A stretch of 64,000 bases of DNA, taken from Ammoniphilus oxalaticus. GTDB taxonomy: Bacteria > Bacillota > Bacilli > Aneurinibacillales > RAOX-1. Numbering within the stretch: the first letter of the stretch is position 1; each line of letters opens with the position of its first letter. Below, one piece after another: positions 1-64,000 of this stretch. The stretch covers positions 620,001-684,000 of the forward strand of contig NZ_MCHY01000008.1 of assembly GCF_003609605.1 (NCBI RefSeq), in the 5' to 3' direction. Both the position numbers and the translations under genes were made by a program. Below the pieces are notes generated by a model, which was not told where the DNA came from, ran no database searches, and saw nothing but the letters and a program-made list of their open reading frames with translations.

Positions 1-536
1 ATACGAGCACAAACGATATGGTTGTCGTGTTAGCAAACGGACTTGCGTCTAATGTGATGTTGACCGAGCAACACCCTCAAGCGGAAGCGTTCTATGAAGC
101 CCTATGTTTTGTGATGCAAGATCTAGCGAAGAAAATCGCCCGTGATGGCGAGGGCGCGACAAAGTTAATCGAAGTTGAAGTGAGGCAAGCTCCTTCTATT
201 GAAGCAGCTAGGCAAATTGCCAAGTCTGTGATCGGCTCCAGTTTAGTGAAGACGGCCGTGTATGGCGCGGACGCCAATTGGGGTCGAATCATCTGCGCGG
301 TTGGCTATAGCGGGGCCCAGATTAATCCCGATCTTGTCGACGTTTTACTCGGTGAGATTCAAGTGGTTAAAGCGAGTTTTCCTGTTCCGTTTGATGAAGG
401 ATTAGCTAAAGATTACCTTGAACAAGAAAATGTAAAAATCGTGATTGATTTACATAGCGGGATTGAAGGGGCGGTTGCCTGGGGATGTGATTTAACATAC
501 GACTATGTAAAAATTAATGCGAGTTATCGCACATAA
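1..536 (+). CDS. argJ: ArgJ ornithine acetyltransferase, C-terminal part (5' truncated by window)
   Basis: Bifunctional glutamate N-acetyltransferase/ornithine acetyltransferase of the arginine cycle, which moves the acetyl group from N-acetylornithine to glutamate. The reading frame is open from base 3 and begins with the family segment T-S-T-N-D followed by an ANG motif. It continues through the beta-chain signature GADANWGRI near residues 85-95 of the visible part. The autocleavage Thr and the alpha chain lie upstream of the window, so the ATG at 18 is internal and not the start. The end is complete and a strong terminator follows, so argJ is the last gene of its transcript here. In many Bacilli argB and argD come next; they do not here. 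Confidence 0.93.
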   Translation, partial: TSTNDMVVVLANGLASNVMLTEQHPQAEAFYEALCFVMQDLAKKIARDGEGATKLIEVEVRQAPSIEAARQIAKSVIGSSLVKTAVYGADANWGRIICAVGYSGAQINPDLVDVLLGEIQVVKASFPVPFDEGLAKDYLEQENVKIVIDLHSGIEGAVAWGCDLTYDYVKINASYRT

Positions 537-542
537 GCTAAG

Positions 543-582
543 GTTCCTTTATCGCGCTACATTTGGTAAAGGAACTTTTTTT
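543..582 (+). terminator. Rho-independent terminator of argJ
   Basis: Perfect 9-bp stem GTTCCTTTA/TAAAGGAAC followed by seven T, 7 bases after the argJ stop. Confidence 0.9.
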
Positions 583-664
583 GCAGGTTTAATTGATTCG
601 ATTGGGAATATGATATGATAAGGGAATATTTGGGCGGATAATCGATGAGAGAGGGGGAGCAAAT

Positions 665-1402
665 ATGAGTCAATGGCAACTGGTTGCCTTAGATTTGGAC
701 GGGACCTTGCTTGACCCTGCGGGAACGATTTCGAGCGAGAATAGAAAATGGATTAAGATTGCTCAGCAATCAGGACTCGAAGTTACGATCGCGACAGGAC
801 GCCCATTAAGAATGATGAAATCTTTTTTGGATCTGTTGGAAATTAGGGCGCCTTATGTCGTCGCCAATGGCAGCGAAGTTTGGGCGCCGCCTAACCAACT
901 GTTGGAACGTCATCTGTTTGAAACGAAGGATATCGAGTACCTGTTACAATTAGCTAAAGAATATGGGACTCACTTTTGGAGCTCTGTTGTCGATCATGTG
1001 TTTGAAACGGGCCAGTTCCCAGATGATGCGGGTCGATATCAATGGTTAAAGTTTGGTTACCAAAGCTCTGATCAAAAGATAATGAAAGAAATTTGGGATC
1101 GTCTGCATGCGCGCGGTAATTTAGAAGTGAGTAGCTCTGATCCGACCAACATTGAGGTTAATCCGTATGGGGTGACAAAGGCGACGGGGTTGCAAACAGT
1201 TTGCGATCAATTAGGCATCCAAGCGGAGCGCGTAGTCACGATTGGAGACGGGTTAAATGATATATCGATGATGCGTTGGTCGGGGATGGCGATCGCGATG
1301 GAAAATGCGCGGCATCAGGTAAAAGCGGTTGCTGATCGGCAAACGGTTCACCATGCAAAGGATGGGGTAGCCGCGGCGTTACGCGCATTATTACGGGACT
1401 AA
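665..1402 (+). CDS. Cof-type HAD-superfamily phosphatase
   Basis: Predicted cytosolic phosphatase of the HAD superfamily, Cof/YkrA-like subgroup (type IIB cap). Motif I is DLDGTLL at residues 10-16, with the nucleophile Asp10 and acid Asp12. Motif II is TIATGRP near residue 58. Motif IV is GDGLND near residue 197, giving the Mg2+-binding acids. The central region between motifs II and III has the size expected for a C2-type cap. The length of 245 residues is slightly short for the family (about 260-290). The ATG follows a GAGGGGGAGC Shine-Dalgarno stretch. It is monocistronic between two terminators. The substrate cannot be told from sequence; sugar phosphates and pyridoxal phosphate are common in relatives. 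Confidence 0.85.
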   Translation: MSQWQLVALDLDGTLLDPAGTISSENRKWIKIAQQSGLEVTIATGRPLRMMKSFLDLLEIRAPYVVANGSEVWAPPNQLLERHLFETKDIEYLLQLAKEYGTHFWSSVVDHVFETGQFPDDAGRYQWLKFGYQSSDQKIMKEIWDRLHARGNLEVSSSDPTNIEVNPYGVTKATGLQTVCDQLGIQAERVVTIGDGLNDISMMRWSGMAIAMENARHQVKAVADRQTVHHAKDGVAAALRALLRD

Positions 1403-1454
1403 TTCTTATAAGTCATCTAAATTGATCCATCGACAACTGTATTTGTTTCAGGGT

Positions 1455-1488
1455 TGCTTTCCATTTTTTGAGGAAGGCATTTTTTTTT
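1455..1488 (+). terminator. Terminator after the HAD gene
   Basis: Stem TTGCTTTCC/GGAAGGCA with a G-T pair, then nine T. Confidence 0.75.
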
Positions 1489-1499
1489 GAGTCGCTATG

Positions 1500-1526
1500 T
1501 TGATTGGACAAGCTGTCATGTATAAT
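1500..1526 (+). promoter_or_regulatory. Candidate sigma-A promoter for the AAA+/VWA pair
   Basis: A perfect -10 TATAAT at 1521-1526 lies 34 bases before the GTG at 1560. The -35 is poor (TTGATT at 1500-1505, 15-base spacing). Its position argues against translation from the earlier in-frame ATG at 1497. Confidence 0.35.
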
Positions 1527-1559
1527 AGTTCCCAAAGCAGCAGAACAAGGGGTGGTAAA

Positions 1560-2435
1560 GTGGAGATTGCAAAACATTTATCTCATACAGTGAAAGATTT
1601 AATTCAACAAAGAATAACGACGGCTTCGTCAGAGTTTGATTATCTGATTGGAACAAGCGGTTATACGCCTCCAAATGATGAGATCGTGATCGATGCGGTT
1701 ACTGCCTTGGCGTTGGGTAAAAACATATTGTTAAAAGGTCCGACGGGCGCGGGAAAAACGAAATTCGCGGAGACGTTGTCTGCCTTGTTTCATCAGCCGA
1801 TGCATATGGTCAATTGTTCCGTCGATCTAGACGCGGAAAGTTTGTTAGGCTGGAAGACGTTAGATTATCAAGAAGATCGTCAAGTGATCCAATTCGTGCC
1901 AGGCCCTGTTATTCAAGCAATGAAGAATGGGCATTTTTTATATATAGATGAAGTGAATATGGCAAAACCAGAGACGTTGCCCCTCCTAAACGGGGTGTTA
2001 GACTATCGGCGAATGATTACGAACCCTTTTACATCTGAAGTCGTGAGCGCAGTCGATGGATTTGGTGTGATTGCGGCGATTAATGAGGGATACATTGGCA
2101 CGGTTCCGTTGAATGAAGCGTTGAAAAATCGGTTTATCGTGATCGAAGTGCCTTATATTCACGGAGAGCAGCTGAAAAACTTGATTCAAACGAGCGCTAA
2201 CTTACAAGATGAGAAGATGATTGATTTGTTCGTTCGGTTTTCTGCAGATCTCGTGTTTGCCGCCAGTCAAGGACAAGTTTCGGAAGAAGCGGCCTCGATT
2301 CGCGCGCTCCTTGACGCGTGTGATCTATGCGCCTATATACCACCAAGCCGCGCGATCAAACGGGCGATTATTGATAAGATGGATGAAGAACAAGAGCGGA
2401 ATTTTATTGCGAATTTAACAGAGACACTGTTCTGA
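1560..2435 (+). CDS. yojN: MoxR-family AAA+ ATPase (YojN/NorQ-like)
   Basis: AAA+ ATPase of the MoxR class, a group that works with a von Willebrand factor A partner to remodel or load metals into client proteins. Walker A is GPTGAGKT at about residues 60-67, Walker B is FLYIDEVN at about 125-132, and a sensor-1 segment with INEG follows near 176. The start chosen is GTG 1560, with AAGGGG 7 bases upstream; an in-frame ATG at 1497 lies upstream of a TATAAT and is unlikely. The next gene starts 8 bases after the stop and encodes the VWA partner, so the two form an operon. The size (291 residues) and the gene pair match Bacillus subtilis YojN-YojO, homologues of NorQ-NorD. No nitric-oxide reductase gene is nearby, so the client is unknown. 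Confidence 0.82.
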
Positions 2436-2443
2436 GGCCGCCG

Positions 2444-4357
2444 ATGAAATACATTGTACTTGATGATAAAAAAGTGGACACAGCTCTGTTTTTACAGTTG
2501 CAGGATTTAGCCTGTGTGTTGTCGCGGACCGAAGATTTAAAATTTAAATTCGATTTCGGTCATTATGTAGATTTACGTCACCGTGTCATTACTGCGAGTC
2601 GTTTCTGGGATCGTTTACCGCAACAACAAATGGAAGCTGGGTTGAAAACAGACCTCTATCTTAGAGCGATCGGAACGATACAACATACAGATTATGCTTC
2701 GTTTCAAACAATGCATCGCTTTTTAGCTCAGACCCATTTAAGAAGATTTGGCGCCGCTCTGTTTACGTTATTGGAGGATCTCAGATTAGAGGAGCATTGT
2801 AAGCGTGATCGCCCAGGGACAGCGAAGCTATTTCAAGCGCGCAGAGACGAATATTATCGTTATTTTGAAAGTCAGTTGGCCGTCAATCAAAACCGTGGTT
2901 TTGGATTAGACGCGCTGTTTTGTCTAATATATTTGACGTTATATAGCGCAATGCCGATGTTGTCGCGTCAAGCCCAGTCAGAACAGGCTATCCAGCTTGA
3001 ATGGATCAGCCCGTATCTTTATGAGAGTTTCGATACCCAACATACGCGGGACGTTACTTTGCTTGTTGAAAAGATTATCTCATACTTGTTGCCATATTAT
3101 GAGCGGGATTGCGTCAATGAATATTTTGTTGCCCCGTTCAGTGGATTTGACGTAACAGACCCGGGCGTGACAATTGACGATTTAAAACGCAAGCGTTCGC
3201 TTGAAAATGAGGATCTGCTTGATCGCCCTTCAAGAGGAGAAGAAGCGGAGAGGGAAAAGATGCCAATGTGGCACCGTGAACAGAAAGCGGATCAACAAAA
3301 TCAATCATTTCTATCTTTTGAAATGGAAAGCGGAACGAAAATTCCTTTATTAGGGGGAAGCGCGCGGGAGACAGAAACGGGAGATCAAGTATTGGCGTCG
3401 GTCCAAGGGAAAGCGAGCGCGGCCTCAGGAAACGAGGATACTGAACAACAATTGCAACAAGAGTTGGATTCACAAGGAAACAGCAAGCGTGAACCGTATG
3501 GACGCGAAAATAGAGATGTGGCTCTTTTCTTTAAAGTGGCTCGGAAACCAACTGAAGCGGAGCAAACGGCTTATCAAGAAATGTCGCGTGAAGTGGAACG
3601 ACATATCCGAAGCTTAGCGAAAACGGTGGAAAAAACGATTGAACATAAGAGAACAGATCCTCTTGGGGAATTGATGTTAGGCAGGCTCTCCAAAAGATTG
3701 CTTCCGCTCGTATTTGAACCGATCCCGCGCGTCTTTTACAAAAAGCGTAATGAATCGCGAACAGTGGATGCCACGTTTACTTTGTTAGTGGATTGTTCCG
3801 CTTCCATGCATAACAAAATGACGGATACAAAAAAAGGGATTACCATGTTTCATGAGGTATTAAAAAAATTGCGCATTCCGCATGCGATTATCGGTTTTTG
3901 GGAAGATGGCAGCGGTGTAAAAAAAGGTTATCAGCCAAATTACTTTCACATGATTCAACAATTTGAACAATCAATTTACGTTCAAAGCGGCGCGGAAATT
4001 ATGCAGTTGGAACCGCAAGAGGACAACCGCGACGGACTGAGTGTCCGCGTGGCCGCGCGGCAGTTGCAAAAAAGACAAGAAAAACATCGGTTTTTGCTCG
4101 TTTTTTCAGATGGGGAACCGGCGGCTGACGGCTATCATCAAAACGGGATCGTGGACACAAAAGAGGCAGTGCTGGAGGCAAGGAAACAAGGAATTGAAGT
4201 GATCGGTCTATTTTTATCGGATGGAATTGTTTCGGAAGTAGATCAGAAAACAATGCGTAATATTTACGATAAAGAGCATCTTGTCATTCCCGCGATTGAG
4301 CAATTACCGCAACAGTTTGCCGCGTTATTAAAACGACTGTTGTTGAAAAGCATCTAA
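2444..4357 (+). CDS. yojO: VWA-domain protein (YojO/NorD-like)
   Basis: Large cytosolic protein of 637 residues, almost the length recalled for B. subtilis YojO. The C-terminal third (from about residue 440) is a von Willebrand factor A domain. Its MIDAS loop is DCSAS near residue 449 (D-x-S-x-S), and a later FSDGEP supplies another metal-loop acid. The N-terminal 250 residues are helical and resemble the NorD/CbbO family. Residues about 250-350 are charged and Gln/Glu-rich, probably a disordered linker. It is translated from an ATG 8 bases after the AAA+ gene. In the family, the VWA protein recruits the client and the MoxR ATPase supplies the motor. The client is not identifiable here. Confidence 0.8.
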   Translation: MKYIVLDDKKVDTALFLQLQDLACVLSRTEDLKFKFDFGHYVDLRHRVITASRFWDRLPQQQMEAGLKTDLYLRAIGTIQHTDYASFQTMHRFLAQTHLRRFGAALFTLLEDLRLEEHCKRDRPGTAKLFQARRDEYYRYFESQLAVNQNRGFGLDALFCLIYLTLYSAMPMLSRQAQSEQAIQLEWISPYLYESFDTQHTRDVTLLVEKIISYLLPYYERDCVNEYFVAPFSGFDVTDPGVTIDDLKRKRSLENEDLLDRPSRGEEAEREKMPMWHREQKADQQNQSFLSFEMESGTKIPLLGGSARETETGDQVLASVQGKASAASGNEDTEQQLQQELDSQGNSKREPYGRENRDVALFFKVARKPTEAEQTAYQEMSREVERHIRSLAKTVEKTIEHKRTDPLGELMLGRLSKRLLPLVFEPIPRVFYKKRNESRTVDATFTLLVDCSASMHNKMTDTKKGITMFHEVLKKLRIPHAIIGFWEDGSGVKKGYQPNYFHMIQQFEQSIYVQSGAEIMQLEPQEDNRDGLSVRVAARQLQKRQEKHRFLLVFSDGEPAADGYHQNGIVDTKEAVLEARKQGIEVIGLFLSDGIVSEVDQKTMRNIYDKEHLVIPAIEQLPQQFAALLKRLLLKSI

Positions 4358-4432
4358 AACGTGAAGAAAATTTATTTCCGTCTAATCGAACATACTAAGC
4401 GTATGCGCTTTTGATGGAGGGACGGAAGAACG

Positions 4433-5359
4433 ATGGAAAGAATACGCTTTGCAAATCTAGACCAAGTTTCCAATATGAAAACATGGGATCATTTCGTTCG
4501 CTGGCAACAGTCAAGACGGACCTTGGCAAAAGATTATTCGTTCGTGATCGGTCATCATGATCGAATTGATCTTCAATTTCTATATATGAATCGTGAAAGG
4601 CCAACGGTAACATGGATTGGTCATTCTACTTTTTTAATTCAATTAGGCGGATTAAACATCGTCACAGATCCTGTCTGGTCGAATCGGATGGGCATGCATC
4701 TTCGTCTTACTCCGCCTGGGATACCCATTCAAGGCATGCCTGAAATTGATGTTGTGCTCATTTCGCACAGTCATTATGATCACCTTCATTTTAAATCGAT
4801 TCGGGCATTGCGCGGAAACCCGCTTTTTTTAGTGCCAGCTGGCCTGGGCGTGAAATTTAAGAATAAAGGATTCTCGCGCGTGCAAGAATTCAATTGGTGG
4901 GAAGGCCAGCTTGTAAAAGAGACTTATTTTTCATTTGTGCCAACTCAACATTGGTCGAAAAGAACACCGTGGGATACGAATCGTTCGCTATGGGGCGGAT
5001 GGGCGATCGATGACAATCTATTCGGGCGATCGGTTTATTTCATGGGGGATAGCGGCTATTTTTCCGGATTTCATGAAATCGGAAATCGCCATGAGATTGA
5101 CCTCGCTTTGGTCCCAATTGGCGCGTATGAACCTGAGTGGTTTATGGGTCGACAACATGTCTCTCCGGAGGAAGCGGTGCAGGCTTTTATCGATTTAAGG
5201 GGTAAAACGTTTGTGCCGATGCATTTTAATACGTTTAAACTAGCCGACGATACGCCGCAGGAAGCATTACTTCGGTTGCGGGCAGAGTGGCGACGGAGGA
5301 ATTTGTGTGAATCTAAACTTAAAGTACTTAGATTAGGCGAAATCCTAACGTTGCATTAA
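4433..5359 (+). CDS. Metallo-beta-lactamase-fold hydrolase (NAPE-PLD/UlaG-like)
   Basis: Predicted Zn-dependent hydrolase of 308 residues. The signature WIGHSTFLIQ near residue 57 and the metal motif SHSHYDHLH (H-x-H-x-D-H) near 111-119 are present. Later ligands occur in FVPTQHWSKR near 165, YFMGDSGY near 203 and FVPMHFNTF near 261. The W-x-G-H-x-T/S opening and the QHWS segment are typical of the N-acylphosphatidylethanolamine phospholipase-D-like and RomA/UlaG subgroup. GGAGG lies 12 bases before the ATG. It follows the VWA gene on the same strand by 75 bases and could be co-transcribed. The physiological substrate is unknown. Confidence 0.8.
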   Translation: MERIRFANLDQVSNMKTWDHFVRWQQSRRTLAKDYSFVIGHHDRIDLQFLYMNRERPTVTWIGHSTFLIQLGGLNIVTDPVWSNRMGMHLRLTPPGIPIQGMPEIDVVLISHSHYDHLHFKSIRALRGNPLFLVPAGLGVKFKNKGFSRVQEFNWWEGQLVKETYFSFVPTQHWSKRTPWDTNRSLWGGWAIDDNLFGRSVYFMGDSGYFSGFHEIGNRHEIDLALVPIGAYEPEWFMGRQHVSPEEAVQAFIDLRGKTFVPMHFNTFKLADDTPQEALLRLRAEWRRRNLCESKLKVLRLGEILTLH

Positions 5360-5376
5360 TTTTGTAGAAAAAAGAC

Positions 5377-5412
5377 AAAAAGTCTGACCCAATGCGCGGG
5401 CCAGACTTTTTT
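5377..5412. terminator. Bidirectional terminator between convergent genes
   Basis: AAAAAGTCTG/CAGACTTTTT arms with an inner CCC/GGG pairing give T-runs on both strands. It serves the plus-strand hydrolase and the minus-strand gene ending at 5411. Confidence 0.88.
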
Positions 5413-5734
5413 ATTTATACATGCGCGCGCTAGCAAAATAAGCATGGATCTGTTCAATCTGTTGTTCCGTTAAGGAGGTAGCTTGGTCGTCTTGCATGGC
5501 AAGCATAACAGAAGGACCGTATACCCAGTCATGAGCGCCTTCTGACTGAATCGTAAAGTTATGCGCTTTAACGCCCCTTGCCTCTTCATTGACGAGAATG
5601 TAAATACCCGGTAACTGATCATCCTCCGTCAATTCAAATTCCCCTTCCATCAGCTTTTCAAGATCTTGGACCGATTTAACTTCTCGCGGGTCAGCTTGTT
5701 CTTGGCCTGGAAGTTTTAACATAATTTTAATCAT
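5411..5734 (-). CDS. Conserved hypothetical protein, 107 residues
   Basis: Small acidic cytosolic protein with no family I can name confidently. The pattern is a beta-strand start (MIKIMLKLPG), a VQDLEKLMEG helix, a central IYILVNEEA strand and a VYGPSVMLA strand. That order loosely recalls DUF3846-like proteins, but this is only an impression. The start chosen is ATG 5734, with AGGTGG about 9 bases upstream. A GTG four codons earlier would overlap that Shine-Dalgarno. It ends inside the bidirectional terminator. No neighbour suggests a function. Confidence 0.65.
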   Translation of the reverse strand: MIKIMLKLPGQEQADPREVKSVQDLEKLMEGEFELTEDDQLPGIYILVNEEARGVKAHNFTIQSEGAHDWVYGPSVMLAMQDDQATSLTEQQIEQIHAYFASARMYK

Positions 5735-5843
5735 TTGTTTGCCCACCTCTTCTTTTTACTCCATCATACACGATCTTTCACGCGGAGCGCGGCGGAGATG
5801 TGTTCTTCTTTCGTGAAAAAGCGTTAGGTCGCGCAAATTCCGA

Positions 5844-6896
5844 TTATACGAAATAGAAGCCAGCCCCTAAGATCATGTAGACAACGAGCAAAAGGATCCC
5901 TTCAAACCAATTCGTTTGCCCATCGCTCGAAATAGACACGGCAATAAAGGTGCCGACGCCAATTGCGACAAGTTCATGCGTTGTAAACACGATATCCATT
6001 GGCGTCCCAAATAAGTAGCTAATAAATACAATCAGCGGGCCGACGAATAGCGCGATTTGCAAACTGCTGCCCACCGCAATTTCAACTGATGTTCCAATTT
6101 TATTCTTTAACGCCATAAATATCGCAGCGCTGTGCTCAGCGGCATTCCCAACGATGGCAATGACGAAGGCTCCGATAAATAAATCGCTCCAACCTAATTT
6201 ATGAGCGACTTTTTCCACACTTTGCACTAACCATTCACTTTCGACGGCAACTAAAGTCGTGGCGACGATCATGATGATGATTGCGGTCCGCATTGACCAA
6301 CTTGGCGGTTGTTCGCAGTCTTCCTCGTCATCCGTGTTTTCTAATTCTTCTTTGTGGGTAATCATCGAAAAAACAAGCCACAAAAGATAAGCGAGGATTA
6401 AACTTGCGGATACGATTAAGCTAAAAGTGTGGATTTGTTTGACCTCTAATCCGTTGGAAAAAGCAGCAGGCACGAACAAAGCGATGACTCCGAGCAGCAT
6501 CATCGATGCATTTTGGCGCGCTAACAAAGGGTTGAATGTTTGTTGTTTATATTTCAGTCCGCCAGCCAACAAACTTAAACCGAGCACGAGCAATAAATTT
6601 CCAATGATTGAACCGGTAATAGACGCTTTGACAATATCAAACATTCCTCTTTTAATCAGGAAAATGGCGATGATCAATTCGGCGGCATTGCCGAAAGTGG
6701 CATTTAAAAATCCGCCGATGCGATCGCCAGCGTAATGAGCGACGGTTTCGGTCGCTTTGCCGAGTAACGCGGCCAAAGCGATGATCGCCAGTGAAGTCAT
6801 CGCAAATTTGACGCCGATGGATGGGATCCAATAGTGAGCAATCGCGCTCGCAATCGTCGTGATCGCAATAAATCCAAAAAAGAATTTGTTTTTCAT
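5844..6896 (-). CDS. cax: Ca2+/H+ antiporter (CaCA family)
   Basis: Membrane antiporter that exports Ca2+ in exchange for protons, similar to B. subtilis YfkE/ChaA. The 350 residues contain about 11 hydrophobic segments in two inverted repeats. The paired alpha-repeat motifs are ATFGNAAELI near residue 66 and AIVGNAAEHSAA near 247, with the conserved acidic residue of each repeat intact. An acidic loop (ENTDDEEDCEQ) near residue 185 separates the halves, the usual place for a cytosolic regulatory loop. It is monocistronic on the minus strand. Confidence 0.92.
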   Translation of the reverse strand: MKNKFFFGFIAITTIASAIAHYWIPSIGVKFAMTSLAIIALAALLGKATETVAHYAGDRIGGFLNATFGNAAELIIAIFLIKRGMFDIVKASITGSIIGNLLLVLGLSLLAGGLKYKQQTFNPLLARQNASMMLLGVIALFVPAAFSNGLEVKQIHTFSLIVSASLILAYLLWLVFSMITHKEELENTDDEEDCEQPPSWSMRTAIIIMIVATTLVAVESEWLVQSVEKVAHKLGWSDLFIGAFVIAIVGNAAEHSAAIFMALKNKIGTSVEIAVGSSLQIALFVGPLIVFISYLFGTPMDIVFTTHELVAIGVGTFIAVSISSDGQTNWFEGILLLVVYMILGAGFYFV

Positions 6897-6924
6897 GATG
6901 AATCGACCTCATTCCTATATCGAC

Positions 6925-6960
6925 AAGGACAAGTTTATAAAGGGAGACTTGTCCTTTTTT
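6925..6960 (+). terminator. Hairpin with plus-strand T-run
   Basis: 9-bp stem AAGGACAAG/CTTGTCCTT with six T on the plus strand only. Both flanking genes read on the minus strand, so the orientation is unexplained. It may act weakly for the minus gene ending at 6974 or close an antisense transcript. Confidence 0.45.
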
Positions 6961-6973
6961 GGATAGATTCGTA

Positions 6974-7201
6974 CTATTTAATATCTCCTTCCCAGCCTTT
7001 TTGTTGCAATTGTTCTTGAAGTTCTTTTTTTGTTAGTTTTTTAAGGGGGACTGTCCAAGCTCGCGTTGAGCGTATGTATTTAGGTTCGGAATTTGTCATC
7101 TGTTTTAAGAACTCAAGCACATCTATATAGGGTCCGTCTTCATAGAAATAAAGTAATTTATCAGATCTGGATAATTTGAACTCACCGATATATCTCCCCA
7201 A
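6974..7201 (-). CDS. Hypothetical protein, about 75 residues
   Basis: Small, Lys-rich protein I do not recognise. It ends with KELQEQLQQKGWEGD and has an aromatic central stretch (LLYFYEDGPYIDVLEFLK). Two starts are possible. The GTG at 7210 coincides with the Shine-Dalgarno GAGGTG. The TTG at 7201 lies 6 bases after it and is preferred. The frame is intact and a good ribosome binding site is present. Genes on both sides read the same way. Confidence 0.55.
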   Translation of the reverse strand: MGRYIGEFKLSRSDKLLYFYEDGPYIDVLEFLKQMTNSEPKYIRSTRAWTVPLKKLTKKELQEQLQQKGWEGDIK

Positions 7202-7237
7202 TTTTTTCACCTCAGTGTTTAGTATAACCAGTTTAAG

Positions 7238-7618
7238 CTAGGAACCATCATTTTCCTTTGTAGATGATTTAAGCATTAATTTTTCGAGTGAATTTGATGG
7301 AAATAGAATATATTTAACGACGAGCGCGGGCGGGAGAATGAAGCCGAGCAGCGCTTCAATAATTGCGACTCCTTTTGACCATCCTAAAGGAGTAACATCT
7401 CCGTAACCGACGGACATCAGCGTAATCGCGCTGAAATAAATGGAGCGAGATAAGCGATCAAAACCTTGGTTTTGATGGGTTTCGCTCGCGTAATGGTCGA
7501 CGATCGGTCCGAGTTGGAAGTAGTCTAAAAACAGATAGAGAAGTGAGAAACTGAGGACAATATTCAGATAAAGTATAAATAAGGAAGCTAGGTTATAAAT
7601 AAAAACTTTCTTGTCCAA
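7238..7618 (-). CDS. Two-TM potassium channel pore protein
   Basis: Small ion-channel subunit of 126 residues. It has one N-terminal transmembrane helix, a pore loop with the K+ selectivity filter SVGYGD, and a second transmembrane helix (about residues 85-107), giving a KcsA-like TM-P-TM layout. No RCK/TrkA-N domain is attached. A TTG start at 7618 is chosen because GAAAGGAG sits 7 bases upstream. An ORF extension to 7711 would run through the terminator of the upstream micro-gene. The transcript probably starts after 7697. Confidence 0.8.
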   Translation of the reverse strand: MDKKVFIYNLASLFILYLNIVLSFSLLYLFLDYFQLGPIVDHYASETHQNQGFDRLSRSIYFSAITLMSVGYGDVTPLGWSKGVAIIEALLGFILPPALVVKYILFPSNSLEKLMLKSSTKENDGS

Positions 7619-7696
7619 TGGGTTTCTCCTTTCTTCGTTTCGAGTGATACTTATATGTATGAAGATAAGAAGAATATTATTTTGTGTTTGGACAAG

Positions 7697-7729
7697 AAAA
7701 AAGGAACCCACAAGCGAGTGGATTCCTTT
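7697..7729 (-). terminator. Terminator of the Fur-box micro-gene
   Basis: 12-bp stem (AAAGGAATCCAC/GTGGGTTCCTTT read on the minus strand, one G-T pair) followed by six T. It overlaps the last base of the micro-gene stop codon. Confidence 0.85.
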
Positions 7730-7821
7730 TAAGGTTTAACTTTATTTATCGTATGTATCATGAGTGGATAGGCGACAAGTAATCCGGATAATAAAATAAT
7801 TTCTAATGTTTGTAAGTCCAA
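7729..7821 (-). CDS. 30-residue single-pass membrane peptide, Fur-box controlled
   Basis: Short gene with every signal in place. GAGGTG lies 7 bases before a TTG start. The 30 codons give an amphipathic head (MDLQTLE), one hydrophobic helix (IILLSGLLVAYPLMI) and a basic tail (HTINKVKP). A terminator follows at once. The promoter is a perfect TTGACA-17-TATAAT, and a Fur box covers the predicted transcription start. I do not recognise the peptide. Its size recalls KdpF-type and FbpC-type small proteins, but no match is claimed. It diverges from pfeT, so a role in iron stress is inferred from context. It could also be a small RNA with an incidental ORF. Confidence 0.6.
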   Translation of the reverse strand: MDLQTLEIILLSGLLVAYPLMIHTINKVKP

Positions 7822-7848
7822 TAGAGCGCACCTCTATTCTTTTATAAT

Positions 7849-7863
7849 TAATAATCATTATCA
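7849..7863 (-). promoter_or_regulatory. Fur box
   Basis: Minus strand TGATAATGATTATTA matches the 7-1-7 Fur consensus TGATAAT-N-ATTATCA at all but one position. It lies 7-21 bases downstream of the TATAAT at 7870-7875, where bound Fur would block transcription start. Zur or PerR binding is less likely because the core is GATAATGATTAT. Confidence 0.75.
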
Positions 7864-7869
7864 ATTACA

Positions 7870-7898
7870 ATTATAGCGAATGAGTAAATGATTGTCAA
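7870..7898 (-). promoter_or_regulatory. Consensus sigma-A promoter of the micro-gene
   Basis: Minus strand TTGACA (7893-7898), 17-base spacer, TATAAT (7870-7875). Both hexamers are perfect. The expected start point is near 7863, inside the Fur box. Confidence 0.85.
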
Positions 7899-7928
7899 TC
7901 TCAATTAGAGTTTTTTTTGTCTAATTTG

Positions 7929-7957
7929 TTTACAAAAGGGTGGAAGCAGCCTATAAT
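7929..7957 (+). promoter_or_regulatory. Sigma-A promoter of pfeT
   Basis: TTTACA at 7929-7934, 17-base spacer, TATAAT at 7952-7957. This leaves a leader of about 165 bases before the pfeT ATG. Confidence 0.65.
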
Positions 7958-7981
7958 TAAAAGTGAAGTTGCCCTAGCGCA

Positions 7982-8007
7982 AATTACAATTACGTTGTAT
8001 TGTAATT
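7982..8007 (+). promoter_or_regulatory. Palindrome in the pfeT leader, possible metalloregulator site
   Basis: Perfect 9-base arms AATTACAAT/ATTGTAATT separated by 8 bases, about 20 bases downstream of the predicted start. The inner TACAATTACGTTGTA resembles a degenerate Fur/PerR 7-1-7 site. B. subtilis pfeT is known to respond to PerR and Fur, so one of these is a reasonable candidate. Confidence 0.45.
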
Positions 8008-8048
8008 GTTTTGAATATAAGAGAAGTGAATATTATTTTTTCCTTGGT

Positions 8049-8072
8049 GCTGCTGTCCATTTGGACAGCAGC
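8049..8072 (+). promoter_or_regulatory. Perfect hairpin in the pfeT leader
   Basis: 10-bp perfect stem GCTGCTGTCC/GGACAGCAGC with ATTT loop. No T-run follows, so it is not a normal terminator. It may stabilise the leader or act with the overlapping small ORF at 8097. Confidence 0.5.
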
Positions 8073-8096
8073 ACGCGTACTTTAAGGGGGAAATAA

Positions 8097-8168
8097 ATGA
8101 AATTCATTATCAAGGAGGGGGGATGTAACGATGAGCGCAAACGTAAAAGAAAAGGTTCAGGAGCGTGA
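8097..8168 (+). CDS. Possible 23-codon leader ORF overlapping pfeT
   Basis: ATG 8097 has AAGGGGG about 8 bases upstream. It reads through the pfeT Shine-Dalgarno and start in another frame, ending with TGA at 8166-8168. The product is very basic (KRKRKG near its end) and contains one Cys. Translation would occupy the pfeT ribosome binding site, so coupling is possible. It may be chance. Confidence 0.3.
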   Translation: MKFIIKEGGCNDERKRKRKGSGA

Positions 8169-10056
8169 TCGGCGTCAAGAAGAAGGGATTGACGTCGCGG
8201 CTTGGTTTAAACAACATGGCGAGAGTGTCGCCGTGATTGGCAGCGGGGCGCTTACACTGATGGCTTGGTTGTTGTCGGGTCAATCGCAGCTGTCGGTTGG
8301 ACTATTCTTGTTGGCTTATATTATCGGTGGATATGCCAAAATGAAGGAAGGTATTATAACGCTCGTTAAAGAGCGCGATTTAGATGTTAATCTATTGATG
8401 TTGCTCGCGGCAATCGGGGCGGCAAGCATCGGTTATTGGTTAGAAGGGGCCGTTCTGATTTTTATTTTTGCGGTGAGCGGTGTCCTAGAAAACTATACGT
8501 TGGCGAAAAGTTATCGTGAGATCGCTTCTTTGATGGATATGAAGCCAGAGATGGCTGTCCGTCTTATTGACGGTCAGGAACACGCGGTAAAAATAGAGGA
8601 ATTACAAGTCAAAGATCTCGTCATCGTCAAACCAGGTGAACGGATTCCAGCAGATGGGATCGTGAAGGATGGGGTGTCGTTCGTTGATCAAGCAATGATT
8701 ACGGGTGAGTCTGTTCCTGTTGAAAAAGCAACAGGCGAGGAAGTTTTTGCCGGTACATTGAATGGGCAAGGCTCGCTCATAATTGAGGTAACAAGTTCAA
8801 GTGAGTCAACCTTATTTTCCAAAATTATTCGGATGGTGCAAGAAGCGCAAAGTGAAAAACCAGCTTCACAACAGTTTATGGAAAGATTCGAATCGACTTA
8901 TGCAAAAAGTGTGCTTGGGATTACCGTTGTTTTAATCATGATTCCACCATTTGTATTTGGCTGGAGTTGGACCGAGGCCCTTTATCGAGCAATGGTCTTT
9001 CTCGTTGTCGCTTCGCCTTGCGCCCTCGTTGCTTCCGTTATGCCTGTTATTCTTTCGGCAATCTCTAGTTCAGCAAGGAAAGGGGTTTTATTCAAAGGTG
9101 GAGCCCATCTGGAGATTCTAGCGGAGATTAAAGCAATTGCGGTAGATAAAACGGGTACGTTGACCCTCGGTCGTCCTCAAGTGACGGATATTCATGCGTA
9201 TCAAGGTTATGAGCGGAACGATATTTTACGAATTGCCGGAGCGATCGAAATGATGTCGGAACATCCAATTAGTCTGGCGCTTATTGAGAAGGCGAAGGAA
9301 GAAGGGATTGAGCTGATTCGTCCTAATCAAATGCAATCTTTTCCCGGGCGAGGGGTCGCCGCGGAATATGAAGGATTGAACTGGAAAGTTGGGAATGCTG
9401 ACTTTGTTGGATCCGAGTTGTTTGATGAACAGACGCGCGAACGAATTAACGAGTTGGAAAAACAGGGTAAAACAGTCATCTATCTTACAAATCATGAGGG
9501 ATTAGCGGGTCTGTTTGCGATAAAAGATACGATTCGGTTGGAAGCAAAGGAAACGATCGCCCAATTGAAAAACCTGGGGATTGCGGTTGTGATGTTAACA
9601 GGGGATCGTGAAGGAACGGCTCGCGCGATTGCCGATGAAGCGGGCATTGATGAAGTATACGCTGAAATGCTTCCCGCAGATAAGGTGGAAAAAGTGAAGG
9701 AGATGAGACAGAAATACGGTCAGGTTGCGATGCTTGGCGACGGGGTAAACGATGCCCCCGCGCTTGCGACCGCGTCGGTTGGGATCGCGATGGGGATTAC
9801 AGGCAGTGACGTCTCCTTGGAAACGGCCGATCTGGTGCTTGTGCATGATGATTTAGTAAGATTACCAGGGGCGATTCGAACAAGCCAAAAAGCGCGCAGA
9901 GTCATCAAGCAAAACATCGTTTTTTCACTCACAGTGATTTTTCTGCTGATCTTATCTAACTTTTTCCAATTTCTAACGTTACCGCTTGGGGTAATCGGAC
10001 ATGAGGGCAGTACGATTCTTGTCATTTTGAATGGCTTGCGGTTGTTGAAAAGTTAA
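8131..10056 (+). CDS. pfeT: P1B-4 type metal-transporting ATPase (PfeT/ZosA-like)
   Basis: Heavy-metal efflux P-type ATPase of 641 residues, near the length recalled for B. subtilis PfeT (formerly ZosA/YkvW), which exports Fe2+. Actuator motif TGES lies near 191, phosphorylation motif DKTGTLT near 336, the P1B HP dipeptide (SEHPIS) near 377 and the hinge GDGVNDAP near 537. The intramembrane metal site is SPC (ASPCALVAS near 293) instead of CPC, the hallmark of the P1B-4 group. No N-terminal HMA domain is present, only a charged 25-residue head. The Fur box and palindrome upstream agree with an iron or peroxide response. Zinc or cobalt as substrate cannot be excluded from sequence. Confidence 0.88.
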   Translation: MSANVKEKVQERDRRQEEGIDVAAWFKQHGESVAVIGSGALTLMAWLLSGQSQLSVGLFLLAYIIGGYAKMKEGIITLVKERDLDVNLLMLLAAIGAASIGYWLEGAVLIFIFAVSGVLENYTLAKSYREIASLMDMKPEMAVRLIDGQEHAVKIEELQVKDLVIVKPGERIPADGIVKDGVSFVDQAMITGESVPVEKATGEEVFAGTLNGQGSLIIEVTSSSESTLFSKIIRMVQEAQSEKPASQQFMERFESTYAKSVLGITVVLIMIPPFVFGWSWTEALYRAMVFLVVASPCALVASVMPVILSAISSSARKGVLFKGGAHLEILAEIKAIAVDKTGTLTLGRPQVTDIHAYQGYERNDILRIAGAIEMMSEHPISLALIEKAKEEGIELIRPNQMQSFPGRGVAAEYEGLNWKVGNADFVGSELFDEQTRERINELEKQGKTVIYLTNHEGLAGLFAIKDTIRLEAKETIAQLKNLGIAVVMLTGDREGTARAIADEAGIDEVYAEMLPADKVEKVKEMRQKYGQVAMLGDGVNDAPALATASVGIAMGITGSDVSLETADLVLVHDDLVRLPGAIRTSQKARRVIKQNIVFSLTVIFLLILSNFFQFLTLPLGVIGHEGSTILVILNGLRLLKS

Positions 10057-10125
10057 AGAGCAAACAGGCGGGGGCGAGATTGTTGCGTGATTTAGCCCTC
10101 AAGCGTTAAATATATCGACGGTTAC

Positions 10126-10160
10126 AGCCTTTTTTCCTTATTGGAAAGGGGGCTTTTTTT
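10126..10160 (+). terminator. Terminator of pfeT
   Basis: Stem AGCCTTTTTTCC/GGAAAGGGGGCT with G-T pairs, followed by T-run. The 311-base gap 10057-10367 also holds the minus-strand terminator at 10272-10302; nothing else was seen there. Confidence 0.75.
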
Positions 10161-10271
10161 ATGCCCGAAGTCTCCGCTTCACGCAGTCTCAACAATGCGC
10201 GCCAAATAACACTCAAATGAGTCCAAAATTAACAAATACTTGCATCAGCGCGCTATTTCATTCCCCTTAAA

Positions 10272-10302
10272 CAGAAAAGAGCCCCGATAAATAGATCAGG
10301 GC
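10272..10302 (-). terminator. Terminator of the CvfC-like gene
   Basis: Minus strand GCCCTGAT/ATCGGGGC with one G-T pair, followed by TCTTTTC. Confidence 0.55.
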
Positions 10303-10367
10303 ATCTAATATAAATTTTGAATAAATAAAACGAGAATGAAGTTCGCTTTATTTATGCCTTTCTTTTA

Positions 10368-11513
10368 TTATGGTCTATCGTCGGAATCATTTTGATCTTC
10401 TTGCATTTTTCTGCTCATCTGTTGCCAAATCGTTCCACTTGCAGCTTCGCCGCGTTCGATTCTTTCCATGGCGAGTCTTGCTTGTAAACTTACTTCGAAT
10501 TCAGGATCATGTTGGGCTGCCTTTAAATCTTCAAGCGCAGATTCGTCGCCAACTTCAAACAGAAAGCGAGCGGCTCTCCAGCGAACAAGCTTGTTTGAAT
10601 CGGATAAACTCTCGATCATTGCGGGAATGGCCGCGGGATCTCCAATATCAGACAAGGCGTCTCCCGCCGTCCGTCTGACGGCTGCTGATGAATCCCGCAG
10701 CGCCTTGTAGAGGTGCGGCAATGCTTCCGGCTTTTCGATCATTCCTAAATAGACTGTGGCAAGCCTGCGAATCGATGTTTTTGAATCGTTCAAAGCGTCG
10801 GCTAGCAGAGGGATGTCTTCGACCGTTGGGTCGATCTTTTCCAAGGCGGCAAATCGTTTTTCCCAGTCGGGATGTTGCAAGAGACTCTCCATTTCGCTTG
10901 GAGATAATGTTTCAGCGGGTGTTTCAGGCTTTTCGCCCAACGCTTGCGCCAAGAGGCTTTTGATCCGTTCGTCATCATAAGCGGCTTCGAGTTCTTGGAC
11001 GACCTCTTCGCCAATTTCTTTAAACGTCCCGTAGCGTGGGCCTTGCTCTTCCCAGGTTCGTTCCAAAATGTAGTTTTCCCCGGTTGATCTTAGTTTCATG
11101 ACGGCTTTGCTAAATCGTTCAGCAAGTCCGAATCTCGTTTCTTCTGCGCCGGAAACGAGTTTTACTTGCGATGGAATGCCTTTAAACATTTGGATTGATA
11201 CTTGAATTTCCCCGAATGTATCGGCCGCCGATTGAGTTGGGTCGGCAGTAGTTAAGCTGGAGCCAAAAATTGCGCCGACTTCGGCCAGAATATCGCGCCA
11301 ATCCGCGCGGGGATGGCGTTCTATTGAAATGAAGTCTAGTACTTGGAATACGCCCTGGACTCCTTTGATTTGGAGCAATTTTTGGATTGCTTCAGGAGCG
11401 TTTTCCTTTTTTTCTGTTGTAAAGTTTCTCGAGACCCCTTCCGGCAATTGTTCATCCACATTTAATTTCATCACATTGGGACTAGGGGTTGGTTCAACGG
11501 AGAGAATGTTCAT
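10368..11513 (-). CDS. cvfC: Conserved virulence factor C-like protein with HEAT repeats
   Basis: 381-residue cytosolic protein. Residues 1-90 resemble the Nfu/NifU N-terminal scaffold domain (SVEPTPSPNVMKLNV opening). Residues about 205-360 are HEAT-like repeats with the pattern IPLLADAL, ALPHLYKAL, AIPAMIESL and D-x-x-x-x-V-R-x-x-A. This two-part layout is that of staphylococcal CvfC and B. subtilis YpgR. The cellular role is not established; the Nfu-like head suggests contact with iron-sulfur proteins, while HEAT repeats serve as binding scaffolds. The ATG is preceded by AAGGAGG. It is monocistronic. Confidence 0.78.
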   Translation of the reverse strand: MNILSVEPTPSPNVMKLNVDEQLPEGVSRNFTTEKKENAPEAIQKLLQIKGVQGVFQVLDFISIERHPRADWRDILAEVGAIFGSSLTTADPTQSAADTFGEIQVSIQMFKGIPSQVKLVSGAEETRFGLAERFSKAVMKLRSTGENYILERTWEEQGPRYGTFKEIGEEVVQELEAAYDDERIKSLLAQALGEKPETPAETLSPSEMESLLQHPDWEKRFAALEKIDPTVEDIPLLADALNDSKTSIRRLATVYLGMIEKPEALPHLYKALRDSSAAVRRTAGDALSDIGDPAAIPAMIESLSDSNKLVRWRAARFLFEVGDESALEDLKAAQHDPEFEVSLQARLAMERIERGEAASGTIWQQMSRKMQEDQNDSDDRP

Positions 11514-11689
11514 ATTTGATAATTTCCTCCTTATTATCGTGTTCGCGGCCCTTCAGCTCGAACCTGCTATTTATGATATACAATATAGATTGGAAGGCAC
11601 AAGTAAATAAGCACATTATATTTCTCATTCATGTAACAGAACAGAATCGTTTATACTAATAAAAGGAATCGTGGAAAGGAAGATGATCG

Positions 11690-12424
11690 TTGAAATTAAC
11701 TTGTCTTGGGCAATGGGGAGCTTATCCGAAGGCAGGATCGGCTAATTCTTCATTCCTTTTAGAAGAAGATCACTTCCACCTATTGATTGACTGTGGAAGT
11801 GGGGTTCTCGCTCAATTGCAACGTGTACTGGCGATTGAACAATTGGACGCGTTGATCTTATCGCACTATCACCATGACCATGTCGCGGATTTAGGTTGTT
11901 TGCAATACGCGATGATGATCCAAAAACAGTTAGGCTACAGAAATAAAGCGCTACCGATCTATGGACATGGGGTGGGTGATAGTAAGTTCCATTCACTAAC
12001 CTATAAACAATATACTGAGGGACTGCGCATTGTTGCAGAAGAATCGGTTAAGATCGGACCCTGGAAGATTGAATTCCAACCGACACGCCATACGGCCTAT
12101 TGTCTAGCAATCAAATTTATCGGAAGTAAGCGAACGCTCGTTTACTCGGGGGATACAGGGTGGAGCGATGAACTGATTGAATTTGCGCGAGGAGCGGATA
12201 CACTCATCTGTGAAGCAAGCCTTTATGAAGAACAGCATGGACAAGTTCCCGGTCATTTGACAGCCCGTGAAGCGGGTCAAATCGCTGCGGCGTCAGGTGT
12301 TAAGCAGTTAATCCTGACCCACTTTCCGCATTATGGAGATCATCGGGAATTGCGCGCGCAGGCGCAGGCCGTCTTTTCAGGGGAACTTGAACTAGCTCAA
12401 GAGATGAAGATTTGGGAGTGGTAG
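11690..12424 (+). CDS. yhfI: Metallo-beta-lactamase-fold hydrolase (YhfI-like)
   Basis: 244-residue Zn-dependent hydrolase of the RNase Z-like branch. It opens with the GQWGAYP motif and carries LLIDCGSGVLAQL near residue 33. The metal motif SHYHHDHVAD is near 61-70. Further ligands are near RHTAYC at 126, YSGDTGW near 149 and ILTHFPHY near 206. This is the pattern and length of B. subtilis YhfI. The start is TTG 11690 with AGGAAG 8 bases upstream. The next gene follows after 12 bases, suggesting co-transcription with an alpha/beta hydrolase. The substrate is unknown. Confidence 0.8.
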   Translation: MKLTCLGQWGAYPKAGSANSSFLLEEDHFHLLIDCGSGVLAQLQRVLAIEQLDALILSHYHHDHVADLGCLQYAMMIQKQLGYRNKALPIYGHGVGDSKFHSLTYKQYTEGLRIVAEESVKIGPWKIEFQPTRHTAYCLAIKFIGSKRTLVYSGDTGWSDELIEFARGADTLICEASLYEEQHGQVPGHLTAREAGQIAAASGVKQLILTHFPHYGDHRELRAQAQAVFSGELELAQEMKIWEW

Positions 12425-12436
12425 GAAGGGGATCGT

Positions 12437-13282
12437 ATGCAACAGGTAGCAAAGCCGACTGACTGTGTGTGGCAAGGAAAGTATATTGAACTTGACGGGG
12501 TTCGGTTGCATTATATGGAGAGGGGGACGGGACAACCGATATTGTTAGCGCATGGACTGGGCTCATACTCTTATACTTGGAGGCATAACATCGATGCCTT
12601 AGCGTCCCGTTTTCGTGTCATTGCGGTCGATTTGAAAGGGTTTGGTTTTTCTGACAAACCGGACAAGCCTGGCTATTCATTGGACGCTTACGCCCAATCA
12701 ATAAAAGAGTTGATTCAAGCATTCGGATTCGGTAAGGTACATTTTATAGGAAGTTCGATGGGCGGAGAAATCGGGTTACGCATTTGTTTAGATACTCCGC
12801 AATGCATAGACAAGCTTGTTTTGATTGGAAGTTCTGGTTATCGTGATCGGTTGTCGCCCTGGATTAAACTTGTTTGCCGCTTACCGTATCGTTTAGGTGT
12901 TCGCCCATTTCTTAGACGACGCTGTACGAAACAAATCTTAGCGGATATCGTGCGAGCGGCTTTTTACAATCCGAGAGCGCTGTCTGATGAGGAACTTGAT
13001 CGTTATTTGGCCCCCCTTATGGGGGAAGCGGTCGAACGCTCGTTTCTGCGTCTATTGAGGGAATTTGATTTCGGTAAAAGAAAGGCGGATTATGATCAGA
13101 TATCGCATGAAACATTAGTTTTAGCGGGGGAACATGACCATGTCATTACCCGTGAAGATTCAATGCGACTAGCGGATCAATTGCAGCATGCGACGTTACA
13201 CATAATTCCGAAAACGGGGCATTTTATGCATGAGGAAAGGCCAGAGCTTGTCAATGAACTCATATTGAAATTTCTTAACTAA
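12437..13282 (+). CDS. Alpha/beta-fold hydrolase
   Basis: 281-residue serine hydrolase. The oxyanion segment LLAHGLGSYSYTWR is near 34-47, and the nucleophile elbow GSSMGG near 104-109 gives Ser106. The acid is in LAGEHDHVI near 230 and the catalytic His in KTGHFMHEE near 258. It belongs to the esterase/epoxide hydrolase/haloalkane dehalogenase group; the exact reaction is not predictable. It starts 12 bases after the YhfI-like gene with GGAAGGGG as ribosome binding site. No signal peptide is visible, so it is cytosolic. Confidence 0.85.
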   Translation: MQQVAKPTDCVWQGKYIELDGVRLHYMERGTGQPILLAHGLGSYSYTWRHNIDALASRFRVIAVDLKGFGFSDKPDKPGYSLDAYAQSIKELIQAFGFGKVHFIGSSMGGEIGLRICLDTPQCIDKLVLIGSSGYRDRLSPWIKLVCRLPYRLGVRPFLRRRCTKQILADIVRAAFYNPRALSDEELDRYLAPLMGEAVERSFLRLLREFDFGKRKADYDQISHETLVLAGEHDHVITREDSMRLADQLQHATLHIIPKTGHFMHEERPELVNELILKFLN

Positions 13283-13379
13283 ATGTAGCTGAGCCGCTGA
13301 CAATGTCACTGTATTTAAAGGGACTTCTTAGGTTAGGCCAAGGCATAAGGGAAAGTCGTTTTGCTAGGAAGGAGAAAAA

Positions 13380-14759
13380 ATGATGTCTTCATCTGAAATG
13401 AGAGAAAAGTGCGGCGTCTTTGGTGTTTTTAATCACCCATTGGCAGCGGATCTAACGTATTACGGTTTACATGCTTTGCAGCATCGGGGCCAGGAGAGCG
13501 CGGGGATTGTCGCCAGCGATGGCGAGAGGTTTCACTTTCATAAAGCGCTTGGGCTCGTTACCCACGTTTTTACGCGTGATATTTTAGATCGGCTGCGCGG
13601 AACGATGGCTATTGGACATGTGCGGTACGGTTCAGCTGGTGAAAGCGGAGGGCAAAATTCCCAACCGCTCGTGTTTAAATACCGAGCAGGAGATCTTGCT
13701 GTTGCCCATAACGGAAGTCTTGTCAATGCGGCCTATGAACGGGAACTGTTACATCAACAAGGCAGTATTTTTCAAACGGCAACAGATACAGAGGTCATCG
13801 CCCACTTGCTTGCCCGCTCGGCAAAACAGCATTTTAGCGAAGCGGCCCCTGAAGTGTTAAAAAAGATACAAGGATCGTTCGCTTTATTAATGATGACTGA
13901 AAAGCAATTGTTTGTCGCTCTGGATCGACATGGACTGCGACCGCTTTCATTAGGTAAACTAGGCGATGCGATTGTTGTCGCTTCAGAGACATGCGCCCTG
14001 AATGCGGTCGATGCCACTTATTGGCGTGATGTGGAGCCAGGTGAATGGTTATTAATTGATGAAGACGGTATTCAGACAGGGCGTTTTGCAGAGGCGGAGA
14101 AAAAGTCGTTATGCTCATTTGAACTCGTTTATTTTGCGCGGGCTGATAGTAAAATTGATGGGAAAAGTGTGTTGGCTGTTCGCAAAGAATTAGGACGGAC
14201 TTTGGCCCGAGAAAGAGCGGCTGATGCGGATATGGTCGTTGCTGTCCCAGAATCGAGCGTGCCGGCAGCGCTTGGATACGCGGAACAATTGGGGATCCCC
14301 TATGAATTGGGATTGATTAAAAACCCTTATGTCGGACGTACTTTTATTGAACCGACGCAAGATTTGCGCGAACTGGCTGTCCGCTTAAAATTAAGCGCGG
14401 TCCGCGAAGTGATTGAAGGGAAGCGGATTGTGCTTGTCGATGATTCGATTGTGAGAGGAACGACGAGTAAACGGATCGTTGGGTTGTTGCGTGAAGCGGG
14501 AGCGAAAGAAGTGCATGTTCGGATTAGTTCGCCAATGGTAAAAGACCCTTGTTATTATGGAATTGATATGGCGGACAAAGAGGAATTGCTAGCCAACCGT
14601 TGGGCGGAAGAAGAAGCGATGGGCGCGTCAATCGGCGCGGATAGCTTAGCCTTTTTGAGCGAGCGGGGAATGTCAGATGTTTTAAACATCGGGTTGTCCG
14701 AAGGCTCTCATCATTGTTTGGCTTGTTTTAACGGTCAATATCCAACCCAGCTTTACTAA
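13380..14759 (+). CDS. purF: Amidophosphoribosyltransferase
   Basis: First committed enzyme of purine synthesis: PRPP plus glutamine gives 5-phosphoribosylamine. A 10-residue propeptide precedes the catalytic Cys11 (REKCGVFGV), as in B. subtilis PurF. The glutaminase residues HRGQESAGI, HVRYG and AHNGSLVN are intact. The PRPP loop VLVDDSIVRGTTS is near 351. The [4Fe-4S] Cys positions CSFE, DPCYYG and HCLAC are kept. The protein is 459 residues, a little short at the C terminus. Unusually, it stands alone: no other pur genes flank it, no purine riboswitch precedes it, and a terminator follows. It could be the only purF, or a second copy besides one in a pur operon. Confidence 0.92.
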   Translation: MMSSSEMREKCGVFGVFNHPLAADLTYYGLHALQHRGQESAGIVASDGERFHFHKALGLVTHVFTRDILDRLRGTMAIGHVRYGSAGESGGQNSQPLVFKYRAGDLAVAHNGSLVNAAYERELLHQQGSIFQTATDTEVIAHLLARSAKQHFSEAAPEVLKKIQGSFALLMMTEKQLFVALDRHGLRPLSLGKLGDAIVVASETCALNAVDATYWRDVEPGEWLLIDEDGIQTGRFAEAEKKSLCSFELVYFARADSKIDGKSVLAVRKELGRTLARERAADADMVVAVPESSVPAALGYAEQLGIPYELGLIKNPYVGRTFIEPTQDLRELAVRLKLSAVREVIEGKRIVLVDDSIVRGTTSKRIVGLLREAGAKEVHVRISSPMVKDPCYYGIDMADKEELLANRWAEEEAMGASIGADSLAFLSERGMSDVLNIGLSEGSHHCLACFNGQYPTQLY

Positions 14760-14771
14760 AAATGAAATGTT

Positions 14772-14803
14772 AAAAGGAGCCGCAGCAGCGACTCCTTTTT
14801 TTT
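14772..14803. terminator. Bidirectional terminator
   Basis: AAAAGGAGCCGC/GCGACTCCTTTT stem with AGCA loop and T-runs on both strands, between convergent purF and the SLH gene. Confidence 0.88.
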
Positions 14804-14808
14804 ACTTC

Positions 14809-16161
14809 CTATGATTCGTCTTCAAGCGTTTCTTCGTCTGTCTTTAGCTCATGGTCGGATGGCGTGTCGCCAAGTTCAACATTGGCCTCTTCCAGCATTT
14901 CCTCAAACGTTTTTGCATTTTTCGCTTCTTCTGGAAGAACAACTTTTTCTACTTGATTGTAGTCATACATGGTTCCTTCTTGCTTAATCTGCATTTTATC
15001 AATTGGTAAATCTTCATTCGCTAATTGACCCATTTCAAATGTAATTTCTTGCGATAGTTTTGTAGGTAGTTTTGATGTTTCATCGATCCACATCACGCCT
15101 GATAGCGACAAGTCACCCATTTCAGGAACGGATTCTAACTGGGCTCCAAGTTGCTCTTCAAATCCATCTGGTAATGATTGTCCAATCATCCCCATCAACT
15201 CTTGAAAGGAAGTGAACCGAGAACGATAGCCAATTTTTCGTGTTTGTGCGTCACCGAGCGCTTCCGTCCCTAAATCGCGGTAGAATACATTTTTATTATC
15301 GAGCAGGGCTTGGTTGACGCCGACACTGTCTTTTTGCATTTCCATTAATTGTTCAAACGTAAACGGCATCATTGTACCATCCATTTTGATCCAAGCCACT
15401 TCACCTGTTTCAGGGTCTGGCATTTGCATAAACATGCCTTCGGGCGTAATATATTGTTCTATTTTCATATCGGCCAATTCCTCAGGCAGTTCAATGCCGT
15501 CTAATTGTCCTAAATCAACAACTGTCGTCAGGTGAATTCCGTCTTCAACATGATACTCCATCTTTACGTCGGCATTCATCGACAGTTCATTTTGATTGTT
15601 CATTTCTGGAATGTTTTCCGAAAAGATCATTTTCATCTGTTGTTTTAAATCAGATCTAAATGATTTTTGTTGTAGTTGAACCTCGGCGGAATCGATCATC
15701 CATTGGTAAGCTCCCGGATCAGACTGAAGCGCTTGTTGAATCGCCTTTTTCGCTTCATCATCTGTCAATGTTTTGTTCTTAAACTGAATTCCGTATTCTT
15801 TATTAAAAATTTGCTCAGCTTGATTAATAGAAATGCCGAGCGTTTTGGATAAAATAATGTACGCTTCTTGTTTTGAAATCGGTTTGTTCGGTTGAAATGT
15901 TCCATCCGGATAGCCAACAATCACTTTTCGCTGTTGGAGAATGCCTACACTTTCCGCGTAAGGCGAGTCGGTCGTTACATCGCTAAGTAGGGTGATGTTT
16001 TGATTTGTCGCTGATAGGTCAAGTTGCTTCACAACGGCTTTGGCAAATTCACCTCTTGTGATTCCCGTATCTTGAGCAGAAGCGTTAACGCCACCTGCAA
16101 ATAAACCTGTTACCATAACCGTAGAGAGCGATAAGGCCAAAAATCCTTTTCTAAAATTCAA
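14809..16161 (-). CDS. Secreted S-layer-homology protein with LppX/DUF6612-like domain
   Basis: About 450-residue exported protein. The signal peptide runs to GGVNASAQ. Two SLH modules follow: ITRGEFAKAVVKQL, and GYPDGTFQPNKPISKQEAY near 85-103. SLH modules bind secondary cell-wall polymer. The remainder is a beta-rich domain with repeated two-stranded patterns (KMEYHVEDG, QYITPEGMFMQM, WIKMDG), reminiscent of DUF6612/LppX lipid-binding lipoproteins. It ends in an acidic tail. The start chosen is TTG 16161, with AAAGGGGAG about 6-8 bases upstream; an in-frame GTG 6 codons earlier overlaps that site. Confidence 0.75.
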   Translation of the reverse strand: MNFRKGFLALSLSTVMVTGLFAGGVNASAQDTGITRGEFAKAVVKQLDLSATNQNITLLSDVTTDSPYAESVGILQQRKVIVGYPDGTFQPNKPISKQEAYIILSKTLGISINQAEQIFNKEYGIQFKNKTLTDDEAKKAIQQALQSDPGAYQWMIDSAEVQLQQKSFRSDLKQQMKMIFSENIPEMNNQNELSMNADVKMEYHVEDGIHLTTVVDLGQLDGIELPEELADMKIEQYITPEGMFMQMPDPETGEVAWIKMDGTMMPFTFEQLMEMQKDSVGVNQALLDNKNVFYRDLGTEALGDAQTRKIGYRSRFTSFQELMGMIGQSLPDGFEEQLGAQLESVPEMGDLSLSGVMWIDETSKLPTKLSQEITFEMGQLANEDLPIDKMQIKQEGTMYDYNQVEKVVLPEEAKNAKTFEEMLEEANVELGDTPSDHELKTDEETLEDES

Positions 16162-16242
16162 TCGTATCTCCCCTTTCACGTTGTATTGACGTTTAAAGGT
16201 TAGGGAAGTTTCGTGGAAATTTGCGTAAATATGAACGATGAA

Positions 16243-16274
16243 GCGAAGGTCCTAAGGAGTTGTAGGACCTTCGC
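16243..16274 (-). terminator. Perfect hairpin over the end of the YheC/YheD gene
   Basis: 12-bp perfect stem GCGAAGGTCCTA/TAGGACCTTCGC. The stop codon of the minus-strand gene lies in it. The T-run is weak (TTCATCG), so termination is plausible but not certain. Confidence 0.5.
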
Positions 16275-17412
16275 AATCGGATGCGTCGATTTGATTTTGG
16301 ACTGGCATGATGTTATCGGATGTAATGACTGTTTCTTTATTTGTTTGCGCGAGATGCATCGCATATTGAATCGGACGTTCAATGGATTTACGGTAAAGCT
16401 GCTTGTGTCCTAATGTTTTAAAAATTTCCCGACCGGGTTTTGGATTGACCTCAATCAGCCAAATTTTTCCACCCACGTCGATTCCTATGTCTAGGCCAAA
16501 TTCTAGCATTGATCCGAAATATTGTTCGATCACCTGCACAACTTGCATCGCCAATTCCTGACATTCCTCGTAAATTAGCTCCGTCTTTTCAGGGCCGAAG
16601 CGGCTCAACATTAATTTTTTAAAAGGGAGGGGTTTCCCGCCGCCTTGTAAATTAGATGTTGGACTGCCAATCGGCCCGACCCGCGCGCCAAGTCCTGTCA
16701 CTTGCCAATTGCCATGTTCGTCTTTTTGAATTAACAGTCTCGTATCGGAGACGCGTTGCGGCATGAGTGATAAATCGAGTCCTTGCTGGATCATGAACGG
16801 CCCATTACGAATCTTTTCTCGTTCTACCCAGTCTTTTAGACGGTTAAGCAAAGCGCGCTTAGAGCGGAAATGAGCGGATTTTTTCGTTAGATTTTTGGCG
16901 CGGCCGAGTAAATGAAAGCCGTCTTTTTTCTGTTCTATTTTAAGAATACTGCGTCCGCCGGTGCCATTGCCAGGCTTCAAGTAGACGATTCGAAATTGGT
17001 TTAACATTTCCGCAAGCTGATTCGGTGAGTATGCGACCGTTTTAGGGATCCAGCGTTGCAGAGATTCCTCTCTCGCAAAAAGTTGTGTCGCATTCCATTT
17101 GTTCGTGTAGGAGCTATTCGCGTACGTAAATAGTTCCTTCTGTTTGCGCAACTGCAAATAGCCGTCGACCCCTTTGCGGCAACGATCGATGACGACGTCA
17201 GGCCAAGGATACGTTTGCGTTTGCCATCTACCAACTGCAACAGGGGTAAACCCTCTAATGATTCTCTTTTCGAGATGAACATCCTGGTAAGCAAATACGT
17301 AAGCAGTCGCCCCTAACTTTTCAGCGGCTTGAATCAGTCTTCTTAAGTAACCTGGTTCTTCAAATCTAGCGCCTTCTCGCCAAGTTAAAATTCCAATAAT
17401 CGGTTTTGTCAT
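16252..17412 (-). CDS. YheC/YheD-family ATP-grasp protein (spore coat associated)
   Basis: 386-residue member of the YheC/YheD endospore coat-associated family, found in spore formers. It opens with the family segment IGILTWREG. An ATP-grasp core covers residues about 105-360: YLKPGNGTGGRSI is the nucleotide loop, and WLIEVNPKPG near 335-344 carries the Mg2+ ligands. The reaction is not known; ATP-grasp enzymes ligate carboxylates to amines. The gene is single on the minus strand and its stop codon lies in a strong hairpin. A sporulation promoter could not be assigned. Confidence 0.85.
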   Translation of the reverse strand: MTKPIIGILTWREGARFEEPGYLRRLIQAAEKLGATAYVFAYQDVHLEKRIIRGFTPVAVGRWQTQTYPWPDVVIDRCRKGVDGYLQLRKQKELFTYANSSYTNKWNATQLFAREESLQRWIPKTVAYSPNQLAEMLNQFRIVYLKPGNGTGGRSILKIEQKKDGFHLLGRAKNLTKKSAHFRSKRALLNRLKDWVEREKIRNGPFMIQQGLDLSLMPQRVSDTRLLIQKDEHGNWQVTGLGARVGPIGSPTSNLQGGGKPLPFKKLMLSRFGPEKTELIYEECQELAMQVVQVIEQYFGSMLEFGLDIGIDVGGKIWLIEVNPKPGREIFKTLGHKQLYRKSIERPIQYAMHLAQTNKETVITSDNIMPVQNQIDASDCEGPTTP

Positions 17413-17519
17413 GAAGAAGACAGCTCCTTCAACTAAGCATTTTGTTTAGATTATGCAAAAACGGGCAAATGGTGAGGTATAATCTCAAGGTATAGAATAT
17501 AGAAGGAAGGGCTTCGACT

Positions 17520-18425
17520 ATGTTACATCAATTTACAATCAACGTTCGCTTACAGGACGTGGAAGCAATGATTGAAAAATTAAATGCGGCGGGAATTTAT
17601 TATACGCATTATGAAACGCCGATTGCTGTCACGGTCACAGAATACGGCTATGACTTTTATGAACGAGATGAAGCGGAAATTGCCTTACATATTTATGCGG
17701 AAGAGGATGATGGGGCGGACTTGCCTGAATCGTATTTCGTCTTGATTCAACAGACGTTGATGATCGCGCGTGAGGCGATTGCTCACGCGCTGATGGACGA
17801 GCAAAGCTGGGAGTACGAAGCGGAAGAGATCGAGTTGGGTAACGGCTGGGTGATTGGTCTGCCCGCTGATGACATGGAACCATCAGAAACCGCTTTGAAA
17901 GGAGCGCAGTTAAAGAGAATTAACTTTGACCCACAAGGGGCATTTGGAACGGGGTTGCATGGGACGACCCAAGATTGTTTGCGGCTTATTTTAAAGCGGG
18001 ATTTCACAGGGCAAAAGGTGGCCGATCTCGGAGCGGGTTCGGGCATTTTAAGCATTGCTGCTCGGTTGCGAGGCGCGGCTTCCGTGTTAGCGGTTGATAT
18101 TGAATCGGTTCGGGAGCAAATCTTGTACAATGCCGCGTTGAATGGAATGGACGAGATCGAGGTGATTCAACAAGACATATTGGGTAAAGACGCCACTTTT
18201 TCGGTGGATGGCTTTGATTGTTTGTTCATTAATATTGGCGGGGAAGAAACGCTGCAATTTATTGAACATCAGCGGGTTCTGAATCATACGCGGGTAAATT
18301 TTTTGATCTCGGGCTTAGTTGATTGGAGCGCGGACAAAACGCTTGCGCCTTTTCTACAGGCTAATTATCGGATTGAAGAACGACTGCGGAGCGATGAATG
18401 GGTGACGGTTTATTTGACAAGGTAG
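17520..18425 (+). CDS. PrmA-like class I SAM-dependent methyltransferase
   Basis: 301-residue protein with the PrmA architecture. An N-terminal alpha/beta domain is rich in acids. A Rossmann methyltransferase domain begins near residue 140 with FDPQGAFGTGLHGTT, then VADLGAGSGILS (motif I) and VLAVDIESV (motif II). The family signature G-A-F-G-T-G-x-H-x-T-T is kept. The motif IV region reads FINIGGEETLQF instead of the usual N-[IL]-[LV]-A-x-x-[IL], so the target may not be ribosomal protein L11. A true prmA normally sits beside dnaJ in Bacilli; this one does not. Confidence 0.7.
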   Translation: MLHQFTINVRLQDVEAMIEKLNAAGIYYTHYETPIAVTVTEYGYDFYERDEAEIALHIYAEEDDGADLPESYFVLIQQTLMIAREAIAHALMDEQSWEYEAEEIELGNGWVIGLPADDMEPSETALKGAQLKRINFDPQGAFGTGLHGTTQDCLRLILKRDFTGQKVADLGAGSGILSIAARLRGAASVLAVDIESVREQILYNAALNGMDEIEVIQQDILGKDATFSVDGFDCLFINIGGEETLQFIEHQRVLNHTRVNFLISGLVDWSADKTLAPFLQANYRIEERLRSDEWVTVYLTR

Positions 18426-18529
18426 GGGGAGTGTGAGCCCATCCCGCTACACAGTAGGCGAGGAACCATACAAAAGCGTTTGCTGTGGCGTATCCTGTTA
18501 ACGAGTATGAACAAACAGGAGGGCTGTGT

Positions 18530-18841
18530 GTGAAGCGAAAAACTTTTATACGATATGTCAACAACAATCCTGAGTTAAAACAATGGCTCGTCGAAAATGA
18601 AGAGTGGGTTGCTGCCAACCCGAAAGCCATGAAACAACTGATTGATCGTTGGTACGCCATGTCTATGAAGCGAGGCGGGAATCGCACCCGTCTACGGCGC
18701 GCAGGGATTGGCTTGAATAAAAAGATACAATTGCCGAAGATGGATCTCGATATGATTTCGAATGCGACACAACAATTAACGAGAACGTTGGACATGTTTG
18801 AAAATATGAAAAATATTGTTGGCCTGTTCGGGCTAAGGTAA
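18530..18841 (+). CDS. Small basic hypothetical protein (103 residues)
   Basis: Unrecognised. The N-terminal 45 residues form predicted helices with repeated N-P and W residues (NNNPELKQW, AANPKAMKQLIDRW). A very basic middle follows (KRGGNRTRLRR). The C-terminal helix IVGLFGLR follows a D-L-D-M-I-S-N-A stretch. The GTG start at 18530 has AGGAGGG 6 bases upstream. The order of parts resembles the protein at 38071 and, loosely, spore-coat proteins such as YlbD; a spore role is a guess. Confidence 0.6.
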   Translation: MKRKTFIRYVNNNPELKQWLVENEEWVAANPKAMKQLIDRWYAMSMKRGGNRTRLRRAGIGLNKKIQLPKMDLDMISNATQQLTRTLDMFENMKNIVGLFGLR

Positions 18842-18976
18842 ATTCAACGGGTGACAGATAGCGGCGATTTATGACTATCATCACCCGTTTTTTGTTTGAG
18901 TCAAGAGGCTGAGAAGTTCGCTCAGACGAAAATACTTAGCTATAATAAAAGGACAAAGTAAAATGGGGTGAACGAA

Positions 18977-20815
18977 GTGAGCGGGATCGTTGGATATGTC
19001 GGTACGCGAAATGCGCAGCAGATATTGTTAGATGGACTAGATCAATTAGACTATCGGGGCTATGATTCTGCGGGCATTTTAATTTCTGACGGAGAGCGTC
19101 TCGGATGGAGAAGAGCGACGGGACGAATTAAACAATTGCGCGATCTGTTGCTTCGAGAACCTCTCCAACAAGGAACAATTGGAATGGGTCATACGCGGTG
19201 GGCAACGCATGGAGCGCCGACGGACAACAACTCACATCCACTGACAGGGTGTGACGAACGATTCTTTGTCGTTCATAACGGAATCATTGAAAATTATATG
19301 GAATTAAAGCGAGAACTAGAGAAGCAGGGGCACCAATTTACGACCGAAACGGATACGGAAGTGATTCCGCATCTACTGGAAACGCGTGATACAGGCGATC
19401 TAGAAGAAACCGTAAGGGTGATCTTACCCCTGTTACGAGGATCTTTCGCGCTGGCTATTATGTCCAGCGAACAACCCAATACCATTATCGCTGTTTCGCA
19501 AGATAATCCGCTCGTGATCGGTTTTGGCAGAGGTGAGGCTTTTTTGGCTTCTGATATTCCCGCGCTCATCCCGCATACAAAGGAAATTTACCCAATCAAA
19601 AACGGTGAAATGGCTATTTTGTCCGATACGAAAGTCAAAGTTCGCGGGCTCGATGGCGAGGCGCTAGAAGCGCGGCCAACAGTAATTGAGTGGGAGCGGC
19701 AAGATGTGATGAGAAACGATTATCCTCACTATATGTTGAAAGAGATCTTTGAACAACCGAGAGTGATCGAAGCGCTTCTGCAAGTTCATTTAGATGAGGC
19801 GGAAGTTTATCTCCCAAAACTAGCGGAAATTTGGGAGAAAGAGCCTGATTTTAGTGTGGAGCGCATTTTCATCGTTGGCAGCGGGTCATCGAATCACGCG
19901 GGGTTGATCGGGAAAAAGATGATGGATCGCTGGCTTGGGATTCCAATTGATGCTTGCTCTTCATCTGAGTTTTTAGACGATCATCCTCCTTTAGGACCTG
20001 GTCATCTCGTCATTTTACTTAGTCAATCGGGTGAAACAGCGGATACATTGTCCGTATTGCGAACGGCAAAACAGCATGATTGCAAAGTGTATGCGATTAC
20101 CAATACGAGAGGCGGCACGATTGCTCGCCAAGCCGATCAAATTTTGTATATGAAGGCGGGGCCAGAGTTAGCGATCGCTTCTACAAAGGCGTACACGACC
20201 CAGCTAACCTGCCTAGCGCTGCTCACGATCGGACTGGCTGAACGATTAAAGGTTGGGATTGATGTGGAAGAAATGACAGAATTGTTTGCCGCATTACGCC
20301 GATTACCTGTTGATGTTGAGTCGACGCTGATCATGACCCAAGATGCGATTGACCAATTCGCTGAAGTCGTCTTTGACCAAGAACATCTTTTTGTCATCGG
20401 GCGCGGACTTGATTACGTACTGGCTTTGGAAGCGGCTCTTAAGTTGCAAGAAATATCCTATCTCCACGCCGATGCTTACCAAGCGGGCGAGTTGAAACAC
20501 GGCACAATGGCGTTAATTACACCAGGCATGCCAATCATTGCCCTAGCAACCCAACAAGACGTCTTTTCGAAAATGGTCAACAATATTAAAGAAGTGAAGG
20601 CGAGGGGAGCGTTTGTGATGGGTATTACGGCGATTGGCGATCATCAGATTTCGGAAGACGCCGATCAAGTGCTGTATATTCCCGAAACCCATCCGTGGTT
20701 GATGCCGATTCTAGCGGCGATTCCGCTGCAATTGCTTGCCTACTACTCTGGCGTTGTGCGCGATCTCGATGTTGACCGTCCCAGAAATCTAGCAAAAAGT
20801 ATGACGGTAGAATAA
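18977..20815 (+). CDS. glmS: Glucosamine-6-phosphate synthase homologue lacking the N-terminal Cys
   Basis: Isomerising glutamine-fructose-6-phosphate aminotransferase, 612 residues, first step of the UDP-GlcNAc pathway. The glutaminase domain keeps RGYDSAG, HTRWATHG, VHNGIIEN and TDTEVI. The isomerase domain keeps LLSQSGETADT, ASTKAYTTQ, ELKHG and the terminal RNLAKSMTVE. Residue 2, however, is Ser (AGC) instead of the catalytic Cys: the start reads M-S-G-I-V-G-Y. GTG 18977 follows GGGGTG by 6 bases; the earlier in-frame GTG at 18968 gives no Cys either. The isomerase loop GCGTS is GSGSS, so a second conserved Cys is also Ser. No glmS ribozyme precedes it. It may be ammonia-dependent or a paralogue of a normal GlmS elsewhere. 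Confidence 0.88.
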   Translation: MSGIVGYVGTRNAQQILLDGLDQLDYRGYDSAGILISDGERLGWRRATGRIKQLRDLLLREPLQQGTIGMGHTRWATHGAPTDNNSHPLTGCDERFFVVHNGIIENYMELKRELEKQGHQFTTETDTEVIPHLLETRDTGDLEETVRVILPLLRGSFALAIMSSEQPNTIIAVSQDNPLVIGFGRGEAFLASDIPALIPHTKEIYPIKNGEMAILSDTKVKVRGLDGEALEARPTVIEWERQDVMRNDYPHYMLKEIFEQPRVIEALLQVHLDEAEVYLPKLAEIWEKEPDFSVERIFIVGSGSSNHAGLIGKKMMDRWLGIPIDACSSSEFLDDHPPLGPGHLVILLSQSGETADTLSVLRTAKQHDCKVYAITNTRGGTIARQADQILYMKAGPELAIASTKAYTTQLTCLALLTIGLAERLKVGIDVEEMTELFAALRRLPVDVESTLIMTQDAIDQFAEVVFDQEHLFVIGRGLDYVLALEAALKLQEISYLHADAYQAGELKHGTMALITPGMPIIALATQQDVFSKMVNNIKEVKARGAFVMGITAIGDHQISEDADQVLYIPETHPWLMPILAAIPLQLLAYYSGVVRDLDVDRPRNLAKSMTVE

Positions 20816-20830
20816 AGGAGGTAGAGACGT

Positions 20831-21286
20831 ATTTTAAAAAGTAAAAAGGCGCGCTTGGCGATCCTGGTGATTTGTTCAATTTTGCTTTTTCGTCTCGCTT
20901 TGGTTGAAGGTATTTATCATCCGATTTTTTTCTATCCAATCGTAATACTGATCATTGGCGCTGCTGTATACCGAGTCATACGGGAAGAAGAGTTTGAATT
21001 GCGCTTTTATGAACGATGGAAAAAGGCCAGAGAACAAGGGTACTGGACGAATGTTATACGCGAAGGCGTCAAATCGTTCGTTAAGTTGGGGTGTTTGGTC
21101 GGGTTTGGGCAGTTTTTTGGGAATGGTCTTAGTCCAAGGGTAATTGTTAGTTCGATTTCTGGTTTGGCGCTGGTGTTCATCATATTGTTTTTAGGCGCGT
21201 TAAGTTATGGGATTGGGCTCATTTCCTGGCATGAAAACAACAAGCGTTTTGATCGAATTGAAGATCGAATCAGCAATTCAGTTTAG
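20831..21286 (+). CDS. Hypothetical membrane protein, probable ATT start
   Basis: About 151-residue protein with an N-terminal basic head (LKSKKAR), two adjacent hydrophobic helices, a charged middle (EEEFELRFYERWKKAR) and two C-terminal hydrophobic stretches. I do not recognise it. AGGAGG at 20816-20821 lies 9 bases before ATT 20831, and no ATG, GTG or TTG is nearby in frame. The next possible start, TTG 20855, has no ribosome binding site and would remove the basic residues before the first helix. It follows glmS by 15 bases and shares its transcript. A strong terminator follows. Confidence 0.6.
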   Translation: MLKSKKARLAILVICSILLFRLALVEGIYHPIFFYPIVILIIGAAVYRVIREEEFELRFYERWKKAREQGYWTNVIREGVKSFVKLGCLVGFGQFFGNGLSPRVIVSSISGLALVFIILFLGALSYGIGLISWHENNKRFDRIEDRISNSV

Positions 21287-21295
21287 TCTATAGAG

Positions 21296-21337
21296 CAAGC
21301 GTGGAAAGCGAATTCGTTTTTCGCGCTTGTTTTTTTA
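21296..21337 (+). terminator. Terminator of the glmS transcript
   Basis: CAAGCGTG/CGCGCTTG stem with further inner pairing GAAAGCGAA/TTCGTTTTTC, then eight T. Confidence 0.85.
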
Positions 21338-21376
21338 TTGTTCATATAAAAAATATTCCAATTTTTAAATCAAGTT

Positions 21377-21404
21377 TTGAAAATTGTTACTTAAGCGCTA
21401 TACT
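21377..21404 (+). promoter_or_regulatory. Sigma-A-like promoter of the chemoreceptor
   Basis: TTGAAA at 21377-21382, 16-base spacer, TATACT at 21399-21404, 58 bases before the ATG. The repeat AAATGGTTAA/GAATGGTTAA lies in the leader. No sigma-D match was found here. Confidence 0.5.
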
Positions 21405-21462
21405 TGGAGTTCATAGCATTAAATGGTTAAATACAACTACGAATGGTTAAGAGGTAATTTGG

Positions 21463-23154
21463 ATGAGTGTATTTAAATTTAAAAGTATTCGAATGAGGTT
21501 GATTGCAGGATTTTCAATTGTTTTAATGTTGAATGTTTGCTTTGGAATTTTTAACTATTGGACGATTAGCAATAATAATAAATTATCTGAGGAGATTAAA
21601 GAAACTGACCTTCCACTTTTAATAGTAAGTAATCAACTGGAGTCATCATTGGCTAACCGAATCGGAGTCATCCGCGGTTATCTTCTATCCGGTGATCCGT
21701 TCTATAAAGATTTATTTGATCGTTATACAAAGGAAACAATTCCATATGCTGAACTTGCCTTAGGGATTGGGGATTCAGCCAAAATAAAAGAATTAGACGA
21801 ACGTTCACAGCAATGGGAGTCCTTCATTGTAGAGCAAGTGTTTGGGGAATATGATAGGGGAAATCATGAAGGCGCTATTGAGAATTTACTGCGAGCAAAC
21901 GATGATTTTTCTACCTTAATTACGGAGTATCAGGAAATGGGACAAGCAAATGAATCAGTCATAATTGAAAAAGAAGAGAGCGTTGTGGCTCAAGGGAAAC
22001 TATCGCTATGGATTACAATAGGAGTTACACTGCTCGTGGTGATTATAGGCGCGGTGATCGCCAATATTAGTTCAAGATCAATATCTCATCCCATTTACGC
22101 AGTTATGGAACGCATGAAACGAATGGCGAGCGGGGATTTAAGTTTGACGCCTCTAGAAAGTCACACGAAGGATGAGGTTGGACAACTTGTTCATGCGATC
22201 AACGAGATGAGCGAACAAATGCGCGAAATACTAAATCAAATACAAGCAGCAGCTTATACTGTATCTCATCATAGTGTGGATTTATCTACATCTGCGAATG
22301 AAGTTAAAACGGGTTCGGAACAGGTAGCTTCAACGATGCAGGAACTGGCGTTTGGAGCGGATGCGCAGGCGGATCATAGCTGTGACTTATCCGACGCGAT
22401 GCAAACCTTTGTAACAGAAGTTGAAATTGTCAATAAAAACGGAGCATACATAGGAAATAAGTCTGTAGACGTCATTCATGCAACGAACGAAGGCAGTCAA
22501 TTAATGGACTCTTCTAAACGACAAATGCAGAAAATAGATCAAATTGTTTTGAACGCCGTTCAACAATTTCAAGGTTTAGCAAAGCAAACACAAGAAATAT
22601 CGAAGCTTGTATCTGTTATTCAAGATATTGCCAATCAAACGAATCTCCTTGCTTTAAACGCGGCGATTGAAGCTGCGAGGGCGGGTGAACATGGAAAAGG
22701 TTTTGCGGTTGTCGCTAATGAAGTTAGACAACTTTCCGAAGGAGTATCTAATTCTGTAACTGACATTACAAATATTGTTGTTGATATCCAGACTGAATCG
22801 GAAATTGTAACAACATCGTTGCAAAATGGGTATAAAGAAATTGTAGATGGCTCAAGTCAAATCGAGGAAACAGGCGCAAAATTTAATGCGATCGAGGAAG
22901 CTGTAACGGAGATGGCAGACCATATCAGAACCATGTCTGAAAACCTAGCGAGCATTGCTTCAAGAAGTAAGGAAATGAATCGCTCCATTGAAGAGATTGC
23001 CGCAATTTCAGAGCAGTCTGCTACAGGAATAGAGCAAACGTCCGCATCCTCGCAAGAGGCTAGCGCGATGATGGAAGATATCGTTGGTAGGTCAACTGAT
23101 TTGGCTATAATTGCTGACAATTTAAACAAACTCACGAGTCGGTTTAAACTTTAA
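21463..23154 (+). CDS. Methyl-accepting chemotaxis protein
   Basis: 563-residue chemoreceptor. TM1 covers about residues 11-33 and TM2 about 178-200. The roughly 145-residue extracellular part is helical with no Cache fold signs, so a four-helix-bundle (4HB_MCP/CHASE3) sensor is likely. A HAMP domain follows ([15 protein letters not shown]), then the cytoplasmic hairpin whose tip reads [21 protein letters not shown] near 388-408. The tip signals to CheA and CheW. The length fits the short Firmicute class. The ligand cannot be inferred. It is a single gene between a promoter and a terminator. Confidence 0.92.
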
Positions 23155-23168
23155 ACTTTTAAAAAAGA

Positions 23169-23210
23169 TAACAAAGCCATGTTCTTCTGACAAGAATTTG
23201 GCTTTGTTTG
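23169..23210 (+). terminator. Terminator of the chemoreceptor
   Basis: AACAAAGCCA...TTCTT paired with AAGAA...TGGCTTTGTT, ending in a T-rich tail. Confidence 0.7.
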
Positions 23211-23484
23211 TGTTAACAACAAGTGTGAGGACTGCTTTAGAATGAATACATGAGTGTTTGAATATTGCGTTCACGTTCATATGCCTAAAAGGTGGAAGCA
23301 AATAAATCTTGGGCCGAGGCAATTATATCGCGCCGCCAGTCCTCCATAAAGTTGAAAAGTCATTCCCCTGGAAATATTTACAAAAAAGTTAAGAGTATAG
23401 TTATTATCAAACTTTTTTTCATAAAAGAATGAAGAAGATCGCCCGTATATTACCTAAACAAGATAACTAGACGTCAAGCCGCGA
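23211..23484. other. Intergenic stretch without recognised gene
   Basis: The 330-base gap after the chemoreceptor holds its terminator. The rest is AT-rich, with a run of T near 23412 and no ORF with a ribosome binding site. No RNA motif was recognised. Confidence 0.5.
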
Positions 23485-23688
23485 TTAATCACAACCGCCC
23501 CCGCCGTCACCTCCGCCACTACAATCTGAACCGCCGTCGGATGAGAACCAGCCCCCGCTTGATCCATTAGTATCATAATCGGAACTGTATCGATTCGAGT
23601 TTCTGCTGACTTTTGGTTTATTGGGGAAACGACTGATGAACCAAATGAGCGCGCCTACTCCTGTCACAAATAAAAATGTTGACCACAC
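23485..23688 (-). CDS. Small membrane protein with Gly/Ser/Cys-rich tail
   Basis: 67-residue protein: one N-terminal transmembrane helix (FLFVTGVGALIWFI), a basic linker, then a low-complexity tail of Gly, Ser and Asp with two Cys, ending GGGGCD. The GTG start has GGAGG about 8 bases upstream. Such tails occur in several uncharacterised Firmicute membrane proteins. No function is proposed. Confidence 0.6.
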   Translation of the reverse strand: MWSTFLFVTGVGALIWFISRFPNKPKVSRNSNRYSSDYDTNGSSGGWFSSDGGSDCSGGGDGGGGCD

Positions 23689-23827
23689 GGCTCTAACCTC
23701 CTTTAATGTTTACTAATAGTAAAACTATAGTTCCTAAATTTACTTTTGACAACTAAATCCGCGTTTTTAGGACGCGATTAAAAACATAGTATAATGAATA
23801 AAAAGAAAATGAAAAGAGGGGATCTGG

Positions 23828-24238
23828 TTGTATTTCCCATCAAAAAAAGATGTGTGGCTTGCTTTTGTTCTTTGGGGATCTAATGTATTTTGCGTAATCC
23901 CGCTTATCATTGAATGGAACCTTTATGTTTTTCTTATCGTGATGCCGATTGTTGGCTTTATATGTTGGATTTGGTTTTCAACGGGCTATACGATTGATGG
24001 TGATCAACTAATTGTTCAGTCTGGACCGATTAAAAAGAGTGTGGATATTAAGAGTATTAGGAAAATCCGAGAAACTAAAAATCCGTTATCAGCCCCGGCT
24101 TTATCGCTAGATCGACTAGAAATTATTTATGGACGTTTTGGGGATCTTGCGCTCGTTTCGCCCCAAGATAAACAGCGTTTTATTGAGCTGTTGCAAAATA
24201 TTCAACCGCAGATTGAGGTCGAATTAAAAAAGAAATGA
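23828..24238 (+). CDS. Two-TM bacterial PH-domain protein
   Basis: 136-residue protein with two closely spaced transmembrane helices (residues about 10-52). A beta-rich domain follows, opening with YTIDGDQLIVQSGPIKKSV and ending ALVSPQDKQRFIELL. This arrangement is that of the bPH_6-type proteins, which include the SunI immunity protein. The domain would face the cytoplasm. The TTG start has a GAGGGG ribosome binding site. There is no toxin or bacteriocin gene nearby, so an immunity role is not supported here. Confidence 0.65.
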   Translation: MYFPSKKDVWLAFVLWGSNVFCVIPLIIEWNLYVFLIVMPIVGFICWIWFSTGYTIDGDQLIVQSGPIKKSVDIKSIRKIRETKNPLSAPALSLDRLEIIYGRFGDLALVSPQDKQRFIELLQNIQPQIEVELKKK

Positions 24239-24337
24239 GCGCCCGTTTTCGTTGAAAAGTGGCGCAAATGGTCATTCATTCACTGAATGGTGAGAGATCC
24301 TTTGATTAAAGGGAATAATACGTTCGAGGTGAAACGG

Positions 24338-25585
24338 ATGAACAGGTTATTTAGGATAATGTCGATGGTTCTGCTCGTTTGCTGCTTTTTCGGAGGTGGA
24401 CAAGTCGATGCAGAAAACACGCTTAAAGCTGCTTTCGTTCGTGACGGTCATTTGTGGATCAAACAGGGGGAGCAGGAGACTCAAATCACAAAGGAGGGTT
24501 TTGTTTGGTCACCTGTTTGGTCGCGCGATGGGAAATGGATTGCCTACCTTAAAAGCGCGGAGGAATTTGGCGAAGGGATTGTATGGGTTTACAATTCGGA
24601 GACGGAAAAAAACTTTAACTTGAACTATCAGGGCGAAAATCTCCAATGGGCCCCACATAAAAATCTACTCGCTTTCCAACCGCAACTGGGGATTAATGTA
24701 ACGGAGTTACAGGGAGATGAACCAGGAAAAACGGCAGATGTCGCTCGAGGCGTAAACAACTTTTCTTGGCTGCCTGATGGGAAGGGCTTTCTAGCTTCAG
24801 CAGACGCAAATCTTTTGCCAGATGGTTGGACAAACCCAATCCTTTATAAAATCAAGCTAGAAAAAGACCTTCAACCCAGCGAAGAATTCGCGAATGCAAC
24901 ACGCTATTTTACGATTCCAAGCCCGTTAAAAAAGGGGGGCATCACGTTGCCCGCAATCGGGACCTCCAAGTTTGCATGGTCTCCTGATCAAAAATGGATT
25001 GCTTTTCTCGTTAGTCCAACGGCGTCTTGGTCGATGGACAGCAACCTGTTGTGTGTTTTATCAGCAGATGGAAAGACGTTTGAGGTCTTGGATGAGATGG
25101 CGGCGGGGTTTCCATTTTCTTGGGCGCCTACAAAAAGTAAATTGGGATACATCGAAGGAGAAGGCAGGATCGTTTTTGGGTTTAGAGATAAAAATCTGAA
25201 AGTACAAGAATTCACTGTTGCAAAGTCGCTTGAGTTGACCCCGGATAGAATGGTTGATCTCGCTTTTGCTTGGAAAAATAATAACCACGTAATTGTGTCT
25301 CGCGCGTCGGAACGCGACTGGTCTAATCAACCATCTGAACGAGTATTCCCTCAGCTATTTCAAATTGATCTTCATAATAAGGAGCAGAAGCAGCTCAGTT
25401 TTCCGCCGAATGGGTACGGTGATTTTAACCCCGAGTTTCTTGAAAGTAGTCAAAAGCTAACCTGGACCCGATCAAACTGGGAAACAAACGATATATGGAT
25501 CTCCGCAACAGATGGAACATCAGCGAGAAAGTGGATTCAAAATGTAAGTGATCAATCATCGATCAGTTGGTTTGAAACGAGATAG
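24338..25585 (+). CDS. Secreted TolB-like beta-propeller protein
   Basis: 415-residue exported protein. A signal peptide ends near GGGQVDA. The body contains repeated propeller blades with the TolB/WD40-like signature W-S-x-D-x-K-W-I-A: WSRDGKWIAYL, WLPDGKGFLAS and WSPDQKWIAFL are clear. The start chosen is ATG 24338 with GAGGTG 7 bases upstream; an upstream in-frame ATG at 24287 gives 17 residues without signal-peptide features. It probably acts outside the membrane as a scaffold. No Tol-Pal system exists in this type of organism, so the partner is unknown. Confidence 0.72.
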   Translation: MNRLFRIMSMVLLVCCFFGGGQVDAENTLKAAFVRDGHLWIKQGEQETQITKEGFVWSPVWSRDGKWIAYLKSAEEFGEGIVWVYNSETEKNFNLNYQGENLQWAPHKNLLAFQPQLGINVTELQGDEPGKTADVARGVNNFSWLPDGKGFLASADANLLPDGWTNPILYKIKLEKDLQPSEEFANATRYFTIPSPLKKGGITLPAIGTSKFAWSPDQKWIAFLVSPTASWSMDSNLLCVLSADGKTFEVLDEMAAGFPFSWAPTKSKLGYIEGEGRIVFGFRDKNLKVQEFTVAKSLELTPDRMVDLAFAWKNNNHVIVSRASERDWSNQPSERVFPQLFQIDLHNKEQKQLSFPPNGYGDFNPEFLESSQKLTWTRSNWETNDIWISATDGTSARKWIQNVSDQSSISWFETR

Positions 25586-25656
25586 ACTTCATTTGGGAAC
25601 TAACTGTAAAAAAATAAGATTACGAATATGAGTGTTGTGTATTAATCATTGTGGAC

Positions 25657-25682
25657 AAGCCCTCGGAAAGTTTCGAGGGCTT
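25657..25682 (+). terminator. Hairpin after the propeller gene
   Basis: Perfect 9-bp stem AAGCCCTCG/CGAGGGCTT with an 8-base loop; the following T content is modest. Confidence 0.5.
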
Positions 25683-25815
25683 AATGTATTTAGTTTCATA
25701 AGAAAACCAATTCCAAATAATTCATCCTTGTATAATATACATATTCTCAACATCCAAACAGGGAGTTTCATATCTATCCAAATTTCGATAGAATGAAAGA
25801 AGATAGGAGGAGTGA

Positions 25816-26355
25816 TTGTTGTTTAACCGTCACAGTAGAAAACTTATCGTAAGCGCGCTTGTGATTGCCTTGTTGGTCGGTCTTTATGTAACAAACAAGG
25901 AACAGCCTTTGTATGGGAATGATCATGACTCGATCGCCCAGGTGATTCAATCAATTGAAGGTTACCAAGGCATTATTGAAATCATTCATATTGAGGATAT
26001 AGCGGATGAACGGTATGTGGCTTTTCTAACGAATAACATCCCTGCTTATATTCAGTTTGAAAAAGATAAAGACGGGAACTATTTGTGGAGACATATTGAA
26101 AAAAGAGAGGATTCATTTGCCTCCTTTATTATTCCTACATGGATTGAGAAGCCGCCTAAACTACTAATTGTCGCCAATTTAGATAATGATATTGCGGCGA
26201 TTGAGGTACAGGTGAATGAGCATGTGATGAAGCGGGATATCCCTGTCAATCAGCTTTTTGCTACTGTCATCGATCTACCGAAAGCAGATGGAGGGTCCTA
26301 CAAATTTGAATACAACTATTTTGATCAAAACGGAGATCCAATTCGTAAAGAATAG
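25816..26355 (+). CDS. Hypothetical membrane-anchored protein
   Basis: 179-residue protein with a basic head and one N-terminal helix (LIVSALVIALLVGLYV), then a soluble domain outside the membrane. The domain looks beta-rich and has no Cys. Two adjacent TTG codons (25816, 25819) can start it; 25819 has the better spacing from AGGAGG. The stop lies 16 bases before a helicase gene, so the two may share a transcript. Not recognised. Confidence 0.6.
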   Translation: MLFNRHSRKLIVSALVIALLVGLYVTNKEQPLYGNDHDSIAQVIQSIEGYQGIIEIIHIEDIADERYVAFLTNNIPAYIQFEKDKDGNYLWRHIEKREDSFASFIIPTWIEKPPKLLIVANLDNDIAAIEVQVNEHVMKRDIPVNQLFATVIDLPKADGGSYKFEYNYFDQNGDPIRKE

Positions 26356-26371
26356 TGAGGTTTAAACAATC

Positions 26372-28510
26372 ATGCAAGGCTTTTTTATACGGAAGGAACA
26401 AGAATTGGGCGTTGCTTTAAACGAGGCGCAAAAACAAGCTGTCGCCCATACAGATGGGGCGCTATTGTTGCTGGCGGCTCCAGGATCCGGGAAAACAACG
26501 ACGTTAATCATGAGAATCGGCTATCTGATTGAGGAAAAAGGGGTCCAACCATCACGAATTAAAGCGGTGACGTTCAGTCGAGCGGCGGCAGCTGATATGC
26601 AAGAACGCTATAGACGTTTTTTTCCGCAACTCCCGCTCATCGATTTTTCAACGATTCATAGTTTGGCTTATGAGGTAACGCGGGATTATTTGAAAAAGCA
26701 AGGTGTTGGCTATCAGATTATTGAAGGAAATGTAGGGGGAACGGGACAAGGCCACCCGCGATTGCATAAGCGGATCATTTTGCGTAAATTGTTTCAGAAA
26801 ATTGTTGGTGAGTCAATTACAGATGATCAGTTGGATGAGCTGACGACGTATATTAGTTACGTGAAAAACAAACTAATCCCAAGGGACAAGTGGGCGGAAG
26901 TAAAGATTGACGTTCCAAAAGCGGAACGCATTTTACGGGGTTATGAAGCGTTTAAAAGAAAAGACGCCAAGCGATTATTGTTAGATTACGATGATATGTT
27001 AACGCTGGCCAATCACATTTTTGATTCGGATGAACAATTGCTGGGCAGCTATCAACAACGTTTCGACTATGTTTTAACCGACGAAAGTCAGGATACGTCG
27101 CTTGTTCAACATGCGATTATTGAAAAGTTAATAAGACCCCATGGAAATTTATGTGTCGTAGCAGACGATGATCAGAGTATTTATAGTTGGCGCGGAGCCG
27201 AACCCGCTTACTTGCTTCAATTCAAAGAGTTTTATCCCGATGCGACGATTCTATATATGGAACAAAACTACCGTTCATCCAAACAAATCGTCGATGTTGC
27301 CAATCAATTTATCCAACGGAACCGTCAGCGCTACAATAAAAAGATGTTCACGGAAAACCCTGCGCGAGAACCGATTCAAATCCAATCATTTGTCGATCAT
27401 CGACAGCAAACAACTTACCTCGTAGAACACATTAAACAACACGGTCAGTTCTCTGATGTGGCGGTGCTGTACCGAAATCATTCGTCATCCATTGCCCTTA
27501 TGAATCAGTTTGACCGAGCGGGAATCCCATTTTATATGAAGGACGCGGACAACCGCTTTTTTTCACACTGGATTGTAGAGGACATCTTGAATTTTATGCG
27601 GATGACATTTACAGATAAACGCGTCGATATTTTAGAGAAAATCCATCTCAAATTTAACGGTTATATAAGTAAGCGGCAAATGGAAGCGTTGAAGGATATC
27701 AATAACGATAAGTCTGTTTTTGATAACTTGTTGCGTTATTTTCAAATGCCAGATTATCAGATTAAACGATTGAAAGCGTCTAAAAATGCGTTTCAACAAA
27801 TGAAAGGGATGCCGCCGCTTCAGGCAATTCATGTCATTCGGGGAAAGCTTGGTTATGAGAAAGCATTGGAAAGAATGTGTGAACACCTTGGTTTTAATCA
27901 AGACTACCTATTTGGAATTTTGAACACGTTAGAACAGATCGCCACTACGTTGCCTTCCATGGAAGCATTCGCCCAGCGCTTAACGTATTTGGAGACGGAA
28001 TTGAAGCGAGCGCAAAAGAGGAAAGATCAGAATGTCGTTACCTTTTCTACGCTTCATAGCGCTAAAGGACTGGAGTTTGAACAGGTGTATATGATTGATT
28101 TACTCGACGGCATCCTGCCTTCGGCAAGCGATCAGGGCGACGCTGCCCTTATGGAAGAAGCGGCGCGTTTATTTTATGTAGGGATGACGCGGGCGAAAAC
28201 ACGCCTCCAGCTGCTCAGTTATCAACAGATTGGTCATGATAAGACGGCTGAATCGTCTTTTGTAACAGTAGTTAAAGAGATGATCAATCGTTCGGAACAA
28301 AGACCGAATAAAGAACAACGAATGCTGAATCCGAATGCAATCCAAGATCGCCAGCAACTATTCCACGGCGCAGTCGTTAAGCATCATATTTTTGGAAACG
28401 GTTCAATTTTGCGGGTGACCGATGAGCAAGTGCATATTCAATTTCAAGACACGGAGAAAGTGTTATCAATTAACACTTGTTTAAAGAGAGGTCTTTTAGA
28501 ACCCGTATAG
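26372..28510 (+). CDS. UvrD/Rep-type superfamily 1 DNA helicase
   Basis: 712-residue ATP-dependent 3'-5' helicase. Motif Q/I is LNEAQKQAV plus APGSGKTTT (residues 16-44). Motif II reads LTDESQD, motif III ADDDQSIYSWRGA near 265-277, motif V STLHSAKGLEFE near 554, and motif VI FYVGMTRAKTRL near 601. The C-terminal KHHIFGNGSILRV segment is the Tudor-like domain of PcrA/UvrD proteins. It is shorter than PcrA (about 740) and its motif II is D-E-S-Q instead of D-E-Y-Q, so it is more like the accessory helicase YjcD. It probably acts in repair or clearing of replication obstacles. Confidence 0.85.
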   Translation: MQGFFIRKEQELGVALNEAQKQAVAHTDGALLLLAAPGSGKTTTLIMRIGYLIEEKGVQPSRIKAVTFSRAAAADMQERYRRFFPQLPLIDFSTIHSLAYEVTRDYLKKQGVGYQIIEGNVGGTGQGHPRLHKRIILRKLFQKIVGESITDDQLDELTTYISYVKNKLIPRDKWAEVKIDVPKAERILRGYEAFKRKDAKRLLLDYDDMLTLANHIFDSDEQLLGSYQQRFDYVLTDESQDTSLVQHAIIEKLIRPHGNLCVVADDDQSIYSWRGAEPAYLLQFKEFYPDATILYMEQNYRSSKQIVDVANQFIQRNRQRYNKKMFTENPAREPIQIQSFVDHRQQTTYLVEHIKQHGQFSDVAVLYRNHSSSIALMNQFDRAGIPFYMKDADNRFFSHWIVEDILNFMRMTFTDKRVDILEKIHLKFNGYISKRQMEALKDINNDKSVFDNLLRYFQMPDYQIKRLKASKNAFQQMKGMPPLQAIHVIRGKLGYEKALERMCEHLGFNQDYLFGILNTLEQIATTLPSMEAFAQRLTYLETELKRAQKRKDQNVVTFSTLHSAKGLEFEQVYMIDLLDGILPSASDQGDAALMEEAARLFYVGMTRAKTRLQLLSYQQIGHDKTAESSFVTVVKEMINRSEQRPNKEQRMLNPNAIQDRQQLFHGAVVKHHIFGNGSILRVTDEQVHIQFQDTEKVLSINTCLKRGLLEPV

Positions 28511-28516
28511 CTGTTG

Positions 28517-28543
28517 AGGGTCGAACGCAAACCGTTCGACCCT
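28517..28543. terminator. Hairpin between convergent genes
   Basis: Perfect 11-bp stem AGGGTCGAACG/CGTTCGACCCT with CAAAC loop; no T-run on either strand. Confidence 0.45.
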
Positions 28544-28558
28544 GTATAAAGTGTATAC

Positions 28559-29110
28559 CTATTTGATTGCGCTGCCTCCAAAAATAAAGCGGTGTTGCCA
28601 ATGAGTACCTGCGATTTGGTCGACGCGCACCCCACCTGATTGATTGGAGTAGGTGTGTAACATCTTTCCGTTCCCTAGGTAAATCGAGACGTGAGTAATT
28701 CTTTGATTAAACTTGTTGGTACCGGTGTAAGAACTCGCTTTTGGGCCGCGGTAGGACATAAAGAACATCAAGTCCCCTGGTTTTAAGCTTGTTAGTTGTG
28801 TCGTTGTTTTTCCGATTTTTTTTACGTAGTTTGCCTGGGTTCTAGAGTTCGTTGTTATGTCCACGCCCGCTCCATTTAGGAATGCTCTACGTGTAAAGTC
28901 GGAGCAATCAAGTGTGCGCGCGCTGTTTCGGTTGGAGCCAAACTCATAAGGAGTTCCTAAGTACTTCAAGCCGGCTTGAAGTACTTTTTGGCTAGTAGAC
29001 GTTTGTGTTTGGGATGTTTGGGCCTTGGCTTGTCCCTGAAAAGGTGAGATGAAGCCTAAACCAATTGTCGTGACCGCAAACATAACGGCCATTTTTTTTC
29101 TAATATACAC
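28559..29110 (-). CDS. Secreted NlpC/P60 cell-wall peptidase
   Basis: 183-residue exported peptidase that would cut peptide stems of peptidoglycan. A signal peptide ends near GQAKAQ. The NlpC/P60 domain covers about 45-183, with catalytic Cys in TLDCSDFTRR near 70 and His in RITHVSIYLG near 140. There is no LysM or SH3 wall-binding module. A ydaO-type c-di-AMP riboswitch precedes it, a common arrangement for wall hydrolases and potassium transporters. High c-di-AMP would shut it off. Confidence 0.88.
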   Translation of the reverse strand: MYIRKKMAVMFAVTTIGLGFISPFQGQAKAQTSQTQTSTSQKVLQAGLKYLGTPYEFGSNRNSARTLDCSDFTRRAFLNGAGVDITTNSRTQANYVKKIGKTTTQLTSLKPGDLMFFMSYRGPKASSYTGTNKFNQRITHVSIYLGNGKMLHTYSNQSGGVRVDQIAGTHWQHRFIFGGSAIK

Positions 29111-29134
29111 GTGTAAAAATGCCTCCTTTTTGTT

Positions 29135-29255
29135 TGCCTACGAGGTTAGTTGCCGGGTGCGGATTGAAGGAAGACAACCCTACGCAATTGCGATTAACCC
29201 CAAACATTGAGCTGTTTTTCGCGCTCAGTGTCATTAAAAATCCCCCGCGTTCCTA
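29135..29255 (-). ncRNA. c-di-AMP riboswitch (ydaO/yuaA type)
   Basis: On the minus strand the leader contains the hallmark segments in order: GGGGTTAAT, GTAGGG, a TCTTCCTTCAATCC stretch, CCGCACCCGGCAACTAACC and the end CTCGTAGGC (plus-strand 29135-29143). This matches the 3' half of the ydaO-yuaA motif closely. The 5' half is less certain, so the outer limit near 29255 is approximate. The aptamer ends about 25 bases before the start codon, so control of translation or a short terminator switch are both possible. Confidence 0.82.
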
Positions 29256-29459
29256 GAAAGTTAATATGGGAACTTTCGGCTATTTAAAACGATAGCATAC
29301 AAATTAGGGTAAAGTTAATGCCAAAAACTTGGGCGTTTTGCCCAAAAAAGCCAAACTGTAATTCTCTATAAATTAAGAATATGAACAAGCTGGATGACTA
29401 CTCGTTTGTCTAGGAAAATAGACAAACGCCTAAATTCAACAAGATAGGCGATCGCCCAA

Positions 29460-29487
29460 ACCGATAGGCAGACGGTTACATATGATA
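29460..29487 (+). promoter_or_regulatory. Possible sigma-K promoter
   Basis: CATATGATA at 29479-29487 fits the -10 CATANNNTA, with AC 17 bases upstream. It lies 32 bases before the YjcZ-like gene, which would fit mother-cell expression. Confidence 0.35.
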
Positions 29488-29519
29488 CATCAACAAAGCA
29501 AAAAGGAGAGATGTATTGT

Positions 29520-29618
29520 ATGAGTTCTTTTGGCGGATGGTTTGAAGATAACGATTTCTTAGTGATTTTGGTGTTGTTCATTTTATTAGTGATTATCTTT
29601 GCGGGTTTTGACCGTTAA
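29520..29618 (+). CDS. YjcZ-family sporulation peptide, 32 residues
   Basis: Tiny single-pass membrane protein. A Gly/aromatic head (MSSFGGWFEDND) leads into the hydrophobic helix FLVILVLFILLVIIFAGF and ends DR. The LVLFILL-I-I core is the hallmark of the YjcZ/tiny-TM sporulation family, usually 26-50 residues. AGGAG lies 11 bases before ATG 29520; an in-frame ATG at 29511 is too close to it. A possible sigma-K promoter lies upstream and a hairpin terminator downstream. Confidence 0.75.
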   Translation: MSSFGGWFEDNDFLVILVLFILLVIIFAGFDR

Positions 29619-29653
29619 TACAGATCGTAAGGATCTGTAACAAAAATAAACAA

Positions 29654-29693
29654 GCAAAAGGCGGATACCGATAAATGGCTTCCGCCCTTTTGC
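29654..29693 (+). terminator. Terminator of the YjcZ-like gene
   Basis: GCAAAAGG-CGGA paired with TCCGCCCTTTTGC (one bulged base); the tail GTTTAAAA is only moderately T-rich. Confidence 0.55.
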
Positions 29694-29756
29694 GTTTAAA
29701 AATGCGACTCTTCTACTAAAAGGTTAGGAAATTATTCCTTTTATTCTACTATATTG

Positions 29757-29786
29757 TTACAAAAATCGAATCTTTCATAGTATAAT
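29757..29786 (+). promoter_or_regulatory. Candidate promoter of the LysM-NlpC/P60 gene
   Basis: TTACAA at 29757-29762, 18-base spacer, perfect TATAAT at 29781-29786, 53 bases before the ATG. Confidence 0.45.
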
Positions 29787-29839
29787 AGAGTATGGTTGAC
29801 AAACTTTTGCTGATAGAATGAGGGGGTTAGGGAAATCTG

Positions 29840-30697
29840 ATGAAAAAGATTGCGGGACTACTTTTATCCACCTTTTTAATTGCTGGCGTAGCCCAGGCAA
29901 ATCCGAATACATATATCGTTAAACAGGGCGACACCCTGTATGAGATCGCTCGTCAACATTCTGCTTCAGTGGAGCAAATTAAACAATGGAACGGCCTGGC
30001 GACAGATCAGATCCGGATTGGTCAGCCACTCGCTCTCGCTCAAGGGGCTACCCTCGCTAATGCTGGTCAAACGGCTGTAGGATCGAATCGCGTGTCCAGT
30101 GGTCAAGCGAAGGCTACGATTCAGGCAGATCGTTTGAATGTGAGAGAGAAGGGTGATTTGTCGGGTCAGGTGATAGGTAGCTTTAGTCGCGGCGTCGTTG
30201 TCGATGTGCTGCAAAGGGGACCGCAATGGTCTTTGGTGGAAAGCGGCGGGTTAAAAGGCTATGTTTCCAATGATTTTTTGCAAGCAGGAGCCGGGACTTC
30301 CGTGACGACAGTTTCACGATCAGGCAACCCGTTTGAAAGTCGTCTGCAGAATGTTGTAAGGCCTTTGGTAGGAACCCCTTATAAATTAGGTGGGACAAGC
30401 CCTGCCGGATTTGATTGCAGCGGTTTTACAGCGCATGTGATGGGGCAGTTTGGCGTAAAGTTACCGCGTATCTCGGAAGACCAGTTTCATGTTGGTGTCG
30501 CAGTCGATCGGGCAAATCTGCAACCAGGCGACCTTTTGTTTTTTGATTCCTACGGTAGCGGCAAGATTACGCACGTAGGTATTTATGTAGGAAATAACCG
30601 GATTGCGCATGCCGCGTCACGCAGTGTTTCTATTGATGATGCGACCTGGTATTTTAACAATTACCGCTATTATGGGGCAAAGCGTGTATTGCGCTAA
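29840..30697 (+). CDS. LysM-SH3b-NlpC/P60 D,L-endopeptidase
   Basis: 285-residue secreted wall hydrolase of the LytE/LytF/CwlS type. The signal peptide ends at VAQA. One LysM motif follows (YIVKQGDTLYEIARQH, about 25-68), then an SH3b domain (about 92-147, RLNVREKGDLSGQVIG), then NlpC/P60 (about 165-285). Catalytic Cys is in GFDCSGFTAH near 192 and His in ITHVGIYVG near 243, followed by RIAHAAS. It cleaves the D-Glu-mDAP bond in relatives. Unlike the neighbouring NlpC/P60 gene it has no c-di-AMP riboswitch. The GAGGGGGTTAGGG region is the ribosome binding site. Confidence 0.9.
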   Translation: MKKIAGLLLSTFLIAGVAQANPNTYIVKQGDTLYEIARQHSASVEQIKQWNGLATDQIRIGQPLALAQGATLANAGQTAVGSNRVSSGQAKATIQADRLNVREKGDLSGQVIGSFSRGVVVDVLQRGPQWSLVESGGLKGYVSNDFLQAGAGTSVTTVSRSGNPFESRLQNVVRPLVGTPYKLGGTSPAGFDCSGFTAHVMGQFGVKLPRISEDQFHVGVAVDRANLQPGDLLFFDSYGSGKITHVGIYVGNNRIAHAASRSVSIDDATWYFNNYRYYGAKRVLR

Positions 30698-30733
30698 TAA
30701 TGAGCATACATATGTAGTTGATAGTAGTAGATG

Positions 30734-30758
30734 TCAAGTGGAAAATAGTTGCCGATGC
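30734..30758 (+). promoter_or_regulatory. Sigma-D-like element shared with 48534
   Basis: TCAA (30734-30737), 13-base spacer, GCCGATGC (30751-30758), against the sigma-D consensus TAAA-15-GCCGATAT. The whole block is nearly identical to one at 48531-48560. A TATAAT follows at 30778. No gene with a ribosome binding site lies in 30698-31127 apart from the fabH leader. Confidence 0.35.
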
Positions 30759-30830
30759 TTGCGTGGCATGTTTTTTGTATAATAAAAGCAAGCTAAATCA
30801 TTCAGATGTTTAGCGTTGAGAGATAATCTT

Positions 30831-30859
30831 GGCTGTTCCTGGGGGAACAGTCTTTTTTT
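30831..30859 (+). terminator. Strong terminator in the LysM gene-fabH gap
   Basis: GGCTGTTCC/GGAACAGTC with TGGG loop and seven T. With the TATAAT at 30778-30783, a transcript of roughly 70 bases is possible. Confidence 0.75.
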
Positions 30860-31127
30860 ATTTAAGCTGTCGACCTAAATTTATAGATTCGAGCAAATGG
30901 GAAGATAATCCGAACGCACTTTTACCAAGATACAGGGAAAGGTTTATCAGATGCTGTTTCGTTCGTTTAAATCAGCAAAAAAGATTGAAGAAGGGTAGCG
31001 CTTGTTGTAAAGTAAAAGTAAAGTTTTACATGAGGCGATTGGAGCGCCGAGAGCCTGAAATATAATTATACGGAAGAGAAATGAATCAGGGTTCACAATA
31101 AAACTTATGTAGGGAAGGAAACAAGGG

Positions 31128-32066
31128 ATGAAGAGAGCTGGGATTATTGGAATTGGTCATTACGTGCCGGAAACGGTTGTTACAAATAAAGATCTAGAAG
31201 AAAAGTTAGATACGAGCGACGAATGGATTACGACACGAACTGGAATCCGCGAGCGAAGAATTGCATCGGATGAAATGGATACGTCGGACTTAGCTACGCA
31301 AGCCGCTTTAGCCGCGATCGAGAATGCGGGAATCGGAGTAGAGGAAATCGATCTGATTTTAGTCGCCACTTCTACAGCCGATTATCATGGATTCCCATCT
31401 GTCGCTTGCTTAGTGCAAAACAAGTTAAAAGCGAAAACAGTCGGAGCAATGGACGTGAGCGCCGCTTGCTCAGGTTTTATTTATGCGATGGTCATGGCAA
31501 AGCAGTTTATTGAAACAGGCGCAAACCAACGTGTGTTAGTCATCGGAGCGGAAAAAATGTCGAAGATGGTGGACTGGTCTGATCGAAATACCGCTGTGTT
31601 ATTTGGTGATGGCGCAGGAGCAGTCATTCTCGGGCCAGTTTCAGAAGACAGAGGGATCTTATCCTATGAGATGGGGGCCGATGGCAGCGGCGCGGATGAA
31701 CTATTCGTCGATGATTATTTGCAAATGAATGGTCGTGAAGTGTTTAAATTTGCGGTGCGTCAAATGCCGGACACGATTCAACGGGTTGTGGATCAAGCGG
31801 GCTTAACGGTCAGCGAAGTCGATTTCCTAATTCCGCACCAAGCGAATACGCGCATTATTCAATCTGCGGCGGATAAGCTGGGCATCCCTGAACAAAAAGT
31901 TTCGGTGACTGTTGATAAATATGGGAATACTTCCTCGGCATCGATTCCCTTATCCTTAGTTCAAGAGGTCCAACTCGGTAAGATTGAGGATGGAGACCTA
32001 CTTGTGTTGGTTGGGTTTGGGGCGGGCTTAACTTGGGCTTCGCTCACGCTACGCTGGGGTAAATAA
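31128..32066 (+). CDS. fabH: 3-oxoacyl-ACP synthase III (FabH)
   Basis: Beta-ketoacyl-ACP synthase III, which condenses acyl-CoA with malonyl-ACP to begin fatty-acid synthesis. 312 residues. The catalytic triad is visible: Cys in SAACSGFIYA near 113, His in LIPHQANTRI near 239 and Asn in YGNTSSASIP near 269. The opening GIIGIGHYVPE and GIRERRI are typical. It stands alone, without fabF or other fab genes, so it may be a second copy such as FabHB. GGAAGGAAAC lies before the ATG. No FapR operator was recognised. Confidence 0.93.
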   Translation: MKRAGIIGIGHYVPETVVTNKDLEEKLDTSDEWITTRTGIRERRIASDEMDTSDLATQAALAAIENAGIGVEEIDLILVATSTADYHGFPSVACLVQNKLKAKTVGAMDVSAACSGFIYAMVMAKQFIETGANQRVLVIGAEKMSKMVDWSDRNTAVLFGDGAGAVILGPVSEDRGILSYEMGADGSGADELFVDDYLQMNGREVFKFAVRQMPDTIQRVVDQAGLTVSEVDFLIPHQANTRIIQSAADKLGIPEQKVSVTVDKYGNTSSASIPLSLVQEVQLGKIEDGDLLVLVGFGAGLTWASLTLRWGK

Positions 32067-32235
32067 AGATGAAAGAGGGGTTGATCAGTGCCTGTGTTCG
32101 CGCTGCTGCAGCCCCTTCTCATTTTCATACATATTGGGATTTATAGGTCCGCCGGATTCTATATCCTACATCGTTATTTTCTTTTGCCTAATCGGTCCAT
32201 AGAATAAGATAAAACAAGCTAAGGAGTGGAGTGAA

Positions 32236-33210
32236 TTGGAACAAGCGCTCATTATTGGGGCAGGTCCTTGTGGTCTTTCCGCTGCGGTCGAGTTGAAAAA
32301 AAGGGGAATTGATCCGTTAATCATTGAAAAAGGGTGTATCGTTAATTCGATTTTTCACTATCCGACCCAAATGCAGTTCTTTACAACGCCTGAATTACTG
32401 GAAATCGGGGAAATTCCGTTTATGACCGCGCATGAAAAACCTTCACGGGCGGAGGCATTAAATTATTATCGTGAAGTAGCCAACCGCGGGGAACTTCGCA
32501 TTCGAAATTATGAGCAAGTGGAACGTGTAGAGCGGGGCGATGGATACTTTAAGGTAAGTTCTGTCGACCGCTTTCAGACGAAACATGAATATCAAGCGCG
32601 TTTTGTGATTGTAGCCACGGGTTATTTTGATAATCCGAATCGACTGGGTGTGCCTGGTGAAGAGTTGCCTAAAGTGACGAATTACTTCAAAGAAGCCCAT
32701 CCGTATCAAGGAATGAAGGTGGCGATTATTGGCGGCAAAAATTCCGCGGTTGAAGCGGCGATGCAGCTTGTCAGAGTGGGCGCTGAGGTGACTCTCATTT
32801 ATCGCAGGGAGGCATTTACTTCAAGTGTGAAACCATGGATTCGTCCGTTAATTGACAGTATGATTGAAAAAGGCCTAGTTCAGGTTCATTGGAATTCACA
32901 TGTTACGGAAATTAAGGAGCGGTCGATTGTCGTGGACATCGGGGGGCGACAAGAGAAGATTGACAATGATGCGGTGCTGGCAATGATTGGTTTTCATCCT
33001 GATCGGAAGCTATTGTTTTCGATGGGGATCGAACTGTCTGAAGAAACAGGGGCGCCTGTCCATAATCCCGCTACAATGGAAACGAACGCGCCCGGTATTT
33101 ATATTGCGGGAGTTATCGCCGCGGGTAATAATGCTAATGAAATTTTTATTGAAAATGGTAGATTCCATGGCGGTGTCATCGCCGAGCACATTAAAAATAG
33201 AATAAGTTAA
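32236..33210 (+). CDS. ypdA: YpdA-family bacillithiol-disulfide reductase
   Basis: 324-residue FAD/NADPH oxidoreductase of the YpdA/Bdr family, which reduces bacillithiol disulfide. The FAD-binding GAGPCGLSAA lies at 8-17 with the characteristic Cys. The NADPH-binding IIGGKNSAVEAA is near 160-171. A C-terminal FAD contact lies in GIYIAGVIAAGNNANE near 290. No CxxC redox pair is present, as in the family. TTG 32236 follows AAGGAG by 9 bases. The 169-base gap after fabH contains no recognised signal. Confidence 0.88.
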   Translation: MEQALIIGAGPCGLSAAVELKKRGIDPLIIEKGCIVNSIFHYPTQMQFFTTPELLEIGEIPFMTAHEKPSRAEALNYYREVANRGELRIRNYEQVERVERGDGYFKVSSVDRFQTKHEYQARFVIVATGYFDNPNRLGVPGEELPKVTNYFKEAHPYQGMKVAIIGGKNSAVEAAMQLVRVGAEVTLIYRREAFTSSVKPWIRPLIDSMIEKGLVQVHWNSHVTEIKERSIVVDIGGRQEKIDNDAVLAMIGFHPDRKLLFSMGIELSEETGAPVHNPATMETNAPGIYIAGVIAAGNNANEIFIENGRFHGGVIAEHIKNRIS

Positions 33211-33238
33211 AAAAGCCGAAATTGTTTCGGCTTTTTTT
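33209..33238 (+). terminator. Terminator of ypdA
   Basis: AAAAAGCCGAAA/TTTCGGCTTTTT around ATTG, overlapping the ypdA stop. Confidence 0.92.
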
Positions 33239-33301
33239 CATGAAGAGAGGGACAAGTTCATATAGATAGAGAGAGCGAGATGGAAAGGGGAAAGGCGTAA
33301 G

Positions 33302-33790
33302 TTGTTAAAGTACACGACAGGTTTATTGTTCATTTTTATTTTTATATTATCAGGTTGCGGGAGTCAACTTACCGATGAAAACGATCGGAACAAGGGACAA
33401 CATGCTGAACAGGATCAGTTATTCGTAAAGGTTTTAGAAACAAAAACTGCGGTCGTTTTGCAGTTGTCAGAAGAGCTTGAAGAGCAGTTGCAGGCGATGC
33501 AGAGTGAGGATGAGTGGCATGAGGCTACGGAACATATGAAGCAGGTTCAACAAGATATTTTGTTCCATTGGAACGAATTACATAACGACTATCGACCGCA
33601 ACATCAGACATTGCGAAAGGCAAAAGAAGATCTAAAGGCAATATTGACAGACTATCGTGATGGATTATCGTTAGAAATAAGTGGGATGGATACAGCGGAT
33701 GCTATGGAAATGAAATTAGGCTTCCAAAAAACGACGAAAGCTCGCGAGAAAATGCGACAATTTAAAGAACAACTAGCAGAGTCTCGTTAA
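33302..33790 (+). CDS. Lipoprotein with helical domain
   Basis: 162-residue lipoprotein. The signal LLFIFIFILSGC carries the lipobox L-S-G-C with Cys near 19. The mature part is almost wholly helical and Glu/Gln-rich, with heptad-like spacing at about 45-160, so a coiled coil or four-helix bundle is likely. The start is TTG 33302 after an AAAGG-containing site. Not recognised beyond this. Terminators flank it. Confidence 0.7.
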   Translation: MLKYTTGLLFIFIFILSGCGSQLTDENDRNKGQHAEQDQLFVKVLETKTAVVLQLSEELEEQLQAMQSEDEWHEATEHMKQVQQDILFHWNELHNDYRPQHQTLRKAKEDLKAILTDYRDGLSLEISGMDTADAMEMKLGFQKTTKAREKMRQFKEQLAESR

Positions 33791-33815
33791 GCGGCCTCAA
33801 TCGATTGGTTTAGCC

Positions 33816-33841
33816 AAAAGGAGGGATGGCTCCTCCTTTTT
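33816..33841 (+). terminator. Terminator of the lipoprotein gene
   Basis: AAAAGGAGG/CCTCCTTTT stem followed by TTA. Confidence 0.85.
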
Positions 33842-33882
33842 ATGGAAACCACGTGTTTGTCATCGCGTTTCATTTATCTTGA

Positions 33883-34068
33883 TTAAAAAGCGGCGCCTAA
33901 TAGTATGATCGCGAGTATCATCATCCCGAAAGAACCGAGGAGTATGTTAACAATCTGGGTGTTAATCGTATCTTTCATCATTTGTACGGGAGAACGGGAT
34001 AAGGATCCGCAGGACTGACATACTCCAGAATGAGTTTGTTTACCTGTATCGCAAATTTTACAACTCAT
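33883..34068 (-). CDS. Small zinc-ribbon membrane protein
   Basis: 61 residues. A rubredoxin-like ribbon comes first, CKIC...CQSC at 3-6 and 17-20. A C-terminal transmembrane helix follows (IVNILLGSFGMMILAIILLGAAF). AAGGAG precedes ATG 34068 by about 8 bases. Probably metal-bound at the inner membrane face; role unknown. Confidence 0.7.
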   Translation of the reverse strand: MSCKICDTGKQTHSGVCQSCGSLSRSPVQMMKDTINTQIVNILLGSFGMMILAIILLGAAF

Positions 34069-34173
34069 ATTGATTCTCCTTCATGTTACGTTTCAAACGT
34101 ATTATATTTTATACAATTTAAAAAGGAATCGCAAATCATTTCTCTATAAAATAAAAATTACCCGTCAACGATG

Positions 34174-35097
34174 TTAACGGACGGTTGGTTGCATAACGGT
34201 TAAGGCGGTTTGCGCCGTGTCTAAATTCACCGTCGCTCCGATTGGAATCGCCGCTTTGTAATAACTATGGGCGGTTTGCAGATTCGTTATGGTCGGTTTG
34301 TTAAGCGGGAGAATGAATTCATCGACTAAGTCCTGGAACGATTTTCCATAGGCAGGCGGACACTGTGAGCATTGTCCAATCACGATCCCAAGGCAATCTC
34401 TAAATTTGCCCGCTTGAGCTAGTTGATTAAAGTATCGATAAACTGTATTAATGGGTTCATGGACTTCTTCAAGGAGCAAGATCTTTCCTCTTGTATTTAT
34501 CTCATAAGGAGTTCCCAGTCCAGTTACGAGCGAAGTAAGATTACCGCCGACGATGGGCCCCGTTACATTTCCCGCATTAAAGCTCTGCAAAGGCGGGACG
34601 TCTGGGGGATTTTCAATGGGCCTCATTGGAGAAACAACAGATGTTGCCGCAAAAAATTGATCAAAATTGTACGGAGGAGTGTCAGGTTTAAAGTCAATCA
34701 ATAGCAAACTTTGAAAAGTGATCAAATTCGCGTTTTGGTATAACATGTTCAGTAAAATAGAAATATCGCTGTATCCTGAAACAATCTTCGGGTTACGGCT
34801 AATGATTGTTCGATCTAAATAAGGAAAGATAGAGGAAACACCCACCCCACCGCGTGTAGGAAGGATCATCTTCACTTCGGGATTTTGAAACATATCCATC
34901 AAGTCTTCTGCGCGCTGGCGGTCCGAGCTTGCTAAATATCCCTGCCATTCATACACGTACTTCCCGAGTTCAATGCGAAAGCCCATGTTTTCTAACGTTT
35001 GAATTCTTGCATTAATCGTGTCAGCCGCCAGGGGGCTGCCTAAGGTGACAATTCCGATCGTATCGCCACGTTGCAAACGAGGGGGTCTGATGGCCAC
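34174..35097 (-). CDS. S66-family LD-carboxypeptidase (LdcA/MccF-like)
   Basis: 307-residue serine peptidase of family S66, which removes the terminal D-residue from murein tetrapeptides or inactivates microcin C-type compounds. The opening RGDTIGIVTLGSP is typical. The nucleophile Ser is in VSGYSDISILL near 117, the Glu in LLLEEVHEP near 212. The His is probably in NLQTAHSYYKAA near 280, where the usual G-H is A-H. It has no signal peptide. The GTG start follows a GGAGG. Cell-wall recycling is the likelier role because no peptide-antibiotic genes are near. Confidence 0.82.
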   Translation of the reverse strand: MAIRPPRLQRGDTIGIVTLGSPLAADTINARIQTLENMGFRIELGKYVYEWQGYLASSDRQRAEDLMDMFQNPEVKMILPTRGGVGVSSIFPYLDRTIISRNPKIVSGYSDISILLNMLYQNANLITFQSLLLIDFKPDTPPYNFDQFFAATSVVSPMRPIENPPDVPPLQSFNAGNVTGPIVGGNLTSLVTGLGTPYEINTRGKILLLEEVHEPINTVYRYFNQLAQAGKFRDCLGIVIGQCSQCPPAYGKSFQDLVDEFILPLNKPTITNLQTAHSYYKAAIPIGATVNLDTAQTALTVMQPTVR

Positions 35098-35159
35098 AGT
35101 TGTCTCCTCCTTCTATTATACAATGAATAGGCATTTAGTCTCTACCTTTTATTAATATG

Positions 35160-35194
35160 TAAAAAGACTTCCTTAAAGAACTAAAGGAAGTCTC
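35160..35194 (-). terminator. Terminator of the SpoVIF-like gene
   Basis: Minus strand AGACTTCCTTTA/TAAGGAAGTCT with five T after it. Confidence 0.85.
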
Positions 35195-35203
35195 ATTCGC
35201 CGA

Positions 35204-35443
35204 TTACTTAAATTTCTTTTTTACTTTCTCCTGGACCTTTTCAATCTTTTTATTATTTAAATTTACTCCTAACGATTTGCCTACTTTTTTAATCAAAGAC
35301 TTCAGCTTCTTGTCGCTTTTCATGTCCTCCGGAGAAAAACCTTTGGCCAGCGATTTGATTTTGTCAAAGTCCCAATTTTGATTCGTCTTTTCATTGATCT
35401 TTTTTAACATACCCTTGGCGTCTTTCTTATCCAATTGCTCCAC
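35204..35443 (-). CDS. SpoVIF-like sporulation protein
   Basis: 79-residue, very Lys-rich protein. The order MLKKINEKTNQNWDFDKI, SLAKGF, then LKSLIKKVGKSLGV resembles stage VI sporulation protein F (K-I-E-K-K-T..., L-A..., L-I..V...G-V). SpoVIF is needed for late coat assembly. The match is by eye. The GTG at 35443 sits almost on the AGGGAG; TTG 35434 has better spacing and may be the real start. Confidence 0.55.
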   Translation of the reverse strand: MEQLDKKDAKGMLKKINEKTNQNWDFDKIKSLAKGFSPEDMKSDKKLKSLIKKVGKSLGVNLNNKKIEKVQEKVKKKFK

Positions 35444-35584
35444 TCTCCCTATATTCTAGTGATTTAGACCAGCAATATAGTATATTAGCGAGGGAGGCAA
35501 GTTGCTTATGCGTATAACCATAGGAGTTAGAAGCCTATCAAATTATGCGGCTTAAAAAGGAGGATTAGTAGGCTCGCTTCTTGA

Positions 35585-37267
35585 TCAATCTACCCAGCGG
35601 GGCACAATCTGCATTGATTTCCAGTAGTCGCTATATTGGAATTGGCCGTAGTATGTTTGTTCTTGATGGAACTCGGCGCGGTTTGCCCCTGACCACATCG
35701 CGAACGGAATCTCAATCGAATGGTGTTTCAACTTGCCAATTTTCTGGTCCTCTTTTAACATTCGACCTGGCAGCAACGTGCCGCGGATGGCCCACGTAAT
35801 CTCAGGAAACCCTTGTCCAAATGGCTCCAATTTGGTCAACACTTCGAAAAAGCGATTGAGGTCAGCGATCTCGTTCAATGAAAAGGAAGCGTCCCAACGA
35901 TTGATGCGCTGCCATACATCAGAAGGATAGGTTGCTAGTTCCTCATCTAATGCTTTGAAAAATGGTTCAACAAGGCTTTCATCTTCGAATGTCATGCCTG
36001 CGGCAGCGGCATGACCTCCCCATTTATTGCCAAGTAAATGTTGGTGTTTTTCCATTAATTGAAATAGATGCACCCCTTCAATCGAACGGGCAGATCCTTT
36101 TACGACGCCATCTTGTTTCGCTAAGCAAAAGGTTGGGCGGTAATATTGGTCCATAATTTTGGAAGCGGCAATCCCTACGACACCTTCGTGGAAACTGTCG
36201 TCAATGATCGCGAGCAGGTGGCGATAAGGTGATTGTTGCGCCTGCTTAAGCCCAATTTCAACAACGTGCTCTTGCGCGGCTTTCCGTTCATTGTTGCGCG
36301 TTTCCAGTTCATCTAAAATAGATGCGCAGTAGGCGGCATCATTCGAAAGTAACAGATGGACCACGGGGTCAGCCTCTTTCATCCGTCCGGCAGCGTTGAT
36401 TCTTGGTCCGATCGAAAATCCGAGCGTGTTTGCGTTGACCTGTTTCCAACCTAGTCTCTCTTTCATCAATTTAAACGCTAACCGTTTGCCTTCCATTATT
36501 TTCTCCATGCCGATCCGGACCAAAATCCGATTGTCACCTTGGAGCGGCATGATATCGCATACGGTGCCGACCGCAACTAAGTCTAGTAGGTCTTCTTCGA
36601 CCCATTTTGGCGCCTGTTTTCCATTGCACTCCCAAAGGGCTTTCATAAATTGATAGGCAACGGTACAGCCGCAAATGTTGGGATCCGGATAATCCGTAAC
36701 CATCGGGTGAATCACTGCATGGGCATGTTTTGGAAAGAATTGTTTCGGCTCATGGTGATCTGTCACGATCGTATCGATCCCTTTTTGTTTCAAGTTTTGG
36801 ATTTGGGCATCGCTAGAGACGCCGCAATCAACTGTGATGACCAGCTGTGGATTCATCGCTAATAGACGCGGTAGATTGTTGTCGTTTAAGCCATAACCTT
36901 CCGTAAAACGATCGGGGATTAAGTAGTCTACCTCAAAGCCGTAGTGCGGTTTTAATTGGTTAAGCACTGTCATGATTACGGCGGCTGCTGTCGTGCCATC
37001 CGCATCGTAATCGCCGACAATGACAACCTTTTCCTTGTTTACAAAGGCTTTCCGTAATCGCTCAACCCCCCGAAAAATTTGTGGGCCGAAAGCGGTGCTC
37101 GGCGTCACATCGGCTAAAGTTCCGTGAAAAAGTTGCTCTAGTTGCGCGGGAGTGGTCACGCCCCGTCGTTTTAAAATGGAACCGAACAGGAGCGGGATTT
37201 GGTTTGCTAGTAGCCATTCGCCCATTTCCGTTGGCAGCGCGCTAGATTCATAGGGCATCCACAACAT
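35585..37267 (-). CDS. RecJ-like single-strand exonuclease, short form
   Basis: 560-residue DHH/DHHA1 phosphoesterase. The metal motifs are VGDYDADGTTAA near 81-92, ITVDCGVSS near 142 and VTDHHEPK near 165. The DHHA1 GSARSIEG motif is near 381-388 and a K-W-GGHAAAAGM segment near 404-416. It matches the RecJ core. RecJ of most Bacilli is about 780 residues with an added C-terminal domain; this one stops after the OB-fold-like segment, near the length of E. coli RecJ. It may be a second RecJ-like enzyme besides a full-length one. ATG 37267 follows AAAGGAG. Confidence 0.85.
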   Translation of the reverse strand: MLWMPYESSALPTEMGEWLLANQIPLLFGSILKRRGVTTPAQLEQLFHGTLADVTPSTAFGPQIFRGVERLRKAFVNKEKVVIVGDYDADGTTAAAVIMTVLNQLKPHYGFEVDYLIPDRFTEGYGLNDNNLPRLLAMNPQLVITVDCGVSSDAQIQNLKQKGIDTIVTDHHEPKQFFPKHAHAVIHPMVTDYPDPNICGCTVAYQFMKALWECNGKQAPKWVEEDLLDLVAVGTVCDIMPLQGDNRILVRIGMEKIMEGKRLAFKLMKERLGWKQVNANTLGFSIGPRINAAGRMKEADPVVHLLLSNDAAYCASILDELETRNNERKAAQEHVVEIGLKQAQQSPYRHLLAIIDDSFHEGVVGIAASKIMDQYYRPTFCLAKQDGVVKGSARSIEGVHLFQLMEKHQHLLGNKWGGHAAAAGMTFEDESLVEPFFKALDEELATYPSDVWQRINRWDASFSLNEIADLNRFFEVLTKLEPFGQGFPEITWAIRGTLLPGRMLKEDQKIGKLKHHSIEIPFAMWSGANRAEFHQEQTYYGQFQYSDYWKSMQIVPRWVD

Positions 37268-37318
37268 ATGTAATAGCTCCTTTCTCCTTTTTACTATGTT
37301 TCAATTTATGATGTTCGT

Positions 37319-37357
37319 CAAAAAATAAAGACTTCATCTTATTTAGATGAGTCTTTA
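37319..37357 (-). terminator. Terminator of plsC
   Basis: Minus strand AAAGACTCATCT/AGATGAAGTCTTT around AAATA, then ATTTTTT. Confidence 0.8.
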
Positions 37358-37399
37358 CTTCCTCGGAAAACGCAGCGTGGCGGGTTGTTTTAATAATAA

Positions 37400-37975
37400 C
37401 TAAGCGTCGCTGTCGTGTTGCTGTTTTAGTTTCCGAATTTCTTCCGCTATTAAGTTAGCGATTTCCTCGTGACCAAGCCCGTCAGGAAACTCAATCGGTG
37501 GTCCAAACACAACGCCAGCGGGTTTAAACCACCCATTGTTGACGCCATGGATATATGTTGGAATCACGGTAGCTTTACTGCGAGCGGCAATAAACCCGAT
37601 TCCCTTTTTCGCCTCTTGGATTTCCCCGCTTTTTGAGCGTGTTCCTTCAATAAAGATAGAGAAGATCTGTCCATCTTTAAGCAATTTTAAGCTGTGTTTA
37701 AGCGATTTTAAGTCTGCTTGTCCTCGTTTTATAGGGAAGGCGCCCATTTCTGTAATCAAGCGACCGAACCAACCAATGCGAAAGAGTTCTTCTTTTGCCA
37801 TAATATACATCTTGCGCGGGGTGTGCGTGCCGACGAGGATCGGATCGTAATTACTTGTATGATTCATCGCTAGAATACAGGAATCCTTCGGAATATGTTC
37901 AATCCCTTCGATTTTGATGCGGAATCGAAGATGGAGGTAAAATTTCACAATCGCCCGTATCGTATGGTACACCAA
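37400..37975 (-). CDS. plsC: 1-acyl-sn-glycerol-3-phosphate acyltransferase
   Basis: 191-residue membrane-associated acyltransferase that makes phosphatidic acid. The catalytic motif is NHTSNYDPI (H-x4-D) near 38-46. The substrate motif FIEGTRSKSGE is near 112-122, with KEELFRIGWFG and ATVIPTYIHG between and after. The TTG start at 37975 has AAGGAAG 9 bases upstream; a GTG follows as codon 2. Length and motifs fit PlsC. It is transcribed alone. Confidence 0.88.
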   Translation of the reverse strand: MVYHTIRAIVKFYLHLRFRIKIEGIEHIPKDSCILAMNHTSNYDPILVGTHTPRKMYIMAKEELFRIGWFGRLITEMGAFPIKRGQADLKSLKHSLKLLKDGQIFSIFIEGTRSKSGEIQEAKKGIGFIAARSKATVIPTYIHGVNNGWFKPAGVVFGPPIEFPDGLGHEEIANLIAEEIRKLKQQHDSDA

Positions 37976-38037
37976 ATGACTTCTTCCTTTCTATCAGTCT
38001 ATCAAATGTAAAAGTAAGTTCATTATACAGCCAGATA

Positions 38038-38062
38038 AACAAAAAAACCACCGAAGTGGTTT
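38038..38062 (-). terminator. Terminator with TTCG tetraloop
   Basis: Minus strand AAACCAC-TTCG-GTGGTTT followed by seven T in all, just after the gene at 38071. Confidence 0.88.
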
Positions 38063-38070
38063 GAAGCGGG

Positions 38071-38403
38071 TTATTTTCCAGATAGTTCGCGGAAAACACC
38101 AATCATTTCGTTTACGTTGTTCAATCGTTCCGACATCGTTGAGATGGGGGGAAGCTTGAACGGGAAAGAAAAACCTTGCTTACTTTTTAAGCTTGTTGTT
38201 GCCGCTGGTTGTCTGGTTGAACGGCGTCTGTGCTCTAGGCGGGCTACCTTTCGTTCAAGACGCTTTTTTCTCGTTGAGATTCTCTCGTTAAATCGAACTA
38301 AAAACGCGGGATCGTTCATGATACTTCTTAACATCTCGGGATGAGAGCGAAAATAGTTTTCATTCGTTTTAATCCATTTCTTTAAAGCTGCTTTTTGACT
38401 CAT
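38071..38403 (-). CDS. Small basic hypothetical protein (110 residues)
   Basis: Helical N-terminal part (KKWIKTNENYFRSHPEML, DPAFLVRFNERI), a strongly basic coiled middle (TRKKRLERKVARLEHRRR) and a C-terminal hydrophobic helix (LNNVNEMIGVFREL). The start is ATG 38403, with GAGAGG 7 bases upstream; an in-frame ATG 7 codons earlier is less likely. Its order of parts resembles the protein at 18530. Not recognised; spore-coat association is only a suggestion. Confidence 0.6.
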   Translation of the reverse strand: MSQKAALKKWIKTNENYFRSHPEMLRSIMNDPAFLVRFNERISTRKKRLERKVARLEHRRRSTRQPAATTSLKSKQGFSFPFKLPPISTMSERLNNVNEMIGVFRELSGK

Positions 38404-38606
38404 GGATGCGCCTCTCTTTCTCATGATGAACTGACTACACTTTCACACTATGTGACGAGCGTTAATTTCGATTGGATCATTGCGCCGATCGAGCGAAAAA
38501 TGGACTTTTACCCTTTTGCAAGTCTTGTTATAAACAGGGTTTTAAAAATGAATGTGTGGACAAACTGTAGATAGAACTCAATAAAAATCATAAAGGAGTA
38601 TGAAGA

Positions 38607-39191
38607 ATGAAATGTAAAAAAATGATCGTCTCTGCCCTGTTGGCCGTTGCCGTCCTTACAGGCTGTTCGCTTCAGTCCACGGAGCAAACAAAAGAAGAAG
38701 GGGCGCAAGCGGAAGCGATGAAACAAGAATCGGTTGCGGTAGCAGAGATGGCAGAAACAAAAACGGTGGAGATCATCAACAGTAAAGGTGAAAAAATTGG
38801 AGTTGCCACATTAAAAGAAGAAGAAAAAGGGGTACGTATCTTAGTAGAAGTATCAAAATTAAAACCGGGTAAGCATGGCTTCCATATTCATGAGAAAAAT
38901 TTTAAGGACACTGATTTCGATTCAGCGGGGGGACATTTTAATCCGACGCATAAAGAACACGGATTGAAAAATCCGAAAGGCCATCATCTAGGGGACATGC
39001 ATAATCTAGAAGTAAAAAGCGATGGGACAGCGGTTCAGACTGAATTTTTAGAACAAGTTACCTTAAAAAAAGATCATCCGCATACGTTAATTGGCAGATC
39101 AATTATGATTCACTCAGATGAAGATGATCAACGCAGCAATCCGGCTGGGAATTCAGGCGAGCGGATCGCCGCAGGCAACATCGTCGAATAA
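38607..39191 (+). CDS. sodC: Cu/Zn superoxide dismutase-like lipoprotein (SodC/YojM)
   Basis: 194-residue lipoprotein; lipobox L-T-G-C with Cys near 20, then a SodC fold. Metal ligands are visible: HGFHIHE, GGHFNPTHKEHG, KGHHLGDMHNL and MIHSDEDD. The electrostatic/active loop ends RSNPAGNSGERIAAG. The two Cys that form the conserved disulfide in most SodC proteins are absent (Gly and Ala at these places). B. subtilis YojM is close in sequence feel and is reported to be a poor SOD; activity here must be tested. It shares a transcript with the next small lipoprotein gene. Confidence 0.87.
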   Translation: MKCKKMIVSALLAVAVLTGCSLQSTEQTKEEGAQAEAMKQESVAVAEMAETKTVEIINSKGEKIGVATLKEEEKGVRILVEVSKLKPGKHGFHIHEKNFKDTDFDSAGGHFNPTHKEHGLKNPKGHHLGDMHNLEVKSDGTAVQTEFLEQVTLKKDHPHTLIGRSIMIHSDEDDQRSNPAGNSGERIAAGNIVE

Positions 39192-39208
39192 ACAAAGGAG
39201 GAAGTTCG

Positions 39209-39373
39209 ATGAGAAAGCTGCAGAGAGGGCTCGCTTTGCTTCTGATGGTCAGCTTGTTGAGTAGTTGTCAAACTGTTCAACAGCAAACGAATAAAGAAGC
39301 GCCGAATCAGAAGAAACAAAAGGAAAGCAGAGAAGAATTGAAAAAGTCTGGCGGGGAATCTGACAAGGATTAA
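39209..39373 (+). CDS. Short lipoprotein downstream of sodC
   Basis: 54-residue lipoprotein. MRKLQRGLALLLMVSLLSSC carries the lipobox L-S-S-C. The mature part is 35 residues, Gln/Lys/Glu-rich and probably disordered (QQQTNKEAPNQKKQK). AAAGGAGG lies 7 bases before ATG 39209, and the gap to sodC is 17 bases. A terminator follows. No function is proposed. Confidence 0.7.
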   Translation: MRKLQRGLALLLMVSLLSSCQTVQQQTNKEAPNQKKQKESREELKKSGGESDKD

Positions 39374-39392
39374 ATAAATGACAAAAAGCAAA

Positions 39393-39421
39393 AGGTCGTA
39401 ATTAACGACCTCTTTTTTGTT
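39393..39421 (+). terminator. Terminator of the sodC transcript
   Basis: AGGTCGT/ACGACCT stem followed by CTTTTTTG. Confidence 0.88.
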
Positions 39422-39490
39422 TTAAATACATTTCTTGTCATATTTCCTGTATAATTGAAGAAAATGACAATGTTTATGGGGAGATCGGAA

Positions 39491-41488
39491 ATGTTACAAC
39501 AAATTTTTGTTAATTTTAGTGTTTTCTCCTTTTTAGTTAGCGCAGCGGTTGTTACGCGAATCTTTTATTTTCCAATCAAACCAATTAAACACGCTTGGAT
39601 CCTTGGTGGGGTCTATGCCGGGCTCATTTCACTTATTTTAATGAATCTATCAATTCCATATAATGAGACATTATCATTAGATATCCGCTATATTCCATTC
39701 ATTATATCGTGCGCTTACTTTGGTTTGAAGTCGGGGTTACTCACGGCCGCGCTGTTACTAATAGGAGAATGGCTATTTTCAGAAAACCTAGCCGTTGATC
39801 TATCAATCTTCATGATTGCTGTTCCACTATTTTTCGTATCTTTATCTTTCTGGAAAAAGCCTTATCAACGGGCTCTCATTTTGTTACTGGAATATGTGAC
39901 ACTCGTCTTTACCGCGCATTGGCTATACAGAGGAGGGGCTCCTGTTCCTTTTTCATTTATGATGATATTGACAGGTTTTTTGTTGATGGGTTTGACAATT
40001 AGTATCTGGCTAATCGAAGGATACAGTACATTATATTCACTGATCAATGAATACACAAAACTGAACACTAAATTGAAAAAATCGCAGCAAGAATTAAGAG
40101 AAACGCTTCGTGGTCAACAAGGCGTTATTTTTAAATTTAAGAAAGAGGATGGGAACTTTATCCATACGTTGTGCGACGGTCAGTTAATCCGTAAAAGTCA
40201 GCTCAATCCAGATCTTTTCCTATCGCCAGATTGGACTAGATTATTGCAGCCTGACATTGTGGATGAACTGTTGGGCCAATATGAGCGGGCTTGGCAAGGT
40301 TCGGATACAAGTTCTGAGATACGGTGGCCAAACGGACATTTCCTACAACTCATGCTGCAACCAATCTTTCGGAGTGGCCAAGTCATTGAAGTTGTCGGAT
40401 CGATCTTCGATATAACTGAGAAAAAAAGAATGGAGCAGGCGTTAGAAGAAAGCGAACGCCACTATCGATTAATTGCGGAGAATACATCTGACTTAATTAC
40501 TGTGCTGCAAGTGAATGGGAAGGCAAAGTACTGCTCTCCTTCGCACCAAGTGATTCTCGGCTATTCGCCGGATGATCTATTAGATGGAGAGATCAAGTCT
40601 ATATTTGAGCCACAAGTTCTATATCGAATTCGAGAAAAATTGGCTAAGATTATTAGAGAGCAACAACCTGATCAAATAGAATTTCGTTGCCAACATAAAA
40701 ATGGGAACTGGGTTCAATTTGAATCGCGCTGTATGCCAGTGACAGGGCCGCGTGGCGATGTGGAATATATCGTCATCGTTAGCCGAGATATCTCAGAACG
40801 GAAGAAAGCGGAGGAACTGGCGCTTGCTTCAGAAAAATTATCGGTCGTTGGCGAATTGGCGGCGGGTGTCGCCCATGAAATAAGAAATCCGCTGACGACA
40901 TTAAAAGGATTCATCCAAATGTTTCAGAAAGGCGAGATCGATCCTGTCTACTTGGATGTCATTAGCTCCGAATTGGACCGAATCGAGCTGATTACGAATG
41001 AGTTCCTGATTTTAGCCAAACCACAAGTTGTTCATTACCGTGTAGAATCACTCGTCTCCATCATAGAGAATGTGGTCGCGATCCTAACGCCGCAAATGAA
41101 ACTAAACAACATTCAAGTTTATACGGAATTTGAGCAACAGCTTCCACAAATCAAATGTGAACCGAGTCAGTTAAAACAACTCTTTGTTAATATTATGAAA
41201 AATGCAATTGAAGCGATGCCGACTGGCGGAATAATGAAGTTAAAAATTTACCGCCAAGAGGATTATTTATTGGCTGAAGTAGAGGATAATGGCTGCGGTA
41301 TTCCCGGCGAGATCATCTCGCGACTTGGTGAACCGTTTTACACGCTTAAAGAAAAGGGTACCGGATTGGGATTGATGGTCTGTAAAAAGATTATTAATGA
41401 ACACGGTGGAACCATTCAGTTTTTTAGCGAGCTGGGAGAAGGCGCGACTGTTCAAATTGCGCTCCCATTGTTTAATCAAGCCGAATAA
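39491..41488 (+). CDS. PAS-containing sensor histidine kinase (Kin type)
   Basis: 665-residue membrane kinase. Residues about 5-200 hold six hydrophobic segments of the 5TMR-LYT type, with the family pattern S-L-D-I-R-Y-I-P-F and FGLKSGLLTAAL. Two PAS regions follow (about 215-320 and 325-440), then HisKA with the phosphoacceptor His in GVAHEIRNPLT near 463. HATPase motifs are NIMKNAIEAM (N box), VEDNGCGIP (G1) and GTGLGLMVCKK (G2). No response regulator is adjacent, as for sporulation kinases KinB/KinE. A TATAAT at 39450-39455 excludes the earlier TTG start; ATG 39491 has GGGGAG upstream. Confidence 0.87.
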   Translation: MLQQIFVNFSVFSFLVSAAVVTRIFYFPIKPIKHAWILGGVYAGLISLILMNLSIPYNETLSLDIRYIPFIISCAYFGLKSGLLTAALLLIGEWLFSENLAVDLSIFMIAVPLFFVSLSFWKKPYQRALILLLEYVTLVFTAHWLYRGGAPVPFSFMMILTGFLLMGLTISIWLIEGYSTLYSLINEYTKLNTKLKKSQQELRETLRGQQGVIFKFKKEDGNFIHTLCDGQLIRKSQLNPDLFLSPDWTRLLQPDIVDELLGQYERAWQGSDTSSEIRWPNGHFLQLMLQPIFRSGQVIEVVGSIFDITEKKRMEQALEESERHYRLIAENTSDLITVLQVNGKAKYCSPSHQVILGYSPDDLLDGEIKSIFEPQVLYRIREKLAKIIREQQPDQIEFRCQHKNGNWVQFESRCMPVTGPRGDVEYIVIVSRDISERKKAEELALASEKLSVVGELAAGVAHEIRNPLTTLKGFIQMFQKGEIDPVYLDVISSELDRIELITNEFLILAKPQVVHYRVESLVSIIENVVAILTPQMKLNNIQVYTEFEQQLPQIKCEPSQLKQLFVNIMKNAIEAMPTGGIMKLKIYRQEDYLLAEVEDNGCGIPGEIISRLGEPFYTLKEKGTGLGLMVCKKIINEHGGTIQFFSELGEGATVQIALPLFNQAE

Positions 41489-41508
41489 ACGAAAAGGGCG
41501 CTGGTAGC

Positions 41509-41754
41509 GTGAACAATATTTGGGATAGAGTGAATGATTGGAAATTCTGGGCGTTGGCCAATGGACAGGAACAATTTTACAGATTATTACTGGAAAATAA
41601 CATTCATTCGACGAATGGGCTTGTCTATGATAGGGCGGAGCCATACCTATCTTTATCCATTCCTTCTCACCGACAGTTGTTGCAGGAAGCCAGGCGATTG
41701 CTTGATCCGCCGATGTTTGCTGAATTCTATCAGGATCTATATGGGAAAGGATGA
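41509..41754 (+). CDS. Hypothetical protein, 81 residues
   Basis: Acidic-neutral, Trp/Tyr-containing small protein (IWDRVNDWKFWALANG opening, LLDPPMFAEFYQDLYG end). It begins 20 bases after the kinase stop with a weak ribosome binding site. Its stop overlaps an extended frame of the next regulator. Not recognised; it may be co-expressed with the kinase. Confidence 0.55.
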   Translation: MNNIWDRVNDWKFWALANGQEQFYRLLLENNIHSTNGLVYDRAEPYLSLSIPSHRQLLQEARRLLDPPMFAEFYQDLYGKG

Positions 41755-41846
41755 AAAGCGCTCCTATTCGCGATGGAATATTTTTCGTCCGATATCAAGA
41801 GAGATGTAAAATTAAAAAGGAAGTTATAGAACGGAGTCTGATAGTG

Positions 41847-42227
41847 ATGAATGTTTTACCTATCCGCTTGAAAATGTTGAGGAAGCAGTTAAAGTTCACC
41901 CAAGAAGATGTAGCAAAACGGGCCAGCACAACGATTGCCAATATATCAGGCTATGAATCAGGGAACCAAACTCCTAGTTCTCCGATGTTGTTACGATTAA
42001 GTAATGCCCTGAATTGTTCAGTTGATTATTTATTCGGTCGCTCGGATGAACCGCGCTACAGTCCGGAGCAAAGCCATGAATTGGAAAATGAACGCCCAAT
42101 TTCTGTCCATGAGTTAGTCGAGCGCTATACGATTTTAATGGATGACGGTGATGCGTTAACCAAAGAGGAAGTAGCAGAGATGCTTGATTATATTCAAGTC
42201 AGGCGCAAGATGAAAGAGAAAAGATGA
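41847..42227 (+). CDS. XRE-family transcriptional regulator
   Basis: 126-residue DNA-binding protein. The helix-turn-helix covers residues 5-60: RLKMLRKQLKFTQEDVAKR, then TTIANISGYESGNQTPS and LLRLSNALNCSVDYLFGRSD, a textbook Cro/CI-type HTH_3 end. A 65-residue acidic tail follows, which may oligomerise. ATG 41847 has GGAG 10 bases upstream; the frame continues back to 41751 without a better site. It lies between the kinase gene and a predicted small RNA; its targets are unknown. Confidence 0.82.
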   Translation: MNVLPIRLKMLRKQLKFTQEDVAKRASTTIANISGYESGNQTPSSPMLLRLSNALNCSVDYLFGRSDEPRYSPEQSHELENERPISVHELVERYTILMDDGDALTKEEVAEMLDYIQVRRKMKEKR

Positions 42228-42264
42228 GCGCGCCGCAAGTTAAGCGTTCATCTTTTCTTTTTTG

Positions 42265-42333
42265 AATAAAAAAACCTCCCGCTTCATCGGGAGGCAATGC
42301 TCTCAAGCCTAAACGAACCGTTTAGTCTGACCT
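42265..42333 (-). ncRNA. Predicted intergenic small RNA, about 70 nt
   Basis: On the minus strand a promoter is followed about 7 bases on by a short transcript with two perfect hairpins. The first is CTAAACG-GTT-CGTTTAG (42309-42325). The second is a terminator, CCTCCCG-ATGAAG-CGGGAGG plus seven T (42268-42294). The T-run exists only on the minus strand. All genes within about 2 kb on either side are on the plus strand, so the terminator needs a transcript that begins here. No ORF with a ribosome binding site is inside. It is not a family I recognise. Confidence 0.65.
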
Positions 42334-42338
42334 CAACA

Positions 42339-42367
42339 ATTATACGCTTTCATTAGGAAAATGTCTT
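42339..42367 (-). promoter_or_regulatory. Promoter of the predicted small RNA
   Basis: Minus strand AAGACA, exactly 17 bases, TATAAT (plus-strand 42362-42367 and 42339-42344). Confidence 0.65.
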
Positions 42368-42447
42368 TACTAAATTTCCTGCTTGTTTAAATTCCCTTAT
42401 TTCTACCACAATAAGGGGAGAAGCTCTCTGTAGGAAGGATGATTTTG

Positions 42448-44676
42448 ATGGATGAACACGTTTGGGAGTTGGAGACCGAGCGCTTAGAACAAATGGCGCA
42501 ACAAATCAAACGAGAAATGGAAAAATTGGGAAAGGTCGTGGAGCATCGCCAAAGCGAAGCATTAGAAATTCGCAGAAACTTTTGGGATGAAGTCACGGTT
42601 AATACGTCCGACTATACAGAAATTGCGGAAACAGCGGCGAGCATTCGTCAACAGCAGGCGATTTTAAGCGAGCAGGAGCGGCACTATCAACAAGCCGAAC
42701 AAGGTTTGAAAAAACTTGCTAAATTAGAGGTCGCGCCTTATTTTGCTAGGGTTGATTTTGCGGAAGAGGGGATGTCTAAGGAAGAAATTTATATTGGGAT
42801 AGGCTCCTTTGTTGATGAAGATACCCATGCGCTACTCATTTATGATTGGCGGGCTCCGATTTCAAGTCTATTCTACGATTTTACGCCAGGCCCTGCTCAG
42901 TACCAAACGCCAATCGGCGAAATAAAGGGTCAACTTTCTCTAAAGAGACAGTTTTTAATTAAGCAGGGAAAATTAGAAAACATGTTTGATACAGGCATTC
43001 AAATCGGCGATGAGATGCTCCAGATGATGTTGGCGAAAAACGCGCATGAAAAGATGAGTCACATTGTCACGTCGATCCAACAAGAGCAAAATCAAATTAT
43101 TCGCGACGAAGAACATGATATTTTAATTGTGCAGGGCGCGGCAGGCAGTGGGAAAACGTCGGTCGCTTTGCAACGTGTCGCTTATTTGTTATATCGCTTT
43201 CGAAATTCATTACGCTCGGATAACATGGTTTTATTTTCCCCCAATTCGATTTTTAATGATTATGTTTCTAATGTTTTACCTGAGTTAGGGGAAGCGAATT
43301 TGTTGCAAACAACGTTTCAAGAGCATATTGAACAACAGTTTGAGAAAGTGGTTCAAGTAGAGGACAATTATGATCAATTAGAATATTTATTAGGGGTTAA
43401 AGAGAGCGATCCGAATTACAAGATACGCTTAAAAGGAATTGAATGGAAAACTTCCCTTTCGTTTATGAAACGTGTGGATGATTACGCCGAACAGTTAACA
43501 AAGGAAGGGATGTTGTTTCACCCGTTCGTTTTACGAGAGCGCGTGTTAATCTCTGAGGAGCAAATGCAAACGATTTTTTATGAACAATTAGCTCAAGAGG
43601 CCTGGCTTCCGACCCGTGTGTCAAGATTACAACAGTGGATCGTTGCTGAATTACAAAAATGGGAACGCAGAATTCAAAAGCGTTTCTATCGAAAACTGCG
43701 TGAAAATCCGCGTTACATGGGAACTGAATCTGAAATGAAAACGCAGAGCGAGCAGCGCGCGACACGGATTTTTGATCCGTTGCGTCGACAGGCTAACCAG
43801 CTTGATTTCTTAAATGTAGTGGGGATGTACCAGCGCTTCTTTACGGCGCCACATTTACCGAGTGATTATGCGGCAGTCGGCCTACATACAATCGATCGGT
43901 TGAGTGCAGGGCAGATGTTCTTTGAAGATGCTACACCCTATATGTATTTGAAACAACGGATGATTGGGATGGATACGATCAATCAGATCCGACATGTGAT
44001 CATTGATGAAGCGCAGGATTATTCTCCTTTTCAACTCGAGTATATTCGCAAGTTGTTTCCAAGAGCCAAATTTACGATCTTAGGTGATCTAAATCAAGGG
44101 ATCTTTTATGCCAATCGACAAAGCTATGAACAGATTGAAGGGTTATTTGTTGATCAACAAGTGGGGATCCGAAAAATGATGAAAAGTTATCGTTCCACTG
44201 CGGAGATCGTTAATTTTACCCGTTCAATCTTGAACAAACCGGAACCGATCGAGGCGATTGGCAGACACGGCGAACAGCCGCGCATTCAGCAGGTTGCAGC
44301 AGAGGAACTCCCGCGTTTTGTTGCCGAATGCGTTCTCAGCCTGGGCGCCGCAGGAGCTGAATCAATCGCAATTGTGTGTAAAACAATGGAAGAAGCAAAG
44401 CAAGCGTTTATCGCTTTAGAATATCAACTAGAACAACCGATTCACTTGATTACAAAAGATACACTGGAATTTAAAACGGGCGTGACGGTTATTCCCGCTT
44501 ATTTAGCAAAAGGATTGGAATTTGACGGTGTAATCATTTACAATGCGGGAAGAGCAATATACGAGCATGATGAAGATCGGAAGCTGTTATATACGGCTTG
44601 CACGAGAGCGCTCCATTTTTTACGCGTGTTTCATAGTGGAGAACGATCTCCGTTATTGCCAACGACAGAAGGGTGA
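42448..44676 (+). CDS. helD: HelD-type RNA polymerase-recycling ATPase
   Basis: 742-residue UvrD-like ATPase of the HelD/YvgS family, which removes stalled RNA polymerase from DNA. The N-terminal 200 residues have the HelD coiled-coil arm (LETERLEQMAQQIKREME) and the segment IYDWRAPISSLFYDF, typical of the family. Walker A is VQGAAGSGKTSVALQR near 227-242, motif II VIIDEAQDYSP near 515, and the C-terminal motif LAKGLEFDGVIIYN near 690. ATG 42448 follows AGGAAGG by 9 bases; an earlier ATG at 42439 touches the ribosome binding site. It diverges from the predicted small RNA. Confidence 0.88.
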   Translation: MDEHVWELETERLEQMAQQIKREMEKLGKVVEHRQSEALEIRRNFWDEVTVNTSDYTEIAETAASIRQQQAILSEQERHYQQAEQGLKKLAKLEVAPYFARVDFAEEGMSKEEIYIGIGSFVDEDTHALLIYDWRAPISSLFYDFTPGPAQYQTPIGEIKGQLSLKRQFLIKQGKLENMFDTGIQIGDEMLQMMLAKNAHEKMSHIVTSIQQEQNQIIRDEEHDILIVQGAAGSGKTSVALQRVAYLLYRFRNSLRSDNMVLFSPNSIFNDYVSNVLPELGEANLLQTTFQEHIEQQFEKVVQVEDNYDQLEYLLGVKESDPNYKIRLKGIEWKTSLSFMKRVDDYAEQLTKEGMLFHPFVLRERVLISEEQMQTIFYEQLAQEAWLPTRVSRLQQWIVAELQKWERRIQKRFYRKLRENPRYMGTESEMKTQSEQRATRIFDPLRRQANQLDFLNVVGMYQRFFTAPHLPSDYAAVGLHTIDRLSAGQMFFEDATPYMYLKQRMIGMDTINQIRHVIIDEAQDYSPFQLEYIRKLFPRAKFTILGDLNQGIFYANRQSYEQIEGLFVDQQVGIRKMMKSYRSTAEIVNFTRSILNKPEPIEAIGRHGEQPRIQQVAAEELPRFVAECVLSLGAAGAESIAIVCKTMEEAKQAFIALEYQLEQPIHLITKDTLEFKTGVTVIPAYLAKGLEFDGVIIYNAGRAIYEHDEDRKLLYTACTRALHFLRVFHSGERSPLLPTTEG

Positions 44677-44692
44677 CGGAGACGTCACCCTT
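44669..44692 (+). terminator. Hairpin at the end of helD
   Basis: 9-bp stem AAGGGTGAC/GTCACCCTT overlapping the helD stop, followed by GTTTAG. Confidence 0.55.
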
Positions 44693-44694
44693 GT

Positions 44695-45342
44695 TTAGCG
44701 GATCGGTAGGACATGATAAAACATTGTGAAAAAGTGGAAGGCGCTACCGGCAACGACAAATAGATGCCAAACAGCGTGATGGAAAGGGAAGAGTCGCCAC
44801 ATGTAAAAGATCGTCCCGAATGTATACAAGAGGCCTCCGACGATGAGCATGATGAGGCCCTCAAAGGCTAAACGGTTGATCACAGGTTCAAGGGCGAATA
44901 CAATCATCCAACCCATCGCGAGATAGATCATTGTCGTTAAAAATAGGAATCTCTTTGTAAACAATGCTTTGAAGATAATTCCGAGCGCGGCAATGGTCCA
45001 CACAACACAAAGCAATGTAAATCCTAAGGAACCTTTGACGACGAGCAGTAAAATGGGTGTGTAGCTACCCGCGATAAAAATGTAAATTGAGGCGTGATCC
45101 ATAATTTCAAATAGATCTTTTAGCTTACCTTCGCGTAAACTGTGCAACAAAGTGGAGGACAAGTACAAAAGAAGCATACTTGATCCATAGATAGAGAAAC
45201 TGATGATGTGCGTGGCGCTGCCTTGTTTAGCGGAATGACTGAGGAGTAAGATGAGCGCGACCACGCTTCCTATGGCTCCTAGACCATGTGTAATAGCATT
45301 GGCAATTTCTTCACGTTTTGTGTAAATATAGCTGGATCTCAC
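44695..45342 (-). CDS. yqfA: Hemolysin III/PAQR-family membrane protein
   Basis: 215-residue protein with seven predicted transmembrane helices. The Hly-III signatures are EEIANAITHGLGA near 12-24, SSTLLHSL near 62-69, MDHASIYIFIAGSYTP near 82-97 and the C-terminal HHAVWHLFVVAGSAFHFF near 188-205. The His, Asp and Ser residues form the metal site in PAQR relatives. The function is uncertain; links to membrane fluidity have been described for this family. GTG 45342 with GAGGTG 6 bases upstream is preferred to the GTG three codons earlier. Confidence 0.88.
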   Translation of the reverse strand: MRSSYIYTKREEIANAITHGLGAIGSVVALILLLSHSAKQGSATHIISFSIYGSSMLLLYLSSTLLHSLREGKLKDLFEIMDHASIYIFIAGSYTPILLLVVKGSLGFTLLCVVWTIAALGIIFKALFTKRFLFLTTMIYLAMGWMIVFALEPVINRLAFEGLIMLIVGGLLYTFGTIFYMWRLFPFHHAVWHLFVVAGSAFHFFTMFYHVLPIR

Positions 45343-45589
45343 TTTTGTCACCTCACCATCTTCATTTTAACTTTTTTCGTAATAAAAAGGAATAAAAAAG
45401 TTGTAACAGAAAAAGTACAAGCGCGTTAGACTATGCTTCTAGCTATAAGTTTGACACTTATGTAAAAATTATGCCTAGGAATCCGCCGACACTAGACATT
45501 CTCCCCAGATTGCAAGGTCTTTTTGGAAAGTAAAAAGGAGGTGTCATGAAAAATCAGTTTTACTGACTTTCTAGACAACCCCCTCATAC

Positions 45590-46885
45590 CTATTGCTCGA
45601 GATCTTTTACCGCTTTGTAAATGTCCGCGAACAACTCTTCGATATCTTCCACTTCGACACTGCTGAACGCGACCCTTAGATCGGTTTTTCCTAGGGCGAT
45701 GGTTCCGACCTGATATTGATCAAGCAGATGATTGCGTAATGTCTCAGCTTCTACTTTTTTCAAGTTTAGACACATAAAGTAACCGGAGTTAAACGGATAG
45801 TAATCCCATGCGTCATCATATTTTCCAGAATCAAGCACTTCTTTAACTTTGTTCGCTCTTTCTTTGATAATTCCATATTTTTCTTGCTTCTGTTTTTCAT
45901 AGTCAGGAGCTTGTAGCGCCTTTAGCACAAACGTTTGTGAAGGGTGTGGCCCGCTGGATATCGTCGCGCGAATAATCCCTGTTGTTTTTTGTTCTAAAGC
46001 GGCCAGGAGCGCTTCGCTTTCTGAAGCATACGTAATGAATCCAACGCGGAATCCCCAAACGTACTCTTCTTTCGTTGCTCCATCAATTTTGACAGCAAGC
46101 ACGCGAGGATGAAGATTGGCTAATTTCCCAAACAGCGATTCGCGGAAAGACTCTTCAAAGAATAGGCCATAATACGCATCGTCTGTCAGAACAATGACGT
46201 TGATGCCCGCTTCGGCGCCCGCTTTAATGGCGGCGACAATTTCATCCGCTTCCTCTAAACTTGGGGTGTAACCCGTCGGATTATTCGGGAAGTTCATCAC
46301 GACAATTGCTTTACCGCGCTCTTTTTGACTTAAGATAGCTTCTTTTAAGCCAGCCGCGTTAAATTTCATTTCTTCATTATAAAGTGGGTAGTAAACCAAT
46401 TCAGCGCCGCGACGCAATCCAAATGTAATTTCATAGTTTTCCCAATTTTTATCTGGAATAATAATCGCGTCACCTTGTTCTACAAATAGATCGGAAGCAA
46501 TGCTGAGCCCGTGTGTCAGAGCGTTGGTCACGATCGGGTTGCCAATCGTTTTGCCCGCTAAAGAAGGGGTTTGAGCGATAATTTTATCTTTCCAGATCGA
46601 TCTTAGCTCAGGTTTCCCCGCGGGAGGAGCGTATACGTATAAATCTCGAGGATCGTAAGTTGATAACGTGTCTTGGATTACATCTAAGTGCATCGGTTGC
46701 CCATTTTCAATGGCGATTCCAATCGTAGCATTAAACTTTGTCGCTTTTGATTTAGCCTCTGCAGATTGACTTAAGATTCCTTCCCTTGGAAAATAGATTG
46801 CTTTTCCAAGTTCGGAAAGCATGGCAAAGACGTGCTCATTTTCCTTTTTAATCGTTTCATTCAGTTGCTTGACTAGTGAATTCAT
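45590..46885 (-). CDS. PLP-dependent class I/II aminotransferase
   Basis: 431-residue fold-type I aminotransferase. Substrate/cofactor segments are VYAPPAGKPELR near 84, VTNALTHGLSIAS near 118-130, PDKNWENYEI near 143, NFPNNPTGYTPS near 200 (the Asn contacting PLP) and LTDDAYYGLFFE near 232. The Schiff-base Lys is in DGATKEEYVWGFRVGF near 271. The Arg for the carboxylate is in LRVAFSS near 404. The substrate (aspartate or aromatic amino acids) is not certain. The ATG has AGGAAGAG upstream. It is a single gene. Confidence 0.85.
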   Translation of the reverse strand: MNSLVKQLNETIKKENEHVFAMLSELGKAIYFPREGILSQSAEAKSKATKFNATIGIAIENGQPMHLDVIQDTLSTYDPRDLYVYAPPAGKPELRSIWKDKIIAQTPSLAGKTIGNPIVTNALTHGLSIASDLFVEQGDAIIIPDKNWENYEITFGLRRGAELVYYPLYNEEMKFNAAGLKEAILSQKERGKAIVVMNFPNNPTGYTPSLEEADEIVAAIKAGAEAGINVIVLTDDAYYGLFFEESFRESLFGKLANLHPRVLAVKIDGATKEEYVWGFRVGFITYASESEALLAALEQKTTGIIRATISSGPHPSQTFVLKALQAPDYEKQKQEKYGIIKERANKVKEVLDSGKYDDAWDYYPFNSGYFMCLNLKKVEAETLRNHLLDQYQVGTIALGKTDLRVAFSSVEVEDIEELFADIYKAVKDLEQ

Positions 46886-46989
46886 CTGACTCTTCCTTTC
46901 AATGGATAGGCGATTTCAGTTTTTTCCATGTACTATAATATCAATAAATCAGCGGATATGCCACGTAAGTTTTTTGAATGGGGGAAGTT

Positions 46990-47577
46990 TTATGAAACAG
47001 GCGGATTACGCGTCACCTTTCGTTTGTAGCAGCTGCTCTCATGGTCATTGACTAAACCGGCCGCTTGCATAAACGCGTAACAAATCGTTTTCCCTACAAA
47101 CTTGAAGCCCCTTTGTTTTAAGGCTTGGCTCATTTTTTCGGAACGGTTCGTGTAGCTAGGAATCGATTGATCCGCCGTCCACTGGTTGACAAGCGGTTGT
47201 CCGTTGACAAACGACCAAATGAAGGACGCGAAATCCTCACCTTGTTCTTCCATGGCCAAAAAAGCCTGCGCGTTTGCGATAAAGGCTTCGATTTTACCGC
47301 GGTGCCGAATAATGCCTTTATCTTTTAATAGCCTGTCTATTTTTGCATCCCCATATTGGGCGATCAGGCTCGGATTGAAACCTTCGAACATGAGGCGATA
47401 GTGGTCTCTTTTCTTAAGTACTGTCAGCCAAGAAAGACCAGCCTGGGCGCTCTCTAAACACAATAGTTCAAACAATTCGTATGAATCGTAGCAGGGAACC
47501 CCCCATTCATGATCGTGATAGGCTTGATACATTGGATTTGCAGTGACCCAACTGCATCGTTGGCGTTGCGTCTTCAT
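46990..47577 (-). CDS. tag: DNA-3-methyladenine glycosylase I
   Basis: 195-residue base-excision repair enzyme. Opening RCSWVTANPMYQAYHDHEWG contains the Zn ligands Cys8 and a His; the other two are in VNDHESSCYKR near the C terminus. The helix-hairpin-helix region includes SAQAGLSWLTVLKKR, and FVGKTICYAFMQAAG is the classic Tag motif. Length fits Tag (about 187-200). GGGGAGG is the ribosome binding site. No ada or alkA gene is adjacent. Confidence 0.93.
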   Translation of the reverse strand: MKTQRQRCSWVTANPMYQAYHDHEWGVPCYDSYELFELLCLESAQAGLSWLTVLKKRDHYRLMFEGFNPSLIAQYGDAKIDRLLKDKGIIRHRGKIEAFIANAQAFLAMEEQGEDFASFIWSFVNGQPLVNQWTADQSIPSYTNRSEKMSQALKQRGFKFVGKTICYAFMQAAGLVNDHESSCYKRKVTRNPPVS

Positions 47578-47827
47578 TAGCCGCGCCTCCCCACCTGATT
47601 TTAGACGTTATATTGATCATAACAGATCTGCTTTAAACAAGCACATTCTCCGCTAAAACATCAGAAGAACGTTAGAACGCCGGATTCCCTGCGAATTATA
47701 CAAAATAAGAGAAAATGCACGCTGATCGTTCGACACTTTTTCCAAAGAGGGCTTGGTACAATCGGACATGTAACATAAGCGCAACTACTTTTGCGTGAAA
47801 TGATTGAACCAAGGAGGATTTTATAAT

Positions 47828-48151
47828 ATGGAAAATCGATTTATATGGGTGACGATGACCTTCACGTTTATCGTGTTTTTTGTTATGACGGGAATTAGCA
47901 TTGGCACATACCAGAAGCAGGTCGCTGAGGTAAAGGCTTTACATACAAAATTTGAAAATAGAGAGTTAGAAATTAAGCAGTTAACGGTCGAACTTGTAAA
48001 AAACAAAGAGGATATGACCAATTATAAAAACGTGATTGAATCATACGAACAGAAGATTGAAGAGTACGAACAAACCGTGAGTCGATTGCAAACTGAAATG
48101 AATACGCAGCAAAAATCAATCCAAGAGGTGAAAAGTCAAGTAAATTTTTAG
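47828..48151 (+). CDS. Membrane-anchored coiled coil, upstream part of a split 3D-domain protein
   Basis: 107 codons to a TAG stop. One N-terminal transmembrane helix (WVTMTFTFIVFFVMTGISIG) leads to a long coiled coil (about residues 35-103) with Glu/Lys/Gln heptads. AAGGAGG lies 8 bases before ATG 47828. On its own it has no enzymatic domain. The missing part follows in the -1 frame: from 48148 the frame is open and runs into a 3D domain. The heptamer A-AAT-TTT directly before TAG is a canonical -1 slippery sequence. The full product would be 231 residues, near the size of YuiC-like 3D proteins. Confidence 0.7.
   Translation: MENRFIWVTMTFTFIVFFVMTGISIGTYQKQVAEVKALHTKFENRELEIKQLTVELVKNKEDMTNYKNVIESYEQKIEEYEQTVSRLQTEMNTQQKSIQEVKSQVNF
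48142..48148 (+). promoter_or_regulatory. Slippery heptamer A AAT TTT before TAG (possible -1 frameshift site)
   Basis: It matches X-XXY-YYZ in the reading frame of the upstream part. The 0-frame stop TAG follows at once, and the imperfect hairpin CTGGCC...GGGTCCAG begins 4 bases after the heptamer. A one-base indel in the T5 run is the simpler alternative. Confidence 0.45.
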
Positions 48152-48522
48152 CTGGCCGAGCGGGTCCAGGCGCAAAAAAAGAGGTAAACGCGCAGCAACT
48201 GGCGTCTCGTTCGGCTCAAACAGGCGGGTGGAGAGATTTTCAGGCGACATGGTACACGCCCGCGGGTGGCGTGGGGGATGGTCTAACGACAGCGAGCGGT
48301 GTAAAAGTATCTGAATCAGTCATTGCCGTTGATCCGTCTGTGATTCCATTAGGCAGTATCGTTGAAGTGAAATACGGGGATGGTCGAATCGAACGAAAAC
48401 TAGCTGCGGACAAGGGCGGCGCGGTCAAAGGAAATCGCATCGATATTTTCTGCTGGAGTCAACAAGAAGCGATTAATAATGGGCGTAAAAGTGTGCAGGT
48501 GCGGGTTGTTGGTCGTCAGTGA
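48148..48522 (+). CDS. 3D (DDD) domain, downstream part in the -1 frame
   Basis: The frame is open well upstream of the first possible internal start (GTG 48271). The 3D domain already begins before it: WRDFQATWYTPAGG then VGDGLTTASGVKV. The three conserved Asp lie in IAVDPSVIPLG, LAADKGG and NRIDIF. The fold is the double-psi barrel of MltA/RlpA-like enzymes and of YabE, YocH and YuiC, so muralytic activity is plausible. No ribosome binding site precedes an internal start. Translation therefore needs the frame shift, or the gene is broken. Confidence 0.75.
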   Translation, partial: LAGRAGPGAKKEVNAQQLASRSAQTGGWRDFQATWYTPAGGVGDGLTTASGVKVSESVIAVDPSVIPLGSIVEVKYGDGRIERKLAADKGGAVKGNRIDIFCWSQQEAINNGRKSVQVRVVGRQ

Positions 48523-48533
48523 CAATACAGATG

Positions 48534-48559
48534 TAAAGTTGGAAAAAAGTGACCGATGT
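48534..48559 (+). promoter_or_regulatory. Sigma-D-like promoter after the 3D gene
   Basis: TAAA (48534-48537), 14-base spacer, ACCGATGT (48552-48559), close to TAAA-15-GCCGATAT. A sigma-A-like pair TTGGAC-17-TATAAT overlaps (48559-48587). The block is nearly the same as at 30731-30760. Confidence 0.45.
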
Positions 48560-48602
48560 TGGACAATCAGAGTGAATGATTTATAATGGGAGTGTGTATT
48601 TA

Positions 48603-48633
48603 GGACCGCCTGATTCGTTGAGGTGGTTCTTTC
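48603..48633 (+). terminator. Attenuator-like hairpin in the MATE gene leader
   Basis: GGACCGCCT/AGGTGGTTC stem with two G-T pairs, followed by TTTCTG. It sits between the promoter elements and the MATE gene. Confidence 0.4.
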
Positions 48634-48690
48634 TGTGCGCAAAATAACTGGGAATGAGCAATATAACTTAACTAAAAGGGAAAAGAAAAT

Positions 48691-50055
48691 ATGAATCAAA
48701 CTTACTCGATCCGCCAGAAAGTAAAGCAATTAAGCAAAATTTTGCTGCCGATTTTAATTACTCAGCTTTCCTTATTTGGGATGAACTTTTTCGATACAGT
48801 CATGTCTGGTCATTCAAGTCCCGTGGATCTTGCTGGAGTGGCGATTGGCTCGAGTATTTGGACCCCGATTTTTACGGGCTTGACAGGCGTGCTTATCGCG
48901 ATTACGCCGATTGTTGCTCAACTGATTGGCGCCCGACAACAACACAAGGTATCTTATCAAATCTTCCAAGGGATCTTGCTGTCGATCGCGATTTCCGCGC
49001 TTGTGATCGTGTTTGGCGTACTGTTTCTTGAACAGGGGTTGAGCCTGATGACGCTCGAGCCAAAGGTAACTCAAGTCGCTTTTCATTATTTAATCGCGCT
49101 TTCGTTCGGGTTGGCCCCGATCCTCGTTTACACCGTATTGCGTTGTTTTATCGATGCGCTTGGGCGAACGGAAGTTACAATGATTATTACGCTAATCTCG
49201 CTGCCAATTAATGTCGCGCTTAATTATATTTTTATTTTTGGCAAGTTTGGATTACCTGCAATGGGCGGCGTCGGAGCTGGGATTGCCTCCGCATTAACAT
49301 ACTGGTGTTTGCTGTTTATCGCGCTTGGGGTGATCTACTATCGCCAACCGTTCGCGGGATATCAAATATTTCGTGTTTGGCACAATATCTCGTTCGCTAC
49401 TTGGTTTGAACAGTTACGGATTGGCGTTCCGATTGGGATTGCTATTTTTTTTGAAACAGCGATCTTTGCCGCGGTGACCTTATTTATGAGCGCCTATAGC
49501 ACAGTCACGATTGCCGGCCATCAAGCGGCCTTGAATTTTTCATCGCTTTTGTACATGGTTCCGATGAGTATGTCGTTAGCTCTAACGATCGCTGTTGGTT
49601 TTGAAGTCGGCGGCAGGCGTTATCAAGATGCTCGTCAATATAGTTATCTAGGAATAGGCATGGCCGTTTGTATGGCTCTCTTTTGCGCTGTCGGCTTGAC
49701 GATTTATCGAGAAACTGTCGCTTCAATTTATACAACAGATCCTGTCGTCCTTGAGATGACAGCCCAATTTTTAATCTATGCGATATTCTTTCAACTTTCA
49801 GACGGCATCGCCGCTCCGATTCAAGGGGCCTTGCGTGGCTATAAAGATGTCAATGTGACGTCCGTTGTCGCCTTTGTATCTTATTGGGTGTTAGGCTTGC
49901 CGATTGGCATTGCGTTAGCTAAAATGACAACGCTTGGTCCATATGGCTACTGGATCGGTTTAATTTCAGGGTTGGCTTTTGGCGCAATATTCTTGTTCTT
50001 TAGGCTCTATCGTATTCAGAAAACAGCTGTATTAGAACAGCGGTTAATTGCATAA
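48691..50055 (+). CDS. MATE-family efflux transporter
   Basis: 454-residue inner-membrane exporter with 12 predicted helices in two six-helix bundles. The N-terminal pattern LPILITQLSLFGMNFFDTVMSGH is typical of NorM-type MATE proteins, as are GAGIASALTYW near 192 and LRGYKDVNVTS near 382. Cations or amphiphilic drugs are usual substrates, driven by Na+ or H+. The ATG has AAAAGGGAAAAG upstream. The leader carries two overlapping promoter-like elements and a hairpin. Confidence 0.9.
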   Translation: MNQTYSIRQKVKQLSKILLPILITQLSLFGMNFFDTVMSGHSSPVDLAGVAIGSSIWTPIFTGLTGVLIAITPIVAQLIGARQQHKVSYQIFQGILLSIAISALVIVFGVLFLEQGLSLMTLEPKVTQVAFHYLIALSFGLAPILVYTVLRCFIDALGRTEVTMIITLISLPINVALNYIFIFGKFGLPAMGGVGAGIASALTYWCLLFIALGVIYYRQPFAGYQIFRVWHNISFATWFEQLRIGVPIGIAIFFETAIFAAVTLFMSAYSTVTIAGHQAALNFSSLLYMVPMSMSLALTIAVGFEVGGRRYQDARQYSYLGIGMAVCMALFCAVGLTIYRETVASIYTTDPVVLEMTAQFLIYAIFFQLSDGIAAPIQGALRGYKDVNVTSVVAFVSYWVLGLPIGIALAKMTTLGPYGYWIGLISGLAFGAIFLFFRLYRIQKTAVLEQRLIA

Positions 50056-50238
50056 ACAGTTGTGATAGCAGGTGAAGCCGTTTTGTTTCTTCCCTGCTTT
50101 TTTAATAAAAGTTCTTCTATTAAGCCAATTATACCGAAATCGGGGAAAATTGACGCAATGCAGTTAAAAAAGTAGAAGCCAAACGAACCGATATGTTATG
50201 CTAATAACTACTAAAATAGGAATAAAGGTGGAACTGAC

Positions 50239-51156
50239 GTGATTCTTCAAAATGGGGAAGCGCTTGAAAAAGTAAAACTTGCTGAAGGGAACATGAGCTT
50301 AGTGCTCTCCACGCCATGCGGCACAGAGATGATTCATCATTTTATCCCTAAGGGCGCGCAGTGGTCACTGTTTCCTGAAAAAGGTCGAACGGCAACAGAA
50401 GCAATCTATGTTCTTTCTGGAAAACTGCTTTTGGAATACATGGAAAAAAAGACAATTCTCGTGAAGGGTGACGGTTTGAGTTCTTCTCCCTTAACGGATG
50501 ATCTTATTTTTGAGGCGCTGGAAGATAGCGAATTCATGTATACGACGACTGAACCTATTTTTTATACGTATAGCAACAGGGTGAAAGAACTAAGGGAATT
50601 GTCGGTTGCGATCGGGCTTAAAGATGGATACACGGATGATCATTGCAGCCGCATTCGAGACATCTCTCTAAAAGTAGGCAAACAACTCGGGTTAACCCAG
50701 TCAGAATTGTTTGTTTTATCTTTTGGTTCATTTTTCCATGACCTTGGTAAAATTATGATACCCGAACAGATCTTGCTTAAAACAGATCCATTAACAGAAA
50801 AAGAACGTGAAGCTCTAAAACTTCACACGGTGTATGGCGGCGCGATTTTGCGTGAAACAGGACAAGCTCATTTAATTAAAGCCGCTGAAATCGTGGAACA
50901 ACATCACGAACGATATGATGGAAAAGGATATCCGATTGGCTACGAAAAAGATGAAATTAATATGGGAGCGGCGATCGTCGCGGTTGTCGATTCATACGAC
51001 GCGATGATAACCGATCGGGTTTATCAGAAAAGAAGAACACCGATGCAAGCTTTAGAAGAAATTAAACGATGTCGGGGCGTCAATTATCATCCAGATGTTG
51101 TCGACGCTTTTATAAAAGTAATGCAAAAGGAATGGAATGAGGACGGAACAGACTAA
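50239..51156 (+). CDS. Cupin plus HD-GYP-domain protein
   Basis: 305-residue cytosolic protein. Residues about 20-105 form a cupin-like beta barrel (EAIYVLSGKLLLEY...KGDGL). Residues about 115-300 are an HD-GYP domain: metal motif FFHDLGKI near 166, then HTVYGG, EQHHERYDGKGYP near 221-233 and VVDSYDAM. The GYP motif is intact, so c-di-GMP phosphodiesterase activity is plausible. A cupin sensor fused to HD-GYP suggests control by a small ligand. GTG 50239 has AAAGGTGG upstream. Confidence 0.85.
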   Translation: MILQNGEALEKVKLAEGNMSLVLSTPCGTEMIHHFIPKGAQWSLFPEKGRTATEAIYVLSGKLLLEYMEKKTILVKGDGLSSSPLTDDLIFEALEDSEFMYTTTEPIFYTYSNRVKELRELSVAIGLKDGYTDDHCSRIRDISLKVGKQLGLTQSELFVLSFGSFFHDLGKIMIPEQILLKTDPLTEKEREALKLHTVYGGAILRETGQAHLIKAAEIVEQHHERYDGKGYPIGYEKDEINMGAAIVAVVDSYDAMITDRVYQKRRTPMQALEEIKRCRGVNYHPDVVDAFIKVMQKEWNEDGTD

Positions 51157-51268
51157 TCAATTACCTGTTCGGAGCGGTTCGCCAGCTAAAGGAAAGAATA
51201 CGATTTACCCGTCAAGGTTATAGTAAAAAGGACACGCTCTCCATCACTAAAACAAGGAGGTAAGTTAT

Positions 51269-51517
51269 ATGTCTATTTTACAAAACTTTGATGACTGGAG
51301 ATCTTTTCTAAACGAACGTATTGACCAAGCGCAATCGATGGGGATTGACGATACTACAATTTCTAAGATTGCTCACCAAATGGCTGATTATCTAGCTGAT
51401 AAGGTCGAACCTAAAAATGAACAAGAGCGATTGTTAAAGGATCTGTGGGAAAGCGCGGATTCAGAGCAACAACGCGCCTTGGCTTCGGTGTTAGTTCAGT
51501 ATATGGACAAGAAATAA
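51269..51517 (+). CDS. ymfJ: DUF3243 (YmfJ-like) protein
   Basis: 82-residue all-helical protein. The order LQNFDDWRSFLNERI, MGIDDTTISKIAHQMADYLA, PKNEQERLLKDLW and ALASVLVQYM matches B. subtilis YmfJ. The function is unknown. AAGGAGG precedes the ATG. A bidirectional terminator follows. Confidence 0.82.
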   Translation: MSILQNFDDWRSFLNERIDQAQSMGIDDTTISKIAHQMADYLADKVEPKNEQERLLKDLWESADSEQQRALASVLVQYMDKK

Positions 51518-51533
51518 CGGTTTAAGTAACAAG

Positions 51534-51560
51534 AAAAGCCCCCAAATTGGGGGCTTTTTT
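51534..51560. terminator. Bidirectional terminator
   Basis: AAAAGCCCCCAA/TTGGGGGCTTTT with T-runs on both strands, between the ymfJ-like and GerD-like genes. Confidence 0.92.
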
Positions 51561-51563
51561 CGT

Positions 51564-51920
51564 TTATCGATTCCAGTTTCCAATGAGCTCGCGTAGATCA
51601 ATTGATCGAATGGAGTCTAATAAAACCGCTCGCATTTCTGGACTTTTTAACAAGTGTGTCATCGTTTGTTGCATTTCTGGCGTCCGCATCACATCTAGCA
51701 TCATATCCTGCATTTCCGAACTGGATAGCAACGTTGCAAATTCTTGTTTCATTTCTGGTGAAGACATGATCTCTAGAATCGCCTGTTTTACTTCGGGCGT
51801 GTTAATCCATTCCGCCGCCTTCTCTGCCGAAATGAGCGATTCCGGTTGCGGAAGAACGGAACACCCGCTGATGAAGCCGATCAGCGCGCCTATAATTAAG
51901 CTCTTTCTGACCAAATCCAT
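51564..51920 (-). CDS. GerD-like lipoprotein with tandem repeats
   Basis: 118-residue lipoprotein; lipobox I-S-G-C near residue 20. The mature part is five tandem units of about 14 residues: TPEVKQAILEIMSS, PEMKQEFATLLSS, SEMQDMMLDVMRT, PEMQQTMTHLLKS and PEMRAVLLDSIRS. The same P-E-M motif repeats occur in GerD, the inner-membrane lipoprotein that clusters spore germinant receptors. It is shorter than B. subtilis GerD (185 residues), so it may be a paralogue or a reduced form. The start is ATG 51920 or TTG 51914; AGGAGG is 3 and 9 bases upstream. Confidence 0.65.
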   Translation of the reverse strand: MDLVRKSLIIGALIGFISGCSVLPQPESLISAEKAAEWINTPEVKQAILEIMSSPEMKQEFATLLSSSEMQDMMLDVMRTPEMQQTMTHLLKSPEMRAVLLDSIRSIDLRELIGNWNR

Positions 51921-52132
51921 TCGCCTCCTATGAATCACCGCTATATAGTAGCTATTATTTCCAACGGAAAAGAAGCTAATCCTACGGATCCGAAACGTGA
52001 CTTCATGTCCACGAGAATAGGGATGTAGCTTTTGGCTAATTTCACAAAAGTCACTCCGTAAAACTAGGTAATCACCTATTCAGACTGTCCGTAATAATAT
52101 ATTTATGGAACCTATAAATGAGGTGGATGCCA

Positions 52133-52396
52133 ATGAACGATAAAAAGGTTGGAGATGACCTTACTTTAGTCGGTGGATGGTTATCCCTAATGGGTGGATT
52201 TTTGCAGGCAATCGGGGCAACAATCGTTGTTGAACCTGATTCCTCCGATTCTGCTGATCAGGAAATCAGCTTACTTAAAGAGGAGCTGCAACGAAATAAA
52301 AATCAAATGAAAAAACAACAGATACAAATGCGCCTTTGGCAATTACAACAGGAGCTAACGCAACTAGAGAAACAGTTGGAACCAAAGAAAAATTAG
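52133..52396 (+). CDS. Small membrane/coiled-coil protein A
   Basis: 87 residues. A Gly-rich hydrophobic segment (LTLVGGWLSLMGGFLQAIGATIVV) is followed by a coiled coil (LLKEELQRNKNQMKKQQIQ to the end). ATG 52133 has GAGGTGG upstream. It is followed after 38 bases by a protein of like design. Unrecognised. Confidence 0.6.
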   Translation: MNDKKVGDDLTLVGGWLSLMGGFLQAIGATIVVEPDSSDSADQEISLLKEELQRNKNQMKKQQIQMRLWQLQQELTQLEKQLEPKKN

Positions 52397-52434
52397 GGAA
52401 TGTAGCAAATTTGTAGCGGGGGAGGAGGCTGAGC

Positions 52435-52698
52435 ATGTCGAATTCAGGGGATCATGGCGGTGATGATGTCTGGGTGATCGCCTTGTGGATCATTGCAATC
52501 GGTTTTATTATACTTGCCATTGACAAAACAGCTCGATTAAATAATCCGCCCGCTAAGGTGAATGATACAACCGTCAACAAAAGCGAATCGCAACCGAAAG
52601 TTATCGAAGAAGACCAGCAATTGACTGAGCTGCAAGAGCAATTAAAAGAGCTTACCGACAGTATGCAAAAGTTAAAGAAGAAGGTGGGGCCCTGTTAA
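52435..52698 (+). CDS. Small membrane/coiled-coil protein B
   Basis: 87 residues: acidic head, transmembrane helix (WVIALWIIAIGFIILAI), linker, then a C-terminal coiled coil (QLTELQEQLKELTDSMQKLKKKV) ending G-P-C. GGAGGAGG is the ribosome binding site. With the preceding gene it forms a probable two-gene unit; a shared complex is possible. Unrecognised. Confidence 0.6.
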   Translation: MSNSGDHGGDDVWVIALWIIAIGFIILAIDKTARLNNPPAKVNDTTVNKSESQPKVIEEDQQLTELQEQLKELTDSMQKLKKKVGPC

Positions 52699-52757
52699 AA
52701 TCGCCGCTGTTTAGAACATCTTTTGACACGATTCTTGCGGAATGGACAAAACAGCCA

Positions 52758-52786
52758 TGGACAGGATGAAAGAATTGCATTATAAT
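52758..52786 (+). promoter_or_regulatory. Promoter of the riboflavin operon
   Basis: TGGACA at 52758-52763, exactly 17 bases, TATAAT at 52781-52786. The start would lie about 35 bases before the FMN aptamer. Confidence 0.75.
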
Positions 52787-52827
52787 TGGGTAAATTACTA
52801 TTACATTAAATGCGAAACTGAATATCG

Positions 52828-52984
52828 AATCCTTCGGGGCAGGGTGAAACTCCCGACCGGCGGTGATGGGGCGAACCTGACTTGGCGCCCTTAAGTCCGT
52901 GAGCTCAATGCTATCTATTGCCTAGCGCGAGCCGATTTGGTGGAATTCCAAAACCGACAGTAAAGTCTGGATGGGAGAAGGATT
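52828..52984 (+). ncRNA. FMN riboswitch (RFN element)
   Basis: P1 is AATCCTTC/GAAGGATT. The conserved core is present: CTTCGGGGCAGGGTGAAA, CCCGACCGGCGGTGAT, AGTCCGTGAGC, GATTTGGTGGAATTCCAAAA, CCGACAGTAAAGTCTGGATG and GGGAGAAGG. All junction positions I know for the class match. It controls the rib operon downstream and turns it off when FMN is high. The expression platform is unusually far away. Confidence 0.96.
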
Positions 52985-53052
52985 TAAGATAGCTTGGACA
53001 GTTTAACTGAATTCAGCCGACGGATGCCACAGGTTTTTAGAGGAGTCTATTG

Positions 53053-53157
53053 ATGACGCTTAAAAGTGTGGACGAGGTTTACGCGGTGCGTAAGGGATTG
53101 TTGTCGCTTAATCCGTTGGATTTGTCATCCCCTTTTCATCGGAGTAGTGTGGGTTGA
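53053..53157 (+). CDS. 34-residue leader ORF between FMN aptamer and ribD
   Basis: ATG 53053 has AGGAG 7 bases upstream. The product opens MTLKSVDEVYAVRKG and ends FHRSSVG; I do not recognise it. Codons 3-5 (CTTAAAAG, 53059-53066) are complementary to the 5' arm of the terminator at 53205 (CTTTTAAG). CTTAAA also complements TTTAAG just after the aptamer. A ribosome here could change leader folding. It may also be a chance ORF. Confidence 0.5.
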   Translation: MTLKSVDEVYAVRKGLLSLNPLDLSSPFHRSSVG

Positions 53158-53204
53158 CTTTTGGATAAAAATGTTTCTGCTATTCTTTATATTTCTCGAG
53201 CGCC

Positions 53205-53237
53205 CCTTTTAAGGTCAAATCTTAGAAGGTTTTTTTT
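53205..53237 (+). terminator. Attenuator terminator in the rib leader
   Basis: CCTTTTAAG/CTTAGAAGG (one G-T pair) followed by eight T. It is 220 bases beyond the aptamer and 29 before the ribD ATG. Confidence 0.75.
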
Positions 53238-53266
53238 GTTTGGGTCGGAATGGGGGAATCTGGTTA

Positions 53267-54370
53267 ATGGATCAACACGAATACTATATGCAAAAGGCGT
53301 TGCAGTGGGCGGATTCGCCTGGAGGACAAACCGAACCGAATCCGAAAGTAGGAGCGCTGCTCGTTAAAGAACATGAGATCATTGGGATCGGAGCTCATTT
53401 AAAGGCGGGTGGTCCTCATGCTGAGGTTCACGCGTTGCGGATGGCGGGGGAGCGGGCTAACGGAGCAACGCTGTATGTCACATTGGAACCGTGCAGCCAT
53501 GTCGGCAGGACTTCGCCTTGCGCCGAAGCTGTCATTCAAGCGGGTATAAAAAAGGTCGTGATTGCGACGCTTGATCCAAATCCGCTCGTTGCTGGGCGCG
53601 GTGTTAAGATGCTAAAACAGGCGGGAATTGAAGTCATCAGCGGGATTTGTGAACAACAGTCCTTGCAGATGAACGAAATTTTTAATAAATATATTACGAC
53701 GGGAAAGCCCTTCGTCACCGTCAAAACAGCCTCAACGCTCGATGGGAAAGTGGCAACGCAAACGGGTAGCAGCCGCTGGATCTCCGGCCCGAGATCCCGA
53801 TTGGAAGTGCACCGTATGAGACATGAATCCCGCGCGATTCTTGTTGGCGTTGGCACTGTGCTTCAAGATAATCCTGAGTTAACGACACGGCTGCCTGAAG
53901 GAGGCAGAAACCCGATTCGCGTCATTTTGGATTCGCGTTTGCGTACTCCGCTTGATTGTAAGCTGGTGACGGACGGACAAGCCCCGACGTGGATTTATAC
54001 GACGACGCAAGCGCCAAAGGAAAAGATGGAACTTCTTCAAGCGCATGGGATCGATGTATTTCCAGTGTCCAGCGGACCGAGCGTAGATCTGTCAAAGATG
54101 CTAAAGCATCTAGCGGAACAGGGGATTGCATCTTTGCTCGTTGAGGGGGGCAGTCAAGTGAATGGCTCATTCCTAAAAGCGAAAGAAATCGATAAGATCG
54201 TCACGTTCATTGCTCCTAAGCTTGTCGGCGGGGAGGATGCCCCAACTTCATTCGGAGGCGAGGGAGTCATGGAGATGGGCGAGGCCGTTCTTTTAAAAAA
54301 TATGAAATTTAGGCAAGTCGGCGACGATTTGCGGATTGATGGATATCCAATCTGGGAGGAGGGAGATTAA
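53267..54370 (+). CDS. ribD: Riboflavin biosynthesis deaminase/reductase RibD
   Basis: 367-residue bifunctional enzyme. It deaminates then reduces the pyrimidine intermediate made by GTP cyclohydrolase II. The deaminase domain (1-145) has the Zn motif PHAEVHAL near 49-56 and EPCSHVGRTSPCAEA near 75-89. The reductase domain (150-367) has VKTASTLDGKVATQTGSSRW and LLVEGGSQVNG. ATG 53267 follows GGGGGAATCTGG; an upstream in-frame ATG at 53240 lies just after the attenuator and has no ribosome binding site. The stop overlaps the ribE ATG by one base, so translation is coupled. Confidence 0.95.
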   Translation: MDQHEYYMQKALQWADSPGGQTEPNPKVGALLVKEHEIIGIGAHLKAGGPHAEVHALRMAGERANGATLYVTLEPCSHVGRTSPCAEAVIQAGIKKVVIATLDPNPLVAGRGVKMLKQAGIEVISGICEQQSLQMNEIFNKYITTGKPFVTVKTASTLDGKVATQTGSSRWISGPRSRLEVHRMRHESRAILVGVGTVLQDNPELTTRLPEGGRNPIRVILDSRLRTPLDCKLVTDGQAPTWIYTTTQAPKEKMELLQAHGIDVFPVSSGPSVDLSKMLKHLAEQGIASLLVEGGSQVNGSFLKAKEIDKIVTFIAPKLVGGEDAPTSFGGEGVMEMGEAVLLKNMKFRQVGDDLRIDGYPIWEEGD

Positions 54371-55011
54371 TGTTTACAGGAATTGTCGAAGAAAAAGGGG
54401 TCCTCAAAGCTGTTCATCGCGGTGAAAACTGGATGGTTCTGACGATTGAAGCGGCAACCGTCTTGGAAGATGTTGGATTAGGCGATAGCATTGCGGTGAA
54501 CGGGGTCTGCCTAACGGTGACTTCGTTCACAACGACATCTTTTACGGTGGATGTGATGCCTGAGACATTCGAAAAAACAAACCTCTCTTCGATCTCGATC
54601 GGCGCTCCGCTCAATCTAGAGCGGGCGATGGCTGCGGATGGGCGTTTTGGGGGACACTTTGTATCCGGGCATGTCGATGGAACGGGAACGGTCGCCTCGA
54701 TCAAGCCATTGGGGAATGCAGTTGTGTACGAAATTAAGGCAGAAGAAACATTGCTTTATTATATGATTCCGAAAGGGTCGATTACGATTGACGGAATTAG
54801 TTTAACTCTTTTGGATGTGAATAATCAGTCGTTTACGGTATCGATCATCCCTCACACGCTCGAACAAACAACCTTGCAAGATCGAAAAGTGGGCGATCAG
54901 GTAAACTTAGAGTGTGACATGATTGGTAAATATATAGAAAAGTTTATTCAACATCGAAAACCAACATCGAATTTGACAAAGGATTTTTTAACTGAACACG
55001 GATTTATTTAA
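54370..55011 (+). CDS. ribE: Riboflavin synthase alpha subunit RibE
   Basis: 213 residues, two tandem lumazine-binding barrels (about 1-97 and 98-195). It dismutates 6,7-dimethyl-8-ribityllumazine to riboflavin. The opening [10 protein letters not shown] and the repeated NGVCLTV and DGISLTL segments mark the two halves; [12 protein letters not shown] lies between. It overlaps ribD by one base. The C-terminal 18 residues extend a little beyond the usual end. Confidence 0.95.
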
Positions 55012-55025
55012 GGAGGCGCTTGTTC

Positions 55026-56219
55026 ATGTTTCATTCTATAGAAGCAGCTCTGCAAGATCTGTTGGATGGCAAGCCGATCATTGTGGTCGATGACGAAGAC
55101 CGTGAGAATGAAGGAGATTTCGTATCTCTAGCTGAAAAAACAACACCCGAAGTGATTAATTTTATGATTACTCACGGCAAAGGGTTAGTTTGTACGCCGA
55201 TCACGGAAGAAAGAGCTCTGCAATTAGATTTAAACCAGATGGTGCAACAAAACACAGATGCGCATGGCACGGCATTTACCGTTTCGATTGACGCTTTTGA
55301 TACGTCGACAGGCATTTCGGCGCATGAACGCTCGAAAACAATTTTAGATATGATTGATCCCGATAAGAAACCTGAACATTTTCGTCGACCAGGTCATATA
55401 TTTCCGCTCGTTGCCAAAGAGGGTGGCGTGTTGCGTAGAGCCGGTCATACGGAAGCGGCGGTTGATCTGGCAAAATTATGCGGCGCTTATCCAGCGGGTG
55501 TCATCTGTGAAATTATTAAAGAGGACGGCAGTATGGCGCGTGTTCCCGATCTACTCGTTATGGCGAAAGAATTCGATCTAAAAATCATTTCGATTGAAGA
55601 TTTGATTCGCTATCGCACTGAAAAAGAAAATCATGTGGCCCGTGAAGCGGATGTAGTTATGCCAACTTCTAAAGGGGATTTTCGTCTCATCGCTTTCTCC
55701 AACCAGCTTAATGACAAAGAGCATGTCGCTTTGGTGAAAGGAGAACTCGATCCAGAGCGTCCGACGCTCGTGCGTGTTCACTCTGAATGCTTGACAGGGG
55801 ATGTGTTCCACTCTCATCGTTGTGACTGTGGACCTCAGTTAGACCGCGCGTTGGAAATGATTGAAGAGGAAGGCAATGGCGTCTTGCTTTATATGCGTCA
55901 AGAAGGACGAGGCATTGGCCTAATTAACAAGTTGAAAGCATACAAGCTGCAAGAAGAAGGGTTGGATACGGTCGAAGCGAACGAAAAACTTGGCTTCCCG
56001 CCGGATCTTCGCGATTATGGGATTGGCGCTCAAATCTTGCGTGATCTCGGCATTGGTAAAATCCGCCTGCTGACGAATAACCCGCGTAAGATCAAAGGTT
56101 TGAATGGATATGGATTAGAAGTGGTTGAAAGAGTCCCGATTGAAATCGATTCAAACGAACGCAACGAAGCGTATTTACGCGCGAAAAAAGATAAATTGGG
56201 ACATCTACTGAACATATAA
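55026..56219 (+). CDS. ribBA: Bifunctional DHBP synthase/GTP cyclohydrolase II RibBA
   Basis: 397-residue two-domain enzyme supplying both riboflavin precursors. The DHBP synthase half (1-200) has the acidic metal loop [11 protein letters not shown] near 22-32 and RRPGHIFPL near 119. The GTP cyclohydrolase II half (205-397) has the Zn cysteines in [15 protein letters not shown] near 257-271, RQEGRGIGL near 290 and LLTNNPRKI near 340. ATG 55026 has AAGGAGG upstream, 14 bases after ribE. It is the third gene of the operon. Confidence 0.96.
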
Positions 56220-56238
56220 AGGGAAGGGGTAAAGAGGA

Positions 56239-56706
56239 ATGGCTCAGATTTTTGAAGGACATTTAGTTGGCTCAGGTTTAAAAGTGGGGATTGTTGTTGG
56301 ACGTTTTAATGAATTTATTACGTCTAAGTTGCTTGGCGGGGCGTTAGACGCTTTAAAACGTCATGGTGTCGAGGAAGAAAATGTGGATATCGCGTGGGTG
56401 CCAGGCGCTTTTGAAATATCTTTGATCGCTAAAAAAATGGCGGACAGCAAAAAATATGACGCGGTGATCACGCTAGGCACAGTCATTCGCGGCGCGACGC
56501 CTCACTTTGATTTTGTTTGCAGCGAAGTAGCAAAGGGAGTCGCTTCTATTGCTTTAGAAAGCGGGGTGCCGACAATCTTTGGTGTATTGACGACAGATAC
56601 AATTGAACAAGCGATTGAGCGCGCGGGAACGAAAGCGGGCAATAAAGGTTGGGAAGCGGCCGCCGCTGCGATTGAGATGGCGAACTTATCTAAACAATTT
56701 GAATAA
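56239..56706 (+). CDS. ribH: 6,7-dimethyl-8-ribityllumazine synthase RibH
   Basis: 155-residue lumazine synthase, which condenses the two RibBA/RibD-derived precursors and assembles as a 60-mer shell in Bacilli. Motifs: [14 protein letters not shown] near 23-36, VPGAFEISL near 54-62, [15 protein letters not shown] near 80-94 (His in the active site) and [12 protein letters not shown] near 114. It is the last operon gene, 19 bases after ribBA, with GGAAGGGG as ribosome binding site. Confidence 0.96.
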
Positions 56707-56719
56707 ATAGTAAATCTTC

Positions 56720-56754
56720 AAGACGTGGGACCATGATGGTCCTGCGTCTTTTTT
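56720..56754 (+). terminator. Terminator of the riboflavin operon
   Basis: AAGACG-T-GGGACC paired with GGTCC-TG-CGTCTT, then six T. Confidence 0.85.
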
Positions 56755-56863
56755 GGTTGTTCAATGATTCGACACCAAATCTTGTGAATTCCGTCACACA
56801 GAAAGAGGCTTTTATGCCTTACTATGGGGGTAGACTAGATCGATAAAGGGGGGATTATCTGAA

Positions 56864-57511
56864 GTGACGGGTTTACTGCCGCTACTTTATAATACTGTCA
56901 TTGTTTTCGTATTGTTTTTCATTTTATATGGTATGATCCGCTATAATCCATATCCAGCCATCAAGAGAGAACATTGGATCGGCTTTACCTGTTCAATTTG
57001 TATTATCTTTTGTATGTCGTTTTCATTTGAAGTTTTACCCGGCTACATTTATGATTTACGGACAATCCCCTTTGTAATAGGAATTTTGTACGGAGGTTAT
57101 CTTGGCGGGGGACTTTCAGCGCTAACGCTGTATCTCTTCCGTTACCATTTGGGAGGGGCGGGAAATTGGAACGTTTGGATTGTTTATAGCGTTATCTTGG
57201 TGTTGACTTATCTAATTATTCCAATGTATGCGGAGGCTAAGCTGAATCGAAAAAAGTGGATGGCTACCACCTTGACTTTACTAACGGCTACTTTAATGTT
57301 GGCTAATACGCAATTTCGAGAAGGATTACCTGTAAATGCTCTGTTTTCGATGTTTACTTATTTGGTTTTACATGGATCCGTGATAGGATTTATTATTCAT
57401 TTGATTGAGCAAGCGCGCGTCAGTAACAGCATTTTTACTTGGGCCAACCAATCCTATGAAAAAGTAGCTCGAAATTTATCAGACCGAAAACGAGGTCGAT
57501 CCCGTTGTTAA
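56864..57511 (+). CDS. 5TMR-LYT-type membrane sensor without kinase domain
   Basis: 215-residue membrane protein with six hydrophobic segments. YDLRTIPFVIGILYGGYLGGGLSAL near 63-87 is the 5TMR-LYT signature also seen in the kinase at 39491 (LDIRYIPFIIS...). It ends in a short basic tail (SDRKRGRSRC) where a PAS or kinase domain would begin, with a normal stop. It resembles the sensor part of KinB-like kinases. It may be an accessory sensor or a truncated remnant. The GTG start has AAAGGGGGGA about 11 bases upstream. Confidence 0.65.
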   Translation: MTGLLPLLYNTVIVFVLFFILYGMIRYNPYPAIKREHWIGFTCSICIIFCMSFSFEVLPGYIYDLRTIPFVIGILYGGYLGGGLSALTLYLFRYHLGGAGNWNVWIVYSVILVLTYLIIPMYAEAKLNRKKWMATTLTLLTATLMLANTQFREGLPVNALFSMFTYLVLHGSVIGFIIHLIEQARVSNSIFTWANQSYEKVARNLSDRKRGRSRC

Positions 57512-57519
57512 CCACGTAA

Positions 57520-57552
57520 AAAACCCTATCCTGCAGCCATAGGATAGGGTTT
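57520..57552. terminator. Bidirectional terminator
   Basis: AAACCCTATCCT/AGGATAGGGTTT stem around GCAGCCAT, with the better T-run on the minus strand. Confidence 0.8.
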
Positions 57553-57558
57553 GCCATT

Positions 57559-57744
57559 TTATTGTCTCATTGGAATAATGAAAACTCTCTTCTGTTCTTT
57601 ATCTGTTGGTAACGCCCTGTATTTCGCCAATTCTTCATCACTTAAACGATAATTCACGACATCTCCGTTCGCTTGTTCCTCGGTAACATCATGGCGCGGA
57701 ACAACCGTACGTTTCGTCGGATGAATGATTCGTCCCATAGTCAT
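57559..57744 (-). CDS. Hypothetical protein, 61 residues
   Basis: Small, soluble, basic-then-acidic protein (RIIHPTKRTVVPRHDV...LSDEELAKYRALP...RVFIIPMRQ). GGAGG lies 10 bases before ATG 57744. A terminator follows. Not recognised. Confidence 0.6.
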   Translation of the reverse strand: MTMGRIIHPTKRTVVPRHDVTEEQANGDVVNYRLSDEELAKYRALPTDKEQKRVFIIPMRQ

Positions 57745-57999
57745 TCTAGCTTATCCTCCTTTATAACACATTCTAAACGGAAGCAGCTAGGGTGAAAACT
57801 GAGCGTTATTTCAGAGCCTACCTTAGAGAACTATTGACCAATAGCAGTAGGTTCCGTTTATTATAACTTAAACAATTATAAATAGCTACTTAAGTTTCTG
57901 GAAAAATAAGGGAGGGAGTTCAAGGGTCTGTGTCAAACGGAGAGACTGACGCAATGTAAGATGTATCGCCGCCTCGACTTTTTGCCTCGTACATCGCCT

Positions 58000-58022
58000 G
58001 ATGGGGCCGTTTTGGCCCCATC
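58000..58022. repeat. Perfect 9-bp inverted repeat
   Basis: GATGGGGCC-GTTTT-GGCCCCATC with no T-run on either strand, after the end of the minus-strand gene at 58046. The surrounding stretch 57745-58045 has no other recognised feature. Confidence 0.5.
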
Positions 58023-58045
58023 TGGTGATTCCCGATTGCTTCTAA

Positions 58046-58330
58046 TTAATATCCATAGTAAGGAGGATAGCCGTAAGGCGCGGGGTAGGGGGCATAGGGA
58101 TAATAGGATGGATACGGTCGGCGTCGTCTTCTGGCGGCGATCGCGGCAATTGCAAATAAAGGCAGCGTCCAATAGATGAAAGGGGCGCTTCGATCTGAGC
58201 GTGTTTCATCTTCTATCGCCATCGTGACTTTTTCCGAGTTTACATCTACAATGTACCCTCTGTGCGCGCTTCCGTCATGCATGGTTACTTTTACATATTT
58301 GTATAAATGACCTTGACATACTTGAAACAT
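58046..58330 (-). CDS. Sm/SH3-like head with Pro/Tyr-rich tail
   Basis: 94 residues. The head (LYKYVKVTMHDGSAHRGYIVDVNSEKVTMAI) has the strand pattern of a small barrel. A hydrophobic segment follows (FIYWTLPLFAIAAIAA), then R-R-R-R-R and a tail of Pro and Tyr (PYPSYYPYAPYPAPYG). Pro/Tyr-rich tails are frequent in spore-coat proteins. AGGAGG precedes the start at 58330. The gene diverges from the similar small gene at 58513. Unrecognised. Confidence 0.6.
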   Translation of the reverse strand: MFQVCQGHLYKYVKVTMHDGSAHRGYIVDVNSEKVTMAIEDETRSDRSAPFIYWTLPLFAIAAIAARRRRRPYPSYYPYAPYPAPYGYPPYYGY

Positions 58331-58512
58331 TTTTCCTGATTCGATTGGAATCAGCCTCCTTATCCTTTATAAAAATTATTCCATCGCTTCATATTATTGA
58401 AACAAGGCGGAGGTTGACTGGGCTAACGTAAAAAAATAGATGATTTTACATAGGAGTACGTTTATACGGGTGCGAGCGGTCAAGCATAAATTAATAGAAA
58501 GGAGGCGGAGAC

Positions 58513-58734
58513 ATGGATGAGATTGATGCTAAAAGTCTACATGCGTGTTTAAATAGAGTGGTCAAAATTGAAAGGGAGAAGAAGATTTACGTTGGGAGAT
58601 TGATTCATGTGGATGATACGCAGATTAAATTAAGACTGGCAACGAAGCAAAGGAAGAATCAAACGGTTTCTATTTTAATAGAAGAGATCGATGCGGTCAT
58701 GTATCGCATTGCCGAGAAAAGAGTTGGCTATTAA
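58513..58734 (+). CDS. Small Sm/SH3-like protein, 73 residues
   Basis: Beta-rich: NRVVKIEREKKIYVGRLIHVDDTQIKLRL and VSILIEEIDAVMYRI. The V-K-I...G-x-L/I-x-x-V...I-x-L order resembles the head of the divergent protein at 58046. AAAGGAGG precedes the ATG. No family can be named. Confidence 0.6.
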   Translation: MDEIDAKSLHACLNRVVKIEREKKIYVGRLIHVDDTQIKLRLATKQRKNQTVSILIEEIDAVMYRIAEKRVGY

Positions 58735-58745
58735 ATCAATTCAAA

Positions 58746-58785
58746 CAAAAAAAAGTGTTTCCCATAGGCGGGAGACACTCTTTAT
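58746..58785. terminator. Bidirectional terminator for the SR1P gene and the 58513 gene
   Basis: AGTGTTTCCC/GGGAGACACT stem (one mismatch) around ATAGGC, with an eight-base T-run on the minus strand and CTTTAT on the plus strand. Confidence 0.8.
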
Positions 58786-58788
58786 CTA

Positions 58789-58896
58789 TTATTTTTTATC
58801 TTTACATTTTGGGCATTTTCCATAAAGAACCGCTACCTTCTCATCGGTCATATAGTCGATTGTTTGATCGCAATCTTGGCAAACAAGTACAGTCAT
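58789..58896 (-). CDS. SR1P-family peptide (35 residues)
   Basis: The sequence VLVCQDCDQTIDYMTDEKV followed by AVLYGKCPKC matches SR1P, the peptide made from the dual-function small RNA SR1. In B. subtilis SR1P binds GapA and promotes RNA turnover, while SR1 base-pairs with the ahrC mRNA for arginine catabolism. The CxxC pairs at 6-9 and 28-31 suggest Zn binding. AAGGAGG lies 8 bases before ATG 58896 and a terminator follows the stop by a few bases. The RNA itself probably spans about 58746 to about 58915 on the minus strand. Confidence 0.8.
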   Translation of the reverse strand: MTVLVCQDCDQTIDYMTDEKVAVLYGKCPKCKDKK

Positions 58897-59114
58897 CTTG
58901 TACACCCTCCTTCTAATTGTATGACACAATGGATCATTCGTATGACTTTATTGTAATTGAAACTGTTCAAGATGAGAAGACTGCATTTTTTGTCCCATGC
59001 AGGACGTTTTTAGTCCATCAAAATAGGTAGATTTACCCTGTCAAATGTACAATCCAGTTAAGATGGGACGCGCATATACTAGAGTGAGATAAAAGAGGTG
59101 AGAAGGAGATCGGC

Positions 59115-59189
59115 ATGAGGCTATTATGGGTGCTCGGCACCGTCGTGTTGTTTGGAATTGCGGGTCTGTATTGTTTGTATATTATTTAG
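59115..59189 (+). CDS. 24-residue transmembrane peptide
   Basis: MRLLWVLGTVVLFGIAGLYC then LYII: one helix with an Arg at the cytosolic end. AAGGAG lies about 7 bases before ATG 59115 and a strong terminator follows at 59235. Family unknown. Confidence 0.5.
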   Translation: MRLLWVLGTVVLFGIAGLYCLYII

Positions 59190-59234
59190 GTAAAAGAGGG
59201 GAGCGCAGATAGAGGTTTGTTGATTCCCAAAGGG

Positions 59235-59259
59235 GGCCCTAATACAAGGGCCTTTTTTT
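59235..59259 (+). terminator. Terminator of the 24-residue peptide gene
   Basis: GGCCCT/AGGGCC stem followed by seven T. Confidence 0.85.
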
Positions 59260-59270
59260 GTCCTATTTAG

Positions 59271-59483
59271 TTAGGTCGAAGAAGGAGTGGATGCTGTTGG
59301 TCCTTTCCGAACGCCTGGCGAGTGAGTTGAGATTGGCTTTCCTCCCCGCTTCGGGATGATCAGTTTTCCTTTGCTCAGCTTGCTCACGATTTTTCCTTGT
59401 TTCGCCTGTTTTTTCAAGCTTTCTCGTTGTTTTTTGAGTTTTTTTAGATGCTCGCGCCGTCTTTTTTCTGTTTTGTCTGTCAT
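59271..59483 (-). CDS. Small basic hypothetical protein (70 residues)
   Basis: The N-terminal half is a highly charged helix (KTEKRRREHLKKLKKQRESL). The C-terminal half is rich in Pro, Ser and Thr. Such a profile could bind nucleic acid or the spore coat; nothing specific is recognised. GGAGGGA lies 7-8 bases before ATG 59483. Confidence 0.55.
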   Translation of the reverse strand: MTDKTEKRRREHLKKLKKQRESLKKQAKQGKIVSKLSKGKLIIPKRGGKPISTHSPGVRKGPTASTPSST

Positions 59484-59671
59484 TCAGATGTCCCTCCTAA
59501 AAGTTTGAATCTCGACATGCTCCTATCCGCGCAAAAGCGCATAACATATTTCAAATGATAATAATGCCTTTTTAATCAGCATAACCCATTTTAAATTAGT
59601 GTATCCAATTGCGCGAGTACTTTATAAAAAAGGGTTGAATTAAGGGGATGAATAGCGTTTCCATTCGACCG

Positions 59672-59711
59672 AAAAATAAAAAAGTCACCTCCTTTTCCAG
59701 GAGATGACTTC
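59672..59711 (-). terminator. Terminator of the 59728 gene
   Basis: Minus strand AAGTCATCTCCT/AGGAGGTGACTT with one mismatch, followed by TTTTATTTTT. Confidence 0.85.
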
Positions 59712-59727
59712 CGCGTTATTTAGCGTG

Positions 59728-60306
59728 TTAGGTTGCCTCTAGTACGAACAATTCATGGGCTAATTTTGTTAAAGCTGAGTCAATATCATTCAGATGCTCG
59801 CCTTTATTACGCTGTTCAAGCAGTTGGTCGACTTGGAGTTTAACCCAAGCGATCTGATCTTCAACGCCTTGCGCTTCGTACAACCGTCGTAAATCTCCCA
59901 ACGTATCTTCAAATTCATAAACGAGCCGTATTTTATTATTTCTCACTTCTTGAATTTTAATGACGATGCCGTATGCATAGTCGTAGCGCATCGAAAACGA
60001 TTCATAAATCCTTTGGACTTTGGCATGACCTTTGTAATCTGTAACCGTTTTGCGGATCATATTAGCCAATTTTAGATCTTTGACCATAACAGATCCTTCT
60101 AATACATACCGATGACCATAAGATTGAAAAGTTAGCGGGATGACTTGATCCTTGTCTTGCAACGAGAGCTCTGTATCCCCGTTATCGAGGACACATACTT
60201 GCGGTGTGGACTCTTGTTCGAAGTATTGAATGATGTGTTTCATTTGAACAGGGGTTACTTGAAGTTTTAAAAATTCATAATTTGTGGCTAACCTCTTAGC
60301 CATCAT
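59728..60306 (-). CDS. Hypothetical protein, 192 residues
   Basis: Cytosolic, mixed alpha/beta protein with one Cys. A beta-rich middle (VIPLTFQSYGHRYVLEGS, YAYGIVIKIQEV, IRLVYEFE) precedes a helical end (DQIAWVKLQVDQLLEQ). I do not recognise it. Two ATG codons stand together at the start; GGAGAG lies upstream. The AT-rich 230 bases before the Y-polymerase gene contain no other ORF. Confidence 0.6.
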   Translation of the reverse strand: MMAKRLATNYEFLKLQVTPVQMKHIIQYFEQESTPQVCVLDNGDTELSLQDKDQVIPLTFQSYGHRYVLEGSVMVKDLKLANMIRKTVTDYKGHAKVQRIYESFSMRYDYAYGIVIKIQEVRNNKIRLVYEFEDTLGDLRRLYEAQGVEDQIAWVKLQVDQLLEQRNKGEHLNDIDSALTKLAHELFVLEAT

Positions 60307-60536
60307 AAAAATCTCTCCTATTTTAACCGAGTATCATTATTATAACAGAAATTGATAAAAAATTCTCGGCGATAAAGTGGAAAAAAAACGATGGATTTCG
60401 CATAGCGCATGGTTGCATGTTGAATTATATAAATAATCGCCCCTTTCCATTAGGTAACGTCTTTTATCTCTTAAATACATATCTCTTTTATTTAATATTT
60501 ATTCATTACTTCATTATTTTCTCCATTTTATTCAAC

Positions 60537-60566
60537 TTGAATGTTCGCGCTCTGTTCGCATATAAT
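60537..60566 (+). promoter_or_regulatory. Promoter of the Y-family polymerase gene
   Basis: TTGAAT at 60537-60542, 18-base spacer, TATAAT at 60561-60566; a LexA box begins 6 bases later. Confidence 0.7.
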
Positions 60567-60572
60567 ATATAG

Positions 60573-60586
60573 CGAACAAATGTTCT
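60573..60586 (+). promoter_or_regulatory. LexA/DinR (SOS) box
   Basis: CGAACAAATGTTCT fits the Bacillus consensus GAAC-N4-GTTC exactly and covers the expected transcription start. Confidence 0.88.
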
Positions 60587-60603
60587 GGTTGATGAGGTGG
60601 ATT

Positions 60604-61869
60604 ATGTTTGATTATAGTCAAATGCCTAACCGCTCGATCTTGATGATCGACGCAAAAAGCTTTTATGCTTCCGCCCACTGCGCTTTACTCGGTTTAGATC
60701 CGTTAACGACGTATTTGGCCGTGGTGGGGGACCCTGAACGAAGCGGCTCGATTGTGCTCGCCGCGTCTCCTGCCTTGAAGCGGGATTTTGGGGTTAAAAA
60801 TGTATCTCGTTTTTTTGAATTGCCGCGTGATCCAAGGATTCAAATTGTAAAAGCAAAAATGGGAAAGTATTTAGAAGTCAGTGTAGAAATTACGAAAATA
60901 CTAGGACGTTTCGCTCCTTTTGATAGTATTTTACAATACTCGGTCGATGAAGCTTGGATCGACATCACAGGCACAGAAAAGTTGTTCGGGGATAAATGGA
61001 ATGTGGCAAGCAAGATCAAACAAACGGTTTGGGAGGAATTACGCATTCCGTTAGCGATCGGGATCGGTCCCAATATGCTGATTGCTAAGCTTTGTTTGGA
61101 TCTTGGGGCAAAAAAAACGGCGGAAGGGATTGCGGAATGGACGTATCAAGATTTGCCTGCCGAATTGTGGCCGCGTCCCGTCAAAGAAATGTGGGGGATT
61201 GGTTCGCGCATGGAGCGGAATTTACATCGGCTCGGGATTCGCTCTGTCGGTCATTTAGCTCAATTCGAACGTGATCGTTTAGAAAAGCGATTTGGGATTA
61301 TGGGTGTTCAACTATACAACCATGCTTGGGGGATTGATTTTTCATGCGTGCGTCCGACCGCCAATCAACCGCATAAAAGCTATGGGAATGGGATTACCTT
61401 GTTGCGAGATTACAGCAAAGTTTCTGAGATCCAAGTCGTGATTCGCGAATTGGCTGATGAAGTCACAAGTCGGGCGCGGCGGGATCGGATGATGGGCAGC
61501 ACAATCTCTTTATCTATTGGTTATTCTAAAGAGGAAGCAGGGGGATTTACACGTTCGCTCACACTTCCGACCCCGACTTATTTAGAAGATGAAGTATATA
61601 AAACTTGTTTGCAACTTTTTGAGCAGAACCATGTTCCAGGCAACAATGCGCGCAATGTGTATGTTAGCTTGTCCAATCTATGCTCGGATCAGTATGCGCA
61701 GTTAGAATTGTTCGATTTTGAAAAGAGGGAGCAGAAACATAGGCTTGCGTTTACGATTGATAAAATTCGCGATGCGTTTGGTTCAACTTCGATTATGAAA
61801 GCGTCTAGCTTATTGGAAGAAGGCATAGCGATAGATCGAAGTAAAAAAATCGGGGGACACTTTGGATAG
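60604..61869 (+). CDS. Y-family DNA polymerase (YqjW/UvrX/UmuC-like)
   Basis: 421-residue translesion polymerase. The palm motif IDAKSFYASAHCALLG near 13-28 carries the first catalytic Asp, and SVDEAWIDITG near 113-123 carries the Asp-Glu pair. The little-finger domain extends to about 360. The C terminus contains the beta-clamp-binding-like QLELFDF near 377-383. The LexA box covers the transcription start, so it is DNA-damage induced. The start is ATG 60604, with GAGGTGG upstream; an ATG at 60541 lies between the -35 and -10. Residue motifs are more like YqjW/UvrX than PolY1/DinB. It may increase mutation under damage. Confidence 0.9.
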   Translation: MFDYSQMPNRSILMIDAKSFYASAHCALLGLDPLTTYLAVVGDPERSGSIVLAASPALKRDFGVKNVSRFFELPRDPRIQIVKAKMGKYLEVSVEITKILGRFAPFDSILQYSVDEAWIDITGTEKLFGDKWNVASKIKQTVWEELRIPLAIGIGPNMLIAKLCLDLGAKKTAEGIAEWTYQDLPAELWPRPVKEMWGIGSRMERNLHRLGIRSVGHLAQFERDRLEKRFGIMGVQLYNHAWGIDFSCVRPTANQPHKSYGNGITLLRDYSKVSEIQVVIRELADEVTSRARRDRMMGSTISLSIGYSKEEAGGFTRSLTLPTPTYLEDEVYKTCLQLFEQNHVPGNNARNVYVSLSNLCSDQYAQLELFDFEKREQKHRLAFTIDKIRDAFGSTSIMKASSLLEEGIAIDRSKKIGGHFG

Positions 61870-61965
61870 CAAAGTAGTTCGATCGGTAGTGATAATCTTC
61901 ACTGAATCGGTCATCCTATCATAGTAAGATGGATATAACAAACAGAGAAGAGGAGGGGGAACAAC

Positions 61966-62196
61966 ATGGAATTTCAAGCCAAAGTAGATGTTAGAACGTA
62001 TGAACCGAAGAAAAGACATCCTATCATTTTCGAAACGTTTGATCGCTTACAGTCGGGACAACAGATGGAGCTTACGAACGATCATGACCCGCGCCCTCTA
62101 CGATATACGTTTATGATGGAAAGATCTGAACAATTTGATTGGCGCTATTTAGAGGAGGGTCCTGATGTGTGGCGCGTGGCGATTAAGAAGATGTAG
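61966..62196 (+). CDS. DUF2249 domain protein
   Basis: 76-residue protein. The family pattern is clear: RHPIIFETFDRLQSGQQMEL, then TNDHDPRPLRYTF and EQFDWRYLEEGPDVWRV. DUF2249 proteins are TusA-like in fold and often linked to denitrification or sulfur metabolism, but the function is unknown. GAGGAGGGGG precedes the ATG by 7-8 bases. Confidence 0.85.
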   Translation: MEFQAKVDVRTYEPKKRHPIIFETFDRLQSGQQMELTNDHDPRPLRYTFMMERSEQFDWRYLEEGPDVWRVAIKKM

Positions 62197-62212
62197 TATA
62201 AGATCGTTCGAT

Positions 62213-62257
62213 AAAAAAGCGGGTGAGAAGAGAACAGAGGGTTGTTCTTCTCACCCG
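62213..62257 (-). terminator. Terminator of the chemoreceptor at 62265
   Basis: Minus strand GCGGGTGAGAAGA/TCTTCTCACCCGC with more inner pairing, followed by six T. Confidence 0.9.
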
Positions 62258-62264
62258 CATTGTG

Positions 62265-64000
62265 TTATTCCAATTTAAAGCTACGGACCATCATATTCAA
62301 TTCCTCGGATAATTGAGCTAAACTATCTGCGCTATCATTCATCTCTAGCATAGAAGAACATTGCTGTTGAGCAGTAGCGGCGCTTTGCGTAATACCTGCG
62401 GAGGCTTCTTCCGACGCAGCGGCAATGCTGTCGCCCGCTTGACTTACTTGATCGCTATGTTTAGCAATTTCCGTTAGGTTGATCGAGATGTTATCAATTC
62501 GCTTTAGCATGTCAGACATTGCTTCATTAATGGAATCAAAATTTTGGCGGCTAATGTTCATTTGTTTGTTCCCTAATGCCACTTTTTCGTAACCAGATTC
62601 TAGGGAAAGCGTGACCGCTTTTGTTTCTGTTTGGATTCCAACAATGATTTCGGTAATGTCGGTGACTGAATGACGCACTTGTTCCGCTAATTTACGAACC
62701 TCATCTGCTACAACGGCAAACCCTCTTCCAGCTTCCCCAGCCCGAGCCGCTTCGATTGCTGCGTTTAATGCAAGTAAATTCGTTTGTTCCGCAATGTTTT
62801 GGATGACATTGATTAATTTTGATATTTCCTGTGATTGTTCATTTAATCCACTCACTTTTTCAACCGAATCTGTAACGAGGTATGTAATTTCATCCATTTG
62901 TTGTACGGACAGTTCCATTTGCTCTTTTCCTTCAGTAGAAAGTTTATGCACATGTTGCGAAGCTTCAATTAAGTTTTCTCCGTCGCGATTGGAATCCACT
63001 ATTTGATCGTTCAAATGGGTGATAAGATCGGAAATTTGACTCGATGCGCCCGCTTGTTCTTCCGAACCTGCCGACAACTGTTCCATCGTCGCCGCGATTT
63101 GTTGGGCCCCTGCGCTCACCTCATTTGCAGCTTGCGCCATTTCCTCGCTTTGAGCGTTTAATTCTTGGGATGTTCCCGCCAGATTCTTGATAATCCCTTT
63201 TAATTGCTCCTGCAGTGTATTCATCGCTAAAGCTAGTTTTCCCGTTTCATCGCTAGAATGGATTTCCAATGGGGAGTGAGATAAATCGCCATTTGCCAAC
63301 TCATTCATGCGTGTTGACACCTCAGTGATTGGGTTTGCAATACGGTTGGAGAAGACCCAAACGATACAGCTACCGATTAGTAGAGCAATCCCAACTGTAA
63401 TTAATGCGGTATTTCGGATATGATAAGCCGCTAGGTTGAAATCACTCATATACGTGCTTGCGTTAACGACCCAGCCCCAATCGGGATCCGTTTCAGAATA
63501 GGTTACTTTGGGCTCAATTCGATTCTCATCATCTGGGTGGGCCCATTGGTAATAAACAAATCCGCCCCCTTGATCCCCAACTCGAATGCTTTCTTGGACG
63601 AACTTGAATCCATCGACATCTTCCACATCCCAAAGGTTCTGCCCTTCTAAAGTAGGGTGAGCAACATCAACCCCTTGATGATCCAATACATATAAATACC
63701 CATTTGAGCCAATGTCGATATTTTTATTAATCGGTCGAGTGCCGTCTGCGTTCATTTCTCCTAAAATTGCAACTTTCACCTTTTCTTGCGCTTCATCTAA
63801 CGAAAGACTCCCTTTTTCGACTTCCTCGTTTAAAGCATTGATTAATTCTAGCGTCATCACGACACTATTTTTTAAGTTCGTAGCGCCTGCCTCATCTAAG
63901 GAGTTTTTGCTCGATTGGTAACCTAATATTCCGAGTATGATCAGCGGAATAGCTAATAAAGCGAGTGAAGTGACCATCAGTTTCATCTTGATGGTATTGA
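62265..64000 (-). CDS. Methyl-accepting chemotaxis protein with Cache sensor (5' end beyond window)
   Basis: At least 573 residues. TM1 opens the visible part ([19 protein letters not shown]). A Cache domain follows (about 35-195) with [19 protein letters not shown] and [15 protein letters not shown], typical of dCache/sCache sensors. TM2 is near 200-220, HAMP near 222-275, and the signalling tip ends [21 protein letters not shown] near 400-420. The visible ATG at 63986 is followed upstream by the in-frame codons for N-T-I-K, as in the cytosolic head of such receptors. The true start is probably outside the window. The ligand is not known. Confidence 0.9.

Follow-up and report, generated by a model that had tools for sequence, protein, structure and literature searches.

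In the 64,000-nucleotide stretch of DNA that was analysed (the window), a short reading frame behind a Fur box lies back to back with the gene of a putative metal-exporting ATPase. This arrangement raises two questions, namely whether the short frame is a gene for a membrane peptide at all and, if so, which membrane protein the peptide acts on.

The elements of a complete small transcription unit were found on the minus strand (Table 1). The promoter agrees with the sigma-A consensus at 12 of 12 positions and is the sole such site within the 600 bp scanned, and the Fur box lies directly 3' of the -10 element, covering the expected transcription start. The predicted product contains one hydrophobic helix (core residues 8-22) between an acidic N-terminus and a basic C-terminus. 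The sequence-only reading had proposed just this unit: the perfect promoter, the near-perfect Fur box over the start, the GAGGTG seven bases before a TTG codon and the 30-codon frame for a one-helix peptide were all recovered. The terminator that it had described is present as well, but the stem comprises 13 pairs instead of 12 and begins within the stop codon.

Table 1. Features of the peptide gene and of the facing ATPase gene, in window coordinates
Feature	Position	Strand	Details
Sigma-A promoter of the peptide gene	7898-7870	minus	-35 TTGACA 7898-7893, 17-nt spacer, -10 TATAAT 7875-7870
Fur box TGATAATGATTATTA	7863-7849	minus	one mismatch to TGATAATNATTATCA
Shine-Dalgarno sequence GAGGTG	7834-7829	minus	7-nt spacing to the start codon
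Peptide reading frame MDLQTLEIILLSGLLVAYPLMIHTINKVKP	7821-7729	minus	TTG start 7821-7819, 30 codons to 7732, TAA 7731-7729
Intrinsic terminator of the peptide transcript	7730-7699	minus	13-pair stem, T-rich tail
Divergent promoter of the ATPase gene	7929-7957	plus	TTTACA-17-TATAAT, 11/12
Inverted repeat ATTACAATTACGTTGTATTGTAAT in the pfeT leader	7983-8006	plus
Perfect hairpin GTGCTGCTGTCC-attt-GGACAGCAGCAC in the pfeT leader	8047-8074	plus
Mini reading frame or box ATGAAATTCATTATCA	8097-8130	plus	MKFII[KR]...
pfeT, P1B4-type metal-exporting ATPase of the PfeT type	8131-10056	plus	SPC and HEGST motifs

Across the whole 3.32-Mb genome just 14 sites, the box of the peptide gene included, differ from TGATAATNATTATCA at no more than one position; when two mismatches were allowed, 46 sites were found versus 16 for a reversed control pattern. 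Ten other Fur-boxed loci of this genome were checked, and genes of the iron-uptake type were present at eight of them, at six directly behind the box and at two (FhuF and one Peripla_BP_2 protein) further away. These genes code for siderophore-binding proteins of the Peripla_BP_2 family (three loci), a FecCD permease, a NEAT protein, a siderophore-type acetyltransferase (Acetyltransf_8), a solute-binding protein of the SBP_bac_6 type and FhuF. Because the other boxed loci mostly hold iron-uptake genes, the box of the peptide gene belongs to the iron set of the genome. If a box with no more than one mismatch at the promoter is taken as the mark of the Fur regulon, the peptide gene is a member, and from this arrangement we infer that it is repressed by Fur. 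The same box may also help Fur to activate pfeT, as Fur does in B. subtilis at high iron (PMC9993123).

The divergent peptide-pfeT unit was found in 11 genomes from three families: besides the window genome, in two genomes of the same family, in five Aneurinibacillus genomes of the same order, and in three genomes of one genus from a further family, which is probably Brevibacillaceae. A scan of named genomes with an alignment of Aneurinibacillus members only gave matches in Aneurinibacillus thermoaerophilus, A. danicus and A. aneurinilyticus. In the relatives the peptide promoter matches the consensus at 9-12 of 12 positions, and the spacer is 17 nt long throughout. All 11 genomes keep a Fur-like box with 1-3 mismatches immediately behind the -10 element, together with a Shine-Dalgarno sequence and a frame of 29-34 codons; terminators were detected at the window locus and at all five Aneurinibacillus loci. 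Identity to the window peptide is 20-40% among the members, yet M1, E7, L10 and P19 are invariant in the alignment (M1 standing for an ATA codon in genome G012) and the hydrophobic core always occupies residues 8-22 or 9-23. The pooled in-frame pN/pS ratios, which are rough as they rest on about 30 codons, are 0.34 for Aneurinibacillus and 0.22 and 0.26 for the other two groups, whereas reading the Aneurinibacillus members in the two wrong frames gives 1.04 and 1.65.

At the G012 locus (L008) the other members' ATG is replaced by ATA, which the alignments show as M; beyond this codon the frame is intact, with the next in-frame ATG at codon 5. This may reflect near-cognate initiation or a decaying copy.

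These comparisons bear on the two simplest alternatives. First, the transcript could be a Fur-controlled small RNA of the FsrA kind with an incidental reading frame, as might be thought from its shortness, its strong promoter and terminator, and the ATA codon at the start position in G012. An RNA of this kind should be conserved as RNA rather than as protein; found instead were the purifying selection in frame at a frame kept in every locus, the conserved residues and core position, little transcript beyond the frame and its terminator, and only sub-threshold matches in an Rfam search. We therefore regard this alternative as very improbable. Second, the frame could be due to chance, with promoter and Fur box serving pfeT alone or nothing. 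Shortness and the TTG start in the window would fit, but promoter, box, Shine-Dalgarno sequence and frame are conserved in three families, so that this explanation is already contradicted by the comparative data and is hardly credible. Loss of the frame in relatives that keep the promoter, the outcome that would have spoken for an RNA, did not show up: ten relatives keep both, with G012 having its ATA start. Judged from these comparisons, the peptide is the product of a real conserved gene under selection at the protein level.

No significant match in Pfam, NCBIfam or PDB was obtained for any of the 11 members; the MgtS-like profile (PF22865) reached 13.5 bits with a single member, well below its curated cut-off of 27. 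Since the gene is conserved, selected in frame and without family matches, we consider the peptides, on the comparative data, to be a new family of single-helix membrane proteins of 29-34 residues and not the incidental frame of a small RNA. Annotation is likely to miss the peptide because no current family model detects it.

The facing gene had been taken for a likely Fe2+ exporter, PfeT. Its product carries VASPCALV and HEGST, its best NCBIfam match is a heavy-metal P-type ATPase, and it combines the features of PfeT-type P1B4 pumps, that is, an SPC membrane motif, HEGST in the last helices and no CPC. By these motifs the ATPase falls in the same class as PfeT of Bacillus and FrvA of Listeria, which bears out the proposed type; export of Fe2+ by the window pump itself stays a prediction. 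Co2+ and Zn2+ are further possible substrates of P1B4 pumps. The PerR-type boxes seen in relatives point to iron as the metal: perfect boxes TTATAATAATTATAA overlap the -10 region of pfeT in 3/5 Aneurinibacillus loci, and Fur- and PerR-type sites precede PfeT-type pumps among the loci compared.

The leader of pfeT has features of its own. Between promoter and start codon an approximately 12-bp hairpin (TGCTGCTGTCC..GGACAGCAGCA) was seen in the window and at L004-L009, L011, L012, L016, L017 and L095, with paired changes from TGTCC/GGACA to TGTTC/GAACA. It occurs with or without a divergent peptide, and in the window no Rfam family matched it. Just before the pfeT start, and often overlapping it, a conserved mini reading frame or box (ATGAAATTCATTATCA) is found at the same place in relatives; it could encode a leader peptide, serve to couple translation, or act as a downstream site of the Fur type. 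The inverted repeat listed in Table 1 is present in the window genome only, among eight aligned, and differs from a standard PerR or Fur box.

What the peptide acts on was approached through its genomic neighbours. Within the order of the window genome, the peptide was found in 8/8 genomes with a close PfeT and in 0/7 without (Fisher p 1.6e-4, relatedness not corrected). A profile scan of 399 genomes of the class, 177 of which have a PfeT-type ATPase, gave 11 clear matches, all divergent from pfeT, and a scan of 398 genomes of the phylum added no convincing further member; neither set yielded a clear copy at a distance from pfeT or in a genome that lacks it. A narrower profile had missed two members in the class-wide scan that the wider profile recovered, so more distant members may still escape. 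Further out, gene content varies from family to family, with a K+ channel gene in the window and, as read from the sequence, Dps-like and ferredoxin-like genes in Aneurinibacillus. In G240 the pair is interrupted by a transposase gene, but pfeT and the peptide gene are both kept. In a tree of PfeT proteins the peptide-bearing pumps fall into one region and two changes of state are needed; the peptide-pfeT pairing may have had a single origin.

Weak matches (E 5e-5 to 9e-3) in G231, G244, G349, G367, G166 and G556 were left out of the family. Those in G244 and G556 fall within long open frames and that in G231 within a long protein-coding frame; the scores in G349, G367 and G166 are far below those of the 11 clear matches. 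Elsewhere in the window genome (G000:C8:281159-281203, L002 about 1501-1545) a second promoter with 82% identity over 45 bp (GATTGACAATCA...ACTCATTCGCTAT) was noticed upstream of a CcpN-like HTH-CBS gene; it is accompanied by neither a peptide nor a good Fur box.

By its linkage, PfeT is well supported as the partner of the peptide. Alternatively, the peptide could be part of the response to iron starvation, act on another membrane target, such as an importer or a respiratory complex, and adjoin pfeT only because of a common Fur-binding region. Such a region would be present anyway if Fur activates pfeT as in B. subtilis, and Fur-like boxes do occur near pfeT in genomes lacking the peptide; some Bacilli with PfeT and no peptide have Fur- or PerR-like sites. 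Against this stand the confinement of all clear copies to pfeT loci and the lack of any importer common to the neighbourhoods across families, and we consider another target distinctly unlikely. Of the earlier proposal, a self-contained Fur-boxed gene tied to PfeT has held up; an importer, named there as a second possible target, has become less likely because pfeT is the only constant neighbour over three families.

In the third family, four more genomes have a different single-helix frame of 51-63 residues near the PfeT gene. It is divergent from pfeT with a Fur box of one mismatch at L104 (G321), on the same strand as pfeT with a perfect Fur box at L101 (G285), and divergent with no clear Fur box at L102 (G231) and L171 (G399). 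Homology of these frames to the 30-residue family is unsupported (hhalign probability 0.3%). The pattern suggests that a pairing of PfeT with a small membrane protein may have arisen more than once.

The most likely reading, to which we assign a probability of about 0.5, is that the peptide serves as a brake on PfeT during iron limitation, in the manner of MntS. Iron-loaded Fur would repress the peptide gene; when iron falls, Fur would leave and the peptide would be made. It would then insert into the membrane, probably with the N-terminus outside: the acidic N-terminus and the mostly basic C-terminus suggest an N-out, C-in topology by the positive-inside rule. Bound to PfeT, it would inhibit the pump or mark it for removal, so that pumps remaining from an earlier phase of high iron or of peroxide would be kept from exporting scarce iron. 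The topology, the binding to PfeT and the inhibitory sign are what we infer here. A reason for such a brake comes from B. subtilis, where induction of FrvA, the orthologue of PfeT, drains the cell of iron and switches on the Fur regulon (PMC9993123).

Several points speak against this reading. The Fur box could also or mainly serve pfeT, in which case the peptide could be there through shared regulation alone. PfeT works without the peptide, because most Bacilli with PfeT have none. One member, G012, has no canonical start codon. Roles as stabiliser or modifier of specificity match the linkage too, and the peptide might accordingly act on PfeT without inhibiting it, by stabilising the pump, protecting it from proteolysis or tuning it, much as MgtS and MgtU do for MgtA and MgtB, or KdpF for KdpABC. 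The linkage and co-occurrence data fit this equally, the known small proteins on P-type ATPases that a 2023 review lists alter stability (PMC10710835), and derepression of pfeT by peroxide through PerR, whose boxes overlap the pfeT -10 region in three of the five Aneurinibacillus loci, could coincide with low Fur activity. However, repression of the peptide by Fur is expected at the very time when the cell has most need of the pump, and a subunit or chaperone would be expected within the pfeT transcript, not on the opposite strand under opposite control. We consider a role other than inhibition unlikely. More generally, and tentatively, some Gram-positive bacteria might control an iron-exporting P-type ATPase post-translationally by a dedicated Fur-repressed single-helix peptide, a bacterial counterpart of sarcolipin and phospholamban for iron, in a pairing that arose more than once beside pfeT; we hold this wider proposal to be possible, with the odds somewhat against it.

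If the inhibitory reading of the peptide is true, a brake of 30 residues would show how cells avoid a futile cycle of iron import and export after iron has fallen, and the peptide-pump pair is a small, genetically separable test object. No small protein linked to PfeT or FrvA turned up in the open-access literature. The sections available of the 2023 review on transporter modulation describe small proteins that act on Mg2+ P-type pumps and on the manganese exporter MntP; no counterpart for an iron exporter or a P1B ATPase was found in these sections (PMC10710835).

Among known systems, B. subtilis PfeT and Listeria FrvA are likewise P1B4 iron ATPases under Fur (by activation) and PerR (PMC9993123); we found no divergent Fur-controlled membrane peptide described for them. 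KdpF is also a 30-residue single-helix partner of a P-type ATPase, the Kdp K+ ATPase (PMC3618439), but it is co-transcribed with its pump; its Pfam and NCBIfam profiles matched no member of the new family, whose neighbour is a P1B4 ATPase gene and not a kdp operon. MgtR, MgtS and MgtU resemble the peptide as single-helix proteins of about 30 residues on the P-type ATPases MgtA and MgtB (PMC10710835), yet these act on Mg2+ importers and on importer stability. The closest layout is that of E. coli MntS and MntP in the MntR regulon, with a small hydrophobic protein made at low metal and an exporter at high metal; genetic data suggest that MntS inhibits MntP when manganese falls (PMC4361602). Here the metal and regulator are iron and Fur instead of manganese and MntR, the partner is a P1B4 ATPase instead of MntP, and, unlike the 42-residue MntS, with which it has no family match in common, the peptide is encoded divergently from its pump; the likeness lies in the regulatory layout, and a like activity is presumed. 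Taken together, we class the peptides as a new family that would work like the known small-protein modulators of transporters, in the new setting of a P1B4 pump and Fur.
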